64,000 nt of DNA, taken from the NCBI GenBank assembly GCA_015039365.1, contig WION01000028.1, positions 1 through 64,000 on the forward strand. The letters run 5' to 3'. Source of the stretch: Amanita rubescens. Its lineage: Eukaryota > Basidiomycota > Agaricomycetes > Agaricales > Amanitaceae. How positions within the stretch are numbered: position 1 is the stretch's first letter; every line of letters starts with the position of its first letter. Position numbers and translations under genes: made by a program. Shown one piece after another: positions 1-64,000 of this stretch. Below the pieces are notes generated by a model. That model searched no databases. It was not told where the DNA came from and worked only from the letters and a program-made list of their open reading frames with translations.

Positions 1-548
1 ATTGCAGAAAACAGTTCTTGTGCAACAGCCTTGAACAACCAGCGAGGCTGTGAGTCTGTGGGGGAAGGGTTTTGAAAAAGCTGTAGAGCTCATTTTTATA
101 TAAGTCACTTCTCGTGGGAGTGCCAGATCCCGTTCCTGATATGGCTCTCAATCGAGATTCGACTGTAACTGAACCCGTGGCAACCACGCCGCCCGTGCCG
201 CCGGTCGAAGCCGCCCATGCAGAGCGTCTAATACCTTGACTCTTTGCCACCACCTCACACGATGACCCAGGAAAAAATCATTCCGAATGGTGAACACCGG
301 CGCGCTCAGCAGCCCATTCCAACACCCAGATATCGCCATGCCACGCCCTCAGGTACTTCATAATTGTTTTCAACAAATGGCTTTTAATTCAGAGTTAGGG
401 CCATGGCCTTTTCTTGACGTCCGCGATTCTGTAAGCGTGCTTATTGTCAATTTACCGGCTAAACTCACTACATGACGCAACCTAGGTCCCTACCGAGCCT
501 ATTGAAGTGAGGCCAAAGCAAGGCAGATGCAAACACAACAAGGAAACA
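1..548. other. No gene recognised upstream of the CorA-like gene
   Basis: Only short overlapping frames are present, and none shows a family signature or joins to the gene that starts at 549. The stretch may hold the 5' leader of that gene or the end of a neighbour outside the window. Nothing further can be supported. Confidence 0.4.
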
Positions 549-2486
549 ATGAGTTGCAACGACTGCTTAGAAGGCTACCCACAATCGTTGTTTCCCAACT
601 GGACCCGCGCTCAACAAGACAAAAGTGGGATACACGAGGTGGCGAGGCAGAAGCATGCATGCTCCATGCAGTACGTTGAAATGGCGATCGATCAGAAGGG
701 GTGCCCTTTCTCCAAGCCTGAAGTGATTCACGTCGATGGAGGGGATTACGAAAGTGGTGCGGAGGAACTGCGACAAGTAGTGCGTACATGATTTCGGCCT
801 CCTCGAACCGAACAGAATCTTTAATAACGCTCACATACAAAGCGAGCACGCAAGGCAATGGCACGGGCGATATTTGTGGATGGGATCTCCGGTCCTGCCT
901 TGAAGATGTTGGGCACGATGTGAGGGTAGCATCTTTGTGTGATACTCCGTATTCTTAACTTGATTGTAGCTACGACATAGAACCATTCTATTTTTCTTCA
1001 TCCATTGGGTGGACGCCCTCAAGATTTCAAGATAGTTTAGATACCCAACTAAAAAGTGATCGTAAGTTTTTCCACGCGCCTGGTTTTGCGGCGATGTCGT
1101 ACTTATTTCACACAGGTATCACTGTGACGTTAAGGTTTGTAAGGAAAATTGCGAAACCTGCAAGGGATGATTACATGACCTCCGATAAAACACGACTTTC
1201 GGAAAGGTCGGCGATTGACGTTCATAAGCCGTTGCCGCTAGGTAGCAGTGCCCCGATTTTAGGCTGTGCCATGACGCGCTAATTCTCGGTGCCTAGATGA
1301 CAGCGCGCTTCAACCCGATCTCCTAGCCTTCCACATGATTCGATCCAAATACGATAACACTATTATTTCATATCATTGTAATGAGGAGCACGGGTCCACT
1401 TCAGCTGCGGATCTCTGTGCTAGGTTGCAGTTAGTGGGGCGCTCGGTCTATTGGGGTAAATTGTTCCAGGAATATCGCGACGCCACTTTCGTGCTGGTTA
1501 GCCTGCTATGGTATGCATTATATTCATGGGATGAAGCCATAGAAGGCCTCTATGACAAAATTCGCAAGTTGGTAAGTCGACCCAAAATATCAAGTCTACG
1601 TTGAGTAACTTCGTCATACAGGAAGCTCGAGTCATGAAGACTCTGGATCCATTCGAGATGACAGATATAATGAATAACTTGCACACTATACGTGCTCATA
1701 TGCTGTTCTATAATTCTCTACTCGCCGATTTCCAGAAGGCGGTTGTCTTTGTGAAAAACACGCCCAATCCCGCCTTGGCTGGTGCCGCGAACAAGGAACA
1801 AGCACGAAGTGCTATAGAAAAGGAGTGCAATCACATATTACGAGGAATCAGTCGGATTGAGAAGGATTGTCAGATGCAGGACATGCGACTAAGAAATGCT
1901 ACAAATCTAGTACGTGTCATTATAGCCAACGTTGCATCGCCCCCGGTAACACTGCTTTCCAGGGCTACAGTCGCTCGAATATCTATGACAGCAGACAAAC
2001 GACCAAACTAACCGAAGCTCAGGTTCGCGACAGCGCAGGTTCGTATAATTCCCTCCGTCATGTGCTCCAGTTAAGTAATACCTTCCCCACAGCAATGAGA
2101 CAAATATCATATTTGACGATGGTGTTCCTGCCAGCGATGTTCACCTCGGTAAGTGCCCTGACAACGCGATGTTGTATTCTCTTAGTCCGTCCATTGCTTA
2201 GTCTGTATTTGGCATCAACGTGGATGAGATCAACCCCGGAACTAAGCCGAGGCTCTGGACCTACATAGTATCTACAGTCTCAATGACCATTTTAACCGTC
2301 TGGCTCGTTGGCGCCTTGCAATTGCCGTACATGGCATTTGACGTTAACGCTGCTGCCGCTCAAGAAGCCAAGAAGAACGGAGGACATAAACTGTTTTCAC
2401 GGTTGGGGTGGCCCATCATACTCATCCAAACTAGCTTAACCGATAAAGCCGAAAACCGACGAATGCGGGGACTTGAGTACGAGTAG
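549..2486 (+). CDS. CorA-like Mg2+ transporter-fold membrane protein, 501 aa, nine exons
   Basis: Joining exons 549-779, 843-919, 970-1061, 1116-1241, 1297-1571, 1622-1909, 1963-2038, 2093-2148 and 2202-2486 gives an uninterrupted 501-aa frame; all eight introns are GT-AG, 50-63 bp. The C-terminal part has the CorA layout: an amphipathic stretch, a first membrane helix (about residues 388-407, containing QISYLTMVFLPA), the sequence FGINV in the place of the CorA GMN signature (about 410-414), and a second helix rich in L/I/V/W (about 424-447). The long N-terminal part resembles the soluble domain of basidiomycete CorA-like proteins, which form large families of unknown substrate. The Met at 549 starts a cysteine-containing segment (SCNDC); an upstream exon cannot be excluded. 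The fold assignment is fairly firm. Transport of magnesium is only an inference, because GMN is changed to GIN. Confidence 0.75.
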
Positions 2487-4380
2487 CATCTCTGATGACC
2501 TGTGACCTTATCGATATATCGGTGACGTTGCTTTTCATGATTTGTACGTTGCACTAAGGAGGACGCTGACTTTAACCTGTTCGGGCTATGTAGGCATTTA
2601 CATAAATATGGCAGGGCATTTCTGTACTTATATATGTTCACTCAGGGATGGATTTGTATCAATTCCTATGACGGATTTCGAACTGCGCTGATAGCGACCC
2701 GACATTGTATGGCACAGGTTTATGTCAAACATCTCAGTCACCGGGTACATATTGTGGACGAATGTCATTGGATCCGTTCACCCGGCGTTTCGGGAGCTCA
2801 ACCGAGACGCCCGAAAATTTGCGAGGTCCGGCTTGCTTTATCACCTGGATCCAGGATCACTCGTCCCCGACGAGGAAGCTGAATTACGCGTCAAAAATCG
2901 TTACCCGGATTCCGATTACTTGCACTGCATGACATGCTTTGAAGATCGACGGGATGCTGCCTGACAAACGTCCAGGACACATCATGCATCAACCCTGAGG
3001 CCTGAGGCCCGCGGTGGTCGTGGTATGCTCGCGAACGTAATAGCAGCCGACTCCTCGGAGTCAGCGTGTCGACGTTGGGTGTGGAACGCTCTTCCACATA
3101 CACTTATAGAACAGTGGATATTAATCCTCCGAACGGATAGAGATTTCTCGACTCTGGGAACATCGCTGACCGAACATGTGTATGACGTCATGCGCATGAC
3201 GCGAAAGCCGAACCGTATGTTTCCAATGGCATGACTGTACCTCCGCAGTGTGTCAAAGTTCTGTCAAGTTGTAAAATGGGTAGCGTCAGTTTTTGAATGG
3301 ATTGTAGAATGTTCAAGCATCTCGGGGCGCAAGTTGGATGACACGGATCCAAATTACAAACGGCGATCTTGTGAATGCGACTCTAGTCCGATCCACACTG
3401 TCTGTGGCGCAGATCTTCATACCTATCGTCGACAGGAACCCACGCGGCGAAATTGGAGCTGATCAGTATTGCGATGTGTCTCCATTCCTCGTGTTCAAAA
3501 CTTGACTCATGGCACGGCTATTGAGAATTTCTCTGCTTACAGTGACAGCAGAAACTTAAACGGTTGCATTTCGGAATATTCATAATCCTTGAAGCATAAA
3601 ATTGTTGCTCCACCACTCCAAGGTGGCAGATTGTTCTTCCCATCCGGCGTGGCTGTGTTTCGGTGCTTTCAAGGAACAGTAAGCAAACTGAAATTGCGAG
3701 TCCCGAAAGATGTCTCTGCAATTAGGCAGAATTGTCTGGGATATGACCAATGGCCAATATTGACAAGGATGTTTAATATCATGTTTTCAATTCTCAAACC
3801 AATGATAGACTGGTGTGATCTTCCCGGGCCTTAGTTAAGTCAAGTCATTGCCAATGATGATTTTTGACTCTACATGCCGGCCCGGGCCTTTACTAATCTG
3901 TCTTGAACCTTGAAGTTTGAAGTTTAACGAGAGGCGAGCAAAGGAACTTGAGAGTCAAAGTGATCCTTAAGTAGGCTGCTGACTCATCCTGATGAGGTGG
4001 TGATTATTTTTATCTTATCGCTGTCTCACATCCTGATCATATGCTCGTCAGGAGGACCCCAACCACCAGCACGGCCCGAGGGCCGAGTGTCTAACAAGAG
4101 CTGCTTCTAAATCACTTTGAGCAGATGTTCTTGCTATGGATAAAATTTGCATTTAGTGTCTGCTTTCAGGTAATTTTTTAAGAAAAAAACTGATCCTGAT
4201 TCTTGTATTATCGTGAACCTTTGGATAAATATATGTGGACTTAGCCTTCTGCAATGCTTCCTGAGCAGTTTCGGGGTCGTCAATCATTCCGTAATTTCGT
4301 GACATGTGACATCACGTGTGAGAATACTTAAAGGGAGCAATCTGTAGCATTCATTCAGCCTTTTGCCACATCTGTAGGGG
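2487..4380. other. Long stretch without a recognisable gene
   Basis: Several short plus-strand frames occur (for example 2722-2964, 3025-3234, 3250-3462 and 3589-3834). None joins into a longer model by plausible introns and none has a family signature that I recognise. The 2722-2964 frame reads like real protein (dense in charged residues, ending near a CMTC motif) and could be a relic exon. The last few hundred bases, including a CACGTG E-box near 4314, are the likely promoter region of the methyltransferase gene. Confidence 0.35.
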
Positions 4381-7300
4381 ATGGTTGGCAGTCACTCAAG
4401 GCCATCCCCCTCACCAGGTCCTATCTGGGAAACCATACAAGGTGTGCCCAGTAATCATGACCATATACCTCTTTGCTTATGCAAGCACTAGAGCCCGAGG
4501 ATACCCCAGAAGTATCCTCGCAGGATGAATTAGAGCAGGAATCTGTGTTACAGGAACTGCTCCCAGCAGCAGTCTTAAGAAAGAGGAAGGAACAGGCAGT
4601 TAGTCATGAAGCCAGTCTCAAGCGACCCAGAATCGGTATGGCCGAAGAGGATGGGTTTAGCCGAGGACGCCGAGGTATATCAATCACGCGTGGCGCGATT
4701 GTTTACTCACGGCATCAAGATATACCTTCTAGCATACAAATAACACCAAGGCGGCGTTTGTCTCCTGGTGTAACGCGTAGGATCGGAGAGAAGCCTGTAA
4801 ATGAGAAAGGAAGATTAGGTACGTACTTCAAAAGTGTTACATCCGCTTCGAAGTGCACATATGTAAATATATATTGTAGCAGATAACAGTTATGCGGTAA
4901 AAAATAGCTCGGCGGGAAGTTCATCGATCTGGCGCAATGCGGTCGCTTCTGCCTCATCGAGTCTTCCCGTTACGCATTTTGCAGGAACCTCAAGCTCAGC
5001 GCCTCATCTCGCCCGAAAGAGGACTAAAAAAACCGCCCGCAAGCGTGCGTCAAGTCCACTGCCTCGTCGCTCCAATGTCCCTTCGGCTTTTACGAGGGTA
5101 TTGAAACGGACAAGAGAGGAAAAGAGGCGACAAAATAGTAAAGATGAATCGTCTGATTCGGAACGATTTTTGCCCATGTCGCCCTCCCTGCCACCACCGG
5201 TAATGTCTTCGGGCAAGGGAGCTGACAAATCCGTGAGCAAAACCCCAAAGTCCACTATATGTAGGAAGCCGTCAGCGACAAAACGGAAACCACCCGGCAA
5301 GTTGATTTAGAGGTGTTTCTACATTGACTCTAACGATGACTTTAGAGATAATTGAAATTACCTCGGATGGCGAGTTAGAACCTCCAAAGATGAAAATGGG
5401 AAAGGCCGAAAGTCGAACTCCGAGAGACGTTCTTGAAATTTCGTCGGATGATGACGACCCAAAGGAGACTCACAGTAGTAATGCTCAGAGTCTTCCAAAG
5501 GCTCGATCCATTTCACGTCCAGTGATTGAAATACTCGACAGTGACGATGGACTTGATACGACGTTAAGAGAAATGCATGAAGATGAAATTACGGCAGAAA
5601 TGCTCGCTCAACGAACAACGGATGAAATGGATCGTTTATCATTGCTTGGAAATCAATCACTACATGATGAGCCATCACTCCTTCCTCCCGAATCCGCTTC
5701 TGAAGGGTCAGAAGACATGCAATTTGGTGATGCTGTGTCCGGGACCTCATCCAACAATAGTAGCAGCGGTCGAGTCCAAACGCCACAGCGGGGCATCGAT
5801 GACATTCCTAGCGCACACATTAGAATGGATGTTAACGAAGATTCGTCCCCCGCAATACCGCGCATAGACGCCACTCTTCCTTCGCAAGAAGTCGATTCGC
5901 CGCCCTCTAGTGCGCCTGTAGCATCACTCATCTTCCCTAATGTCAATGTTACTCCATTTTCGTTACCACCGCCGATCTCACCTTTCAAAAGTTCGCCTAA
6001 ACTTCGAGAACTGCGTTCATTGCCCACATCGCCGATACGGAGAACCTTTGTTGGATCAATAAAAAGTGATGACCTTAATGCGTACATGGGCCCTGCAGCG
6101 ACAACCGTTGATTCCGCGTCAATTCGTCACTCACTTTCACCAATGCGGCGATTGGCAAGAAAACGCGAGGACCGCAGAATGTCAGCATCGAACGTGGGAC
6201 AGACACCGTCCAAAAAGGAAAGATCGTTGTCTGGCGACATGTATACTTGCAGCAACAATGCACTTAATTTTCCCCCCCAGCAAGAAAAAATCTTTTCCAA
6301 GCAATGAGCCGCCCCATGATACGGTATGTCAGCGATTAACGTCTATTTCATTTCTCACATTTGCTCAAGATGGACGGAGCAGCGGGAGAACCCTCAAGCC
6401 CGTCTGCTTCGCTTCCGCGGACGCGATTGTCTCTGAGCATGAACCTGGCTGATGCTATAACTCAGGCTAGTCAAGACAACAATAGGAAGCTAGCAATTCA
6501 TACGCATCCCGAAGCGGATGCAATTGTGAAATTGCACCCGCGAGCTAGTCAAGAAGCCATCGATAAATCAAAACTTTTTTTGGAGATGGTGCAGATGTCT
6601 CTTCCTGAGGGGTCCCGCTACCGTGACAGCGCTCCCCTTAAGCACGATTTGCCACTCCAAACACGAGGGACAGAGCACCAACAATCTCCACAGGATTCTG
6701 ATTTTGCAGGGCATGAAGAAATAGATTCTCCAGTTGACTTGGGGCCCTCTATTACAAATGAAGTTGTTATGATGGAGCAAAATGAAATGTTGCATGGTGA
6801 TCCTGCTCAAAGGGTGAGCGTGGGAATATTCCCATATCAGGTAATACTAAGAACAATTAAGCCACAGACCTTGCCTCTGAATACCGTCACACATGACGAA
6901 AGATCAAGCATCCCAGAAACTACAGCAATAAAGGATAAAGTAATTGAAAGCGACGACGAACTAGAATATATCGATGAGCCAGAGAATGGCACCGTCGTCC
7001 AAGGTATTGCCGGTATCAACATCGCTGAGGGCGACCTGGAGGGAATAAGGGACTCAGAGCCCTTCGCCGAGCAACCGTCATCCAGCACTACGAATGCCCC
7101 AAACATTATAAACGGCATCGTCCCTACCGTTGCCGCCTCTCTAAGCCGTGCTTATACGCCACATTTAGTATCTTCCTCTCTCGACGGGTTCGGCATCAAA
7201 ATTGATGGTTTTACTATCATCAATTGGCTCGAATTTCGTAAGAACTTCACGCCAAAATATTTCCTGGGAAGGGATCTTCCTCATACACTGCAGGACTACA

Positions 7301-8581
7301 TCAATCACATGTCAGAGTGGACGCGTTCTTTACCTGATATGCGCACGGTGTTTAGTGCAGCCATCCAAGAGAATACCGCCTTGGACGAACCAGATGCCCC
7401 TTCCATCCAGATAGAGAATGTCGTTGACGACGAACCAACTCCTCCATGGGAATTCCACTATTCTAATTACATGTGGCACGGGGAGGGTGTACCGCCCCCG
7501 GATGTAGGGAGCCTCATCAGCTGTGACTGCATCGGCAGATGTGATCCCCGTTCGGGAACATGTGCATGCGCGCTTCGACAACGGGAAGCAATAGGAGATC
7601 CGAATGCGGACTTCGCATATGACCATAGAGGACGATTGAGGGAGCCCGGATACCCCATTTTTGAATGTAATGATCTATGCGCATGTGACGATGATTGTCG
7701 CAATCGGGTAAGCCCATTTCAAGGCATTGACTGCCGAACAGAACTTTTAATATCCACTGCAGGTGGTCCAACATGGTCGAACCTGCTCAATTGTTATCAA
7801 GAAGACAGAAAACAAGGGTTGGGGTAAGTACAAAAGCCTCTAAATCTTGCAATTGTGCCTCAAATCACGTCCCGTCAGGCGTTTTCGCAGGCCAGAAAAA
7901 GATATACAAGGGTGCATTCGTCGGAGTGTATGCTGGTGAATTAATCACGGATGAAGAGGGTGAAGAAAGAGGACGGTGAGCAATTTCGTCTCAACCTTTG
8001 TTGTCTGCTCATCATCCGTTCCACAAGGTATTACAACAAACTTGGAAAAACCTATCTTTTCGACATTGATTTTCATCACTTGCGGAAAGATCGCGATGAC
8101 TGGCAGTCCAAATATACTGTAGATGCCTACCACGTTGGAAACGTACGTGTTAAATTTGAACTTGGATCTAAAGCTGAGCTACTTTTACCACAAAAAGTTT
8201 ACTCGCTTCCTTGTACGTGAACTTTTCATCCTTTGACTTTACGCTTTCGAACGGTTTAATTGCAGAACCATTCCTGCGATCCGAACTGTATTTTGAACCC
8301 GTGTTACGTCACTGAAGGGAACATCGAAAAGCCGTTGCTGGCAGTGTTCGCACGGCGAGAAATTGAACCCGGCGAAGAGCTGTGCTTCAGTTACTCGGGT
8401 GATGTTGATGACGAGGGCGACGGCCCTGACGGGGCCATCTCGGACGGCGGGACAGATGAAAAGAATGATGCTGTGTATGCGCGATGCTACTGCGGCGCCC
8501 GGAATTGCAAAGGTTTGTCCGCCGATATTGTCGGATTTCCCCGCCTGATGGATGCTACCCTAAGGTCGTTTGTTTGGATAA
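4381..8581 (+). CDS. SUV39/Clr4-type histone H3K9 methyltransferase with a long SIM-bearing N-terminus, 1,212 aa
   Basis: Twelve exons: 4381-4441, 4486-4818, 4880-5296, 5346-6240, 6281-6323, 6370-7707, 7763-7823, 7879-7975, 8028-8142, 8198-8212, 8266-8512, 8565-8581. The C-terminal part has a cysteine-rich pre-SET domain (about 965-1029, starting CDCIGRC), a SET domain with GWGVFAG, then FTRFL on a 15-nt exon followed by NHSCDPNC (NHSC at 1126-1129), and a post-SET C-x-C-x4-C (1199-1206) ending CKGRLFG. This is the standard layout of enzymes that methylate H3 lysine 9 to build heterochromatin. The N-terminus is long and acidic/serine-rich, with three hydrophobic-acidic SUMO-interaction-like motifs near 272-275, 299-302 and 330-333; I see no chromodomain. 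Intron 5297-5345 is GC-AG. The first exon and 44-bp intron are the least certain part; a start at 4479 is the alternative. The gene converges on the E2 gene 94 bp downstream. Confidence 0.88.
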
Positions 8582-8675
8582 TGAGCGGTATTCATTCGCG
8601 CTTCGCATCAGCCACGCGTTTTTCAGTTCGGAACTCAATCGTCCACGTATACCAATCATAATAGATTCCCATAAC

Positions 8676-9889
<1,214 letters not shown>

Positions 9890-10064
9890 GATGGTAGAAT
9901 GTGAACAGAAGCTGAGTGCTAATGGCAATAGAATGTCACGCTCTGCGCAAAAAGCACACAGCAACAATAGCAGTGAACCCTTCACAGCCTCTGGATGAGT
10001 TCGACACTATCGGACTCACCCTTCTCATACCAACCCGGAATGCCAAAAATGTACCGAAACGATT

Positions 10065-10072
10065 AAAAAAAA
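10065..10072 (-). terminator. RNA polymerase III terminator of the tRNA gene
   Basis: A run of eight A on the plus strand reads as eight T immediately 3' of the tRNA on its own strand, the usual Pol III stop signal. Confidence 0.75.
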
Positions 10073-10144
10073 TACCGCCGACGGGGATCGAACCCGCAAC
10101 CTTCGCCTTAGGAAAGCGACGCGCTACCATTGCGCCACGACGGC
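10073..10144 (-). tRNA. tRNA-Arg (anticodon CCU)
   Basis: The reverse strand folds into a full cloverleaf. The acceptor stem starts GCCGUCG, pairs with CGGCGGU at the 3' end (with G-U pairs) and is followed by discriminator A. The D arm is GGCGC...GCGC, the anticodon stem UCGCU/GGCGA has loop UUCCUAA giving anticodon CCU, and the T arm is GCGGG-UUCGAUC-CCCGU. No intron is present. The tRNA reads the AGG arginine codon. Confidence 0.93.
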
Positions 10145-10235
10145 TTGCATTATCATATTGTTGTGGTTTTTCTGATTGGTCGTTATTCCGCGTCATCAAC
10201 AACCCGAAAGTCGACGTTCATCCCAATTCCTCACC

Positions 10236-11077
10236 ATGTCAGGAAAAACGATCAGTACAAGCACACTTAGCCTACGCTTTATGCAAAATGCCCATAGGGC
10301 GAAGTCCATGAAAGAAGTTGAGCTTGAAAAGGCCGCTGTACATGACGATGCACAATGGGACGTTGGGCATGAAGTTCGGGAAGCCTGGGGACTGCTTTCC
10401 GTACAGGACACCTCGTATGTTATCGCGCTTATCCTCAGAACTGTCGTTGAACTGTTTCCCAGTCAGAACATAACTTACGAAACGTCTTATCTTCCCTTTA
10501 TTTTCTCAGATACGGCAGAGGACACAAATACTAAAGTACCTGCCGTCCCAATGGGGAGACGCAAATTCACCAACGGTGTTGAAGACGATCCAACAGAAAA
10601 GGTCAGAAGACGTTTTTCCCTCACTCAATGGCTTATTCTGACCAGTCGTGCTAGCAAGAACCGGAAGAGTCACCTTCCCAAGAACCACAACAAGCAGAAA
10701 AGCCCGTCCGCTCGAGGGTGCATCCACATCCTATTCCAATACGATCTGTATCTGGAAAACTTCTCAGCGGTCTACAGCCACTCAAACCGAAGGCATCAAA
10801 AGAATCTAGATCTGCTAGAGAAGCAATCTTCGACAATAGCGGTGTAGGCACTGATATTCGCTCAATCCCATCTTCCAAGCGTAACGCAGAAGGCGCCGAT
10901 GAAAGACCATTTACAGGATTTCTCAAGCCATTAGGCGTGGATGCTCCCTCGAGCAGCAAGAGCAAAAGTGTTGAAACTGCCGATGGTTCCTCCAAGAAAC
11001 ACAAACGACGACGTCAAGGCAGTGAAGAAGCTGAGGAATCCAAGAAGAAATCCAAGAAGAAACAGCAAGTTACATGA
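10236..11077 (+). CDS. MPP6-like nuclear RNA exosome cofactor, 246 aa
   Basis: Exons 10236-10414, 10463-10601 and 10655-11077 join in frame. The N-terminus LSLRFMQNAHR matches the conserved start of M-phase phosphoprotein 6. The centre has SYLPFIF and MGRRKF in the place of the family GRMSF element. The C-terminal region has a short FLKP element and ends in a highly basic lysine-rich tail. MPP6 proteins bind the nuclear exosome and help recruit its helicase for processing of 5.8S rRNA and decay of nuclear transcripts. The ATG lies 91 bp from the 5' end of the divergently transcribed tRNA. The second intron acceptor was chosen because the frame upstream of 10655 is closed by TAG. The assignment rests on short motifs, so it is good but not certain. 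Confidence 0.72.
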
Positions 11078-11419
11078 CGTTGGAGTCGTCCCGGGTAGGC
11101 ATCAGGTCCTTCGTATTTTCAAATAGCTCATCGACTGAGGTGAAGGCCTGATATAGGACCAACATCCTAGAAGCGTGACATCAGTCGAGCTTCCCCCGGA
11201 GGTCTGGCGCCCAACCTTGGGCATATACGTGCTATGGACTCGGCTACGATAGCTCAGGGTCTAATCGCCGCATCGGCACATAACATTGAATGACACTTTG
11301 CAATATTGTACAGCGGTACTACAAACTACGACAGCAATGCGATAACTTCGAAAGCGATTCATATAGTACATTTGATTGTTTGGTCGTCGACGTGAGCCAA
11401 TTTCTCGAGGTGTTCGGTA
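11078..11419. other. Convergent intergenic stretch, nothing recognised
   Basis: This lies between the 3' ends of the MPP6-like gene and the 610-aa gene. No reading frame or RNA structure could be supported. Confidence 0.4.
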
Positions 11420-13457
11420 TCAATCAAAGAAATCTTCATCTGCATCGTACTTCCTTCCACCGGTTCGCCTGTTTTCACTGAAACTGGGGACGTCACCGAG
11501 ATCATCTTCGTCGGATGAATAGTCGTTCCATCGCCTGGACATTGGCTTCTTGTTCCGGTCTTGAGATTGGCTGACACCTTTATTATTAGGCTGTTCATCC
11601 TGCTTGGTCTTGGCCACAACAGCCTCAGCCGTGCCCCTCTCGTTCGTCTTTTTGTTATCTTCCTTCTCTCCGCTTTCCTTCTTTCCTTCCTTTTTCTGAT
11701 TCTTCTTCGTTTCTCTGTCCTCATTCTTTTTCTTCTTCCTCTGGGCCCTTTTTAACTCCTTATATGTCTCGCAAATGCCTTTCTTACACTTGCCCTTGTG
11801 TACCGGGCAAATGATTTCATTCGCTTCTTTGGCATGGGCTTCTGCGGCAGCCTTGCTGCCGGTGGATGGCGAAATAACCGCCACGTTTTCCCACAAGTTC
11901 TCCTGCACTGCCGGCTCGTCTATCTCTTCTTCGATCGCTGAGACGAAGTATTCCCATCTATTTGACTTGTCTTTCCTTCCGATATGAACGGCTGGGGCTG
12001 ACGCCTCAGACGGCTGGTAAGCACTCGCCGTCTCCCAGTCCTCGTGATATGTTTCTTCTGTAATTTCTTCGTCATAGTCATTGTCGTAATCGTACTCGGT
12101 CACATCGATATTAGCGATTACTTGTCCATGTGCAGGTGAAGGCAAGGGTGAACTGGGAGCTGACGATGGTGCGGATATCATGTTATCCCCATCGGAGTGA
12201 ACGGAGGAAAAACTGGAACTTCGAGTCCTAGATTTTCCAGTCTCACCATCATCGTCAGGAGTCTTGTTAGTGTCATCGCGTGTGGGGAGTTCAGTCTTGG
12301 TATCCACTTTGGATGAATTTCCTGTCGTAGGATTGGCTTGGGATCTGGAAACGTTACTCGCTCCGGGCGCGGATTGCTTTGTCTTCCACACTGTATGCGC
12401 AGTCGATGTTGGCGGTGCAGACCATGGAGATTTGATGTTGGACGGCTTGTTCTCCCAAATGGAACGCACGTTTGTGACCGGGGACGCCGAGGTAGGAGGA
12501 CGAGTGTTCGGGGCCGCGGTAGAGCTAAGTGGAGGGAAAGACGCCTGGCTTGAAGCCCCTCCTGTTTTCTTCCCTTTGCTATTTGCCGCCCCGGAATCTT
12601 TGTTCTGCGGAGAGTAGATGCTCTTGCCACTGGTTATAATAGGCGTAGGTGCAGACCTGGTGTTCTTGTCCCGCATTTGCGCCCAGTCCGACGAACCGAC
12701 AACTGTAAAAAGTGATTTAGCTGTTGACTATAGCTGCTATATGCTATGTACCTGGGCGCTGTACGGGAGCAGAAGCCTGCGGCATGGGAACTTGAGCGCT
12801 ACTAGTAGGCAAAGGTCGACAAAGCGGTTTCTCTGCCTTGTTTTCGGGCGGCACGTTACACCGGTGTGGAGGGGGATACGGGAGTCTTGTAAACCTGCAC
12901 AAGTTAGAAATTGAGTAACAGACTCATGCTAACATTTTACGACTTGCCATTTGCCAATGCCCCAGTTTTTGAAGAAATACTCCTCGACGGGGATACACTT
13001 CCAACCTGAATTCGTTGTAACTTGAGAATGAGCTGGGCGAGACCGTGCACATACCATCCTTTTGTAGCTCCCTATCTGTTTTATATGTGGAATAGAAAAT
13101 CTGGCTCTTATACCCCGCTTCGGATTTATCTGGCTTCTTGAGAAACTCATCCCAACGATGCTCGCCCAGCAAACGCTCGGGAAGCGCATACAATTTGTCC
13201 ACGGCAAAGATGACCGCACTAACCTAAGAGTCATTGACCGCATAGGTATTCTCCGATTAGATACAATAGGTGCGTACCCTTGGTTTGTAATAGAGTGAAA
13301 TTAAAGGGCCGCTATCTCCCAGAACATTTACGATCCAACGACTAAAGTTGATGTAATCTTCAGATAGCTCGAAGTCGGCGTTTTGGGGGTATGGCTTCCA
13401 ACAAGTGTAATACTTGCACGGGTCAGGCCCCTCGGGAGTCTTCGGGCGCTTAACCAT
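11420..13457 (-). CDS. Conserved fungal protein of unknown function with cysteine cluster and basic tail, 610 aa
   Basis: Five exons read leftwards: 13457-13278, 13223-13055, 13005-12948, 12894-12752, 12702-11420. The first 200 residues form an apparently globular domain rich in aromatic residues (CKYYTCWKPYP, then ALPERLLGEHRWDEFL, then EEYFFKNWGIGKW). The rest is Ser/Pro-rich and probably disordered. It contains an acidic block ending in WEYFVSAIEEEID and, about 130 residues before the end, a small C-P-V-H-x4-C-x4-C cluster followed by a long Lys/Arg run. Intron 12895-12947 uses GCAAGT as donor (GC-AG); the GT alternative inside the same region breaks the proline-rich frame that follows. 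I do not recognise a known family. The basic tail suggests a nuclear or RNA-binding role, which is inference only. Confidence 0.72.
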
Positions 13458-13713
13458 TCAAAAGATACCGAAGAAGACGCGAGTCTACCACGGATAAGGC
13501 TATACCAGAGAGATCGTGGAGGGAAAAACAAGTCCGATTGCGCTTTGCGTCCGAAGTCCGAAGTCCCAGCTTAGCGTACTAGCCTATGACCATTCGCTCG
13601 TTGGTCCAAGATGAGTGCGCGCGGGACAGGTAACCAAATCGTGACCTCACGTCTTGTGACTTTTTGTATAGCAGAGCGGGTTCACCCGTCATAAAAAGGT
13701 TACATCCAATTGC

Positions 13714-15090
13714 TCAAATATCAACAATTTTCCAGAATGGAGAGAGTGAAGGCGCTATCGTAATCGTGTTTAAAAACCGAATTTCTAGCTGAATATTCTG
13801 CTGTTTGTAGAGTTCCTTTAATCTTTTCATCCCCGAGTCCGAACCTGGCACTGATCCATACACGTCGATCGTCACTTTGTTCAGACTTTCAAATGCAAGT
13901 GGGCCAGGTCCCCAAACCCAGTCCACCAGCGCTGTGACTATTTCCTCCACGTTCCGACCCTGGGCAAAGTCCAAGGCGATAGCTATCGTTTGAACATGCC
14001 ACGCATGACGGAAATACTTTTGAAACATCCGTAAATGTTGGACCGTATCTGTGCGTAGATGGAGACATCGGACTTTGGTTAGGCAATGATAGAGAATCCT
14101 AACATCATCATTGGTTAATCCGGGTGCCAGTGTCACAAACTCGACCTCTGACGGCAGGGAGTTGAAAAAAGTGGACGCATATCGATTGAAAGACTCGTCG
14201 GAATGGAATTGCAGGCTGGGATATATGTCATTGCGTAACCACAGTTGCTCCAGAGCAGGTGCCCTTATGAATGATATGAAAGCTACACTGTCGCAGCTGA
14301 GGTGCTTCAAAAATGGTAATGCGACAGGATCAATATCATCCGGCAAGATGACTAGCATAGCCTGGCCCAGAACCAACGTTTCTAGATGTCGGGTCTGCCG
14401 GAGAAAGCAAAGGAACTCGTGAGGCATAGTGGAATTCAATGAATGTATCCCAATCGCAGCCATGGTTGACCAATTAAGGGACCAGTCTCGGAAGCGCCCT
14501 AAATGAATACGGCTCAGGGTCTGGCAGTCCTCAAAAAGGTCTGTAAAGGGATTCGTTGGACCAGCGGCGAAGCAATGAACGGTTTCGCTAAGGGCGAGTC
14601 GAATTGATCGCAGACGCGAAAATTGCCCCTTGACCTGATATAACAAAGCTAAATCGAACGCATTCACTGTGAGATTTACGTCCTGCCAGCGAGTGGATTC
14701 CGCCATCACCATTTCGATGATCTTCCGATTGAGATCTAGAAGCTGAGTATGCGCCGAGTAAGATGCAGGACGCGGCAACGTAACCAAATTGAATGAAATT
14801 GGAAAGCCTCTGTTGCGTTCCAGGCAGAGATCAAGGAACGCGATTTGTCGTTCGATAAAGGCAAGATGAGGTAAACCTGGCTTCCAATGCCCGTAAAATA
14901 ACCCTCCTTTCAGGTCCAAGCTAAAGGTGCTCCAGAACTGGGGCGAAGAGACAAACACGGATCTCCATCCTTTGCAAATATGCCCAAGATACCAAGGGAA
15001 TAAGCTTGACCTCGGCGCCACTAACTTCAGACCTGGAAGAAAATGGCTGAGGACCTCGAATATGAGTTCTGGTTGGAGGGTTTGCCACAT
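13714..15090 (-). CDS. F-box/leucine-rich-like protein, 458 aa, intact
   Basis: A single long exon. The N-terminus, starting LQPELIFEVLSHFL and continuing through the WYLGHICKGWRSV block and PQFWSTF, is the divergent F-box seen in all members of this cluster. The rest has irregular leucine-rich repeats, including an RAPALEQLWL segment. Such proteins are substrate receptors of SCF ubiquitin ligases. The frame is open further upstream to 15126, but a consensus 50-bp intron (15101-15150) sits directly before the ATG at 15090, so that ATG with an intron in the 5' leader is preferred. It is more diverged than the paralogues at 20-42 kb and has no frameshift. Confidence 0.8.
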   Translation of the reverse strand: MWQTLQPELIFEVLSHFLPGLKLVAPRSSLFPWYLGHICKGWRSVFVSSPQFWSTFSLDLKGGLFYGHWKPGLPHLAFIERQIAFLDLCLERNRGFPISFNLVTLPRPASYSAHTQLLDLNRKIIEMVMAESTRWQDVNLTVNAFDLALLYQVKGQFSRLRSIRLALSETVHCFAAGPTNPFTDLFEDCQTLSRIHLGRFRDWSLNWSTMAAIGIHSLNSTMPHEFLCFLRQTRHLETLVLGQAMLVILPDDIDPVALPFLKHLSCDSVAFISFIRAPALEQLWLRNDIYPSLQFHSDESFNRYASTFFNSLPSEVEFVTLAPGLTNDDVRILYHCLTKVRCLHLRTDTVQHLRMFQKYFRHAWHVQTIAIALDFAQGRNVEEIVTALVDWVWGPGPLAFESLNKVTIDVYGSVPGSDSGMKRLKELYKQQNIQLEIRFLNTITIAPSLSPFWKIVDI

Positions 15091-15998
15091 GAAGGAACTT
15101 CTGAAATGAGTTCTGAGGTGGTACAAAGAATTTACTCGAGGTAGACTTACCGTGGTCGTGTGAGATAACAGATGGACTTATCTCACTATGCATCAACACG
15201 TGCCATCCATTCCTAACTAACTATAGCTCAGTGACGCAGCTTTGTTGAAGAAAAGGCGACTACCGATAGACAACAACATTATTCTGTGCATGTGTAGACC
15301 GGGAAGTGGGTATAATGCATATGCGGTTATGACTGAATAAACACAGATAGCTGAGAGCGTTATAGCAAGTTTGATTTCAAAACGCATACTCTTCCCAGCG
15401 GTCAATTGCAGCCATCCCAGAGCCGGGGTATGGCATAAGTAAAAAAGTTACCCGTGAGGGCGGTTATCGGATTTAACCACGTTGGTACGTTACGACCTTT
15501 GGAATTCACAGGGAAGGAGAATGTCAGGACAACCTGACGATCGATAAGAGCAAATTATGGCATACGGACAGGGAATCGGGAAATTTGATGTTGGTGGTGT
15601 GATCAGAGCTGACACTCGGTGGGCAAGCAAAGAATAGTTTCCGAACTTTGTGCGCCATAAGAATCATTCACAAAAAGTTACCCTTGCTTAACCTGGATGT
15701 CGACTTTAAATGGGGCCCGCTCCGACTGATGGCCTGCTTCAAAGCAGGAGGAGCGCGTGCAAATTTTAAAGGACTAGTAAGGCATCGCTTGAATACTATC
15801 CATTATCAATGTAAGCGCCATTATTCGCGACCAGGGAAACAACAAGACGGTTTCGCGCCTGTGACGTAAGGCGACCTGCAAGACAAGTCATGAAAAACAT
15901 AGCAGTCAAAACTGGTCGCCGTGCATATTATGAACTGTTGTGGAAAAGAGATGTTTCCTTGCATGTAGCTGGGTCACGAAATTGCGACATTTGTCCAA

Positions 15999-16430
15999 TC
16001 AGAGAAATGCTCTCTCAACGATGATAGCAAGGCAAAAATGCCTTCCAAAGTAGCGTCTATGATTGCCATAGATCCGAGTCCTCGTCAAGTTTGGAATGGA
16101 CACTACAGTGAGGTCGAGTGGGCGATCCCCAACGCTGCAAACAGAGGAGAAAGCAACCGCAGACCTCCTCCAGCTCGCCATGCCAGTCCCCATGGAGATG
16201 TCCAAAGTTTTTGACAGCTTATGCAAACATGTCGCCATTTTTTGCAGTGTTCCAGGGGAACAACGACCAGTGTACATTGGTGATGGATCCGCGAAGTGTA
16301 AAGTTCATGTTTGGAACTCCACAGCAACCCGCATCCAGAAGAATGAATGACCAAAGTTTTCGATAGGTCACGAAAGTTCGACGCCAACTTTTGCATACCC
16401 GGCCAAGGTTCCAAGGAAACAATGATTCTT
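15999..16430 (-). pseudogene. F-box gene fragment
   Basis: Frames at 16422-16219 and 16277-15999 carry broken parts of the cluster's F-box signature (FPWNLGRVCKSWRRTF, then LWSFILLD) and resemble the gene at 18.9-20.2 kb. The leucine-rich part is missing and the frame is interrupted repeatedly. Confidence 0.65.
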
Positions 16431-17002
16431 GGATATTAGATATCGGTCCGCGAGCGGTGAGGTAAAATATCTCTCGGTGGTGTTGTAGCTAGATGCTCAG
16501 GTCGCCGTAACGGGCTGCGGTCCTCGCGCGGACTTTGGGTTCTGTGCGGGCCTGGCGGACGCGCTTTAAACGTTTGGCTTGCAGGTTAGCGGGCGCAGTG
16601 GCATCGAATCGGGCTGAATCGGGCAAAGAAGGACAGTCCCGCGAGATAGCGGGATTGACGCACTTGACGCGATCGAAGGAACTGTCTTGCTCTTGCGAAT
16701 GGACTGCCGAACGCGTGAGAAGCGTGGCCCCCCATCGAAGGCAGATACATCATACGACATTGGTGAGCAGCCCTGCGTAGAGTCCTGGGATGGGCACAAC
16801 ATGGGACGCCATCGAAGATGATGTCGGTCTGGAGAAGGCGGCGGTCGGACCTGGACAACAACGGTGGCGGATGTGGCAGTGAGGCCAACGGGGACGACAA
16901 AATGGGCGAAATCGACCCTAATCGACCCCATTCCAACGGGGATGGCGCTATGGAGCCGATCAGACAACCAGTGACTTATGCATCATGATAGATCATGGTT
17001 CA
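16431..17002. other. GC-rich stretch without a recognised gene
   Basis: Overlapping frames on both strands exist only because stop codons are rare at this base composition. None matches a family or a neighbour. Confidence 0.35.
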
Positions 17003-17110
17003 CCGCAGCAACATCAGTATCAAAATCAAAATTATGATGCAACACATTGATAGCGCCGACAGGATGATTTGCCTTCCAGTGATTTACCCATAATAAAAGC
17101 GCTTCGCTTG
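17003..17110 (+). promoter_or_regulatory. Copy 1 of a promoter-like block, with an ATAAAA box
   Basis: About 100 bp that recurs at 24523-24618 and, more diverged, at 39862-39955. Shared parts include a stretch with repeated ATCAAAATCA, then ATGATGCAACACATTGATAG, and ACCCATAATAAAAGC close to the 3' end. The ATAAAA lies about 50 bp before the secreted-protein ATG at 17146, as expected for a TATA-type element. The role as promoter is inferred from position and conservation. Confidence 0.5.
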
Positions 17111-17145
17111 GTTTGCACCCAAGAGCTGGTCTCCTTTCCTCCATC

Positions 17146-17979
17146 ATGTTGTTCTTGCACGAGTTGCTTTTCTTCCTGCTTTTCATCTTGCTTGGTCCAT
17201 CTATGGTTTCTGCTGAGCTTGGCCACCCCCCAACAGATTTAATTCGTCTCCCAGACTTGACACAGCATGGTGGTACTTGGTTACGAAAACCAGGAACGAC
17301 GGTCAGTAGATTAGAAGACCAAGTTTCTGTACATCTCACATCTGCCATAGGCCAATCCAAAATACAGTCGGGACGTTATAACAACTCCGGGTCAAAGCAC
17401 TGGGATTGTCAGTTTTCATATTTTTCGTCAGCCAGGAGGGCCGGATGTACTCCTGACACAACGAAACAAGGATCGTCTCCTTGGCAGGTGGCGCCAGCTG
17501 CCAGAGGTATACTACCCCAATACAGCATTTGAGATGCCTTATTAGACTTCCCAGGGCCACATCTCACTTCGAGATAGACTCTCTGAGTTAAGCATTTGGG
17601 AGAGGGGCGGGAAGATTAACCACCAGATAACTTATGCAGAAGTCCACCTGCCCAGCACACAGCGCCCTCCCTCAGGTGGCCGAACTGCTGAGCCCCTTCC
17701 CGCTGAGTGTGAAGGTACTTGGTATCGGGTAGTAGAAGGGGTTGGTATTGCTAATTTTTACCCGAGTTATTATATATCTCACACGTGCCACAGCTCAAGG
17801 GGGATTCGCACAGTAGTGATGTCATTCTGGTCTCTCCCGGCAAACCGCCGCAACTTGGGCAACTAGAAAGCAATGACATGTCAATATACCCGCCCAATAA
17901 GGTAGCAACTATGGGTCGTCTTGTAGGCGGTTGGCTTTTATGGCCAGGTGTCAGTGACCTGCTCCAATTTTCCTTTTAG
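17146..17979 (+). pseudogene. Secreted protein of unknown function, copy 1, frameshifted
   Basis: It starts with a signal peptide (MLFLHELLFFLLFILLGPSM, cleavage after VSA) followed by GGTWLRKPGTTVSRLED. After an intron of uncertain ends, the frame resumes around 17420 (RQPGGPDVLL, then NKDRLLGRWRQLP). A 52-bp-class intron (GTATAC...CCCAG) leads to GHISLRDRLSELSIWERGGK and on to EGTWYRVV. At about 17780 the copy has an extra AC compared with copy 2 (CACACGTGCC against CACGTGCC), which shifts the frame; the rest is open in the shifted frame to the TAG at 17979. The family is unknown to me. Copy 2 (28462-29264) is intact at this site. Confidence 0.6.
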
Positions 17980-18858
17980 ATGTCCCATTGACTTGGAATT
18001 TCAGCGTTCCGGCTGGGAACCTCAACCTGAAGATCTGTTGCTCATCTGGATACAGGATGGGAAGCTCAAATATCGCCTTACCTCACCTACACTTTACATA
18101 CAGAATCAATTCAAGCGGAAAGAGCGGTAGTTTCGTGTCGAGTGCTTCGGTTGGCGTCAGTATCGCAATCAAGACAAGCAATTCAATTGTACTAAACGCT
18201 CGTTGATCTAGTTATCATTCATTAGTATATCCGCGTTCAATGAATTTTACCATCCTACCATTCTCCCCCAGTCCACCGTTGTGTGACTGCGCCGGTACCG
18301 TAAAGTACTTTTTGTTAATTCTCCGTGGAGTGTAACTACCATCCGATAAGAACGTTTGCAATGCTCAGGTCCTACCCGGCGCATTAGGAGGATCTTAAAA
18401 ACTAGAACACTCGCGATGCATTATGCAATATTGTAAGTAAAAATATCAGAGGATATCGTGGAGTGGTTCCCGCTAGACTCTGCTTTACGAATATTACAAG
18501 TGCTCGAAACATTGTCTTCTCGGCTTCTAGAGTAGGTGACAGATGGCCCATTTCGAACGGGGATAGCCAATAATCCAACCATGGTAGTTACTCCAGGTCA
18601 ATTATCGGAAGCGCAACGTTAGAACATCCATCTCCCGCTCAAATCTGACACCGAAATATCTTCGTACGCACTGAAAACGATAATATCAGCTCGATATAGC
18701 AATTACTCTAATAAGAGGAACACATAGCATACGAACAGAGGCTTTTTTGTGTTATGCCATGACGAATAACAAGGATTACCAGTCGAACTCCGTAGTATCA
18801 AATTCTTGGCTTCGTAGGATGTAAGGTATCTGGTATATAAGTGGAGCGTGAAAACTCA
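17980..18858. other. Downstream flank of secreted-protein copy 1, no gene
   Basis: The first 240 bp are still similar to the 3' flank of copy 2 (29265-29520), so the duplication includes non-coding sequence. The remainder is AT-rich and holds no recognisable feature. Confidence 0.45.
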
Positions 18859-20186
18859 CTATTGGTCGAACTGAACCTCGACTTTGAATGGGGCCCACTC
18901 TAATATTGCGTCTTCGAACTCATCAGGGATGGGTTCCGAGTCATAAAAGTCAGGCACCGGATACCAGGCATACCTCCGTTTTATGATAATCTTTTCCAAC
19001 GGCCTCAGCGGGATAGAAGGTTTCCCAATGTATACGCCATTTCGGAACTCCAATATACTCGTCAACACCCCCACTATATCTTCAGCGCGGTAGGATCCGC
19101 AGTTCAAGGTGAGAATGCGCAAGTTGGGAAATGGGGTGGATTCCAGTTCTTCGTCGAAGGATCCGAGCAATGCACATGAAAACCCATGGCGCTCGTCGAT
19201 GCAAAATTCTTCCAAGTCAGGGAATGAGTTCATCAGAGGCTCGACCTCTATTGTAAATCCTGTGAGGACGAGCTTACGCAAATGGCAAGATGAGAGCTCG
19301 ATGAATGCTTCCACGACCTCTCGGTAAAAGTCGAACATCTCATAGCCGTCATCCCCAAGAGGATAAATATCAGAGGCTGTCTGCAAACGAAGTTCCACCA
19401 ATGAAGGTGCTTTGATTACTTGGAGGATCTGGACGTAATGCACCTCCAGGACGCGTAGGTGCTTAAGATATGTTGGAGGGAAAGGAGGAGGTATATCAGG
19501 GGCCCAATTATATCCAGACGCTTTAAAACACAATTCCCGGATGTTGTGCAGGTTTCCCAAGAGAACTTGCAAGGCGTCGTTCGAGATACCATCCATTGCC
19601 AATGTGAATTTAGTTAGCTGCGACAAAGGAAATGACCACGCGTGAGATACGATTACATTTTCGTAATATGCTAAGCCGAATTGCGTGAGACGAGGGGCAT
19701 CATCGTGAAAGGCGTCGCAAGCAGAATGTTCATTAGAACACAGCGTGAACGATTGCAACAAGGGAAAACCCCCTGTGCATTCTATCGTTAGATCGCGAAA
19801 TTGCAGCGTTTCTCGATATTTTTCCAACGATGTGAGCAAGATAGGAACGCTTTCCAAGCCCGGATCCACGGCGATCGTTGGTCCCCGTCATTTTTTTCAC
19901 GGGCGCAGAAAATGAGGCTAAGTGGGTGATTCCCGGAACGCTGCAAACAGAGAAGAAAGCGGTTGCAAATCTTCTCCAGGTTCGCTTCATTATCAACAAC
20001 GATAACGTCGAGAGCGATGAATGCCCAAAGTTTTGGATAGGTCACAAAAGCATGACGCCAACTTTTGCAAACCCGGCCAAGGTTCCAAGGAAATAGTGAC
20101 TCCCGATTATTAGATATTGGTCCGCGAAGGACGAGGTAAAAGATTTCCCCAAAAATCTCGGCCGGAATGTTAGGCAGAATGGCCAT
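18859..20186 (-). pseudogene. F-box/LRR-like gene with a single-site frameshift
   Basis: Two overlapping frames make one F-box protein. The N-terminal frame (ATG at 20186, ILPNIPAEIFGEIFYLV, then FPWNLGRVCKSWRHAF) runs to HRWKNIE and stops at 19788. The C-terminal frame, open across the same site, continues from about 19825 with LQFRDLTIECTGGFPLLQ through the leucine-rich part to 18859. No GT-AG intron bridges the overlap, so a one-base indel is likely. It could be a sequencing error; otherwise the gene is newly broken, since the rest is open. Confidence 0.65.
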
Positions 20187-20669
20187 GGTAACTTGATCGG
20201 TGTCAAGGTAAGGATGATCGATGATCGAGATCGATGAATCGATGACGTGCTGGTGGCAGCGCGCTCCAGTGCGCCCAACATTTTCCCGCACTTTTCCTTG
20301 AAGGAAAAGATAAGTGTGCGTGCGCACTCGACGTGGCTGTCTTGTTCTCTCTTTCAGCCCTTTCCATTACATAGTTCCTACATGAAGACAGGAAGATGCC
20401 AACATATCAAAGAATCGTATTACCCTGCCGTGATGTACCGTAAGGATATCCTGTGAATTCACGAGGACGTAGCACAGTCAGGAAAATCGGAGCATGGTCT
20501 AACAAGTACTGGTTCACACTGATTCGTTCAGTGCGCCAATCAACAGACTTAGGTTTGATCTTATTACAAGCAAATGGGAGTACCGGATTATAGTACATCT
20601 AACGAATGCAACATATAAAGATGGTTTATATTATGATACCTTTCAACCCCCGTCTCTGTTACTCGCCCA
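20187..20669. other. Intergenic stretch between two F-box loci
   Basis: The frame upstream of 20186 is open to 20327 but lacks any conserved F-box residues, so it is probably leader. Nothing else is recognised. Confidence 0.4.
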
Positions 20670-22004
20670 TCAGTCTGACCAATCGCTGAACTGTACTACC
20701 ATCGGGAATGGTCGAGAACTGATGTCCACTTCGAGCCCCTTATCCGTGCCTACCCGTATCAAGTCGCCTACAGCAGACGAAATATCTTCCCCCCCGCGGT
20801 TATTGACATATACCGACAAGAAGCGCAACTTGGGAAATTGACGTTTTTCCCAAGATTCCACCATATTCGTCAGTTGATGCATAATCGATACGCTACTAGA
20901 GGATGTAGGATTCGGCGTCCTGACACCAACGTTTATCTTCTTTAGAGAGCGAGACGCGAGGGACCGCAAAACATCTAGGGAAGAGATTTGTCCAGCGAGG
21001 ATCAGATGATCAAGTTCGGGAGTACAATCAATGATCGTCGCGATATCGACACTGTGCACGACATCGAATGATAAGGTGTTGAGATGGTTTACACCCCGCA
21101 GAAAAGTTTTAACTATCTGTGTATCAGCACCAAGTAGAGCATTGGCTAGGTACAACTTCTCCAGCGAAGGGGCTTCAATGAGCGAAAGGGGAAAATAGTG
21201 CTCAACGGAAAATGTCTTGAGGGAAGGTAATTCAACTGGGACAGTGGCCACGTCGTGGCGCAAGGACAATCCCCTGACTGCGAGTTCTTCGAGAGACGTC
21301 ATCTGCTCAAGCTCCGCAAAGAACTTATGGGCGGAACGTGGTGCAAGCTGGATATGTAGGACGGTTACGCTTGACCAACAAAGTCGGTGATAATCAGTCG
21401 CATATACGCGCGTGAGATTCGGCGCATCTTCAAAGAGGTCGGAAGCGATGTGATGACGTGAAACCCCGAGAGGGATACATATTTGGAGCGTATGGAGTTG
21501 CCCAAAACGACCTTTCCCTTTATTGAGCGATTCTCCCAGATCAGCTATGAAGCATGCGGCGCGCCAGCGTTCCGCATGGGCAACTAGAGTTTCCAGAATC
21601 TGGATAGCGTAGAGCGACTGTGGAACCTTCATGGCGAACATCATGGCCGCAAAGCTGAAAGAAAATGGATGATCTTTGGTGTGCTCGATGCACAATTGGA
21701 CCAATGCTAAGGCACGCTCGAGTCGGCTTATCGTAGCTGTTTTTGGCAGAGCATGGAAGGAAAAGCGATCCCAAAAACGTGGTGAGGATATGAAGACTGA
21801 TCTCCATGACCGAGTGATATGGCCTAGATACCATGGAAATGTTTCAGGAGTGCATACGGATAATGTGGCGTCCGAAAAGCAATAAGTGAGGATCTCGTAT
21901 ATGAGTTCTGGGTATAGCGTTGCCCAGTTGGTATCATGGACCCTGGGCGCGTTCTCCGATTGTAATTTGTTTGGTGACTCGGAGGAGATGCTGTAAGAAT
22001 GCAT
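20670..22004 (-). CDS. F-box/LRR-like protein, 444 aa, intact
   Basis: A single exon. TNWATLYPELIYEILTYCF plus the WYLGHITRSWRSVF block and SPRFWDRF form the cluster's F-box, followed by LERALALVQLCIEHTKD, AHAERWRAA, RFGQLHTLQI, LFEDAPNLTRVYATDYHRL and IEAPSLEKLYL, all repeated in the paralogues. The open frame extends to 22319, but the added segment has no counterpart in paralogues, so the ATG at 22004 is preferred. The expected role is substrate receptor in an SCF ubiquitin ligase; the substrate is unknown. Its closest relatives in the window are the pseudogenes at 36.4-37.5 kb and 40.0-40.6 kb. Confidence 0.82.
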   Translation of the reverse strand: MHSYSISSESPNKLQSENAPRVHDTNWATLYPELIYEILTYCFSDATLSVCTPETFPWYLGHITRSWRSVFISSPRFWDRFSFHALPKTATISRLERALALVQLCIEHTKDHPFSFSFAAMMFAMKVPQSLYAIQILETLVAHAERWRAACFIADLGESLNKGKGRFGQLHTLQICIPLGVSRHHIASDLFEDAPNLTRVYATDYHRLCWSSVTVLHIQLAPRSAHKFFAELEQMTSLEELAVRGLSLRHDVATVPVELPSLKTFSVEHYFPLSLIEAPSLEKLYLANALLGADTQIVKTFLRGVNHLNTLSFDVVHSVDIATIIDCTPELDHLILAGQISSLDVLRSLASRSLKKINVGVRTPNPTSSSSVSIMHQLTNMVESWEKRQFPKLRFLSVYVNNRGGEDISSAVGDLIRVGTDKGLEVDISSRPFPMVVQFSDWSD

Positions 22005-22387
22005 AATGTTGAGTGTTAGAGAGCTGGGTCTAGTTATACTTGAAGACGTCGACTGCGGGCCTGCGGCGTAGTACCAGACTGGCCATTGCTTAGTAATTCC
22101 ATCACTTGTCCGAACTAGTACTTTATTAAATGACATGCAAAGCCCGAGACCTGTGCGTATGTAAAGATACAGCTGTTTCGAATAGACGAGTATCCAGAAA
22201 TGAAAATTGGATAACATGTGTTTTGCGTGTTTTGAAAATGATTGACGATTACCAGTACTGAGTCGCCAAGCAAGAACGATATCACGGGCTGAGGACTTTA
22301 GCAGCGGGTGCATCTCCATGACCCGTTACGCGTTACGCTGCTGGCGTCGGATGACATTCACGGTGGCGGTGACGCATCTAGTCAAAT

Positions 22388-23680
22388 TCATAAATCACCA
22401 AACGGTGGCATGATCTGGGGTGGCGAAAATTTGACCTCCACTTCAAATCCCCTACCCGCGCCCATCCACACCAAGTCACATATGGCAGATATCGCATACT
22501 CCTCTTCATTGTCAATGAGATGGACAGTCAGAAGGCACAAGCTTGGGAATTGGTCTTTTCCCCACCGTTCGATGATCTTTATTATTGCGCGTAAATACCT
22601 CAGACTTTTGTGTATTCTGATATAGATTGTGATCTTCTTTAGAGAATGTGCTGTGGAGCAGCGCGTAAGGGATCTAAGAGCATCCAGCGCCCACAGTTTG
22701 TCCGTGATTATCACGTGCTCCAATTCAGGAGCCCAATTAATGACCCTCGCGGTACTGCAGTCCAGTGCATCAAGCGATAGAGTCTTGAGATGGCTCACTT
22801 TGCGCAAGAAAGTTTCAACGATGGGTTCATAAGATTTGCGCAGGGGATAAATGAGGTGCAATCTTTCCAGAGAAGGAGCTCTGATGAGTGAAACGAGATG
22901 ATTGTGTTGGACATAAAAGGTTTTGAGTGAGGGCATTTCGACAGGAGTTTTGATCACTGGTAACGCATCTTCATTTAGAAAGGGTGGCATTTGGATCACC
23001 AGTTCCTCGAGGCACGTCATCTTGTCAAGCTCTGTAAACAGTCTGGAAGTAGTAGTCGATGTGAATTCGATATGGAGGACAGTTATGCTGGACCATCGTA
23101 GCCGATGATAATCGATGGTGTATACACGTATGAGACTTGGTGCATCTTCAAAAAGATCGAGATCATATGATGTTTCAAAAGGCATAGAGATTTGGAGTGT
23201 ATGGAGTTGTCCAAAGCGATGTTTAGCTTTCAAGAGCAACTCCTCCACTCCAGCCAATCCTTCTGCAGCTATGTACACAGTGCTCCAGCGGTCCGCGTGG
23301 GCAACTAACTTAATTTCCAGGATTTGGGAAGGGTGCGGTGATTGTATTGTCGCACCGTCGGTCCAGGTCCGTGCATTGAACCTGAACGAAAAGGGTCGAT
23401 CTCGGGTGCATTTAACGCACAATTTGACAAGCGTCACAGCGCGCTTGAGGCGGTCTATCGTAACTTTTTCCACCTCGAGAACCTCGAATGCGAAGCGGTC
23501 CCAGAAACGTGGTGAGGATATGAAGACTGATCTCCATAACGTACAGACGTGCCCGAGATGCCAAGGAAACAACCCGGGGGAGCATATGTCTAACGTAGCA
23601 GCTCCCGACAGACAGTGATATATGAGTTCCGGGTATAGTGTTGCCCAACGATTCGACGGTGGGCTCTGCACAGACCACAT
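22388..23680 (-). CDS. F-box/LRR-like protein, 430 aa, with shortened F-box
   Basis: One open exon from ATG 23680. The F-box helix 1 region is shorter than in its relatives (LYPELIYHCLSGAAT against LYPELIYEILTYCLSDTP), a small in-frame deletion that could weaken binding to SKP1. The remainder is complete: WRSVFISSPRFWDRFAFE, ADRWSTVYIA, RFGQLHTLQISMP, LFEDAPSLIRVY, IRAPSLERLHLI and a C-terminal FEVEVKFSPPQIMPPF also found in the genes at 30.8, 38.5 and 41.3 kb. It is an SCF receptor by family; function beyond that is unknown. Confidence 0.8.
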   Translation of the reverse strand: MWSVQSPPSNRWATLYPELIYHCLSGAATLDICSPGLFPWHLGHVCTLWRSVFISSPRFWDRFAFEVLEVEKVTIDRLKRAVTLVKLCVKCTRDRPFSFRFNARTWTDGATIQSPHPSQILEIKLVAHADRWSTVYIAAEGLAGVEELLLKAKHRFGQLHTLQISMPFETSYDLDLFEDAPSLIRVYTIDYHRLRWSSITVLHIEFTSTTTSRLFTELDKMTCLEELVIQMPPFLNEDALPVIKTPVEMPSLKTFYVQHNHLVSLIRAPSLERLHLIYPLRKSYEPIVETFLRKVSHLKTLSLDALDCSTARVINWAPELEHVIITDKLWALDALRSLTRCSTAHSLKKITIYIRIHKSLRYLRAIIKIIERWGKDQFPSLCLLTVHLIDNEEEYAISAICDLVWMGAGRGFEVEVKFSPPQIMPPFGDL

Positions 23681-23859
23681 TCTCGGGTTTCATTTGACTT
23701 GAGATGAAAGGGAGTCAGTCGCAAACATAACACAACATAATAACTTGAGGTCACGATAAATGAACGTTTGAACCATGGGAGAAGAACATCATTAACTTAG
23801 TCTACACTCGCCCATTAACTCGTTTAGTACTCTGCTGACGTCTGCATCGCGCAGCGGTG

Positions 23860-24390
23860 CACACCCAAATTCATAAATCACAAAACGGTGGTAGGGGTGG
23901 CAAAAATGTGACCCCTATCTCGAATCCCTTATCCATATAGCAGTTGACATTCATTTTTGTGAGTGGCATGGACGGACAGAAGGCACAAGCATGGGAATTG
24001 GTGCATTTCCCAAGGTTCCACCATGCTCATTAAATCACATAACCTCCTGGGGTCCACACATTTATATATCCCGCTGTTTATGGTTATCGTCTTCAGAAAA
24101 AGCATTGTTGGGTAATGAACGAGAGATTTAAAGCATGGCGCACCCAAAAATCTGCCAAGGATTGCTATGTGTTCCAAATCAGGAGTGTAATGTAGGATAC
24201 TCCTGTCATCGCCGTTAAATGGAGATGACTCACTCCATGCCGGAAAGTTTCAACGGTGCGTATGGCTTGTATGACTGGGAGAAGGTGACCTAAATACAAG
24301 CTCTCCAACGAAGGGGCTCTAATAAACATGAGGATCTCATATATGAGTTATGGGCATAACATTGACCATCAATTATCATTTGGCAAGCTC
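23860..24390 (-). pseudogene. F-box/LRR-like gene remnant with internal deletion
   Basis: The C-terminal part (WEMHQFPCLCLLSVHA, LFLKTITINS) and an RAPSLESLYL segment are followed directly by a piece of the N-terminal F-box (ISYMSYGHN-type sequence near 24330-24380), so the middle of the gene is lost. It lies head to head with promoter-block copy 2. Confidence 0.6.
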
Positions 24391-24522
24391 CGGCAGGCTC
24401 ATCGCTTTCTGGCAGTCTCCTTCTCTTCCAATCACTGAGGATCCTTTTGAGCGGAGTCATGGGATTACCCGTGCAAGGCGGGGTCACTTCGTTGCTCACC
24501 AGCACCCTCCAGCACCACAATA

Positions 24523-24618
24523 ACATCAGTATCAAAATCAAAATCATGATGCAACACATTGATAGTGCCGAGTCGCCGACAATTTACCCATAATAAAAGC
24601 ACTGTGCTTGGTTCTTTG
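24523..24618 (+). promoter_or_regulatory. Copy 2 of the promoter-like block, separated from its gene by a transposon
   Basis: It matches the block at 17003-17110, including ACCCATAATAAAAGC and GTGCTTGGTT. The gene it belongs to continues at 28422, after the inserted element; joining the two sides recreates the arrangement of copy 1. Confidence 0.6.
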
Positions 24619-24909
24619 GAGGTCTTTACTGTCCCCCCCCTATTCCGATCGGAGTCCGATCGGAGTCCGAGGAGTCCTATAGGAGTCACATCGGAATTTA
24701 TTACAAATAAGATTACATTAACATTACAAATTTTTTAACACTACATTTTTCAATCGGACTGGTATCGGATGAATAGGAAGCCTTCCGACGGACTCGAATA
24801 GGACATAGGACTCTAATAGGACTATTCCTATAGGACTCCGACAATTCTGCGCTTTTTAATGTAGTCTTTGTAGTCTCATTTGTAATACTACCATTTGCCA
24901 AGAGTACTG

Positions 24910-25340
24910 TGTGACCGTGGGAAAATTTGGAAAAAAAAATGTGAAAAATGCAGAAAAATCATGTAATCAGATTAGTGTGTAAATGAACATGCCAAACAAT
25001 GCCAAACTCAAGTTATTTGCAAAATACTGTTTTAAACGCTTCATGTTAAAAAATTGAATGGCTGCCAAAAATCTTGAAAAATCTGGAAAAATCATGCGAT
25101 CAGATTAGTGTGGAAATTAACATGCCAAACAATGCCAAACTCAAGATATTTGCAAAATACTGTTTTAAACACTTCATGTTGAAAAATTGAAAGGCTGCTA
25201 AAAATCTTGAAAAATCTGGAAAAATCATGTGATCAAGATGGTGCAAGAATCATGCTCTAGAACAGAGCCAAACCCAAGATATTTGTAATTTATTCTTCAG
25301 ATATAATGGAGAGAAAATTGATAGGTTGCCAAAACATCTT
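24910..25340. repeat. 133-bp tandem repeat, about 2.5-3 copies
   Basis: Units line up at ATCATG positions 24961, 25094 and 25227, an exact 133-bp period; each contains GCCAAACAATGCCAAACTCA or a variant and ends in AAAAATCTTGAAAAATCTGG. It lies inside the hAT-like element. Confidence 0.8.
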
Positions 25341-25929
25341 GTGACTTTGTACAAGGGCCCCTGGTTATGTTGATAAGACAATTGAACCACTGGGGGTGTG
25401 GGGTCAGAGAAACTTCAAACATATTAGGTAAAACAATAGAATATCATAGTCTTAGGTTTGAGGCAATTCTGGAACAGAGCATGGACAACCGTAAAGTTAT
25501 AGTACTAGTAAAGGTGAGACTGACTGATATTGGCCTAGGCACTGTACTTAACTTCAAATTACTAATAGTACCTGTGATTGGAGGTAGCTGATAATGATCC
25601 ATAGTAGGGCACTCAGTGTGGCAGGTCACAGGTGCCAGATGTCACTGCCACTGTGATTGGAACTTGAAGTTGATACTAGCCTATTACATGTCACTGAGCC
25701 ACCATTCTGTTACTAATAGTATTGACTCCCACATTATGCATGCCTGATTAGTTTTGGAAGTGACAGACCCACTTATGTATCTCTACTTACTCATCATCAA
25801 ATTATCTATCATTGTCCACACTCTGTTCAATTTCTATCATCACTGTTCTCTTAGTATTTGAGTTAACCATTGCTGAGTTAACTTTGCCACCGTATGCTTC
25901 TAGTGTGGAAGCTTAGTACATCAGCTAAC

Positions 25930-26165
25930 ACAGCAAAAGTCTGATCACAGACTTGTCTGATGTTATCTGATGCTTAAGTGTCTCTCACTGCTCAGATGGT
26001 TAGATAGTCTGAAGACAAGTCAGACAACTTATGAAACACTGTCTGTCAGACAGTCAGATAATCTGTGTGTCAGCATCTGTCAGTGCCTATTAGATAGTCA
26101 GACAACCAGACAATTAGTGTGTTAGCATCTGTCAGTGCCTGTCAGATAGTCAGACAGTCAGACAA
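25930..26165. repeat. Low-complexity CAGACAGT/CTGTCAGA repeats
   Basis: Irregular short repeats of GTCAGACA and its complement, containing two longer near-identical copies (AGCATCTGTCAGTGCCT at about 26065 and 26127). Spacing is not regular and there are no cas genes, so this is not a CRISPR array. Confidence 0.6.
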
Positions 26166-27088
26166 TTATTAATATGCTTCTAACAACCACAGCTCACTGT
26201 GCCATACCATCCGACCAAATAACCAAGAACTCATCTCCACCTGCTTTCACCCCTTGACTTCAATACATACATAATCACAAATCCCTCATATTTACATACC
26301 TATGACAAATTGACAATCATAGGTGATTGGTGGTGAGTCATTGGTTGTTGCTGGCAACAAACATGTGGGATTGTGGAACTAAAACTTGATCATCACTTCA
26401 ACTGGCACTCTGCACTGCACCTCCAGCAGCCACTGCCATGTGCATGTTGCCAATGTCCTTGACCTCAGCAGCTACTCACCACTCAAGTCACATTACTGAA
26501 ACTGACTTTCACCACTGCCAGCCCTTTCTAACTGATCACACATACTACATTGACTCATCATCACCAGCCAGACACACCCAAATTGTGTTGGGTTCAACTA
26601 TGGCTTTGCAGGTGGTCACATGGAGTGGTGATACATTCCTTTACATTTACCTAGAATTTGGCTCAGATTTGTGTCCTAATTCTTGCATGACCTTGTGTGC
26701 ATTTTTCAAGATCACACTTGCATCTGAAAAGTATTTTGCAAATATGTCAAGTTTGCCATTGTTTGGTTTTATAATTCTTATATAACCTGGATCACATGGA
26801 TTTTCCGCATTTTTTCAGTATTTTTTTGAATTTATTCTGCAAGTTAAAGATACCTAATATAAATAAACATAAATAAACAATACCAAACATGGTTCCCTAT
26901 TTTTAAGGATTTTGGATTTCTTTTGCAAGTTAAGATGCCTAATATAAACAAACATAAACAAACAAAGCCAAACATGTTTCCTACCATTTTACCTTTTTTT
27001 ACATTTTATCAGAAAGTGATCAGAGTCCTATAGGAGTCCTATAGGAGTCCTAGGAGTCTGTCGGAGTCTAATCGGACTGGGGGGGGAG

Positions 27089-28401
27089 TAGTGTTTACAG
27101 GTCCGGTCCGGTCCGGTTTTTTGCCCAAATTTGGGAAAACCGTGACCGTAACCGGTCATGAACAACTCCCCAAATCTAGTGACTGTAACCGGACCAGTTG
27201 TAACCGGTTACAACTGGTCCGGTCAGCCTCTCATGACCGGTCATGACCGGTTAGAACTGCAAAATCGCTTGTCAGCAGTGACACATGTGACATCATCACA
27301 GTTGTTATCTCATCCTGCTCTTTTTCGTTGCTCAAGTCCTTTCTCCGTTCTCTGTGGATGCTTCAGGTATGTTACTGGGGGTTTTCTTGGTCATAGAATC
27401 CATTGATAACGTCAGATTGGCCGTAGGATGTGAAACGAATTTGCTAGAAGCGTTTTGAAGCACCCACATGAGGAGATAAGGGTTTGGAGGAGATCAGATC
27501 TCTTTCTGAGGATTGGGATGCTTTAGGTATGTTGCTAGGGGTATTCTTGGTCGTAGAATCCGTTGGTAACGTCAGATTGGCCGTAGGATGTGAAACGGAT
27601 TTGCTAGAAGCGTTTTGAAGCATTCACTTGAGGAGATAAGGCTGTTGAAGCAGATGGGGTCTCTGGTTGAGGATCTGGATGCTTCAGGTGCGTTACTAGC
27701 GGTATTCTTGGTCGTAGAATCCGTTGGTAACGTCGGATTGGCTGTAGGATGCAAAACGAATTTGCTAGAAGCATTTGAAGCGCTCACTTGAGGAGATAAG
27801 GGTGTTGAAGCAGATGGGGTCTCTGGTTGAGGATCTGGATGCTTCAGGTGTGTTACTAGGGGTATTCTTGGTCGTAGAATCTGTTGGTAACGTCGGATTG
27901 GCTGTAGGATGCGAAACGGATTTGCTAGAAGCATTTGAAGCGCTCACTTGAGGAGATAAGGGTTTTGAAGCAGATGGGGTATCTGGTTGAGGTTCTGGAT
28001 GTTTCAGGTGTATTACTAGGTGTATTCTTGGTCGTAGAATCCGTTGGTAAAGTCAGATTGGCCATAGGATGCGAAACGGATTTTCTAGAAGCATTTGAAG
28101 TGTTCACTTGAGGAGATAAGGGTTTGGCACCTTATCCAGGTCTTACAGCTGTCTCAGAAGCTCAGTAATTGACAATGTATTATATAGTAGACAGTAGTTT
28201 GCTGTGAAGGGCCCATTTGTTGGTCATGACCGGTTATGACCGGTCATGCATCGGTCACGCAAATTGGGCCATTGGCCATGACCGTAACCGTGACCAACTG
28301 TTGTCCAGTAAAACCGTGACCGATGGTCCGGTCATAACCGGTACCAGTTTGGTCCGGTTGCGGTTATTTTTCGGTCATCATAACCTGACCTGTAAACACT
28401 A
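27089..28401. mobile_element. Nested 1.3-kb DNA element with 15-bp perfect terminal inverted repeats
   Basis: The termini are TAGTGTTTACAGGTC (27089-27103) and its exact complement (28387-28401), flanked by an 8-bp duplication GGGGGGAG (27081-27088 and 28402-28409). Subterminal regions on both sides are filled with ACCGGT- and CGGTCATGACCGG-type palindromes. The centre is a 160-bp tandem repeat. It has no transposase. It inserted into the right end of the larger hAT-like element and split that element's terminal repeat. Confidence 0.8.
27356..28130. repeat. 160-bp tandem repeat, nearly five units
   Basis: Unit starts (GGATG.TT.AGGT) fall at 27356, 27516, 27677, 27837 and 27997. Each unit has GTCGTAGAATC, TTGGT, CGTCGGATTGGCCGTAGGAT or close variants, and ACTTGAGGAGATAAGGG. 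The unit length is not a multiple of three, so the open minus-strand frames across it (for example 27572-27934) are not expected to be a gene. Confidence 0.85.
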
Positions 28402-28461
28402 GGGGGGAGTGTAAAGTACTGGTTCTTTGCACCCCCAAGAGCTGGTCTCCTGTCCTCCATT

Positions 28462-29264
28462 ATGTTGTTCTTGCACGAGTTGCTTTTCTTCCTTCTTTTC
28501 ATCTTGCTCGGTCCATCCATGGTCTCCGCTGACCATCCGCCAGATGCACTTCATCTCCCAGACATGAAATATTGTGGTACCTGGTTCCGAAAACCAGGAA
28601 CGGCGGTCAGTAGATTACAAGACCTAGAGGTTTCTGTGTATCTCACATATGCTATAGGCCAAACCAGAATACCATCTGGACATGATACGCTCTCTAGGCG
28701 ATGGATATATCAATTTTGAAAACTTTGGTCAACCTGGAGCCAGAGGGCCTGATGTATTCCGAAATAAGGATCGTGTCCTTGGCAGGTGGCGCCAGCCGCC
28801 AATGGTATACAACTCCAATTTTTACAGCATTTGAGGCATCTTATTAGACTTCCTAGGGTTACATCTCACTTCGAGATAGACTCTCTGAGTTGAGCATTTG
28901 GAAGAAGGGTGGGAAGATTAACTGCCAGATGATATATCCTGAAGTGCAGTTACCCAGCAAAGAGTCCTCTCCCTTAGGTAACCGTCTTGCAGAGGCCCTT
29001 CCCACAGAATATGAAGGTACATGGTACCGGGTAGTAAGAGGGGTCAGTATTGCTAATTTTTACTCAAGTTATTATATATCTCACGTGCCACAGCTTGACG
29101 GTGACGATGACTCAGATGTTATTGTGAACACTCCCAACAAACCGCTGCAACGTGGGGAACTACACAGATATACTGCGGGAGTATACTTGCTCAATGAGCG
29201 AATAACTCTGAATCATCTTGTGGGTGGTTGGCTTTTAGCGCCAAGTGTCAGTGACCTACTTTAA
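28462..29264 (+). CDS. Secreted protein of unknown function, copy 2
   Basis: A clear signal peptide (MLFLHELLFFLLFILLGPSM) is followed by mature GTWFRKPGTAVSRLQD. After an intron of uncertain ends (donor near 28630-28638, acceptor near 28697) comes FENFGQPGARGPDVF and NKDRVLGRWRQPPM. A consensus 52-bp intron (28805-28856) leads to GYISLRDRLSELSIWKKGGK and an open end through EGTWYRVVRG and LVGGWLLAPSVSDLL to the stop at 29264. No known family is recognised. The presumed promoter block lies 3.8 kb upstream because a hAT-like element is inserted 33 bp before the ATG, so expression may be altered. Copy 1 at 17.1-18.0 kb is frameshifted. Confidence 0.6.
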
Positions 29265-30119
29265 TTTTCCTTTCATACGTCCTATTGACTTGGAATACTA
29301 GCCTTCCGGCCAATCACAACCTAAAGATCTGTTGCTCATCTGGATAAAGGATGGGAAGCTCGAACATGAGCTTACCTCACTTGCATCTTACATAGTACAG
29401 TCTCAATCGCAGCAGAAAGCAAGGAGTGGTACATAGTTTTGTGTTGAGCACTTCGGTCGGCGTCAGTATTGTGATCGGGTCAAGACAAGCAATTCAATTG
29501 CACTAAACACTCATTGAACTTCATTAATATATTCGGGTTCAATGAATCAATGCAGTGAACGCGAATGATCAGTTCGACCTCGAACGTTGATGGTGAGCAT
29601 GGCGTTGAATGGGGTCCCGGGCGTGGGTGACTCCTGGGCCGTCAAGATGTCAAAATAATTCTCACCTACCGGCTACCTGTCAACCCCCTTTTCCAGCTTC
29701 AAGATCGATATGTGTGATGGATGGCGGCTAGCCAACGCTATTGCGTGTCATGCCGAAATGAGATCCACGTCCTGCAGTCGAACGAAAATGCCCGGTCTTG
29801 ATATAGTCTGGTCAACCGTTTGAAGGTGTGCTTTCAAAAACAGAAGTTACAAAAATTGGACCCACGATTGACAAACCTGACCCGGATGATTGCTTACACA
29901 CAACTTTGCTCACAATGGAACTAAGGAATAGATTTCGTGCCAGACCCGGGCGTCACCGCCGGTGGGCTTGGGTCGCTGACCACGTCTTGGTGGGGCAACC
30001 GGGGAGATGGTCTGGGAGGTCAGAGTCATGCCTGGCGGCAAAGGATTTGATCATATTATAATTATGGAATACCAGGTCATACATCTCAGGCTAACGAATG
30101 CAACACATAGTGATATCTT
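29265..30119. other. Flank of secreted-protein copy 2, no further gene
   Basis: The first 250 bp resemble the flank of copy 1. The 29570-30060 part has short F-box-like relics at most. No open model could be built. Confidence 0.4.
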
Positions 30120-30660
30120 TCGCTCATCAGTCTGACACGCGGCTGGCGCAACTTCCAAGAGGCATACGTTTACTTTGATGTATGCAACGCATCAACGGTC
30201 CACGTGGCCAACTATAGTTTTCAGGGCCTGGTACATGTATGATGTCGAAGTGAAGATCGACAATTTTGTTGCGTTATTCGATAAACAGCTAAACGAGCGC
30301 CAAGCCAAGCCAGCTCATTGTAAACATCATCCCCGGCGCCTCGAAGTCCATGTGATCCAAGAAACGTGATAAGACCGACCACCACGCCAAGATACCAAGG
30401 AAAGAGTCCACAAACGCAATGTAGCGCCCGACAAACAGTGAGCGAGGTCTCGTATTTGACTCTGGGTATAGTGTTACTGGGTTGGTATATCTTTGGTTCG
30501 GTGACCGACGCAAGGGAGACGCCATCCAAGCATCCACGTGGAGTCGGGTGGAGCGCCAGGCCATTAGAACAGCTTCTGCGACAGAGTGGAAGCTGGACCA
30601 GATACAATGGCTATTCATGGCGTTTCCCTTCCTTGTGATCGCTGCCATGTCGCTAAGAGA
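30120..30660 (-). pseudogene. F-box gene N-terminal relic
   Basis: Scrambled frames carry pieces of the F-box region (an FLGILAWWS-type version of the FPWYLGH block, and FLDHMDFEA for the SPRFWDRF part). The same relic with local differences occurs at 32540-32900, 38085-38504 and 40880-41304; except for the one at 32.5 kb, each lies just downstream of the 3' end of an F-box gene. Confidence 0.6.
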
Positions 30661-30787
30661 CTTGGGCATTACATAGCTCTGCCTGAAACTGCTGTAAAGG
30701 ATACATAATCGAACCTGCCCGTTAATACTGTGATCCCACTGATGTCAGATGCATATCCGCCACGCGGAGCGATACACACACCCAGAT

Positions 30788-32147
30788 TCATAAGTCACGA
30801 AACAGTGGCAGGATCTGGGGTGGTGAAAATTTAATGTCTACCTCGAATCCCTTATACGGGCCCAGCCGCACCAGGTCATCTATGGCAGGTAACATATCTT
30901 CCTTTCCGTCGTCATAAACATGGACCAACAGACGGCGCAAATTTGGGAATTGGTGCTTTTCCAAATGTTGGACTACACTTGTTATTTCACATAACGTCAC
31001 CTTGGTACCACGTTTGCATTTGTATATGTCGGGGTCACTGATGGTTATCATCTTCAGAGAATGAGCCATGCATTGGTAAACAAGAACGGCCAGCGCGAAG
31101 TGCCTGCCAATGACTATCGCGTGGTCCAGTTCAAAGATGCAATCAAGGACATCGCAGATATCGATGTTAAATGATAAGGTCCTGAGGTGAGTCACTCCGC
31201 GAAGGAAGGTTTCAACGGCAGTGGGTCGTAGGAGTGGCAAAATGTCACCCAGATGCAAGACATCCAGGGAAGGGGCTCTGATGAGTGAGAGGGGATAATA
31301 GTGATCGACGTAAAGTATCTTGAGGGTGGGTATTTCTACTGGAGTTTGGAGCAACGCCAGGGTTTCTTTGTGCAAAAGTGACCCTCGGATTACCAGTTCT
31401 TTGAGACACGTCATCTTGTCAAACACCGTGAAGAGTCTGACGGAAGTAGGAGATGAGATTTCGATGTGGAGGACAGTTAGACTTGACCAACGTAAGCAGT
31501 AAAAATCAGCGGTATATACGCGCGTGAGATTCGGCGCATCCTCAAAAAGTTTGAGATGATATGAGGTTCCAAGAGGTATAGATATTTGGAGCGTATGGAG
31601 CTGTCCGAAGCGATGTTTAGCTTTCAACAACAACTCTTCCACTCCAAATCCTTTTGCTTCGACATATGAAACGCTCCAACGGTCCGCATGGGCAGCTATA
31701 CTTTTCATGACCCGGTACATGTATAATGTCGCCACGTCACGCATCATAGGATTGGGCACTGAACCTGAATGAAAATGGTTGATCTTTCATGCGTTTGACG
31801 CACAGTTCGACTATCGTCAAGGCGCGCTTGAGCCTGGCATCTATCGCATGAAAACTCTCGAGGTAATCATCTATAGCATAGGGACTGTCGAGGTAGTCGT
31901 TTGTCTCAAAGGGTTCCATTACGGCAGCCTCGAATGTGAAACGATCCCAGAAACGTGGTGAAGATATGAAGATTGATCTCCATGACCGACAGATGTGCCC
32001 AAGATACCAGGGAAAAAGGTTGGGGAAGCATGTATCCAATGGAGTGTCTGAGAGACAGTAAGTGAGGACCTCATATATGAGTTCTGGGTATAGCATTGAC
32101 CATCGGTCATCATTTGGCAAGAAGCTCTGGACACTGCGTGGCATCAT
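30788..32147 (-). pseudogene. F-box/LRR-like gene, full length but frameshifted
   Basis: The N-terminal frame (ATG 32147, WSMLYPELIYEVLTYCLSD, FPWYLGHICRSWRSIF, SPRFWDRF) ends at 31737 after KDQPFSFRFSAQSYDA. The second frame is open from 31759 and continues with AHADRWSVSYVEAKG, RFGQLHTLQISIPLG, LFEDAPNLTRVYTADF, RAPSLDVLHLGD and the conserved C-terminus FEVDIKFSPPQILPLF. The change of frame is a small indel near 31740-31760, where intact paralogues read FSFRFN. All else is well kept, so the break is recent or a sequence error. Confidence 0.7.
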
Positions 32148-32186
32148 GTCGACTTGCAAACATAGCACAACATTGCAAGTCCATCT

Positions 32187-32290
32187 ATCCGTACCTGATT
32201 CCGAAAACAGGAACAACGGTCAGTAGATTACAAGACCTAGTTTCTGTACTTCTCACATGTGCCATAGGCCATGGATGCCCTTCCACCAGT
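32187..32290 (+). pseudogene. Fragment of the secreted-protein family (third copy)
   Basis: About 100 bp match the KPGTTVSRLQD exon of copies 1 and 2 (from CGAAAACAGGAACAACGGTC through GACCTAGTTTCTGTAC to GCCATAGGCCA). Signal-peptide exon and downstream parts are missing. It lies immediately upstream of, and divergent to, the frameshifted F-box gene. Confidence 0.6.
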
Positions 32291-32539
32291 TTTATGTCTA
32301 GCGTGTTGAACAAAATAAAGTTATGACCGCCCAAGGCTGATCTCAATTGCAAAGATTTTATCGAGGAGTTGTGCCAGCGACACAACATCACGCTTGCAGA
32401 ACGCTTTCGACCGAGGTCCGCCGCTGTACTCACTCTAACTATAAGGCACTACTTTCGGAAAACGAACTGGAGGCTTTATTGTGCTATATCTAATTCTGAC
32501 GTTCGGCGTGCCGGGCACGGTCAGTTAGTGAGTGCTTGA

Positions 32540-32900
32540 GGGCTACAAGGCAGTTGGCGCGTGAGCACCACAAGCTAGTTGTGAAGGGCAGGGTAAAGGA
32601 GGTCGAAATTGGAATGGATTGGACTCACGAGCGCCAAGCCAAGCTAGCTCATTGTAAACATCATCTCCGGCGCTTCGAAGTCCATGTGATCCAAGAAACA
32701 TGATAAGACCGACCACCACGCCAGCGGCCAGGGTCTCGTATTTGACTCTGGGTATAGTGTTACCGAGTTGGTATATCTTTGGTTCGGTGACCGACACAAG
32801 GGAGACACCATCGGGTCAAGCGTGCATGTGGAGGGCCGGGCCATTAGAACAGCTTCTGCAACAGAGTGGAAGCTGGACCAGATACGATGGCTCATTCATG
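32540..32900 (-). pseudogene. F-box gene N-terminal relic, second copy
   Basis: It is closely similar to 30290-30640 over its length, including FLDHMDFEAPEMMFTMSWLG-type peptides in shifted frames. It directly precedes the peptidase relic. Confidence 0.55.
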
Positions 32901-32961
32901 GTGTTTTCCTTCCTTGTGGTCGCTGCCATGTTGCTAAGACACTCTCTGCTACATTTTCTGT

Positions 32962-34537
32962 AGATTGGCAGGTTATACATGAGCCAACGCTCACCGAGGA
33001 GCTTAAAACTGCATTGTCATCCATCGAAACAAAGGTCATACCTACTCCCAACCAGGGTAGAACCGGTCATCATCCGCTCAACTTTTCCGCAGAGCCAGAC
33101 GAGTCCGGCATGTATTCTCGCTCCACATGGTGGTCCGCATGGCGTTACGACGACGGAATTCAATACGATTACGTCGTTGTTTGCATTGGAAGGGTGTAAG
33201 TTACCATTTTACCTGTTCCTTACATACTCTTATAATTGATTCCCAGACACCGTCGCTCTACCCAACTACACCGGCTTAGTAGGGTACGGCCAATCCACTA
33301 TTCTCCACTTGATTGGAAAGTGTGGTTCGCTGGGCGTTCAAGATTGCATTCAGTCCTTGCATCATTTGGTTGAACTCGGGTATGCCCAGTTGGACCGAGG
33401 AAAGGTGTTTATTTTTGGTGGAAGTCACGGTGGATTTTTAGGCGCACATTGTAATTTGTATGTCCACACATACACAAATTTTCTTTTCGAAGGATATGCT
33501 GACAGGAATGTAGTGGTTGATCAGTTCCTGGATACATTCACAGCAGCTGCTCTTCGTAACCCTGTCATATCGGTCGGCGAAATATCGACTAGTGATATTC
33601 CTGACTGGTATTACGCTGAATTTGGTCTTGAATACCCAATTGCTTCTTCTGCCCCTATTTCACATTCCTCCTCCGAAAGTGACAGCGACGTGAATGCAAT
33701 TCAACTAGGCATGGTTCCTGAAGTATACCAAAAGCTACATGATGCTTCTCATCAGCAACCCTGCAAAAAAACTTACAAACTTATTGCATTAAGATCATTA
33801 GCTACCCCTAGTTATCTGACACCCCAGTTAATAGTCAACAAGTTGGGGTCAGTAACTGTCAGTTACCCAAAGTCTCTTTGGAAAGTTTGTCCATGAGTTC
33901 ATAAGATACTCTTCCAGGTTTTTGCCCTGTCAGTAAGATCATCAGTCTCCATCAGTCTCCATCAGTTTGTTTGTAGACCTGTCAATGGGATCATAAGTCT
34001 CTATTAGTCTACATCAGTTCCTTAGTAGGTTGGTCAATGGGATCATAGGTCTACATCAGTTCCTTTGTAGGTTGGTCAATGGGATCATAAGTTTCTATCA
34101 GTTCTTTTGTAGGTCTGTCAATAAGTTCATAAGTTCATAAGATGCCAAGTCTATAAGTTTATAAGTCCATAAGATGTCATAAGTCCCCATCAGTTACCAT
34201 AAATGGCAAGTCAATACTTGAAGTTCATAAGTTGCCACAAGTTGCCATAAGTTGCCATAAGTTTTTTTGCAGGGTTGCTGATGCTCCACCACACTTCGCG
34301 GATAAAGTCACGGCAGATGTTCTCCTGATCGGGAAGGATGATCTTCGCGTCGCTCCTACTCGGTATTACCATACTCTTAGGAACGGAAATGGAATAGCTA
34401 AAGATAGTCGAGTGGGTATGCTCGTGTTCGATGGCGAGTCTCATCCTTTGAATGGAGTAGAGTGTGAAAGGGTGTGTTGGGAAGCTTCGAAAGCATGGTT
34501 TTTAGAGTCTGCTGGGAAGAAAAAGAATAGCGAATAG
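32962..34537 (+). pseudogene. Acylaminoacyl-peptidase (prolyl oligopeptidase family S9C) relic, broken by an inserted element
   Basis: The C-terminal hydrolase part of an APEH-like enzyme is recognisable: ILAPHGGPHG, VALPNYTGLVGYGQSTI after a 61-bp-class intron, FIFGGSHGGF with the nucleophile Ser, then AAALRNPVISVGEI, TSDIPDWYYAEFG and, after the insertion, ADVLLIGKDDLRVAPT and FDGESHPLNGVE with the catalytic Asp and His regions. The beta-propeller half is absent; the segment starting WQVIHEPTLTEEL is all that is left. A frame change near 33060 and the 528-bp element at 33753-34280 disrupt the catalytic domain. The enzyme normally removes N-acylated residues from short peptides; this copy cannot be functional as it stands. 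Confidence 0.75.
33753..34280. mobile_element. 528-bp inverted-repeat element (MITE-like) inside the peptidase relic
   Basis: The ends are inverted repeats of about 22 bp starting CAGCAACCCTGCAAAAAAAC on the left, with the complement on the right. The interior holds several roughly 55-bp repeats around GGTTGGTCAATGGGATCATA and short ATAAGTTGCC repeats. It interrupts coding sequence between DAS and RVADAPP. I could not define a clean target-site duplication. Confidence 0.7.
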
Positions 34538-34804
34538 TCACGGCGGGCTATGGAAGCTCTGTAAATACAAAGAAAGAAAGATTTATGAACACGGGATCCA
34601 CAAGCTTGTTCTGGTGTGCAGTTCTTCCGTAAGGATTCGAATTCCTAACGGCGCAGTAAATTCCGACTGGGAAAGTGCAAACATTATGTTTTGCAACGAA
34701 AAGAGTTTACTAACTACTTTAGTGCATGCAAAACCCTTATCGAAAATGTAAATTTTGCTACATGCGAAACGAGAGGTTAAATTTAAACATTTTGCGATGC
34801 TTTT

Positions 34805-35854
34805 TCACTTGGGTTTGCCGCTCGAAGAACCTGGCCGGTGTGAGACGCTCCCTTTAATGGCATTCTCGAGTTTCAGTCGTTGCAGGTTACTTCCAGCCGG
34901 TTTAAAATACACGTCAAAGCATCCAGGTCCACAATCAGTCTCCCTGATCTGGAACCAGTCATCAGTTACGACATCAGGGATCTTTCTCTTTATGTCTTCG
35001 GGAAGATTTAAATTCTACCAATCACATGTGAAAAGCCGGACTGGAAATTACAGTAAACCACTCACTAGGACGGAGAGTCTGGTTGCCCGTTGCCAATTGG
35101 TACTCTTAGACACAGCAGCTGCGTTTTTCGGTTCCGGAATGACATTCAGAAGTTTAAGATCCTTGATATATAAGACATGATCAGGGTTTTTCATGTTCTG
35201 GTGACGATTAACGCGGGTTGAGATTAAAAGGGAAGTGATCACTGACTCGATGCCAATAGCCGTCCAAGGTCGGCGGAGAAACAGGACCGGACCGGGTGCC
35301 ATGTGTGGGTTCACTGGATTTGTCGCTCGCTTTAATGGCATTCGTGAGTGTCACATGATGTGTATCACGTAGCGGAGCTTTAGCCAGTCTAAAATCCGCT
35401 TCGTATTTCAGAATGCCAGGTTCCTTGAGTATGGCCTTGAGTTGGATCCAGTCATCAGGTGCCACATCAGGAATGTCGTTCCTTATGTTTTCGGGAAGAT
35501 TTAAATTCTACCAAAAGCCCATCACATGTGAAAAGCCAAACTTAAAATTACAGTAAATTACTCACTAGGACAGAGATTCTGGTTGCCCGCTGCCAATTGG
35601 TATTCACAGGCAAAGCATCTGGGTTTTTCATTTCCGGAATGGTATTCAGAATCTGATCACCCTTGATATATATGACACGATCAGGTAGCTTCATGTTCTG
35701 ATGACTCGGACGATTAACACGAGTTGAGATTAAAAGAGAGGCGATCACTCACTCGATGCCAATAGCCGTCCATGTTCCGCGGAGAAACAGAAACAGGACT
35801 CGCAACAACCGAGGTGCCAAGTATGAAAAACAGAAAAGAGGAAAAGAATAACAT
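34805..35854 (-). CDS. Secreted two-repeat protein of unknown function, 278 aa
   Basis: Exons 35854-35753, 35697-35566, 35507-35247, 35197-35066 and 35014-34805 join in frame; introns are 49-58 bp GT-AG. Exon 1 encodes a signal peptide (MLFFSSFLFFILGTSVVA). The mature protein is an internal duplication: each half reads SPR/PPT-x-DGYWHR, then a 44-residue exon (NM-x4-D-x-V-x-YIK to NTNWQRATR-x-SVL or its variant), then an exon starting NLNLPE-x-I and containing DDW. Both halves keep the same intron positions, so duplication happened at the DNA level after the introns existed. No known domain is recognised. Being secreted and lying within a fast-changing array it could be an effector-like or defence protein, which is speculation. 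Confidence 0.75.
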
Positions 35855-36359
35855 CTTCACAGATGAAAGTGAGCAACGTGAAGTTGGTGACGGATTTTGT
35901 CACTTACTAGCAGTGGACAGTGAAGGATAGAAAGCGGCATTGGGGTTTATCGAGGCGAATCTGGCGCAGTTCTGTATGGAGACCAGCTCTGAGAACGCAG
36001 GATGAAGACCAGCTGGGGTTCTAACGAGGGAGATGCGGTCATTTTATGCAGTGGCCCGGGCAACCGTCCATGAAACCCGTAAGTTGAATCAGGATTCCCG
36101 GGCTGGACACATGACTTGCCATCACCCCTACGTGTACCGTAATCACTAGAGGACGGCATCAACAGCTTACAAGACCTTGTTTGCCAGGTTGTGCATTCGG
36201 AACCCTTTCGTTGTGTGGTGAGGCTCGATGCGAAAATTACCAATGCCATATGCCGTTGAGTCTGAGAGTGATATGTCGACGAACATTACTGGTATCAAGC
36301 AACCATCTATCTATCAATCTCACGGCTATATGATCAGAAAATTCTTTGTGATCGGAACG
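35855..36359. other. Promoter side of the two-repeat secreted gene; no further gene
   Basis: No conserved frame was found. Short frames at 35947-36249 have no relatives in the window. Confidence 0.4.
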
Positions 36360-37505
36360 ATAGGCCTCCTCCCCTGAAAAATACACTATACCGACAAGAA
36401 GTGCAACCTGGGAAATTGACGCTTTTCCCAAGACTCGATCATATTCGTTAGTTGATGTATAATCAACATGCTAGGCGTCTTGACACCAACATTTATCTTC
36501 TTTAGAGAGCGAGACGTGAGGATCGCAAAACATCCAGGGAAGAGATTTGTCCATCGAGGATCAGATGATCAAGTTCAAGTGTACATTCAATGGTCGTGGC
36601 GAAATCGACATCGCGTACTACATCGCATGATAAGGTGCTGGGATGGTTTACTCCCTGCAGAAAAGTTTTAACTGTCTGTGTATCAGCGCGAAGTAGTAAA
36701 CAATCGGCTAGGTACAACTTCTCCAGCGAAGGGGCTTTAACGAGTGAAAGGGGAAAACAGTAGTCGACAGAAAATGTCAACTGGGACATTGGTCAAGTCG
36801 TGGTGGGTCCCCCTGAGTGCGAGTTCTTCGAGAGACGTCATCTGCTCAAGCTCCGCAAAGAACCTACGCGCGGAAAGTGGCCAAAGCACGATATGTAGGA
36901 CGGTGACGTTTGACAAACGAAGCCAGTGGTAATCAGCGACAGATACGCGAGCAAGATTCGGCGCATCTTCAAAGAGGTCGGAAGCGATGCGATAGCATGA
37001 AGCCCCCAAAGGGATATAGGTCTGGAGCGTATGGAGTTGCCGAAAACGACCTTTAGCTTTAGTGAGCGATTCTTCTAGTGCATTCATATCGGCTGTGAAG
37101 TATGCAGCGCGCCAGCGTTCCGCATGAGCAACTAGAATCTCCAAGATCTGGATAGTGTGCAACTGCTGTGGAATCTCCAAGGTGTACATCGAAGCCTTAA
37201 AGCTGAAAGAAAATGGACGATCTTCGGTGCGCTCGATGCACAATTGGACCAGCACTAAGGCATGCAACTCGATCGTAGCTCTTTCCATCCGCTGGGCCTG
37301 GAAAGTGAAGCGATCCCAAAAACGTGGCGAGGATACAAAGATTGATCTCCACAACGAACAGATGTGTCCAAGATACCAGGGAAACGATCCAGGGGCGCAT
37401 ACATCTAACGTTCATCCAGGATACAATAAGCGAAAATCTGGTGTATGAGTTCTGGGCACAGCGTTGCCCAATGATTCGACGGGCTTTGTGCACCGACTTG
37501 CGCAT
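36360..37505 (-). pseudogene. F-box/LRR-like pseudogene
   Basis: It keeps most of the family in several frames: RSIFVSSPRFWDRFTF, AHAERWRAAYF, LFEDAPNLARVSVADYHWL and EQMTSLEELALRG in one frame (37354-36737), then KAPSLEKLYLAD and TLELDHLILDGQISSLDVL in another. The N-terminal F-box and the C-terminal part are shifted or shortened. It is closest to the intact gene at 20.7-22.0 kb. Confidence 0.7.
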
Positions 37506-37509
37506 TCCC

Positions 37510-38084
37510 CGGTTGCACTTGGCTTGGGAACTGGGAGGAGATGCTGTCAGAGTGTATCATGTCAAGCCTGAGGATGTTGTTGAGTGTCAGAAGATTTGGA
37601 TGATGGAATGCAATTGAAACAGCGGCCAGCCATTTATCATAACAGTAATCAATACAGTTATCTAATGAAACAGCTGCATTCGAGGCTCGTCCATTAGCCC
37701 GACAGTCAAACGCACCATCGGAAGTGAAACTGACGTTTACTTCAAATCCTGAGTCTGCGCCCAGCTGAATGAAGTCAACCTCTTTCCAGAGTTATTGCCA
37801 TCGTCACGAAGATTTGTCCTCATTGTGGAGGCACCACAATTGGTGTTTCGCCGGGACTTAAAAGCTTGACGTCTCATAATCTGCGCATATGAGTATATAG
37901 ACTTGTCATCAACGTGATGTAGTGAGACCGCAAGAGGGAGCTTTGGATGTAAGCAGGCCTTCGTCAGCAACTATGAAATCGATCAACAATAAAAAAAACT
38001 GTCAAAGCTAAGACGATGTAGTGAAACCATGAGGGATACTGCTTCGGAGCATAAGCAGCTGCCCAAAGCAATGTTAAGCTTTCC
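37510..38084. other. Degenerate F-box array spacer
   Basis: Only small pieces similar to other spacers (for example around 38030-38100 and 40910-41040) are visible. No gene. Confidence 0.4.
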
Positions 38085-38504
38085 TCAGCAACTTCTGAAA
38101 TATGCGGCACGCCAGCGATCCGAATGGGCAATCAGGAGTACGGCGATGGCATTAGACCTGAGTGATTGGGGCGTTATTCGATAAACAGTTAGACGAGCGC
38201 CAAGCCAAGCCGGCTCATTGTAAGCTTCATCCTCAGCGCCCCAATGGCAATCTGATCCCAGAAACGCGATAAGACCAAGCCGAGATACCAAGGAAAGAGT
38301 CCGCGAGCGCGGGCAGATCATGTAGCGCCCGAAAAACAGTGAGCGAGGGTCTCGCATTTGAGCTCTGGGTATAGTGTTATCAAGTTGGCATCTCTTTGGT
38401 TCGGTGAAGGAAGATGCTGTTAGAATATATCGGGTCAAGTGTACGCGTGGAGTTGGGTGGAGCGCAAGGACATTAACCCCGTGATGCCACTGACACGGTG
38501 ACAC
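38085..38504 (-). pseudogene. F-box gene N-terminal relic, third copy
   Basis: It is related to 30120-30660 and 40880-41304 (shared GCGTTATTCGATAAACAGTT and CGAGCGCCAAGCCAAGC sequences). It ends 43 bp from the stop codon of the intact F-box gene that follows. Confidence 0.55.
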
Positions 38505-38546
38505 CAGATGTATATCCGCCGCGCGCAGCGATACACACGCCCAAAT

Positions 38547-39806
38547 TCATAAGTCACGAAACAGCGGCATGACCTGGAATGGTGAAAATTTAATGTCTAC
38601 CTCGAACCCCTTATACACGCCCAACCGCACCAAGTCATCTATGGCAGGTGACATATCCTCCTCTCCGCCGTCATAAACATAGACCGACAGACGGCGCAAA
38701 TTTGGGAATTGGTACTTTTCCCAATGTTTGACCATACTGGTTAGTTCACCTAACGTCTTGGCACCACGTTCGTGTAGGTCGGTGTCACTGATGGTTATCA
38801 TCTTCAGAGAACGCGCTATGGGTTTGTAAACAAGAACAGGCAGCACGAAAATTCCGACTATCACGTGGTCCAGTTCAGGGAAGCAATCGAGGACAGTACA
38901 GACATTGACGTTAAATGATAGGGTCCTGAGGTGACTCACTCCGCGAAGGAAGGTTTCGATGGAGGTGCGTCGTAGGACTGGCAAAATGTCACCCAAGTGC
39001 AAGGTCTCCAGGGAGGGGGCTCTGATGAACGAGAGGGGATAATAGTGATTGACATAAAGTATCTTGAGGGAGTGTATTTCGACTGGAGTTTGGAGCACCC
39101 TTTCTCTTTGCAAAGGTGACCCTCGAATTACCAGTTCTTGGAGACAAGTCATCTTGTCAAACTCTATGAACAATTTGACGAAAGTATGGGATGAGATGTG
39201 GAGGACAGTTAGGCTTGACCATCGCAGACGGTAATAATCGGTGGTATATACGCGCGTGAGATTCGGCGCATCCTCAAAAAGATCGAGATGATATGAGGTT
39301 CCAGGAGATATAGAGATGTGGAGCGTCTGGAGCTGTCGAAAGTGATGCTTAGCTTTCAACAGCAACTCTTCCACTCCCCCAGATCCTTTTATTTTGATGG
39401 ACGCAGCGCTCCAACGGTCCGCATGGGCAACTAAAGTTTTCATGGCCTGGCACATGTATGATGTCTCCACATAGCCATGGGTTCGTGGGTTAAACCTGAA
39501 CGAAAATGATTGATCTTTCGTGCGCTTGACGCACAATTCGACTAGCGTCAAGGCGCGCTCGAGGTAGTCTGCCTCAAAGGCTCCCGTTACGGAACCATCG
39601 AATATGAAACGATTCCAGAAACGCGGTGAAGATATGAAGACTGATCTCCATGATCGACAGATGTGCCCGAGATACCAGGGAAAAAGGTCGGGGAAGCATG
39701 TATCCAATGGAGTGTCCGACAGACAGTAAGCGATGATCTCGTATATGAGTTCTGGGCATAGCGTTGTCCATCGGTTATCGTTTGGCAACTTGCTCTGGAG
39801 TATCAT
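38547..39806 (-). CDS. F-box/LRR-like protein, 419 aa, intact
   Basis: A single exon from ATG 39806. NRWTTLCPELIYEIIAYCLSD, the FPDLFPWYLGHICRSWRSVF block and ISSPRFWNRF form the F-box; then ERALTLVELCVKRTKDQ, AHADRWSAASIKIKG, RQLQTLHISISPG, LFEDAPNLTRVYTTDYYRL, DKMTCLQELVIRG and RAPSLETLHLGDILPVL lead to a C-terminus FEVDIKFSPFQVMPLF. The frame is open further to 39974, but that stretch is the promoter-like block shared with the secreted-protein genes, so it is not taken as coding. Very close to the gene at 41.3-42.6 kb, which suggests recent duplication. Presumed SCF ubiquitin-ligase receptor. Confidence 0.82.
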   Translation of the reverse strand: MILQSKLPNDNRWTTLCPELIYEIIAYCLSDTPLDTCFPDLFPWYLGHICRSWRSVFISSPRFWNRFIFDGSVTGAFEADYLERALTLVELCVKRTKDQSFSFRFNPRTHGYVETSYMCQAMKTLVAHADRWSAASIKIKGSGGVEELLLKAKHHFRQLQTLHISISPGTSYHLDLFEDAPNLTRVYTTDYYRLRWSSLTVLHISSHTFVKLFIEFDKMTCLQELVIRGSPLQRERVLQTPVEIHSLKILYVNHYYPLSFIRAPSLETLHLGDILPVLRRTSIETFLRGVSHLRTLSFNVNVCTVLDCFPELDHVIVGIFVLPVLVYKPIARSLKMITISDTDLHERGAKTLGELTSMVKHWEKYQFPNLRRLSVYVYDGGEEDMSPAIDDLVRLGVYKGFEVDIKFSPFQVMPLFRDL

Positions 39807-39861
39807 GTCTGCAACGTTACCGTCACGTGTCACTCTACTTCGTTGCTCACCGCACGGCGCA

Positions 39862-39955
39862 ACCAATATCGACATCGAAATCATGATACAACGCATTGTT
39901 AGCCGACAGGATGATTCACCCATACATGTAATAATAAAAGCGCTGTGTTTGGTTT
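39862..39955 (+). promoter_or_regulatory. Copy 3 of the promoter-like block, without its secreted gene
   Basis: It keeps ATCATGATACAACGCATTG, GCCGACAGGATGATT and AATAATAAAAGCGCTGTG, as at 17003 and 24523. The sequence diverges directly after TTGGTTT, where copies 1 and 2 continue into the secreted-protein gene; here F-box relic sequence follows. Confidence 0.5.
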
Positions 39956-40019
39956 CAAGTTTCCAACCGTCCACGTAACTAGCTAGTAAAACCTGGGTAC
40001 CATCGTTTAGTGGGCTCGG

Positions 40020-40560
40020 ATCGCTCGAGAGACGTCATCTGCTCAAGCTCCGCAAAGAACCTAGTATGCGCAGAATGTCGCCCGAGCTCGAGGTTACGCT
40101 TGACAAAGGAAGTCGGTGGTAATCAAAGACAGATACGCGCGTAAGATTCGGCGCATCTTCAAAGAGGTCGGAAGCGATATCGTGACGATATGAGGCCCCG
40201 GAGGAATACACATTTGGAGCGTGCGGAGTTGCCCAAAACAACGAGCGATTTGTCTAGTCCAACCGGATCAGCTGTGAAGCGTTCCGCATGAGCAACTAGA
40301 GTTTCCAGGATCTGAATAGCGTACAGCCTGTGCTTCCGAGTCATGGCGTACATCATGGCCTTAAAGCTGAAAGAAAATGGATGATCTTTGGTGCACTCGA
40401 TGCACAATTGGACCAGCGCTAACGCGGGCTCGATCGTAGCTATTCCCATGATCCCAGGAAAGTGAAGCGATCCAAAAAACGTGGCTAGGATACGAAGACT
40501 GATCTCCACAATGAACAAGATACCAGGGAAACGATCCAGGGGCGCATCTTTGTTTTGACA
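40020..40560 (-). pseudogene. F-box/LRR-like gene fragment
   Basis: It contains RDVICSSSAK-antisense type sequence of the EQMTSLEEL exon, LFEDAPNLTRVSVFDYHRL, and LALVQLCIECTKDHPFSFSF, all in broken frames. It resembles the 36.4-37.5 kb pseudogene and the intact gene at 20.7 kb. Confidence 0.6.
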
Positions 40561-41304
40561 GCGAGCTTCATACGCCCCAAATTAAACCTATACTATGCCT
40601 CATAGAAAAGTTTCGAACCTCATTATTTTGAGGCTTTACTTAATCTCTGTAGCAAAAATCGCAGAAAATCGTCCATTTTCGTTCGGGTTTAACGCACACT
40701 AACTGCAACGTCGCTAGGAACTTTGATTGGATATGTTGTGTTATGGTTATATGATGCACTCTGACAGCGTTCCCAGGCCAAGTGCAATCGGGGAAGGCAC
40801 TCGATCGGTGTACAAAACCCGTCAAATCATTGGGCAACGCTGTGCCCAGAACTCATATACCAGATTTTCGTTTATTGTATCCTGGATGCTAGGTTAGACG
40901 TACGATATAGTGAAACCATGAGAGGGATATAGCTTCGGAGCGTAAGTAGGTGCCCAAAGCAATGTTAAGCTCTCCTCAGCAATATGCGGCACGCCAGCGA
41001 TCTGTATGGGCAATTAGGAGTACGGCGACTGCATTAGACCTGAGCGAAAAATCGGTGTTTTTGGTGCGTTATTCGATAAACAGTTAAACGAGCGCCAAGC
41101 CAAGCAGGCTCATTGTAAGCTTCACCCGCGAGCGCGTGCACCGGGTGATGTAGCGCCCGAAAAACAGTCAGCGAGGGTCTCGTATCTGAGCTCTGGGTGG
41201 GTTGGCATCGGTGACCGACTCAAGGGTAGAATATATCGGGTCAAGTGTACGCGTGGAGTTGGGTAGAGCGCAAGGCCATTAACCCCGTGATGCCACTGAC
41301 ACAC
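40561..41304 (-). pseudogene. Spacer with a fourth F-box N-terminal relic
   Basis: From 40880 on it repeats the relic seen at 38030-38504, ending about 7 bp from the stop codon of the next F-box gene. The first 300 bp show only short matches to the F-box cluster (an N-terminal piece near 40790-40870). Confidence 0.5.
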
Positions 41305-41310
41305 CCAAAT

Positions 41311-42591
41311 TCACAAGTCACGAAACGGTGGCACGATGTGGAATGGTGAAAATTTAATGTCTACCTCGAATCCCTTGTACGCGCCCAGCCGCACCAAGTC
41401 ATCTATGGCAGGTGACATATCCTCCTCTCCGTCGTCATAAACATGGACCGACAGACGGCGCAAATTTGGTAATTGGTGCTTTTCCCAACGTTGGACCATA
41501 CTCGTTATTGTACCTAACGTCTTGGTACCACGTTCGCGTTCGCGTTCGTATAAGTCGGGGTCACTGATGGTTATCGTCTTCAGAGAACGTGCCATGTAAA
41601 CAAGAGCAGGCAGCATGGAAATTCCGACTATCGCGTGGTCCAGTTCAGGGATGCAATCGAGGACAGTACAGACATTGACGTTAAATGATAGGGTCCTGAG
41701 GTGACTCACTCCGCGAACGAAGGTTTCGACGGCGGTGCGTCGTAGGACTGGCAAAATGTCACCCAGGTGCAAGGTCTCCAGGGAGGGGGCTCTGATGAAT
41801 GAGAGGGGATAATAGTGCTTGACGTAAAGTATCTTGAGGGAGGGTATTTCGACTGGAGTTTGGAGCACCCTTTCTCTTTGCAAAGGTGTCCCTCGGATTA
41901 CCAGTTCTTGTAGACAAGTCATCTTGTCAAACTGTTCATAGAGTTTGACAAAAGTATGGGATGAGATGTGGAGGACAGTTAGGCTTGACCAACGCAGGCG
42001 GTAATGATCGGTGGTATATACGCGCGTGAGATTCGGCGCGTCCTCAAAAAGATCGAGATGATGTGAGATTCCAGGAAATATAGAGATGTAGAGCGTATGG
42101 AGCTGTCGAAAGCGATGTTTAGCTTTCAACAGCAACTCTTCCACTCCCCCAAATCCTTTTATCTTGACGGACGCAGCGCTCCAACGGTCCGCATGGGCAA
42201 CTAAAGTTTTCATCGCCTGGCACATGTATGATGTCACCTTCAAGTCAAAGATTAGTTCGTTGAACCTGAACGAAAATGGTTGATCTTTTGTGCGCTTGAT
42301 GCACAATTCGACTAGCGTCAACGCGCGCTCTGCCTTAAAGGCCGCCGCTACGGAAGCATCGATTATAAAACGATCCCAGAAACGCGGCGAAGATATGAAG
42401 ACTGATCTCCATGATCGACAGATGTGACCAAGATACCAGGGAAAATATTTGGGGAAGCATGTATCCAACGGAGTGTCCGACAGACAGTAGGTGAGGATCT
42501 CGTATATGAGTTCTGGGTATAGCATTGACCATCGGTTATCGTTTGGCAAGCTCTGGATACTGCGCGCGTCAGAGTATATCATGTCGAGCAT
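41311..42591 (-). CDS. F-box/LRR-like protein, 426 aa, intact
   Basis: A single exon. NRWSMLYPELIYEILTYCLSD, the FPKYFPWYLGHICRSWRSVF block and ISSPRFWDRF make the F-box, followed by the same leucine-rich chain as the 38.5-kb gene. The ATG at 42591 (MLDMIYSD) is preferred over the open frame to 42636, which starts with TTG; ATG 42582 is also possible. A GCGTTC/CGCGTT microsatellite near 41542-41556 makes an ERERER run in the protein that the 38.5-kb paralogue lacks, so repeat slippage changes the loop length. SCF receptor by family. Confidence 0.82.
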   Translation of the reverse strand: MLDMIYSDARSIQSLPNDNRWSMLYPELIYEILTYCLSDTPLDTCFPKYFPWYLGHICRSWRSVFISSPRFWDRFIIDASVAAAFKAERALTLVELCIKRTKDQPFSFRFNELIFDLKVTSYMCQAMKTLVAHADRWSAASVKIKGFGGVEELLLKAKHRFRQLHTLYISIFPGISHHLDLFEDAPNLTRVYTTDHYRLRWSSLTVLHISSHTFVKLYEQFDKMTCLQELVIRGTPLQRERVLQTPVEIPSLKILYVKHYYPLSFIRAPSLETLHLGDILPVLRRTAVETFVRGVSHLRTLSFNVNVCTVLDCIPELDHAIVGISMLPALVYMARSLKTITISDPDLYERERERGTKTLGTITSMVQRWEKHQLPNLRRLSVHVYDDGEEDMSPAIDDLVRLGAYKGFEVDIKFSPFHIVPPFRDL

Positions 42592-42717
42592 GTTCGAGTC
42601 GACGTTGGCTTGTAAACATAGCACAACATTGGCCAAGCTTCAAAGCTTAGGGTAGTACTAGTACTACTACTAGTAGGGGAAGTTGGAACACTAGTAATTG
42701 ACTCTATTGTACAATCT

Positions 42718-43921
42718 TCACGTCTTTTTACTGACATCATGATCATCTCCTTGACACCGCTCATCAGCCCGACACGCAGCCGGTTCCGGATGCACATTCA
42801 CCGGGCGCGGCAAACCTGTCGGCGCACCATCCTCCCAACCAAATACTTTTCCAAGATTCGTCCTCAACGAATCATACACAGCTTGATGAGGCGCAGGATG
42901 AATCGAATTGATGACATGCATCAAGATAAGACCAGACAAGGGTGAAAATGTATAAGTTGACGAACTAGTAGCGCGTCAGTCTAGACAAACATCGAACAAT
43001 GTAGCACTTACACATCCCATCGGTTAGCTGCACCGCTCACCCTTGCCGTACCCACTACTTTCAAGCTAATCAGCACACTCTTCTCTCGACTGATCCTTCG
43101 CTTCCTCTCTCCATGCAAATCCCAACCATCATCAGCGAGTTCTCCCTCCCGCTGACTGAGTTTTGCCTGTCCACTAAGATCACTGCCGTTAGGATATGCC
43201 AACACGGTGGCAAAATCATGTCCGGGTGTAGATCCGGTGAAGAAACCGGGAGGTGGATGAGGTCCCGGGCCATGCGTCTGAACGACGAATTTGTCGATTT
43301 CAACGCAAAGGTCGGTGTAGAGTGCATTTAGGGTGTGTCGGACAAACGTGGAGGATGCAGTGTACAAAGGGAGGCCTGTAGAACTCAGTTATCGACAGCG
43401 AACACTGAAGGGTATCAAGTACCTTCTATGCTAATAGTCTTGGGGAATGGAGCAGGCAATGCAACCGGCGGTGTATAGGATAGTCGTATCTTGGGGCTGT
43501 AGATGGATTCATGGTGGTTGGACTTTTTTCCGAGTGATAATGGTTTGAGTGGAGAGGTCGAAGATATGGGAAGCTTCAGAGCATCGCCAACAATGCTCAT
43601 TGAAGATGGTGGATCATTTGGCGCACCCGTTGTAGTGTCGACGGAAGTGACGAGGCCACTCTCGAAAAAGTGAGAAAACGTGTTCTGTAGAACGAATATA
43701 GCTCTTCCTGTGTCTCCGAAATAAATATAATGCTTGAATGTTGCGTATCTGGGCTACTAGCCTGTACGGATCTCCCATTCCTGGTCTGATATGCGGGGTT
43801 CCTCATCTTCAACATCGAACTTGGGCTGAGTATCTGGAGGAAGGTGGGCACGCAGGCCAAGGTTTGAAATCTGGCGCACGCGATGTGGAACACAGTGGAT
43901 AAGTGCGCGTCTAGCGAGCAT
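42718..43921 (-). CDS. Probable mitochondrial protein of unknown function, 351 aa
   Basis: Exons 43921-43762, 43707-43423, 43375-43012 and 42964-42718 join in frame. The N-terminus MLARRALIHCVPHRVRQISN is rich in Arg, hydrophobic and hydroxylated residues and lacks acids, as in mitochondrial presequences. It is followed by FDVEDEEPRISDQEWEIRTG, RAIFVLQNTFSHFFESGLVT, SIYSPKIRLSYTPPVALP, GLPLYTASSTFVRHTLNALY and GLILMHVINSIHPAPHQAVY, which look like a conserved fungal family I cannot name. Intron 43708-43761 is GC-AG (donor GCTAGT). The gene starts 57 bp after the Psf1 stop on the same strand. Localisation is inferred from the presequence only. Confidence 0.72.
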
Positions 43922-43978
43922 GGGACGAAGACAAGTGTGTACTTTTATTTGTCTGGAACGTTGGGTCCAAATAGAGCA

Positions 43979-44578
43979 TCACACTTGCTGAAGATAGCCC
44001 TGCACGATCAAATGCTCGATATCGGCTTTGCGGACCATAAATCGTTGACCCTTTTTAAAGTCGATGCTGCCCAGCTCCGTTTGTATTACACCGCAGTCTT
44101 TGACCACTTTGACCAACACGTGGATGTCTTTAGGTGGTTGGGTGATGCTCGCCATAATGTCGAGTTCTTGCGAGAATTCGGAACGGAATTCCATGACGGA
44201 TGCATTGTACTGTCTGAGGTAGTCTACCTCGTGTGGGGAGAGTTTGCTCCTGAGATCCTGATTGGAGAGTAGATGTGGTAGAGCGCCACCAACGGCCCAG
44301 TACATGTCGCGTAGGCGATCGACGCGATGCATGTGGTAAGCAAGTAGGCAACGTTTATTCCTGAGAATGGCAGTTTGGATAATGAGAAGTGCGGGAGGAG
44401 GAGGACCGGGCTGCTGTACGAGTGCGAGAGCTGCTTTCTCGAGATCGCGCTGCTCTCTGATGATGGAACGAACTAGAGCGTCGTTATATTTGAAAAGTGT
44501 ATCTGTTTGCGTCGAACGCTTTGATTCTTGAACGAGTTGGGTTGCGAGTTCGCAGTACTGACGCGCATCTGTCGACAT
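43979..44578 (-). CDS. PSF1: GINS complex subunit Psf1, 199 aa
   Basis: An intronless frame with the Psf1 layout: N-terminal helices, LLIIQTAILRNKRCLLAYHMHRVDRLRDMYW in the place of the family's RN(K/R)RC element, LSPHEVDYLRQYNASVMEF, PPKDIHVLVKVVKDCG and the short C-terminal domain ending RKADIEHLIVQGYLQQV. Length matches the family (about 200 aa). Psf1 with Psf2, Psf3 and Sld5 forms GINS, part of the CMG replicative helicase. The start at 44578 lies 59 bp from the divergent ULA1 ATG. Confidence 0.9.
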   Translation of the reverse strand: MSTDARQYCELATQLVQESKRSTQTDTLFKYNDALVRSIIREQRDLEKAALALVQQPGPPPPALLIIQTAILRNKRCLLAYHMHRVDRLRDMYWAVGGALPHLLSNQDLRSKLSPHEVDYLRQYNASVMEFRSEFSQELDIMASITQPPKDIHVLVKVVKDCGVIQTELGSIDFKKGQRFMVRKADIEHLIVQGYLQQV

Positions 44579-44637
44579 GGTTTAGAGGATTCTCGTGACG
44601 ATTGTGACAAACGCGTAAACGTGTCACGATTCGACTG
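44579..44637. promoter_or_regulatory. 59-bp bidirectional promoter between PSF1 and ULA1
   Basis: The two start codons face away from each other with only 59 bp between them, so control elements must be shared or overlap the coding regions. The interval contains ACGCGTAAACGTGTC; ACGCGT is the MluI cell-cycle box (MCB) recognised by MBF in yeasts, which would suit a replication gene. That link is inference. Confidence 0.6.
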
Positions 44638-46430
44638 ATGGCTCAAGACGAGACAAACGCGGTACCAGATCAAAAGACTCGTCGTTACGATCGTCAATTG
44701 AGGTTGTGGGCTGCTTCAGGTCAAGCTGCTCTAGAGCAATCAAGGATCCTAGTCATCTCTGCTTCTGCAACATCAACGTCCATTTTAAAGAACCTCGTTC
44801 TTCCGGGAATTGGTCACTTTACCATCCTAGATCATACCATCGTCACACCAGAGGACGCAGGTAACAACTTCTTCCTCGAAGGTCCAGAGAGCATTGGGAA
44901 GTCACGCGCAGAAGAGGCTGTACGCTTACTGTCAGAATTAAATGACAATGTCGATAGTAAAGCCGACACACGCGATATTAGAGAGCTCTTGGCGGCAGGG
45001 AAGAACGCGAAGGAGTGGTTGAGTCAGTATACGCTCGTAATCGTCCATAATCTGGAGAAGGACTTGCTGGAAAGGCTATCCACCATATTATGGGAAGACG
45101 AGTCTTTACCTTCTCTAGTCGTGGTGCGATCAGCGGGATTTTTGGCCGAATTCAGCATTCAGTTCCACGAACACGCAAGTAAGTGATACCCCAATTCATC
45201 CCTGCCGTTGTCTCACCGAATAACTCTACAGTTATCGAAAGTCATTTGGACACATCCCCTTCTCTTCGCATAGACAACGCTTTTCCCGCACTACTCGATT
45301 ATTCACTCTCATTAGACCTCGAAAACATGGACGTCACAGACCACGTTCATATCCCTTACGTCGTCCTCCTTGTTCGCGCGCTAGAAGACTGGAAGAAGAC
45401 AGTGAGAACATCTTGTCTCTTCCACTCCCCTATTGACAAAGCAACAGCACAACGGCCTCCCACCGACCTCCGCAGACAAAGAATCATTCAAATCACAAGT
45501 CGCCGGAGGGAGACGCAAACTCGACGAAGACAACGTCGAGGAAGCAGAAAACCAGGCATATAGATGTTGGACCTCCTCCGTCGTACCCTCTGAAATATCC
45601 TCCCTCTTTTCCGACCCGCGTCTAAATGAACCTTCTTCATCGCTGCCTCCATTTTTCCAACTCTTGAAGGCGTTGAAGGCATTCACAGAACAATACAAAT
45701 GCCTACCTCTCACGAGCACTTTGCCAGACATGAAAGCAAGCACGGAAGAGTATGTCCGACTACAAAATATGTACAAGGAACGTTCGTCGGAAGAGAAACA
45801 ACTACTCAAAGCCATTCTAGAGGAGCAAGGCGGCGGGAAAGGCGTCGATGAAGCATATCTAGACACTTTTGTCAGGAACGCTCATAGATTGAAGCTGATC
45901 AAAGGACGCAAGTGGGGATCGTTGGAGGATAACCGAGGAGAGGCTCTAGGTACGATACGCGCGTTTAACCCTGTCGCAGATACGCCAGCTGATTCCCTTA
46001 TCAAAGCCAACGCTCTGGCGTCTTCACCCAAAGAAGCCACGACGCACCTCGGCTTTTCAGCACTTGAAAGCGTATTCTCAAAGAACGGTTGTTCTCATCT
46101 CCACAATAACCAACAGCAACCCCAGATCAGCACCGAAAAACTCGACGCAGAAGCTCAGACATTCTTACCTCCCGGAACCTCACTCCCAGATCCAGAATGG
46201 AACGACGTCGCAGGAGAGCTGTACGTGTAATCCCTTTGCGCATATATATATAACTCGATCAATTATAAATTCACAGTGCACGCGCGCCCACGGCCGATCT
46301 GCCCAATACAGCTGCATTCCTGGGTGGGTTGGTGGCGCAGGAAGTGATCAAGATCATCACGAAACAATATGTCCCCATCAATGGGTGTTGCGTCGTGGAT
46401 TTGATCGAGACATGGACTGGGGTCGTGTAA
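44638..46430 (+). CDS. ULA1: NEDD8-activating enzyme E1 regulatory subunit (ULA1/APPBP1), 547 aa
   Basis: Exons 44638-45178, 45232-45401, 45442-46220 and 46277-46430. It begins with the ThiF/E1-like fold: TRRYDRQLRLWAASGQAALE, then NLVLPGIGHFTILDH and the AGNNFFL region. The Gly-rich nucleotide loop (RILVISASATSTS) is degenerate, as expected of the regulatory subunit, which does not bind ATP. The end has TAAFLGGLVAQEVIKIITKQ and PINGCCVVDLIETWTGVV, typical of this subunit. With UBA3 it activates NEDD8, which is then attached to cullins and switches on SCF ligases, the machinery that the F-box proteins in this window would use. Introns are 40-56 bp. Confidence 0.9.
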
Positions 46431-46915
46431 TGTCTCGAGTTTTTTTAAAGAGTTAAAATCAAGCATGTTTTGTACGATTAGACCACCATTTTCCCGTTAT
46501 CCTAGTGCGCAGTATCTGGTGTAGTAGCATCAGGTGCATTTTCTGGAGCAAACCCAAATTCGGTACTACAATCAATGATGATTTCCGCTGCGTCCTCGGA
46601 TAATTAGTCAAAGCCCTCAACGCCACTGCACTCGCCAGGCTGTTCCTCAGATACTCCGCGTATTCCGACGAGATCAGAGATGTGCCATGTTTTGCTGTGT
46701 GTGACGCTGCCTTTCGTGACACCACTTCTTGCTTCTTCGCCATCACATCCAAGTACTATGACTACTGAAAGTGCCAGTGGATTCCTCAATGCTGCCCACC
46801 ATACAACTATAATAGGGTCAACTTTTAACAATATTGGTGGAAATTATGTATGATAATCTCTGAAGTTGCGAGTACATATACTCATGCTACCTAATGCCAT
46901 CAGAACCTAAACAAT
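46431..46915 (-). other. Short unassigned frames between ULA1 and the STAND gene
   Basis: Minus-strand frames at 46459-46831 include a hydrophobic VVWWAALRNPLALSVVIVLG segment and, in another frame, EIIIDCSTEFGFAPENAPDA ending at a stop near 46507. They may be exons of a small gene convergent with ULA1, but no splice join was convincing. Confidence 0.3.
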
Positions 46916-48101
46916 ATGTCTTCTCCTGCCAACCAAATCTCATCCTTGCCTGCCCTGAGGCCACCCAGCTCTTCATTCACTGGTAGAAATACCTACTTGG
47001 AGACACTCAAGAAACACTTCTGTAATCCCAGTGAACAAAGGAACTATTTACTTCTTTATGGCATGGGTGGCATTGGTAAGACTCAGATATGTCTACAATT
47101 TATAGAACAAAACAAAAAATGGTATGATATCCAAAATCCTTGTTTGATTTATAGTCCATTTGACTTATTAAAACATTAGTTTTCCTGACATATTCTGGAT
47201 TGATGCTTCTGCTGAATCTACAATTAAGCTCAGACTTGAACAAATTGCAAGGGTGAACAATGTCCCTGTTGAATCTATCCTGGATTGGATCTCTATCAGA
47301 AACAATTGGCTTATCATATTTGACAATGCAGATGGAGGATATGAGATAGTTGATAAATTCCTACCACCAGGAAGAAGTGGTGGTGTTTTGATTACAAGCA
47401 GGAATATAGAGCTCATGAGGATCACATCAAAGAAAAATTCCATTGAAGTTAAAGAAATGGATGCAGGGGAAGCCACTTCACTCCTTCTGAAATCTGCTGC
47501 AATTGAGGACAACTCTGAAAGGATTTTGGCTCTAGCAAATAGGGTTGTCTCAGAGTTGGGATATATTCCACTTGCAATTGATCAAGCTGGGGCATATGTA
47601 CAAGCCTGTGGTTGTGATCTAAATGATTACATGGATTTGTATACTCACCAATGCAGAGAGTTGATGTCCAACTCATTGTTCAAAGGTGCATCCAATTATG
47701 GAAAATCTACATATGGGACATGGGAGATTTCAATGAAAGAGATTGAATCTAGAGCTGTGAAAGATGCAGGACCAGGAAGTGTTGTAGCTCAGAGTGCAGT
47801 TATCATTTATAAATACTTTGCATTCCTGCACTATAATGACATATCAGAAGACATATTTAGGAGTGCTGCTGAGAACTACAAAAAAAGGGACATTGAGCAA
47901 GAAAAAGATTTAGGACTATCATTATTAGTAGTGCTATTGGATGCTAAATCACTGTGTAACGTTCTTACTGAAAGGAACCTAATAAGGTTCCAACTTAATC
48001 ACCCCTTGCGTCTTGCACTGAATCAACGTGTATATGTGATACCGTGCGGTGTACGCGAGTGGGGTAAAGTAAGGTGTAAGATCGTGTGTCACAAAGTGTG
48101 A
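46916..48101 (+). pseudogene. STAND/NB-ARC NTPase (NLR-like), C-terminally truncated
   Basis: Exons 46916-47121 and 47180 onward. The P-loop is YGMGGIGKTQ (Walker A) and the Walker B region is NWLIIFDNAD; the DIFWIDAS, SGGVLITSRN and YIPLAIDQAGAYV segments are the ARC-type core of fungal NLR-like proteins, which act in non-self recognition and programmed cell death. No N-terminal effector domain precedes the NB-ARC start and no C-terminal TPR or repeat domain follows. Family similarity stops near codon DAKSLC, and at 47955 a sequence with LTR-type ends begins; the frame then runs on by chance to 48101. Base composition is more AT-rich than in its neighbours, which fits a separate origin. Confidence 0.7.
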
Positions 48102-48284
48102 CAACCTACCATATATGTACCGTAACATAACTATCTACGAGAATAGAGGAAAACTATCTACAGGGAATAAATGAGGGAGCTAAACGTAGCTCCCATCCTC
48201 GTATTTGGAGATCCTCAAGGGATCTCCCATCTTGATGAGTATCTTGATGAATATGTACGAGAGCTACATAGTAGCCCCGTTACA
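47955..48284. mobile_element. Probable long terminal repeat (330 bp)
   Basis: It starts TGTAACG and ends CGTTACA, 7-bp inverted ends of the TG...CA type usual for LTRs, and interrupts the STAND gene. It already contains the hairpins typical of the segment that follows (arms GGAACCT/AGGTTCC, GGGAGCTA/TAGCTCCC, GGAGATCC/GGATCTCC). No matching second LTR or 5-bp duplication is visible in the window, so it is either the 5' LTR of an element whose other end is lost, or a chance resemblance. Confidence 0.45.
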
Positions 48285-49102
48285 TCCTCCCCCACAAGAT
48301 TGCATTACAATCTTAAGAAATGATGATATAAATGTCGTATATCTTCGAAAATTGTGTCTTAAGATCTTCGTGAGGTGTTAAACACTCGTCACATCCTCCC
48401 CCACTCGCCATAGGTCATGGGCGATGTATAGGAATACGGGAGAGGCTTGCATATGCATTGAACTTGCTTGGGAGAGTAGGAAAGAGGGGAGAGAACAATG
48501 ATTCCACTGAAGTAAAATCTGATTTCTCCCCGAGGATGTAGGGAATAGCAGGTAGAGTCTATCCCCGGTAAAAGCGAACATCTACGGTGTTGTTCACTTG
48601 TAGTTTGGGCCTGCAGAGTATTCGACGTGTGGGCGCGTCGAAATTCGGCGTAACTTCCGAGTATGGAAGGTGGTCACGCGAATGTGACAGCAGGCTGAGG
48701 CGGATGCGTCGAAATGAATTGCGCTCGGTTGGGCATTGTCGTGGATGGTCCCGATGACTTGGATAGGATGCCTAGGGTGAGGGCATTGCTCGTGCAAAGT
48801 GTGAAGTCGAACGGTTGAAACGGGGACGCTCCATAGGCTTTCAACGTCGAGAGATCGGTACCGGTTGAAAGGGAATAGCCGGGATCCGGTGGTCATGTGA
48901 CACGCGCGACTTGCGCGTCAAAATCCGTTTATTGCTAGGGGCTCTAGCAATAATCCAAGGCGGGGCTCCGAATCCAGGAGCTCTCCAAGAATCCAATACG
49001 GCTTCAAGAGCCGTGTACTATCCTGGTGAAGATCGAGAGGACTCAGAGGAGAGGGAGAAAGGAGACGAGACGGCCGTGAGGGGATGGAGGCTAGGGCATA
49101 TG
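48285..49102. other. Left part of the hairpin segment, no gene
   Basis: It holds two similar CATCCTCCCCCAC sequences (48283 and 48393) and hairpins such as AAGATTG/CAATCTT, ATTGCTA/TAGCAAT and CGGCT/AGCCG. No open frame of note. Confidence 0.5.
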
Positions 49103-52100
49103 GTGCGTCTCTTCAAGTCTCTTCTTTCGTTTCTTCCTTTCGTTCCGTTCGGCTTGCTGATATGATTGCTGGGCTAGCGCGATGGAACTTCAACGCTGAA
49201 TGGGGACCGATCTCGGGGGATAGGAAATGGAGAATAGGGACCAGATAGACATGGTCCCGGGATAACAGATGGGTTTCTCCCCCACATGACGTACTTTGGG
49301 GAGAAGGGAATGGTGCAGATGCCGGGTAAGTACCTGATATCTTTCCTGTCGACGTGGTTGACGAGCGTCTGAGCCTAGACGCATATAACAGGCAGATAGC
49401 GAGAGCTTGTCCTCTCGCGTGTTTGATAGAAGGGAACGGGCTCAGGAACGGCCCGTTTGACGTTATAGACGAATGGGGAGCTGAGGGAATGCGAGAGCTG
49501 ATGCGGAAGAGCAGGACGAGACGAAGGCGGGGATTCCGGGAGAGGTACATTCTTTTCTTTCTATTTCTTCGTTTCTCGCTGACCGATTTCTTTAAGCCGT
49601 GTCTTATCGATTCACAGGACTCAGAAGCGAGTCCTTTATGGATTTCCCACCGAATGGACGAGAGGCAAGAGGGAAGCGATGGGTTGGCTTCGGGACTAGG
49701 TAAGGCCTGTAGCTCTCTTTGCTCCTTTGCTTGTAGTAACTGCGTCATATAGGCGCGGCATCTTATGCAAATCGACCGTCAACGTCAAGGAATGGGACTC
49801 ATTCGAGTCCCGAATGTGTTCGGAGAGTTCGTTGGAACTCTCCATCGTTTTGAACGATTGATCCTAACTAACACGCCCAGCGTCTCTTCCCCTTCAAGAA
49901 GGAAAAAAAAAAAACGGGCGTATATATTAATTGAGGGAACTCTCGTATGAGTTCCCGTGGGTTGTTGAGGGTATAGGCACTTTGGTAAGTCTTTTTATAC
50001 CCGAGGATTATGATTTACTGACGACCTGAATGTAGCGTCGTCTTTTGTCCGTTATAGGTGGTTTACGGCCGGGAGGAGCAGTAGACGAGGTAGACGAGGG
50101 ATGGCTGCGAGGGAGCAGCCTTGGCGTCAGGTATGTTCTCGTTTTCTATTCGTTTCGAATTGTATTAACTGCGTCGTATAGATGCAGCTATCCCGGTTCG
50201 TCGGACGATAATGGGAGAGGACTCAGCACGAGTTCTCTCCAGGATTCTTGTTTGAGACCTGGACAATTCGTCGGTCTCGAGGGTCGGACTATGCGTCGCC
50301 CTCTCGCATATTGGAACGAACGAGGGCCAGGCGGTATTCCCGATGACGCGGTGTCAAACGGATGGACGGGGAGGACTCTACGGTGAGTCCTCCGGTAAAT
50401 ATTAGTGGAGAGTTCTCCGTTTTTAGGCTCGGACGAATCTAATACGACTCGTCACGAGTTTTTTTCCCTTCTTACAAGAAGGAGGTTGTTATTAAGTGTG
50501 GAGACTCTCAGGGAGTCTCCTTCCGAATAAATTGATTAATTTGGTGAGTTATGAGTTTATAACTTGACTGTATCCGTTTTGCTGATATATATTCATAAGT
50601 TTACAGATTTACATGTGTGGAGGGCTCAAGATTAGCCCTCCGAATTAAATCGCAAATACTGCAAGAGGACGACGACGAACGAGACGAAGAAATGGCAATG
50701 ACGTGGCAGTCTTGCCAGAGTGCTCGTAAATCGGGATGCGTCGACGTTTGACTGTTGTCGCGGCCTCAAGCAGTCGGTGCGGATGAGATTGGACGGTTTG
50801 GGCAGTATTCGTACTGCCCGATATAAAGGTGAGTGGCTGTCACCCGGATTATTCATTTTATTGACGACAAGGTGGTTTCGTCGTCTCGAATTGACCGCAA
50901 TGTTAGGCGGCTTACAGCGGGCGCGCCAAACGCGTTCGACGCACTCGAAATGAGGGGTTTCCGCCCACCACGAAGGCTCGGGCGAAAGTATAGGCAACGC
51001 GTTCGTCGCGGTCTTGGCGTCGACGTAGGCATAAGAAGGAGGGGCTGAAGTGGGAGACTCGTCATCCTCGATGTACTCGTGGATGATTGTGTACGCCGTC
51101 TCTTCGGCCTTGCGATTACGGACTGTGTGGAAGGTAATGACACTGAGGGCCCACATCATTCTCAACAAAACGTCGAGACCATAGCCAAGAACGAGCGTGA
51201 CGGCGTAGCCAATGGGTTTGGGTATAGGTGGTGTGAGTACCACCACGGGTTGAGGTGAGCACTGGCTAGTACTCAAGTTGAGTTTAGTATTAACGATATC
51301 CGAAGGACATCGCTGGGAGCTTCCGAGTCTCGAGACTGGAAGCTCCGAGGGCTTCGGTTGGAGCTGGTCTATATTCAGCTGAAGGGATTGTGGAACCAGC
51401 TGAGGCTCGGCTGGCATACGTGAACGCGGTAGAGGGACCGCGGGGGAATCAAGTGAGTACCGAACGATGTTCGTTTTCACGTTGCTGACAACGCTTAGGT
51501 CGCGTTGTTGGATTGTTGTTCCAGCGGGTCCCTGTGGAGCATCTCGAGGGTACGAGGAGCCGGATTGTCGAGTTCTCCCGGTCTTGGATAAGATGGGAGA
51601 AGAGTTAATGGCCTTCTCGGCCTTACATTCGGGTGAGTACTCGTTGGCACTCGCCGGGTTGATCGATGTTTTGATGACATCCCAAGGACGTCGTCGGGAT
51701 GTATGAAGCCAGTCGAGATCAATACTCGACTGTGTGAGCGGACGGACCAGTGGATATGCGTCAAGCTTGAAGATGTGTCTCGGCTGGCAGGATGGAGAAG
51801 CCTGCATAGGATAGGCAGACGCAGACGAGTGGAACGGCGTGAAGGCCGTATTGGGTACCGGTGAGCGCGGGCTCACGCTCATATCCACGTCACTGACAGT
51901 GTGTAGGTTCCGCTGCCATCGGTTGTTCGCTTCGTCAAACGCAAGTCCGGGGAGCCGCATGATGGATCCCAAATGTTCAGAGGAGAGCTCGTTTGCTCTC
52001 CGGGCCTTGGGATGAGGTTGAGGAACAGCATCAGGTTGTACCAGAGGGGCTTCGGGACTTTCAGGCTCAGGTGAGCGTATCGTTACGCTCGTTTCTATTT

Positions 52101-54667
52101 CTTTATTGACGACTTTTACAATAGGTCGTCTAGAGCCAGATTCGGGGTCGGTAGCCTTGTCAGGTGGACCTTTGGGGATTCGACAAGCGGATTTGTCACA
52201 GGCGAGGGAGCGTCGGTTGATACGCTCCCGGATATAAGCAGCAGCTCTCGCGAGCTGTCCTCCTTCATTCCTCGAAGGAGTTAGGGTATGTTGGGACTGT
52301 CTTCGAACAGTCCCGGTATAAGGTGAGTGTGGTAGTTCGTGACTCGCCGGTGATTTCTTATTGACGACATTTAGGATATGTCGTCTGGGTACCACCTCAA
52401 CAGGCGGTGAAGGTTCGTCTGAGGTTGCACAGATGGATGCGGTTGGCGCAGGACGGATGGACGAGGGAACGGAAGTGTAGAATGGCAGCATGGAGGCTGC
52501 TGAGGTATCAGGTATGTTTTCTTCACTTCTATTGATCTGAACATTAACGACGGTGTCGTAGATCCGTCGTTTCTCCTCCGTTTCATCCGAGAGGAAAAGG
52601 TTTGGGACTCGTGCGCCGACGAGTCCTTGAAATTGATTAGAGCGCTCAGCGGAACGCTCGCAGATTCCGGAGGACTGAGTTGCTCGTCCTCCCCTGGATT
52701 CAGCAAATAGCGAGACTTCTCCCGCAACGGGAGAAGATGGGCCTTCATTAGTCGGAAGTGAAAGGAATGTATTGGAGACCCGAGAAAGGGTCTCCGACAA
52801 ACGGTGCGTAGTATTGTTATTTACTACATGATTCGTACTCACGACGCTCGACGTGCGTCGTTTAGAATTCATTGAGACAAGGGATGTAGTCCTATCTTTG
52901 GAAGAACGGGTTGGAGATGCCCGAGCTGAGGATACTGTGACGGGCGGGGGTTTTGACAACGAGGAGGCCGTCTTGAGTACAGGTAAGTACTCGACTGCAC
53001 TTATTCCTTTCGTAGGGCTGACTTTCGCCTTTCCAAGATATGTTTTCTCGACATCCCGACGTTTCGGCAAGGGAGCCGAGACGGTTCGGCCAGAGGGCTT
53101 ATTGCCGATGCGAGAGTTTCCCTCCGGGAGCTCTCTGGTACTCAGAACGGTATGTTTAGATTGTTCTCCAGTCTTAACGTGTATGCTGGAGCTGAGTGAA
53201 GGTCGGGAGATGGACAAGACCATCTCCGGGACGGGTTTGTCAAGTATAGGGTTTCGAGCCAGCGTAGGCTCGCGAGCAATATTTGGGGGACTCTTAATGA
53301 GTCCCGGGGGTTCAAAAGGACTGTCCGGCTTCGCAGAGCTCGGATTAGCTTCAGAACGGGTCATTTGAACTTGTTCGGGCATATTTCGAGTCTCGGGAGT
53401 CGAAACTCTCTGATTGGCCACAAGTATAACTTGCAGGTGAATTTCTTCAAGAGAAGAGTGTCGCAAAAGGCCAGGATGGACGGGAATGGTGACGGGAGTG
53501 GATCCTGGTAGCGTGAGGGCTACCGAAGCTTCAGGTAAGTTGTTTTTGTTATTTTCTTTTTCTTTGCTAATTACGGCGTCCAGTGTACGCCGTTCTTCCC
53601 CCGTTTCACCAAAGGATGGAAGAGGAATGACTTGTTCGTTGGCAAGTCGTCCAAATTGGATGGAATGCTCTGCGGAGCGTTCCGGGATGTTTTCGGGAAG
53701 CTCGAACGAGCTTCCGAGTGGTCTTACAGCTCGTTTGAGCTGATCCGAATCTTCTGCATTGGGAGCAGATGGCGTTTTACCAAACGGCCGATTGGCGGCT
53801 GGCAATGATACTCTAGAACGAGTATCAACTCCTTGGTGAGTTCTTCTGCTCGCCGTTTGTTTCGTATTGACAACGTTAGGCGTACGCCGTTCAGAAACGT
53901 TTGGAAGAGTTGAATTAGGCTTGTTTGAGAGCCGGTTTGAAGGGATGGCCCGTAAAAAGGAGACGGGCGAGAGCTTAGACAGCGTGAGGGCTGTCTTGGT
54001 CGAAGGTGCATGTTTTGATGTATCTGCTTGTTCCTTTGTACTAACGATCGCGTTTCCCGTTTGAGGAGTTAACCTGGATGCGACCTTTGAACTAGGAACG
54101 CGTAACATAGCGGCGGCAACAACTCGGGACTTGGGTAATGACTTAATGGTCCCCGTACTCTTGTCCGAGTGTTTCTGGACAAGTACTGGCGGTTCCGACA
54201 ATTGTCGCTTCTCAACATGCGTAGGAGACTTCGACGAAGTACAGGAGACGGCTGGTGCTGTCTCCGCTGTCAATTCTGAGGGAGGTTTCCCATGGAAACC
54301 ATTATTATGAGCCTTGGATAGCTCGTTATCCTTGGCTAGGGAACTCCGGCGATTCCTATGGGGTTCCCGAGGTGTAGAAAGGGAGCTTGTCTTCAACGAG
54401 CTCAGACGTGTTTGGGAACGAGTCATTTGAACTCGTTCCGATGCGTTTCGAGACTCAAGAGTCGAGTCTCGCTTTCTTCTAACCTCTCGTATGACTCGTG
54501 GAGAGTCGTGTTTGTTTGAAAGGGTTGAAGGACATGGCTTGGGCGTAGCAGGAGAGATAGGGATTGGCGAGGAGACGGGGATGGGATCAGACGGCTTGTA
54601 TGCTGCCGAAGCATCAGGTGAGGGGATATCCTCGCCTTTTACATGTATACTAACGACGGAGTTGCAG
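49103..54667 (+). repeat. Series of intron-like units on the plus strand
   Basis: At least 15 units of about 40-75 bp have a donor GTGAGT, GTAAGT or GTATGT, a branch-like TTGAC, TTAAC or CTAAC, and an AG: for example 49326-49365, 49985-50035, 50131-50181, 50829-50871, 51255-51305, 51453-51498, 51861-51899, 52071-52124, 52323-52374, 52512-52561, 53535-53583, 53836-53879 and 54618-54667. In most, the AG lies in the loop of a hairpin joining the branch region with the downstream flank, as in 52363-52385 (GACGACAT/ATGTCGTC), 51488-51508 (ACAACGC/GCGTTGT) and 54652-54677. The sequences between units are not open on the plus strand where checked, so a plus-strand protein is not supported. A spliced non-coding RNA or inserted intron-like elements are possible. 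Confidence 0.5.
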
Positions 54668-55155
54668 GTCCGTCGTTCCTCCCGCGTTTTACCCAGAAGA
54701 GATGGAGTCTGGGCTTGCAAACCAGCAAGTCCATGTATCGACGTGGAGCACTCGGTTATGTGCTCCTTTGGCGTTTCGGGAAGTGTAGGCGTATCCTGGT
54801 CTTCCGCAGATGATTTGGAAATCGTGGAGGCCTCCTGTTTCACTCGAGGTGCGGGAACGGCTTTGGGGCGCGTCGCGTCGCGCGAATTTACGCGTATTGA
54901 GTCCCAAGCTTCGACTAATGTCCAGAAGTCCTCGGATAGCATTTCCGGGGCTATTGAACCATCGTATAAGTCCAGGTACGCGTCGCGCCAAACGTATTGC
55001 AAGTCGCGTGAAGGTTCGTCGATACTGAACTGAGATTTAAGATATTCTGCGACAAAATCATTAAACTCATTCGCGTCGTCGTAGACGAGTTGGGAACACT
55101 CGGGATAGTGTTCCCGTTCGAGAGTTTCATGTTGACTATGTAGGGTACCGGACAT
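50632..55155 (-). CDS. 1,507-codon open reading frame, Ser/Pro/Arg-rich, unknown function
   Basis: A single uninterrupted frame from ATG 55155, far too long to be chance at this composition. The N-terminal 75 residues look folded (FNDFVAEYLKSQFSID, YVWRDAYLDLYDG, SEDFWTLVEAWDSI). The rest is low-complexity and probably disordered. A short element of the form RR-x4-VV-N/S-x-K recurs about ten times every 80-130 residues (for example RRTPNVVNTK, RRTSSVVSTN, RRHILNVVNKK, RRPIVKVVNKE); it is the antisense reading of the plus-strand intron-like units. Near the C-terminus there is one possible membrane segment (YAVTLVLGYGLDVLLRMMWA), and a second hydrophobic run (FFVSFVVVLLQYL) closes the protein. 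No polymerase, integrase or zinc-knuckle motif is seen. Whether the frame is translated is open. Confidence 0.55.
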   Translation of the reverse strand: MSGTLHSQHETLEREHYPECSQLVYDDANEFNDFVAEYLKSQFSIDEPSRDLQYVWRDAYLDLYDGSIAPEMLSEDFWTLVEAWDSIRVNSRDATRPKAVPAPRVKQEASTISKSSAEDQDTPTLPETPKEHITECSTSIHGLAGLQAQTPSLLGKTREERRTCNSVVSIHVKGEDIPSPDASAAYKPSDPIPVSSPIPISPATPKPCPSTLSNKHDSPRVIREVRRKRDSTLESRNASERVQMTRSQTRLSSLKTSSLSTPREPHRNRRSSLAKDNELSKAHNNGFHGKPPSELTAETAPAVSCTSSKSPTHVEKRQLSEPPVLVQKHSDKSTGTIKSLPKSRVVAAAMLRVPSSKVASRLTPQTGNAIVSTKEQADTSKHAPSTKTALTLSKLSPVSFLRAIPSNRLSNKPNSTLPNVSERRTPNVVNTKQTASRRTHQGVDTRSRVSLPAANRPFGKTPSAPNAEDSDQLKRAVRPLGSSFELPENIPERSAEHSIQFGRLANEQVIPLPSFGETGEERRTLDAVISKEKENNKNNLPEASVALTLPGSTPVTIPVHPGLLRHSSLEEIHLQVILVANQRVSTPETRNMPEQVQMTRSEANPSSAKPDSPFEPPGLIKSPPNIAREPTLARNPILDKPVPEMVLSISRPSLSSSIHVKTGEQSKHTVLSTRELPEGNSRIGNKPSGRTVSAPLPKRRDVEKTYLGKAKVSPTKGISAVEYLPVLKTASSLSKPPPVTVSSARASPTRSSKDRTTSLVSMNSKRRTSSVVSTNHVVNNNTTHRLSETLSRVSNTFLSLPTNEGPSSPVAGEVSLFAESRGGRATQSSGICERSAERSNQFQGLVGARVPNLFLSDETEEKRRIYDTVVNVQINRSEENIPDTSAASMLPFYTSVPSSIRPAPTASICATSDEPSPPVEVVPRRHILNVVNKKSPASHELPHSPYTGTVRRQSQHTLTPSRNEGGQLARAAAYIRERINRRSLACDKSACRIPKGPPDKATDPESGSRRPIVKVVNKEIETSVTIRSPEPESPEAPLVQPDAVPQPHPKARRANELSSEHLGSIMRLPGLAFDEANNRWQRNLHTVSDVDMSVSPRSPVPNTAFTPFHSSASAYPMQASPSCQPRHIFKLDAYPLVRPLTQSSIDLDWLHTSRRRPWDVIKTSINPASANEYSPECKAEKAINSSPILSKTGRTRQSGSSYPRDAPQGPAGTTIQQRDLSVVSNVKTNIVRYSLDSPAVPLPRSRMPAEPQLVPQSLQLNIDQLQPKPSELPVSRLGSSQRCPSDIVNTKLNLSTSQCSPQPVVVLTPPIPKPIGYAVTLVLGYGLDVLLRMMWALSVITFHTVRNRKAEETAYTIIHEYIEDDESPTSAPPSYAYVDAKTATNALPILSPEPSWWAETPHFECVERVWRARCKPPNIAVNSRRRNHLVVNKMNNPGDSHSPLYRAVRILPKPSNLIRTDCLRPRQQSNVDASRFTSTLARLPRHCHFFVSFVVVLLQYLRFNSEG

Positions 55156-55700
55156 TAGGTCTGGTTCCTATGACTGACCATATCAGGCAAAATTCAGTTA
55201 AACATATATTTTCATTGCGGTACATAGTGACCCAGCATGATCTAGCGTGACCCACCGGGATCCGGCGTGAATCGGCGTGATCGAGAGTGATCCTGCGTGA
55301 ACTGAAGTGAACATTTTTTCGCATGATTAACCAGAAAGAAAACCCCGCAGGTCATTTCCACCATGCCCAACTCGTGCACGCTGGTCCACTCCGGCGCTAT
55401 GCATACCGAGAAATAGTTGTACATGCGCATGCCTTGCAGGCCAGCTTCCGACTCTAGCATAACTTAATCTGTAGACTGTGCATCAGGCAACGTAACAACA
55501 CCCGGCCCAAAATCCGCGGCCCGCGACCGCAGCAGGTACAACGTCTAGCGCTGGTAATGATGCTAAAGAGCCGCTGATGAAGGCCGCTGGGGGTGATGTC
55601 GAAGTGACTCAGTGATAGCAGGCCGAAGTTGCCCAGGTAAATCAGAGGACCCTTTGTACTAGTACTAGTACCACCGGCAATTGACTCAGAAACAGAGTTA
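55156..55700. other. Spacer with degenerate GTGA repeats
   Basis: Between 55228 and 55312 an irregular repeat of about 11 bp occurs (AGCGTGACC, GGCGTGAAT, GGCGTGATC, TGCGTGAAC, AGTGAAC). A minus-strand frame at 55324-55460 (MRMYNYFSVCIAPEWTSVHE) looks protein-like but is isolated. A TACTAGTACTAGTA palindrome lies at 55659-55672. Confidence 0.4.
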
Positions 55701-55767
55701 TATTAAAAACTAAACATGTACAACGATAAAACGATGCTAGAAAGAAGCTCAGCATTGTACCGTCGCG

Positions 55768-56008
55768 TGGAGGTGCAGAGACGAGGGCGAGAGAAGCCGA
55801 ATGGCGTTGGACCCTCAACGTCGTGTGGGGTCCATGGGGTGTGGAGACGAGTGTGTGTTAGGAGCGGACTGGCATTGGATGTGTTCACCATCTTGTGGGG
55901 TCCATGAGGTGTGGAGACGCGGGTGTGAGAACCAGAAAGGTGTTGGACGCGCCCAGCGTCATGCTGGGTTCACAAGGTGCGAAGACAAGGATGTGAGAAG
56001 CGGAACTA
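55768..56008. repeat. About 70-bp degenerate tandem repeat, 3-4 units
   Basis: Units share GGTG(T/C)(G/A)GAGACGAG..G or variants near the start and a GTTGGAC...TC.TG.TGGGGTCCA.GAGG part. The reading frames in it are a by-product of the repeat. Confidence 0.6.
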
Positions 56009-56149
56009 GTACGAAAAACTGAATATATGCAACTTACATGAGCATAACTTAGCTCAGTTCAGTGTGTTGCTGCTAACACTGAACTCTGGACATGCGCAGT
56101 GCGAACAGTTGCTAGAGGCGGAGGATTAGGATGTGAGCTGACACATTAT

Positions 56150-57516
56150 GCGCATATAGTAGCACGTACCTCATCAGCGATGGTCTGAATCTACCTTTGC
56201 AGATGTAGATTGGGTTGACATTATGCGCATATAGTAGTCGGCTCGTACCTCGTCAGCGATGATCCGGCGCTCTTGGGCCCAGTCAGGGCAAGTGGACGTT
56301 GAAGATCCCGATTCCCGGTCAGCCACATCAGACCGGAGAAGGGCCAGGGGCAGCAATGCAGCGTGGTCAATTTCATACAACAAGTAGAATCTGCGTCCAT
56401 CTTCCGTTAGAAATGCAGAGGAAAAAGTATAAGTATGGGGGACATACCTGTAGCGCGGTCTTTCCAGATAGAGAGAGATAACTACGCCGCTGTGTAACAA
56501 TTCGTGCAAAGGATAAGATAAACGTTAACGCTTTCGTCGAATTAGTTCAAGATACCTCTGGAACTGGAAATTAATCCCTTGCTTGTCCCCGAGAAGGAAG
56601 GGCGGCCCCCCAAACATTTTCTTGTGGTAAACCCTTACGCCCAGTGCGTTCATCAACGACTTCTTTGACCTCTTGCTATGTGCGATCTCAGAGCTGGATA
56701 GGGAGGGGGACGTGGGTTGCTGCCATGCCAGGTGCGTTTGTAACAATTCAATTCGAACGCCCTTTCACCCTAGTAGCGAACTGGATTCGAGATAATCTCA
56801 AACGAACGGGGAACATGATGGGGTTGGTTTTGCTAAAAGCTGCGTTCACCAGCGACTATGTCTTTGCCACTAAATGTTGAGAAGGTAAAGCGAGGAATGT
56901 AGTATTCTGGATAGGAAATGTGTTCAACAAATTGGCAGCGGTCGTTGTTTCTTCCACACGTGCTTCCACCGACGCCCGTTAACAGCGTTTGATCCATGAA
57001 ACATGAAGTAGTGGATTCGGCAACTGGGAGGTGTGAGAACAAGGAACCCCTAATTATAGTCCAGCAGAGACGGCCGGGGAGATGAGGGCCGGGGAGCACA
57101 TTTCTTGCACCTAAAAGGAACATTCATTTTTGTATCCATGGCGAATTTTTTGTGTCTGCGCTTTTGGATATTCGACGACCCCGTTTATCTTGCCAGCGGA
57201 TCTTCATACGCTATCTTTACCACCCTTTTTTTCGCTGATATATCCCGTTCGTCATCGCCACCTAAGTGATCCGTTCCTACCATCAAGCGGATCACATAAT
57301 CCCCTAATGTATCAGCGATAAGAAACATTTATTCCCAAGAGGCAATTCTGAATGAAATATGGATTAGATTGTGTCGTCGACAAGCAGGGAATCGGGGTCA
57401 CTAAATTGTTGATCATGTAGACTCGGGGACGGAACACATATCCCCGCATTTATTTAAGCTGATATAGACATTTTGAAGAGTAAAGAAACAAGTTTGTAAC
57501 GGAAACAGCCAAAAAA
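56150..57516 (-). other. Unassigned minus-strand frames, possible degenerate gene
   Basis: Frames at 56509-56174 (FLTEDGRRFYLLYEIDHAAL, then LLRSDVADRESG), 56746-56525 (MFGGPPFLLGDKQGINFQF) and 57123-56833 (NVLPGPHLPGRLCWTIIRG, YPEYYIPRFTFSTF) read like protein, but no splice joins restore one chain and no family is recognised. A TATGCGCATATAGTAG sequence is duplicated at 56149 and 56220. Confidence 0.35.
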
Positions 57517-59593
57517 TCAGTCTTCAAGATACATGGGTACGGTTGCTGCGCGGCCAAAAAAACGGAAGAAGGACTGGGTGTAGAAATGTGCTACGGCTTC
57601 CTCGTAGACCATCCCTTCAACCACTGGAGCATCTTCTGTCAGCACCTCCAAGCGGCCAATCGGATGAACCTCATAACCATCCCATTCTTTCATGACCGCC
57701 CGCAACGCATTGAGATACGGTATTCGATCTCGAATTGTTGGTGACGCCAAACCGCGCCGGGCATGTTGACGGTCGACGAATGCGAGATGACGAGGATCGG
57801 CCGGGCCAAATGGAAAGCAAGCCATGATTAACCGTTGGCGAGACAGAGGAGATAGCAACTGCATATTGTAGGCAGTATTCTCCAGTCCCCGAGCGGCTAG
57901 TGCCTTCTTGTCCAACATGACCAAATCAAATCTGAAAGACATTTCTGCAAGTTCCCATAACACCCCCTGCGCGTCACGTATCGAATATTCGCCGACTTCC
58001 ACCTCGTGAATCTTGGACAATCCCACTCCCAAATCCAAAGCATCTTGAGACAAGAGATCGGTTATGGAGGCGCGCACAGACCCTCTCTTCGTTTTGTCAT
58101 TGGGTTCACGTCCTGCGAGGAGGATGCGCCACTGTTCGTTGGATAACAGGGATACGCTACCCAGGTCGGAGCTCATGCGATTGACAACGACAGGTTGCAA
58201 AATTTCCCAAACGGTCAGAAACTTGTTGCGTCGACGAGCATTATCACCGGAACAGAAAATGCCCGGTTCGGGGAATGCATATTTCCCGTCATTGGAGCTT
58301 AACTTTTCAAGAGAGTAAAGACATTGACGCCTTTGGTCTACCGCGCGCAATGCGGCTCTCCATGAATCTAGGCAAGGAGGCATGTAGAGGCTATTTACGA
58401 GGTCGAATTTGTCTCGCCCACCAGTATTCCCACCCGACGGTTTCTTATCTGATTGTAGAAGTCAGTTTACGTACATCATGATTAAAAATCCAACATACAT
58501 GGTTGAAAGGAAGTAGTGTGGTTGCGAGTAGAGCCCTCTCGCGATCGACCAGCCTGGGAAATCATCTGAGAGAAATTATGAGGGGATATGCCTCTTGGTA
58601 GTACTCCACAGAACGGGTCCGCGTAACCCATGAACTTGAGCGAGTAATTACAGATAGTCATATACCGATTGTCGTTGGAATCGCCCTGGTAGATGCGAGG
58701 AGCATATGTGGGATGATCTTCGACCACCAACATATCTTGAGGCTTGACAATTGTACCGATAGAGAGGATGTTTTCCTTATCAAATGTACGTACTTCGCGT
58801 ACGACCCAGTATGGTATCCCCGCCGAGAAGAGTCGTTGAGCACTATTAGCCGTATGAACAAAACAACCAACGACGTCCGCAATCTGGGTTTCAGGAGGAG
58901 CCCGGCCTTCCATGGATGGAAGATATTTATCCACGTACTCCATCAGAGCATATAACTCCAACCATAATCGCTGCGCCAGTCGTAGACAGATCACTGCCCC
59001 TCGGTAGCCCACCGGAACCGCACGCAACCTAGATAAGGCACGCTCCAGATTTGTTGATAATGCTACAACCTCTGGATGTGAATCCAGCGTTTTGTTATTC
59101 GCACGGCGGCGAGCCAACTCCTCCAATAGCCAATTATTGCTCTTGCGTAATGCCTCAAGCAATGATCCGGACCATTTGCCTAACCCAATAATATCATTCT
59201 GAATTCGTTCAAAGTCATGTATCTGAGGATTTTCCCAGATGACAGAATGTGGATTGCCCTGCTTCTTTTTGGGTATGCAGCACAAATGCGGAAACCTACG
59301 TGAAAATGGCTGCGGCCATTGCGTATGGTCGTCTGGTCCAAAGCGGCCATCGAAGCGTACGTAAACGTTGCATCGGGTACCAGGAGGCAACGCTATGTAA
59401 TCGCAGTTAGGTGACAAGATGAACCATCCAGGTCGCTCAGGGTGAAGAACAGCAACACGACCGTCGAATGCCCCTAATGGTTCTAAAAAACATTTAGCAG
59501 AGAATACATGAACGTCGATTCGAAAGGCATACTGTTGGTATTGCGATTACGAAGAAGGTCCTGCTCGATGTTTGACGCGCTTGTTCGATCCAT
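57517..59593 (-). CDS. Basidiomycete protein of unknown function, 658 aa
   Basis: Exons 59593-59533, 59482-58499 and 58448-57517 join in frame with two 50-bp introns. It starts MDRTSASNIEQDLLRNRNTN and continues with HPERPGWFILSPNCDYIALP, VYVRFDGRFGPDDHTQWPQP, FPHLCCIPKKK, a helical middle (LLEALRKSNNWLLEELARRR) and a C-terminal part ending FGRAATVPMYLED. The style matches a family often found in many copies in agaricomycete genomes, but I know no function. I see no catalytic motif or membrane helix. The frame is clean, so the gene is likely active. The neighbour upstream is a transposase gene on the same strand. Confidence 0.7.
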
Positions 59594-60192
59594 ACCTACA
59601 AATTCAATACTCAGATGCATGTAAAATGAACGAGGATCATGATACCTTTTTATCACGGGTCAGACAGTCCTCCCTGAATTTAATGTCCGTTTGCTTCGTG
59701 AATGCGAGGGTGACACGAGGTCTAACACTCCGGAGTAACCAAATGTCTAGCCCCGAAAGTCGGTTTAAGCAAATTTGGGCGGGCAACTCGAGGTCTAACC
59801 CACGGGAGTGACAATTGTCTAGCTCAATACTGAGAGGTTCCAATAACAGCAGCAGGATCTAGAGTTGGGAGAGCGAGAGCGAGAGAGACGAGCCCTGAAG
59901 CCCAATTTGAAATAATGAACTTCGCGTAATGCTCCAGCTGAACCAAATATATGCAAAGCATGCAATGACATGTGATTCCGTTGCTGAGACGTTCTTTTAC
60001 AACATATCTACCGCCTATCTTTGTGAGAATGAAAGTTCTAGGGAATCTACTATATAATGATTTTGTTCAACTGTTTGTGTCAGTCGCAATTACGTTCTCT
60101 CAGACATAATCCATAGTATGTACTAGCTTTATCTAATGGAAATGTGAGCAGCACGTTTGGCGAAACAAAATATTGATGGCTGGTACCTTCAT
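59594..60192. other. Intergenic stretch, AT-rich
   Basis: It contains a short GAGCGAGAGCGAGAGAGACG purine run near 59868. No gene, clear repeat or transposon end was identified. Confidence 0.4.
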
Positions 60193-61972
60193 CTATCCTT
60201 GACGTTGCTGGACTAAGGTACGACATAGCTCCAACCCTCTATTCCAGATGAGCATGCGTTCCGGCATGCTTCGAAAGTGGTTTGTGCCAAACTCATGCGC
60301 AATGGTTGCGTCAAGCCATTCTTTCTCTTCCGCGGAAAGAGAGCAACCTGGAGGCTCGCAGGTTACCTCGTGAAGCTCGCCGGGGCGATTATCAATTTGA
60401 AAAGGCCCCTGATCTTGACCGCCTTGTGCCAAATCACGGGCAACTTCATCTTCGAGATCCTCCCATGCCACCCCGTAGTTCGGCAAATCGTCTACAACCT
60501 CTTCTTGTTGTTCAATCCATTCGCGGACGCCCGGCGTTTCACGCTCCACCATACCCACCAAGAACATCTCAATCGGCGACTGGTTCCTCTCCCCTCTCAA
60601 TTGCATCTTGTGATGATTCCAACCCTTGACCCATTCCTGAAGTTCGCTGTTCAATTCTTCCAAGAAAAGATGAAGAAGAAGCCACGTATGGTCACCGTCT
60701 TCAGCGTTCATGCCGTGGTGAGTTTCCAGGTCCTGAAAGAACTTTTTCCATTTTTGAGAAAGATCGTTCACTAGATCCACCCATAGTCGTTCGGATCTTG
60801 TATTATGGACGGAGCTGGGAGATATTTATCGTCAGATTAGGCACATACACGTCAATGTCACTTACCGGCCCCAAAGATACGAGCCTCTCCCGTTCCCTCT
60901 TAGTTCCAACATGCGGTCTGCCACCCTTACGTTCTCAGTACCGTGGTCACCCCGAACCCGACTCGGCAAACCATGTAATCTCACAGCTCGTTCAAATACT
61001 TCTAACACGGTATCTGCCCGATTATTGTCGTTGAACTGTGCAGCTGTAATAAGGCGCGTCTTCCCATCCACGAAAGCGTGGCATACGATTCCCCATCGAA
61101 TCAACTCTGTGATCATCTAAGTAATTGAAATGAAGCATGCGCTTGTCTTTTACTTACTGTGGTTCCCGTCGTGATGCCAAAGACTATTAGGAGCTGGCAC
61201 ATAATAAGTTCGTCTCTCTATCTGTCGTCTTGCGAAGTGTGCAGGTGCGCCATGTACACGAACGTACGACTCCCTTAGCCGCTCCCTGGGAATACGGCAG
61301 CCTCTTGCTTTTAGCAACCCGTCCAACTTTTGTCTCCCAGAGTTCGGAAAGGTTTGCAACACATCCCTGACCAACTCATCCAGCGCATTAGGGTCGTCAG
61401 CAATAGCTGAGTATTCAGGGGTGGACGACGAGGCCCATGCACGAGACACTGTTCCATCAGGGTTCTGAACGGTCTGAAACACAGGTGGAGCTTCATTCCT
61501 GAGACCATATTCGACCGCTCGCCTTCTGATTGTCCGCGGGCTACACTTCATCACCTGCCCCAATTGATATGGACCCCGAACTTTCAATGCATTCTCCAAG
61601 AAATTCCTGTCGATTTCGACGCGTGGCCGTCCTACCCTGCCTTTCACTCTACATGTAACTTGCAAACCAGGGGCAGGGGGGTCCATTGCCTCGTTCTCTG
61701 CAGTGCGAAGGCACTCTATCATAGTGTTCACAGACTCTTGTAACGATATGAAATCCTGTACTGGCACCTGATTCTGGTACTAGAACGTGTCAGAGCCCTG
61801 ACATGTAACGGTTGTTTTGGCTACAGACCTGTCCGGCGACATTGAAGAACTCCAGCACCTCGTTGCGTAGCTGTCGATATCGCATCGCGTCGCCGACGTG
61901 TATCTGTAGAGAAACTCGTACCCTTTCAGCCAAGCGTAAGTACGCCTGCCGCAGGTTTTCTATCTGGTCCAT
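60193..61972 (-). CDS. DDE integrase-core (rve-type) transposase, 542 aa, apparently intact
   Basis: Exons 61972-61829, 61779-61158, 61106-60866 and 60814-60193, with 49-51 bp GT-AG introns. The N-terminal part has a helix-turn-helix-like region ([28 protein letters not shown]). The RNase H-fold catalytic core shows the acidic triad: D in WHHDGNHKLIRWG, D in [10 protein letters not shown], and E in [11 protein letters not shown]-terminal domain with [15 protein letters not shown] follows. All splice joins fall inside conserved motifs and restore them. The type, with spliced introns and an integrase-like core, is common as dispersed copies in mushroom genomes. I found no terminal inverted repeats close by, so it may be an immobile or domesticated copy. 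Confidence 0.78.
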
Positions 61973-62619
61973 GGGCGTTGCAATCGGGAATAGGAATGGG
62001 AAATGCCGCTTGTGACATGTGCTGCGGATGCAAAACCTTGGAGGCGAAATTTTTCAGCCGGTCCTTCCAATTGTTTCCACCACTTCCTCTCACCCAACCA
62101 CCCGCCAACTCCCCTTCTTCTACCACCGTTCTATGACCACCGTAACGCGGGCGGGACGCTGTCGTAGACCCCCGCTCAATAGAGACGAAGCCATGGTGCC
62201 GATCATGCAAAGACGAGGAGAGCGTCAGGCGACAAACACTCGCCCTCCATCCTCCGCAGATTCAACCCTCGACACTGGTAGGTAACTCATTGAGCGTCAG
62301 GCGATGAACGCTCATCCTCCTTCCTCCGTAGATTCCACCCTCGACACTGGTAGGTAACAGATCTACCCGCTCTTGTCCGCAGCATAATCCTACGGTTAGG
62401 CAACACGGGGAACGTCCAGTCAGCGACGTCAACGATGGCGCCAGACGAAGCCAGTAGGTGACTGAAACACATATGCCACTGCTTCTTAGTGTTGTTCTAG
62501 ATTCAGCTGCGGACGCTATTGCTGGAGAACCAGAAGCAGGTTGAGATACGTTGATTCTTTTTGTGGGCAGAGAAACTTACCATCTCTGTTGTTAGACGTA
62601 ATTGACCTCACTAGCACCA
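61973..62619. other. Spacer between divergent genes
   Basis: Apart from the 72-bp duplication nothing is recognised. Open frames on both strands overlap the repeat and have no signatures. Confidence 0.4.
62220..62363. repeat. 72-bp direct tandem duplication
   Basis: GAGCGTCAGGCGA starts two neighbouring units at 62220 and 62292; both run through CTCGACACTGGTAGGTAAC with few differences. Confidence 0.75.
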
Positions 62620-64000
62620 ATGAACAAGACGGTGTCGACGGAGGTGCGTGATCTTGCAGTCCTCAACACCAACGCTGATCGGTTGCCCGTAGATGTTGCA
62701 TCTGTGGATGCGTTCAGGACCTTTGCAAGTAGGACCTTCACACTTTTGTTTACTCATGACCTCAATCCATAACGTTAACGTCAGATTTGGGACCTGAGTT
62801 TGAGATGTATGCACGCTCGTCGCTTAGCTCGCCGATTACCGTGCCGGAGCAGACCGACGTGCATTTCCAGGACCTAATTGCTGCTGCCAATGCGCAGGGT
62901 ATCGTCTATACCTCGCGTAAAGGTAAAGAAAAAGAAGTACGAGCGATGCCCGCGGTTTCTGCAAATGGGGGAAGTACTGTCTTTACCTCCCATAAAGAAA
63001 CAAACGGGGAACCTCCGTCATCTTCTGGGCATCCCGTATTCGAGGACGCAAATGATAACAAGCTGTCGGTCTTGATGGTCAGCACTCAATGCCCCAGGGG
63101 GATGAATAGCCATACCATGTTCACTGTTATGACCCGTGATACTGGAATCCCGGGGAATCCTGCAAATGTGGTTGATCTGTATGATGCCCTCCGCAGCTCT
63201 CAACAACTGGAGTTCCGGGCTGTGAACTTGGACATCGACGGCATGGACGAATCAGAAATTCAGCTTGGCACCGCTGGCGTCCCTGTATTCATGGATGACC
63301 TCGACAATTTTGGTCGTTCGTGGACAGGTTTTCGAGCCCTGGGTTTCCTCAAAGACTTGGAAATGAATTTCTTGATTAAGCCAGTACGCGACAGCGAGGG
63401 CAAGTCCTCAATAATGGATCTTTACAACCAGGATCCCACTCTTGACTTGTACATTCTCTATGTTTGGGAAGGGGTGAGTCTAGGAACCGATGATGAGGAT
63501 GCGTCTTCTAATGTCTATTAGAAACCTAACATACCTTCAAGGCCGATAAATTCTTCTACACCCCAGGCCATCGCGACGGTGTCAACTACATCCACAATTG
63601 TCGGGTCTCTCGTCCAGCAGTACTACGATAACTTCCAGAAGCTAGTCCTGAGGAAAAACGGAGAGAACGAAAGCGCATTTGCCCTGTTCATGTTTGTCCG
63701 AATTGTAACAGAGGTGTGCACGGCATTGGGGATCCCGTGCGGACGCCGCGTGGCCATTTTTACGAAATTCCAAGCCGGCAATGAACAAATTTGTATCGCG
63801 GACATTGTTGAGGCGTTCAAAGATGGGACAACGCCATACAGGAGTCCCAATACATTCAAAAACTACCGTGGATTGAAGCTTAATGCAGCGGCTCTGTTGG
63901 AATATATGGAAAGGGAAAGAATGGTTACATCCCCTCGGGATATCCGATATATAAACCGAGCGAAGGAATTGTTGTTAACGCCACTCGACGAAGCTGTCCG
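62620..64000 (+). CDS. Protein of unknown function, 5' part, runs off the window
   Basis: Exons 62620-62728, 62785-63473 and 63522 onward, open to the end of the window. It begins MNKTVSTEVRDLAVLNTNAD and has VPEQTDVHFQDLIAAANAQG, an extended DIDGMDESEIQLG region, LDLYILYVWEG, then a helical, well-conserved looking part (YYDNFQKLVLRKNGENESAF, VTEVCTALGIPCGRRVAIF, TPYRSPNTFKNYRGLKLNAA). The acceptor at 63521 is chosen because the later one (63542) leads to an early stop, while this one opens into the long frame. No function is recognised. It looks like a fungal family often found near transposons. Confidence 0.6.

Follow-up and report, generated by a model that had tools for sequence, protein, structure and literature searches.

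The window analysed here is a 64,000-nucleotide stretch of fungal DNA, and its segment at 47955-55168 (minus strand) is almost certainly, as judged from sequence, one 5'-truncated LTR retrotransposon copy from a multi-copy family of this genome. The copy's only LTR is the 3' LTR (47955..48284, -), which spans 330 bp from TGTAACG to CGTTACA and gains base 47954 in BLAST matches. A polypurine tract read from the sequence (sense GTGGGGGAGGA; 48285..48295, -) lies directly 5' of this LTR, which identifies the minus strand as the sense strand of the element, and a second tract-like motif, GGGGGAGGATGTGACG, is found ~100 bp upstream of the first (48387..48402, -). The internal region consists of a hairpin-rich 3' non-coding part (48285..50631, -), with many stops in the one-frame translation of 48601-50632, and a long ORF of 1,507 aa (50632..55155, -). 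Missing are the 5' LTR and ~670 bp of leader, a length taken from copy C164, with the truncation point at 55168..55169. The biological borders, namely the LTR start at 47955, the ORF ATG at 55155 and the end of homology to other copies at 55168, coincide with those drawn in an earlier note on this DNA.

Full-length copies of the family measure 8.0-8.4 kb with LTRs of ~330 bp, which sets them apart from TRIMs, defined as very short with hardly any internal region. The LTR has 41 matches in the genome, one of them on the window's contig. Paired LTRs with 5-bp target duplications were found in C137 (CTGGC) and C164 (CCTGT), where the LTR ends are again TGTAACG..CGTTACA, with TGTAATG at one C164 LTR. 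The three LTR pairs checked are 99.7-100% identical (331/331, 322/322 and 327/328), and the family copies are mosaics, a pattern expected from co-packaged templates. By its sequence, the family is young and pol-less, with relatives in a Ty3/gypsy lineage of this genome. The window copy is damaged; the family has been active recently and is without copying enzymes of its own.

The ORF is 1,585 aa long in C137, 1,658 in C473 and 1,690 in C148, and is open in six of the nine distinct copies examined, at divergence of up to 20%. For the window ORF, dN/dS against eight other copies is 0.56-0.65. Its predicted product is Ser/Pro-rich. Pfam returned no family for the long ORFs of the window copy, C137, C148 and C473, or for five more ORFs of at least 120 aa in the C137 element, and a PDB sequence search with the long ORF gave no match below E 0.89. 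The first 169 residues, with a fold predicted from one sequence, have a mean pLDDT of 56 and no PDB match at E≤0.001. Protease, RT, RNase H and integrase domains were not found in the family, which thus differs from autonomous Ty3/gypsy elements with their gag-pol genes.

An element with this equipment is present in the same genome. C223 is a Ty3/gypsy element with protease, RT, RNase H, integrase and Tf2-1-like SH3 domains, and has LTR termini, polypurine tract and primer region in common with the window family. The 24-bp junction between polypurine tract and LTR is identical in the window copy and C223, and the 5' LTR of both C137 and C223 is followed by CTTTTTTGCACTT, where a TGG-type tRNA primer site was not seen. 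No similarity was detected between the internal regions of the family and C223, and the proteins of the two show none at E below 1.8. C223 is the likely helper of the pol-less family. Further RT-bearing relatives include C36, C117 and others. In a second RT clade, the LTR of the C224 piece (L043) matches the C223 LTR region over 36 bp and 12 bp only, and the LTR of the window family not at all.

The most conspicuous property of the segment is its density of short hairpins, counted as perfect arms with loops of 3-12 and compared with 10 dinucleotide shuffles of the segment and with the rest of the window per 7.2 kb. Within 47955-55155 there are 74 hairpins with arms of at least 6 bp (12.2±1.9 shuffled, 19.4 in the rest of the window), 46 with at least 7 (3.6±1.9 and 5.3), 24 with at least 8 (0.5±0.7 and 1.8) and 7 with at least 9 (0.3±0.6 and 1.1). 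The mean fold z in 120-nt windows, with 60 shuffles each, is -1.48 on the plus strand and -2.05 on the minus (sense) strand across 119 windows of the segment, as against -0.03 and 0.13 across 142 windows of the rest. The earlier note had proposed this inverted-repeat count and folding comparison against shuffles, and its description of a 7-kb segment dense in short perfect hairpins, unlike ordinary DNA elsewhere in the window, is borne out by both; its estimated spacing of 60-120 bp agrees with the measured one per 97 bp (74 in 7,201 bp). The GG-type arm style that it reported is also real: among internal-region hairpins with arms of at least 7 bp, whose arms are 7-10 bp long, 21 of 42 have a GG..CC base and none a CC..GG base, whereas the 42 hairpins in the rest of the window include none of the former and one of the latter.

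At the same cut-off, hairpins occur in all parts of the element, with 4 in the 331 bp scanned for the LTR, 12 in the 2,347 bp of the 3' non-coding part and 29 in the 4,524-bp ORF, whereas the 2-kb flanks contain 1 and 2. The ORF count compares with 3.1±1.6 in codon-preserving shuffles, which rules out a by-product of protein sequence or codon usage. A general trait of host DNA or of Ty3 elements likewise finds no support, either in the rest of the window or in one distant Ty3 frame (C737), which has 0 hairpins against 1.5 expected. The RT-bearing relatives do have them. C223 contains 38 in 10.5 kb, 14 of the 38 with a GG..CC base, so that density is 6.1 per kb in the pol-less element and 3.6 per kb in C223, a factor of 1.7; its fold z is -1.35 on the sense and -1.15 on the antisense strand, which is not a significant difference (p=0.14). 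The C117 pol frame has 14 hairpins (2.0±1.2 expected), including GG..CC hairpins. In C224, from the sister clade with 66% nucleotide identity, there are 9 (2.6±1.6 expected), none of the GG..CC type, and this style is therefore not needed by related elements.

Individual hairpins illustrate how widely the arms vary. The LTR hairpin GGGAGCTA aacg TAGCTCCC (48175..48194) recurs as the same 20 bp in both C223 LTRs. The 3' non-coding part includes GGAGGACTC/GAGTCCTCC (50370..50393) and GGAGACTC/GAGTCTCC (50500..50520), whereas GGAGACCC/GGGTCTCC (52774..52795) and GGAACGAGT/ACTCGTTCC (54415..54439) lie within the ORF and GGGAACACT/AGTGTTCCC (55092..55115) close to its start. The hairpin GACGACAT/ATGTCGTC (52363..52385) is replaced in other copies by the compensated versions GACGACGT/ACGTCGTC and GACGACGC/GCGTCGTC, and GGAAGCTC/GAGCTTCC (53696..53715) by GGAAGTTC/GAACTTCC.

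In 13 chosen copy comparisons, two-sided changes at true pairs number 127 (102 complementary) against 27.1 expected, so the compensatory changes between homologous copies that the earlier note had proposed as a test are present. Controls with the partner position shifted by one, or drawn from the following hairpin, gave 33-46 double changes, of which 3-10 were complementary. Double transitions are complementary by construction, and the test therefore lies in the excess of double changes and not in their complementarity. A separate count in a 2.1-kb piece of nine copies gave 19 two-sided changed cells (7.4±2.2 shuffled, 0/500). Identity to three copies is 92-93% in stems, 81-82% in loops and 79-81% at all non-stem sites. 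Hairpin pairing thus tends to persist as the sequence changes, and is probably kept by selection, which suggests that the fold itself does some job in the life cycle of the element. The earlier note had held that structure is kept rather than sequence. Covariation and the density above shuffles speak for this, although pairing is imperfect, as 122 of 259 gap-free hairpins in six comparisons have at least one unpaired position; this inference of the note is largely supported, and what the note missed is the identity of the segment as an LTR retrotransposon copy.

A functionless process at the DNA level, either conversion of one arm by the other or template switching in single-stranded cDNA or during replication, might instead make or maintain the hairpins. 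Arm conversion would likewise yield double changes and lower stem divergence, and clear G.U tolerance is seen on neither RNA strand. After single stem changes, G.U arises on the antisense strand more frequently than on the sense strand (61 versus 33 at G-C pairs, 35 versus 25 at A-T pairs), an excess that goes beyond mutation bias in one test (one-sided p=0.019) and not in the other (0.47). The compensations do not resemble block copying, however, since they affect one pair in 37 hairpins and two in 7, with all 104 changes being transitions; template switching in blocks was not seen in six comparisons. In addition, the distant Ty3 frame of the same genome is devoid of hairpins, and the GG..CC base is common to elements between which no internal similarity was detected. 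We regard such a process as improbable. Two findings speak against the mutational origin offered in the earlier note: loops change more than stems, and the compensations consist of single or double transitions.

The plus strand, antisense to the element, carries a series of intron-like units, found in the window copy at 49326..49378, 49985..50035, 50131..50181, 50544..50606, 50829..50906, 51453..51498, 51861..51906, 52071..52124, 52323..52374, 52512..52561, 52983..53036, 53535..53583, 53836..53894 and 54618..54667 (all +). The 3' ends of those beginning at 50829 and 53836 are uncertain, with 50872 and 53878 used in the splicing and conservation analyses; those beginning at 53535 and 54618 have scan starts of 53513 and 54598, and 52983..53036, missed by the strict scan, was added by eye and included in the splicing and conservation analyses too. 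Splice sites may coincide with hairpins, as the 5' splice site of 51861..51906 is within a stem, whereas 52071..52124 has GTGAGC in a stem, TTATTGACGAC as its branch region and its AG in a hairpin loop.

Each of nine long rows has 13-18 strict antisense units and each of two short rows has 9, against 0-1 per row on the sense strand. The 13 in the window copy compare with 3.1±1.6 in 50 shuffles, and those inside the ORF (9 in the window, 9 in C137 and 11 in C148) with 2.8-3.3 after codon shuffling. The 5' GT is kept in 100 of 103 cells (71% for other GTs) and the branch-point YTRAY in 106 of 108 (66% elsewhere), whereas the 3' AG, kept in 68 of 85 (80%), is barely above other AGs (75%), or 95% versus 93% within a few bases. 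An antisense protein-coding gene is ruled out, since splicing the called units out of the window copy leaves a plus strand whose longest open frame is at most 160 codons, and stops interrupt every frame in the majority of exons.

The hairpins could therefore serve an antisense multi-intron non-coding RNA made from the plus strand, with folds that tune splicing or the activity of the spliced RNA. The antisense unit excess, the conserved 5' GT and YTRAY, the splice sites within stems or loops and the weak wobble bias toward the antisense strand are all in line with this, but the lower fold z is on the sense strand, hairpins also crowd the LTR and the stretches that separate introns, and neither the poorly distinguished 3' AG nor the short open frames help. 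Moreover, the RT-bearing relatives have hairpins without an antisense excess (8 units against 5.7±1.9 in C223, 0 against 2.2±1.8 in the C117 piece), which means that the two features are separate. We consider this explanation unlikely. That same lack of excess counts against a role in evading RNA interference, akin to the protection from silencing offered in the earlier note, in which local hairpins on both strands would prevent long sense-antisense duplexes and antisense splicing would help. Pairing kept with no strong strand preference, the antisense introns and the genome's Piwi-domain matches (36 listed, counting exon pieces and repeated copies) would fit, yet short hairpins compete poorly with long duplexes, and this role seems to us quite improbable. 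Finally, many short hairpins of a single style could be small-RNA precursors, as the earlier note had offered, or binding sites of host proteins. Known Dicer substrates are longer than the 7-10-bp arms found here, as are microRNA-like precursors with arms for 20-24-nt products, and the arm sequences differ; Rfam at the gathering threshold gave no match in L022, L024 or window 47900-55300. Small-RNA precursors are unlikely because the arms are short, and we give this class of explanation very little credence.

The structured RNA scaffold also offered in the earlier note is favoured, most likely in the form of the element's genomic RNA. In this RNA, read from the minus strand of the window, short hairpins, many of them GG..CC-based, would follow one another at intervals of 100-170 nt, according to the arm cut-off chosen. 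As dispersed, sequence-degenerate structural elements, the hairpins may aid recognition, condensation or packaging of genomic RNA by Gag. Gag would be supplied by the RT-bearing relative, which itself has such hairpins, though more thinly spread. The pol-less element is the richer in hairpins, which might suit a parasite in competition for Gag. Packaging or condensation as the hairpin function is tenable, if somewhat short of an even bet. The wobble bias is not toward the sense strand and the antisense introns fall outside what the model explains. Overall, a young pol-less element with selected genomic-RNA hairpins that act in Gag packaging is our best explanation, with a probability of roughly 0.45. 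In a bolder version, which we hold to be doubtful, the entire genomic RNA would be a scaffold of ~70 sequence-free packaging hairpins laid over coding sequence, with which the parasite, at 1.7 times the helper's density, out-competes the helper for Gag; the element would also encode an antisense RNA that is conserved and has over a dozen introns; silent in the genomic strand, these would come through retrotransposition intact.

Among known systems, large retrotransposon derivatives (LARDs) such as Sukkula of grasses are described as LTR-bounded elements with conserved RNA structure and no protein products, thought to be mobilised by autonomous elements (PMC7215508). On that description, the window family is similar in being LTR-bounded, in having a large internal region in which no gag-pol genes were found and in its conserved RNA structure, evident here as covariation that would fit the RNA of either strand. 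It differs in keeping a predicted ORF of 1,500-1,700 aa and in its dense array of covarying short hairpins with antisense intron-like units. With C223-type Ty3/gypsy elements with Tf2-1-like SH3 domains it shares the LTR ends, polypurine junction, primer-site region and GG..CC hairpins, but not the detected enzyme domains. For Ty1, the fold of the genomic RNA matters for Gag recognition, the motif described being a 5' pseudoknot region (PMC8396678). The family may by analogy be another retroelement whose RNA fold matters to Gag, unlike Ty1 as so described in that the array spans the whole RNA. Single-stranded RNA viruses have distributed packaging signals, many short sequence-degenerate stem-loops along the packaged RNA. 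The hairpin array may be analogous, although it belongs to an LTR retrotransposon and the binding protein is only postulated. Among the titles and abstract openings that searches of open-licence PubMed Central texts brought up, none describes such an element.

Non-autonomous LTR elements are common, and how they win packaging from a helper is poorly understood. A structure that covaries at dozens of coding and non-coding sites, together with the same signal in an RT-bearing relative from this genome, would make packaging competition testable. It is also unusual for a retrotransposon to have conserved introns in antisense orientation. The antisense-intron reporter is a tool for detecting retrotransposition, and conserved antisense introns in this family would be its natural counterpart.

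The segment at 47955-55155 had been singled out in an earlier note as dense in short perfect hairpins, and this excess is real and sharply bordered. Counting perfect arms of at least 7 bp with loop lengths of 3-12, the segment contains 46 hairpins, compared with 3.6 ± 1.9 in 10 dinucleotide shuffles of its own sequence and 5.3 per 7.2 kb elsewhere in the window. With arms of at least 8 bp the counts are 24, 0.5 and 1.8 per 7.2 kb, respectively. The 2-kb flanks hold one (left) and two (right) of the hairpins with arms of at least 7 bp, and within the element such hairpins fall in the LTR (4), a 2.3-kb non-coding part (12) and the ORF (29, against 3.1 ± 1.6 in codon-preserving shuffles). Folding-energy z-scores agree with the hairpin density. 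The GG-type arm style was also borne out, as a GG..CC stem base is found in 21/42 hairpins here and in 0/42 in the rest of the window.

The segment belongs to a multi-copy LTR retrotransposon family lacking pol. A 2-kb probe run against the same genome (75.7 Mb, 786 contigs), with only the best candidates scored, gave at least 63 matches at 75-100% identity, and homologous copies start at window position 47954 or 47955. As read from the sequence, the window copy has an LTR at 47955-48284 (330 bp, minus strand), and lacks the 5′ LTR and ~670 bp of leader. The polypurine tract GTGGGGGAGGA (minus strand) adjoins this LTR at 48285; thus, the sense strand of the element is the minus strand, matching that of the ORF. 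The copies on contigs C137 and C164 each have two LTRs of ~330 bp and 5-bp target duplications (CTGGC and CCTGT, respectively). LTR pairs are near-identical in C137 (331/331, one flanking base counted), C87 (322/322) and C164 (327/328), so these insertions are young; the C87 pair may stem from a tandem array, because a polypurine tract precedes both of its LTRs.

On the plus strand, a gene with the P-loop GMGGIGKTQ (47000-47954), presumably NB-ARC/STAND-like judging by this motif, is interrupted by the LTR at 47955 and its open frame continues into the LTR; Pfam gave no match over 47253-48101. Directly right of the truncation point, degenerate GTGATCC-like repeats are visible by eye (55220-55330). 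Two full-length copies, C121:57967-66161 and C148:64951-73145, have the same length and match scores and may represent a segmental duplication or separated haplotypes. In C471, C21, C78, C158, C430, C441 and C462 (3202-4762), as well as in C124, a 77% relative sits 3.2 kb away from the end of the contig, as though all of them broke at a single repeated junction; the first 900 bp of C471 revealed no telomere-like repeat. Piwi-domain matches recur in clusters on C124 and C37, with equal-scoring copies on both, and the genome contains both Piwi and hydrophobin families as well as introns of a fungal-looking type.

The sense ORF (50632-55155, minus strand) encodes 1,507 residues in the window copy, 1,585 in C137, 1,658 in C473 and 1,690 in C148; neither these four nor five other ORFs from the C137 element gave a Pfam match. 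Codons aligned to the window copy contain no stops in C164, C137, C87, C148, C473 or C515, three each in C121a and C732, and one in C168; the C87 frame is nevertheless split. Since dN/dS against the window copy is 0.56-0.65 (eight copies, near-identical C164 left out), a ratio in which stem constraint also depresses synonymous change, any constraint on the protein is weak. By eye, a recurring RRxxxVVN-like motif is coded by both hairpin arms. The copies are recombinant mosaics, with identity jumping between ~99.9% and 80-90% (window 48285-55168 against sequence pieces L009 and L011): the window ORF is ~99.9% like C164 and the part downstream of it ~99.9% like C137. Template switching among co-packaged RNAs would produce such a pattern.

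All 11 rows of the alignment are hairpin-rich, with 5.8-8.7 per kb (arms of at least 7 bp) in pieces of 3.8-7.1 kb. Thirteen pairwise comparisons (4,262 pairs) yielded 414 single and 127 double changes, compared with 27.1 doubles expected if the two sides were independent; 102/127 are complementary. Because any double transition is complementary by construction, the evidence lies in the excess of doubles. Sliding the partner by +1 or -1 left 42 or 46 doubles (3 complementary each), and taking it from the next hairpin left 33 (10 complementary). The comparisons were hand-chosen and are non-independent, sharing sequences and counting three pairs both ways; six of the 13 contain 24 distinct compensated events. 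A separate count on a 2.1-kb piece (9 copies, 500 shuffles) gave 19 two-sided cells versus 7.4 ± 2.2 (reached in 0/500 shuffles; 0-5 when slid) and 8 pairs with two-sided change versus 4.8 (7/500), whereas further pair types were not above shuffles (13 versus 17.5). Compensatory change between homologous copies is thus found, and identity to C148, C87 and C515 is 92-93% in stems, 81-82% in loops and 79-81% over all non-stem sites. Pairing is imperfectly kept: among the 259 hairpins free of gaps in six comparisons, 112 show no change, 25 are changed yet fully paired, and 122 contain one or more unpaired positions.

A candidate helper was located through the sequence pattern of the tract-LTR junction. 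This 10,518-bp element (C223:1449006-1459523; LTRs 98% identical) encodes protease, RT, RNase H, integrase (core scoring slightly below the Pfam cut-off) and a Tf2-1-like SH3 domain. With the window family it has in common an identical 24-bp tract-LTR junction, 66 bp of LTR at 83% within which the 20-bp hairpin GGGAGCTACGTTTAGCTCCC lies, and the sequence CTTTTTTGCACTT following the 5′ LTR; no internal similarity was detected. We infer that the C223 lineage mobilises the window family. This particular copy may be rearranged, as no matching target duplication flanks it. An additional 520-aa ORF (L037:5728-7290, plus strand), with no Pfam match above cut-off, lies between its integrase and its 3′ LTR, and a translated stretch near the C164 copy (L010:3315-4010) is 51% identical to this ORF over 232 residues.

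The C223 frames are also rich in hairpins (observed versus expected: RT 6 versus 1.1, integrase 5 versus 1.4, protease 3 versus 0.6, ORF3 2 versus 0.8), as are the pol frames of the RT-bearing C117 element (14 versus 2.0 ± 1.2) and C224 clade (9 versus 2.6 ± 1.6, none with GG..CC), whereas that of C737, one distant Ty3 element at ~32% protein identity, shows no excess (0 versus 1.5). The elements sampled thus place the trait in a single lineage and in the pol-less family related to it. GG..CC stem bases occur in 27/58 hairpins of C148, 19/45 of C87 and 14/38 of C223.

The antisense strand carries intron-like units, defined strictly by GTRWGB, YTRAY and YAG within 46-78 nt. The window copy has 13 on the plus strand, compared with 3.1 ± 1.6 in 50 shuffles, and none on the sense strand; long alignment rows (9) have 13-18 and short ones (2) have 9, with 0-1 in sense. 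Within the ORF, 9, 9 and 11 were seen (window copy, C137 and C148, respectively) against 2.8-3.3 in codon-shuffled sequence. For a unit list hand-edited to 14 (one added, some ends moved), the 5′ GT is conserved in 100/103 cells versus 71% for other GTs and YTRAY in 106/108 versus 66%, whereas the 3′ AG is kept scarcely more often than other AGs, if at all (68/85 versus 75%). By eye, the AG frequently sits within a hairpin loop, shifting by a base or two, and several units at 51861-54667 (plus strand) have the 5′ splice site within a stem (GGTGAGY..RCTCRCC). Splicing would not act on the genomic strand, so that such introns could persist through retrotransposition. The units are not in excess in the RT-bearing relatives.

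Because hairpins occur in both families, in coding and non-coding sequence, whereas introns are in excess in only one, the genomic RNA is the most probable site of hairpin action. Fold z-scores favor the sense strand, but the wobble data do not support it, and this disagreement keeps two alternatives in play. The hairpins could serve an antisense RNA from the plus strand, a reading that the wobble data allow and the fold z-scores oppose, or they could arise from, or be kept by, a process at the DNA level, which likewise fits wobble data that do not favor the sense strand. If the site of action is the genomic RNA, the hairpins may contribute to Gag-driven packaging or condensation, which is the step a pol-less element needs most; its hairpin density is 6.1 per kb, above the 3.6 per kb of the putative helper.
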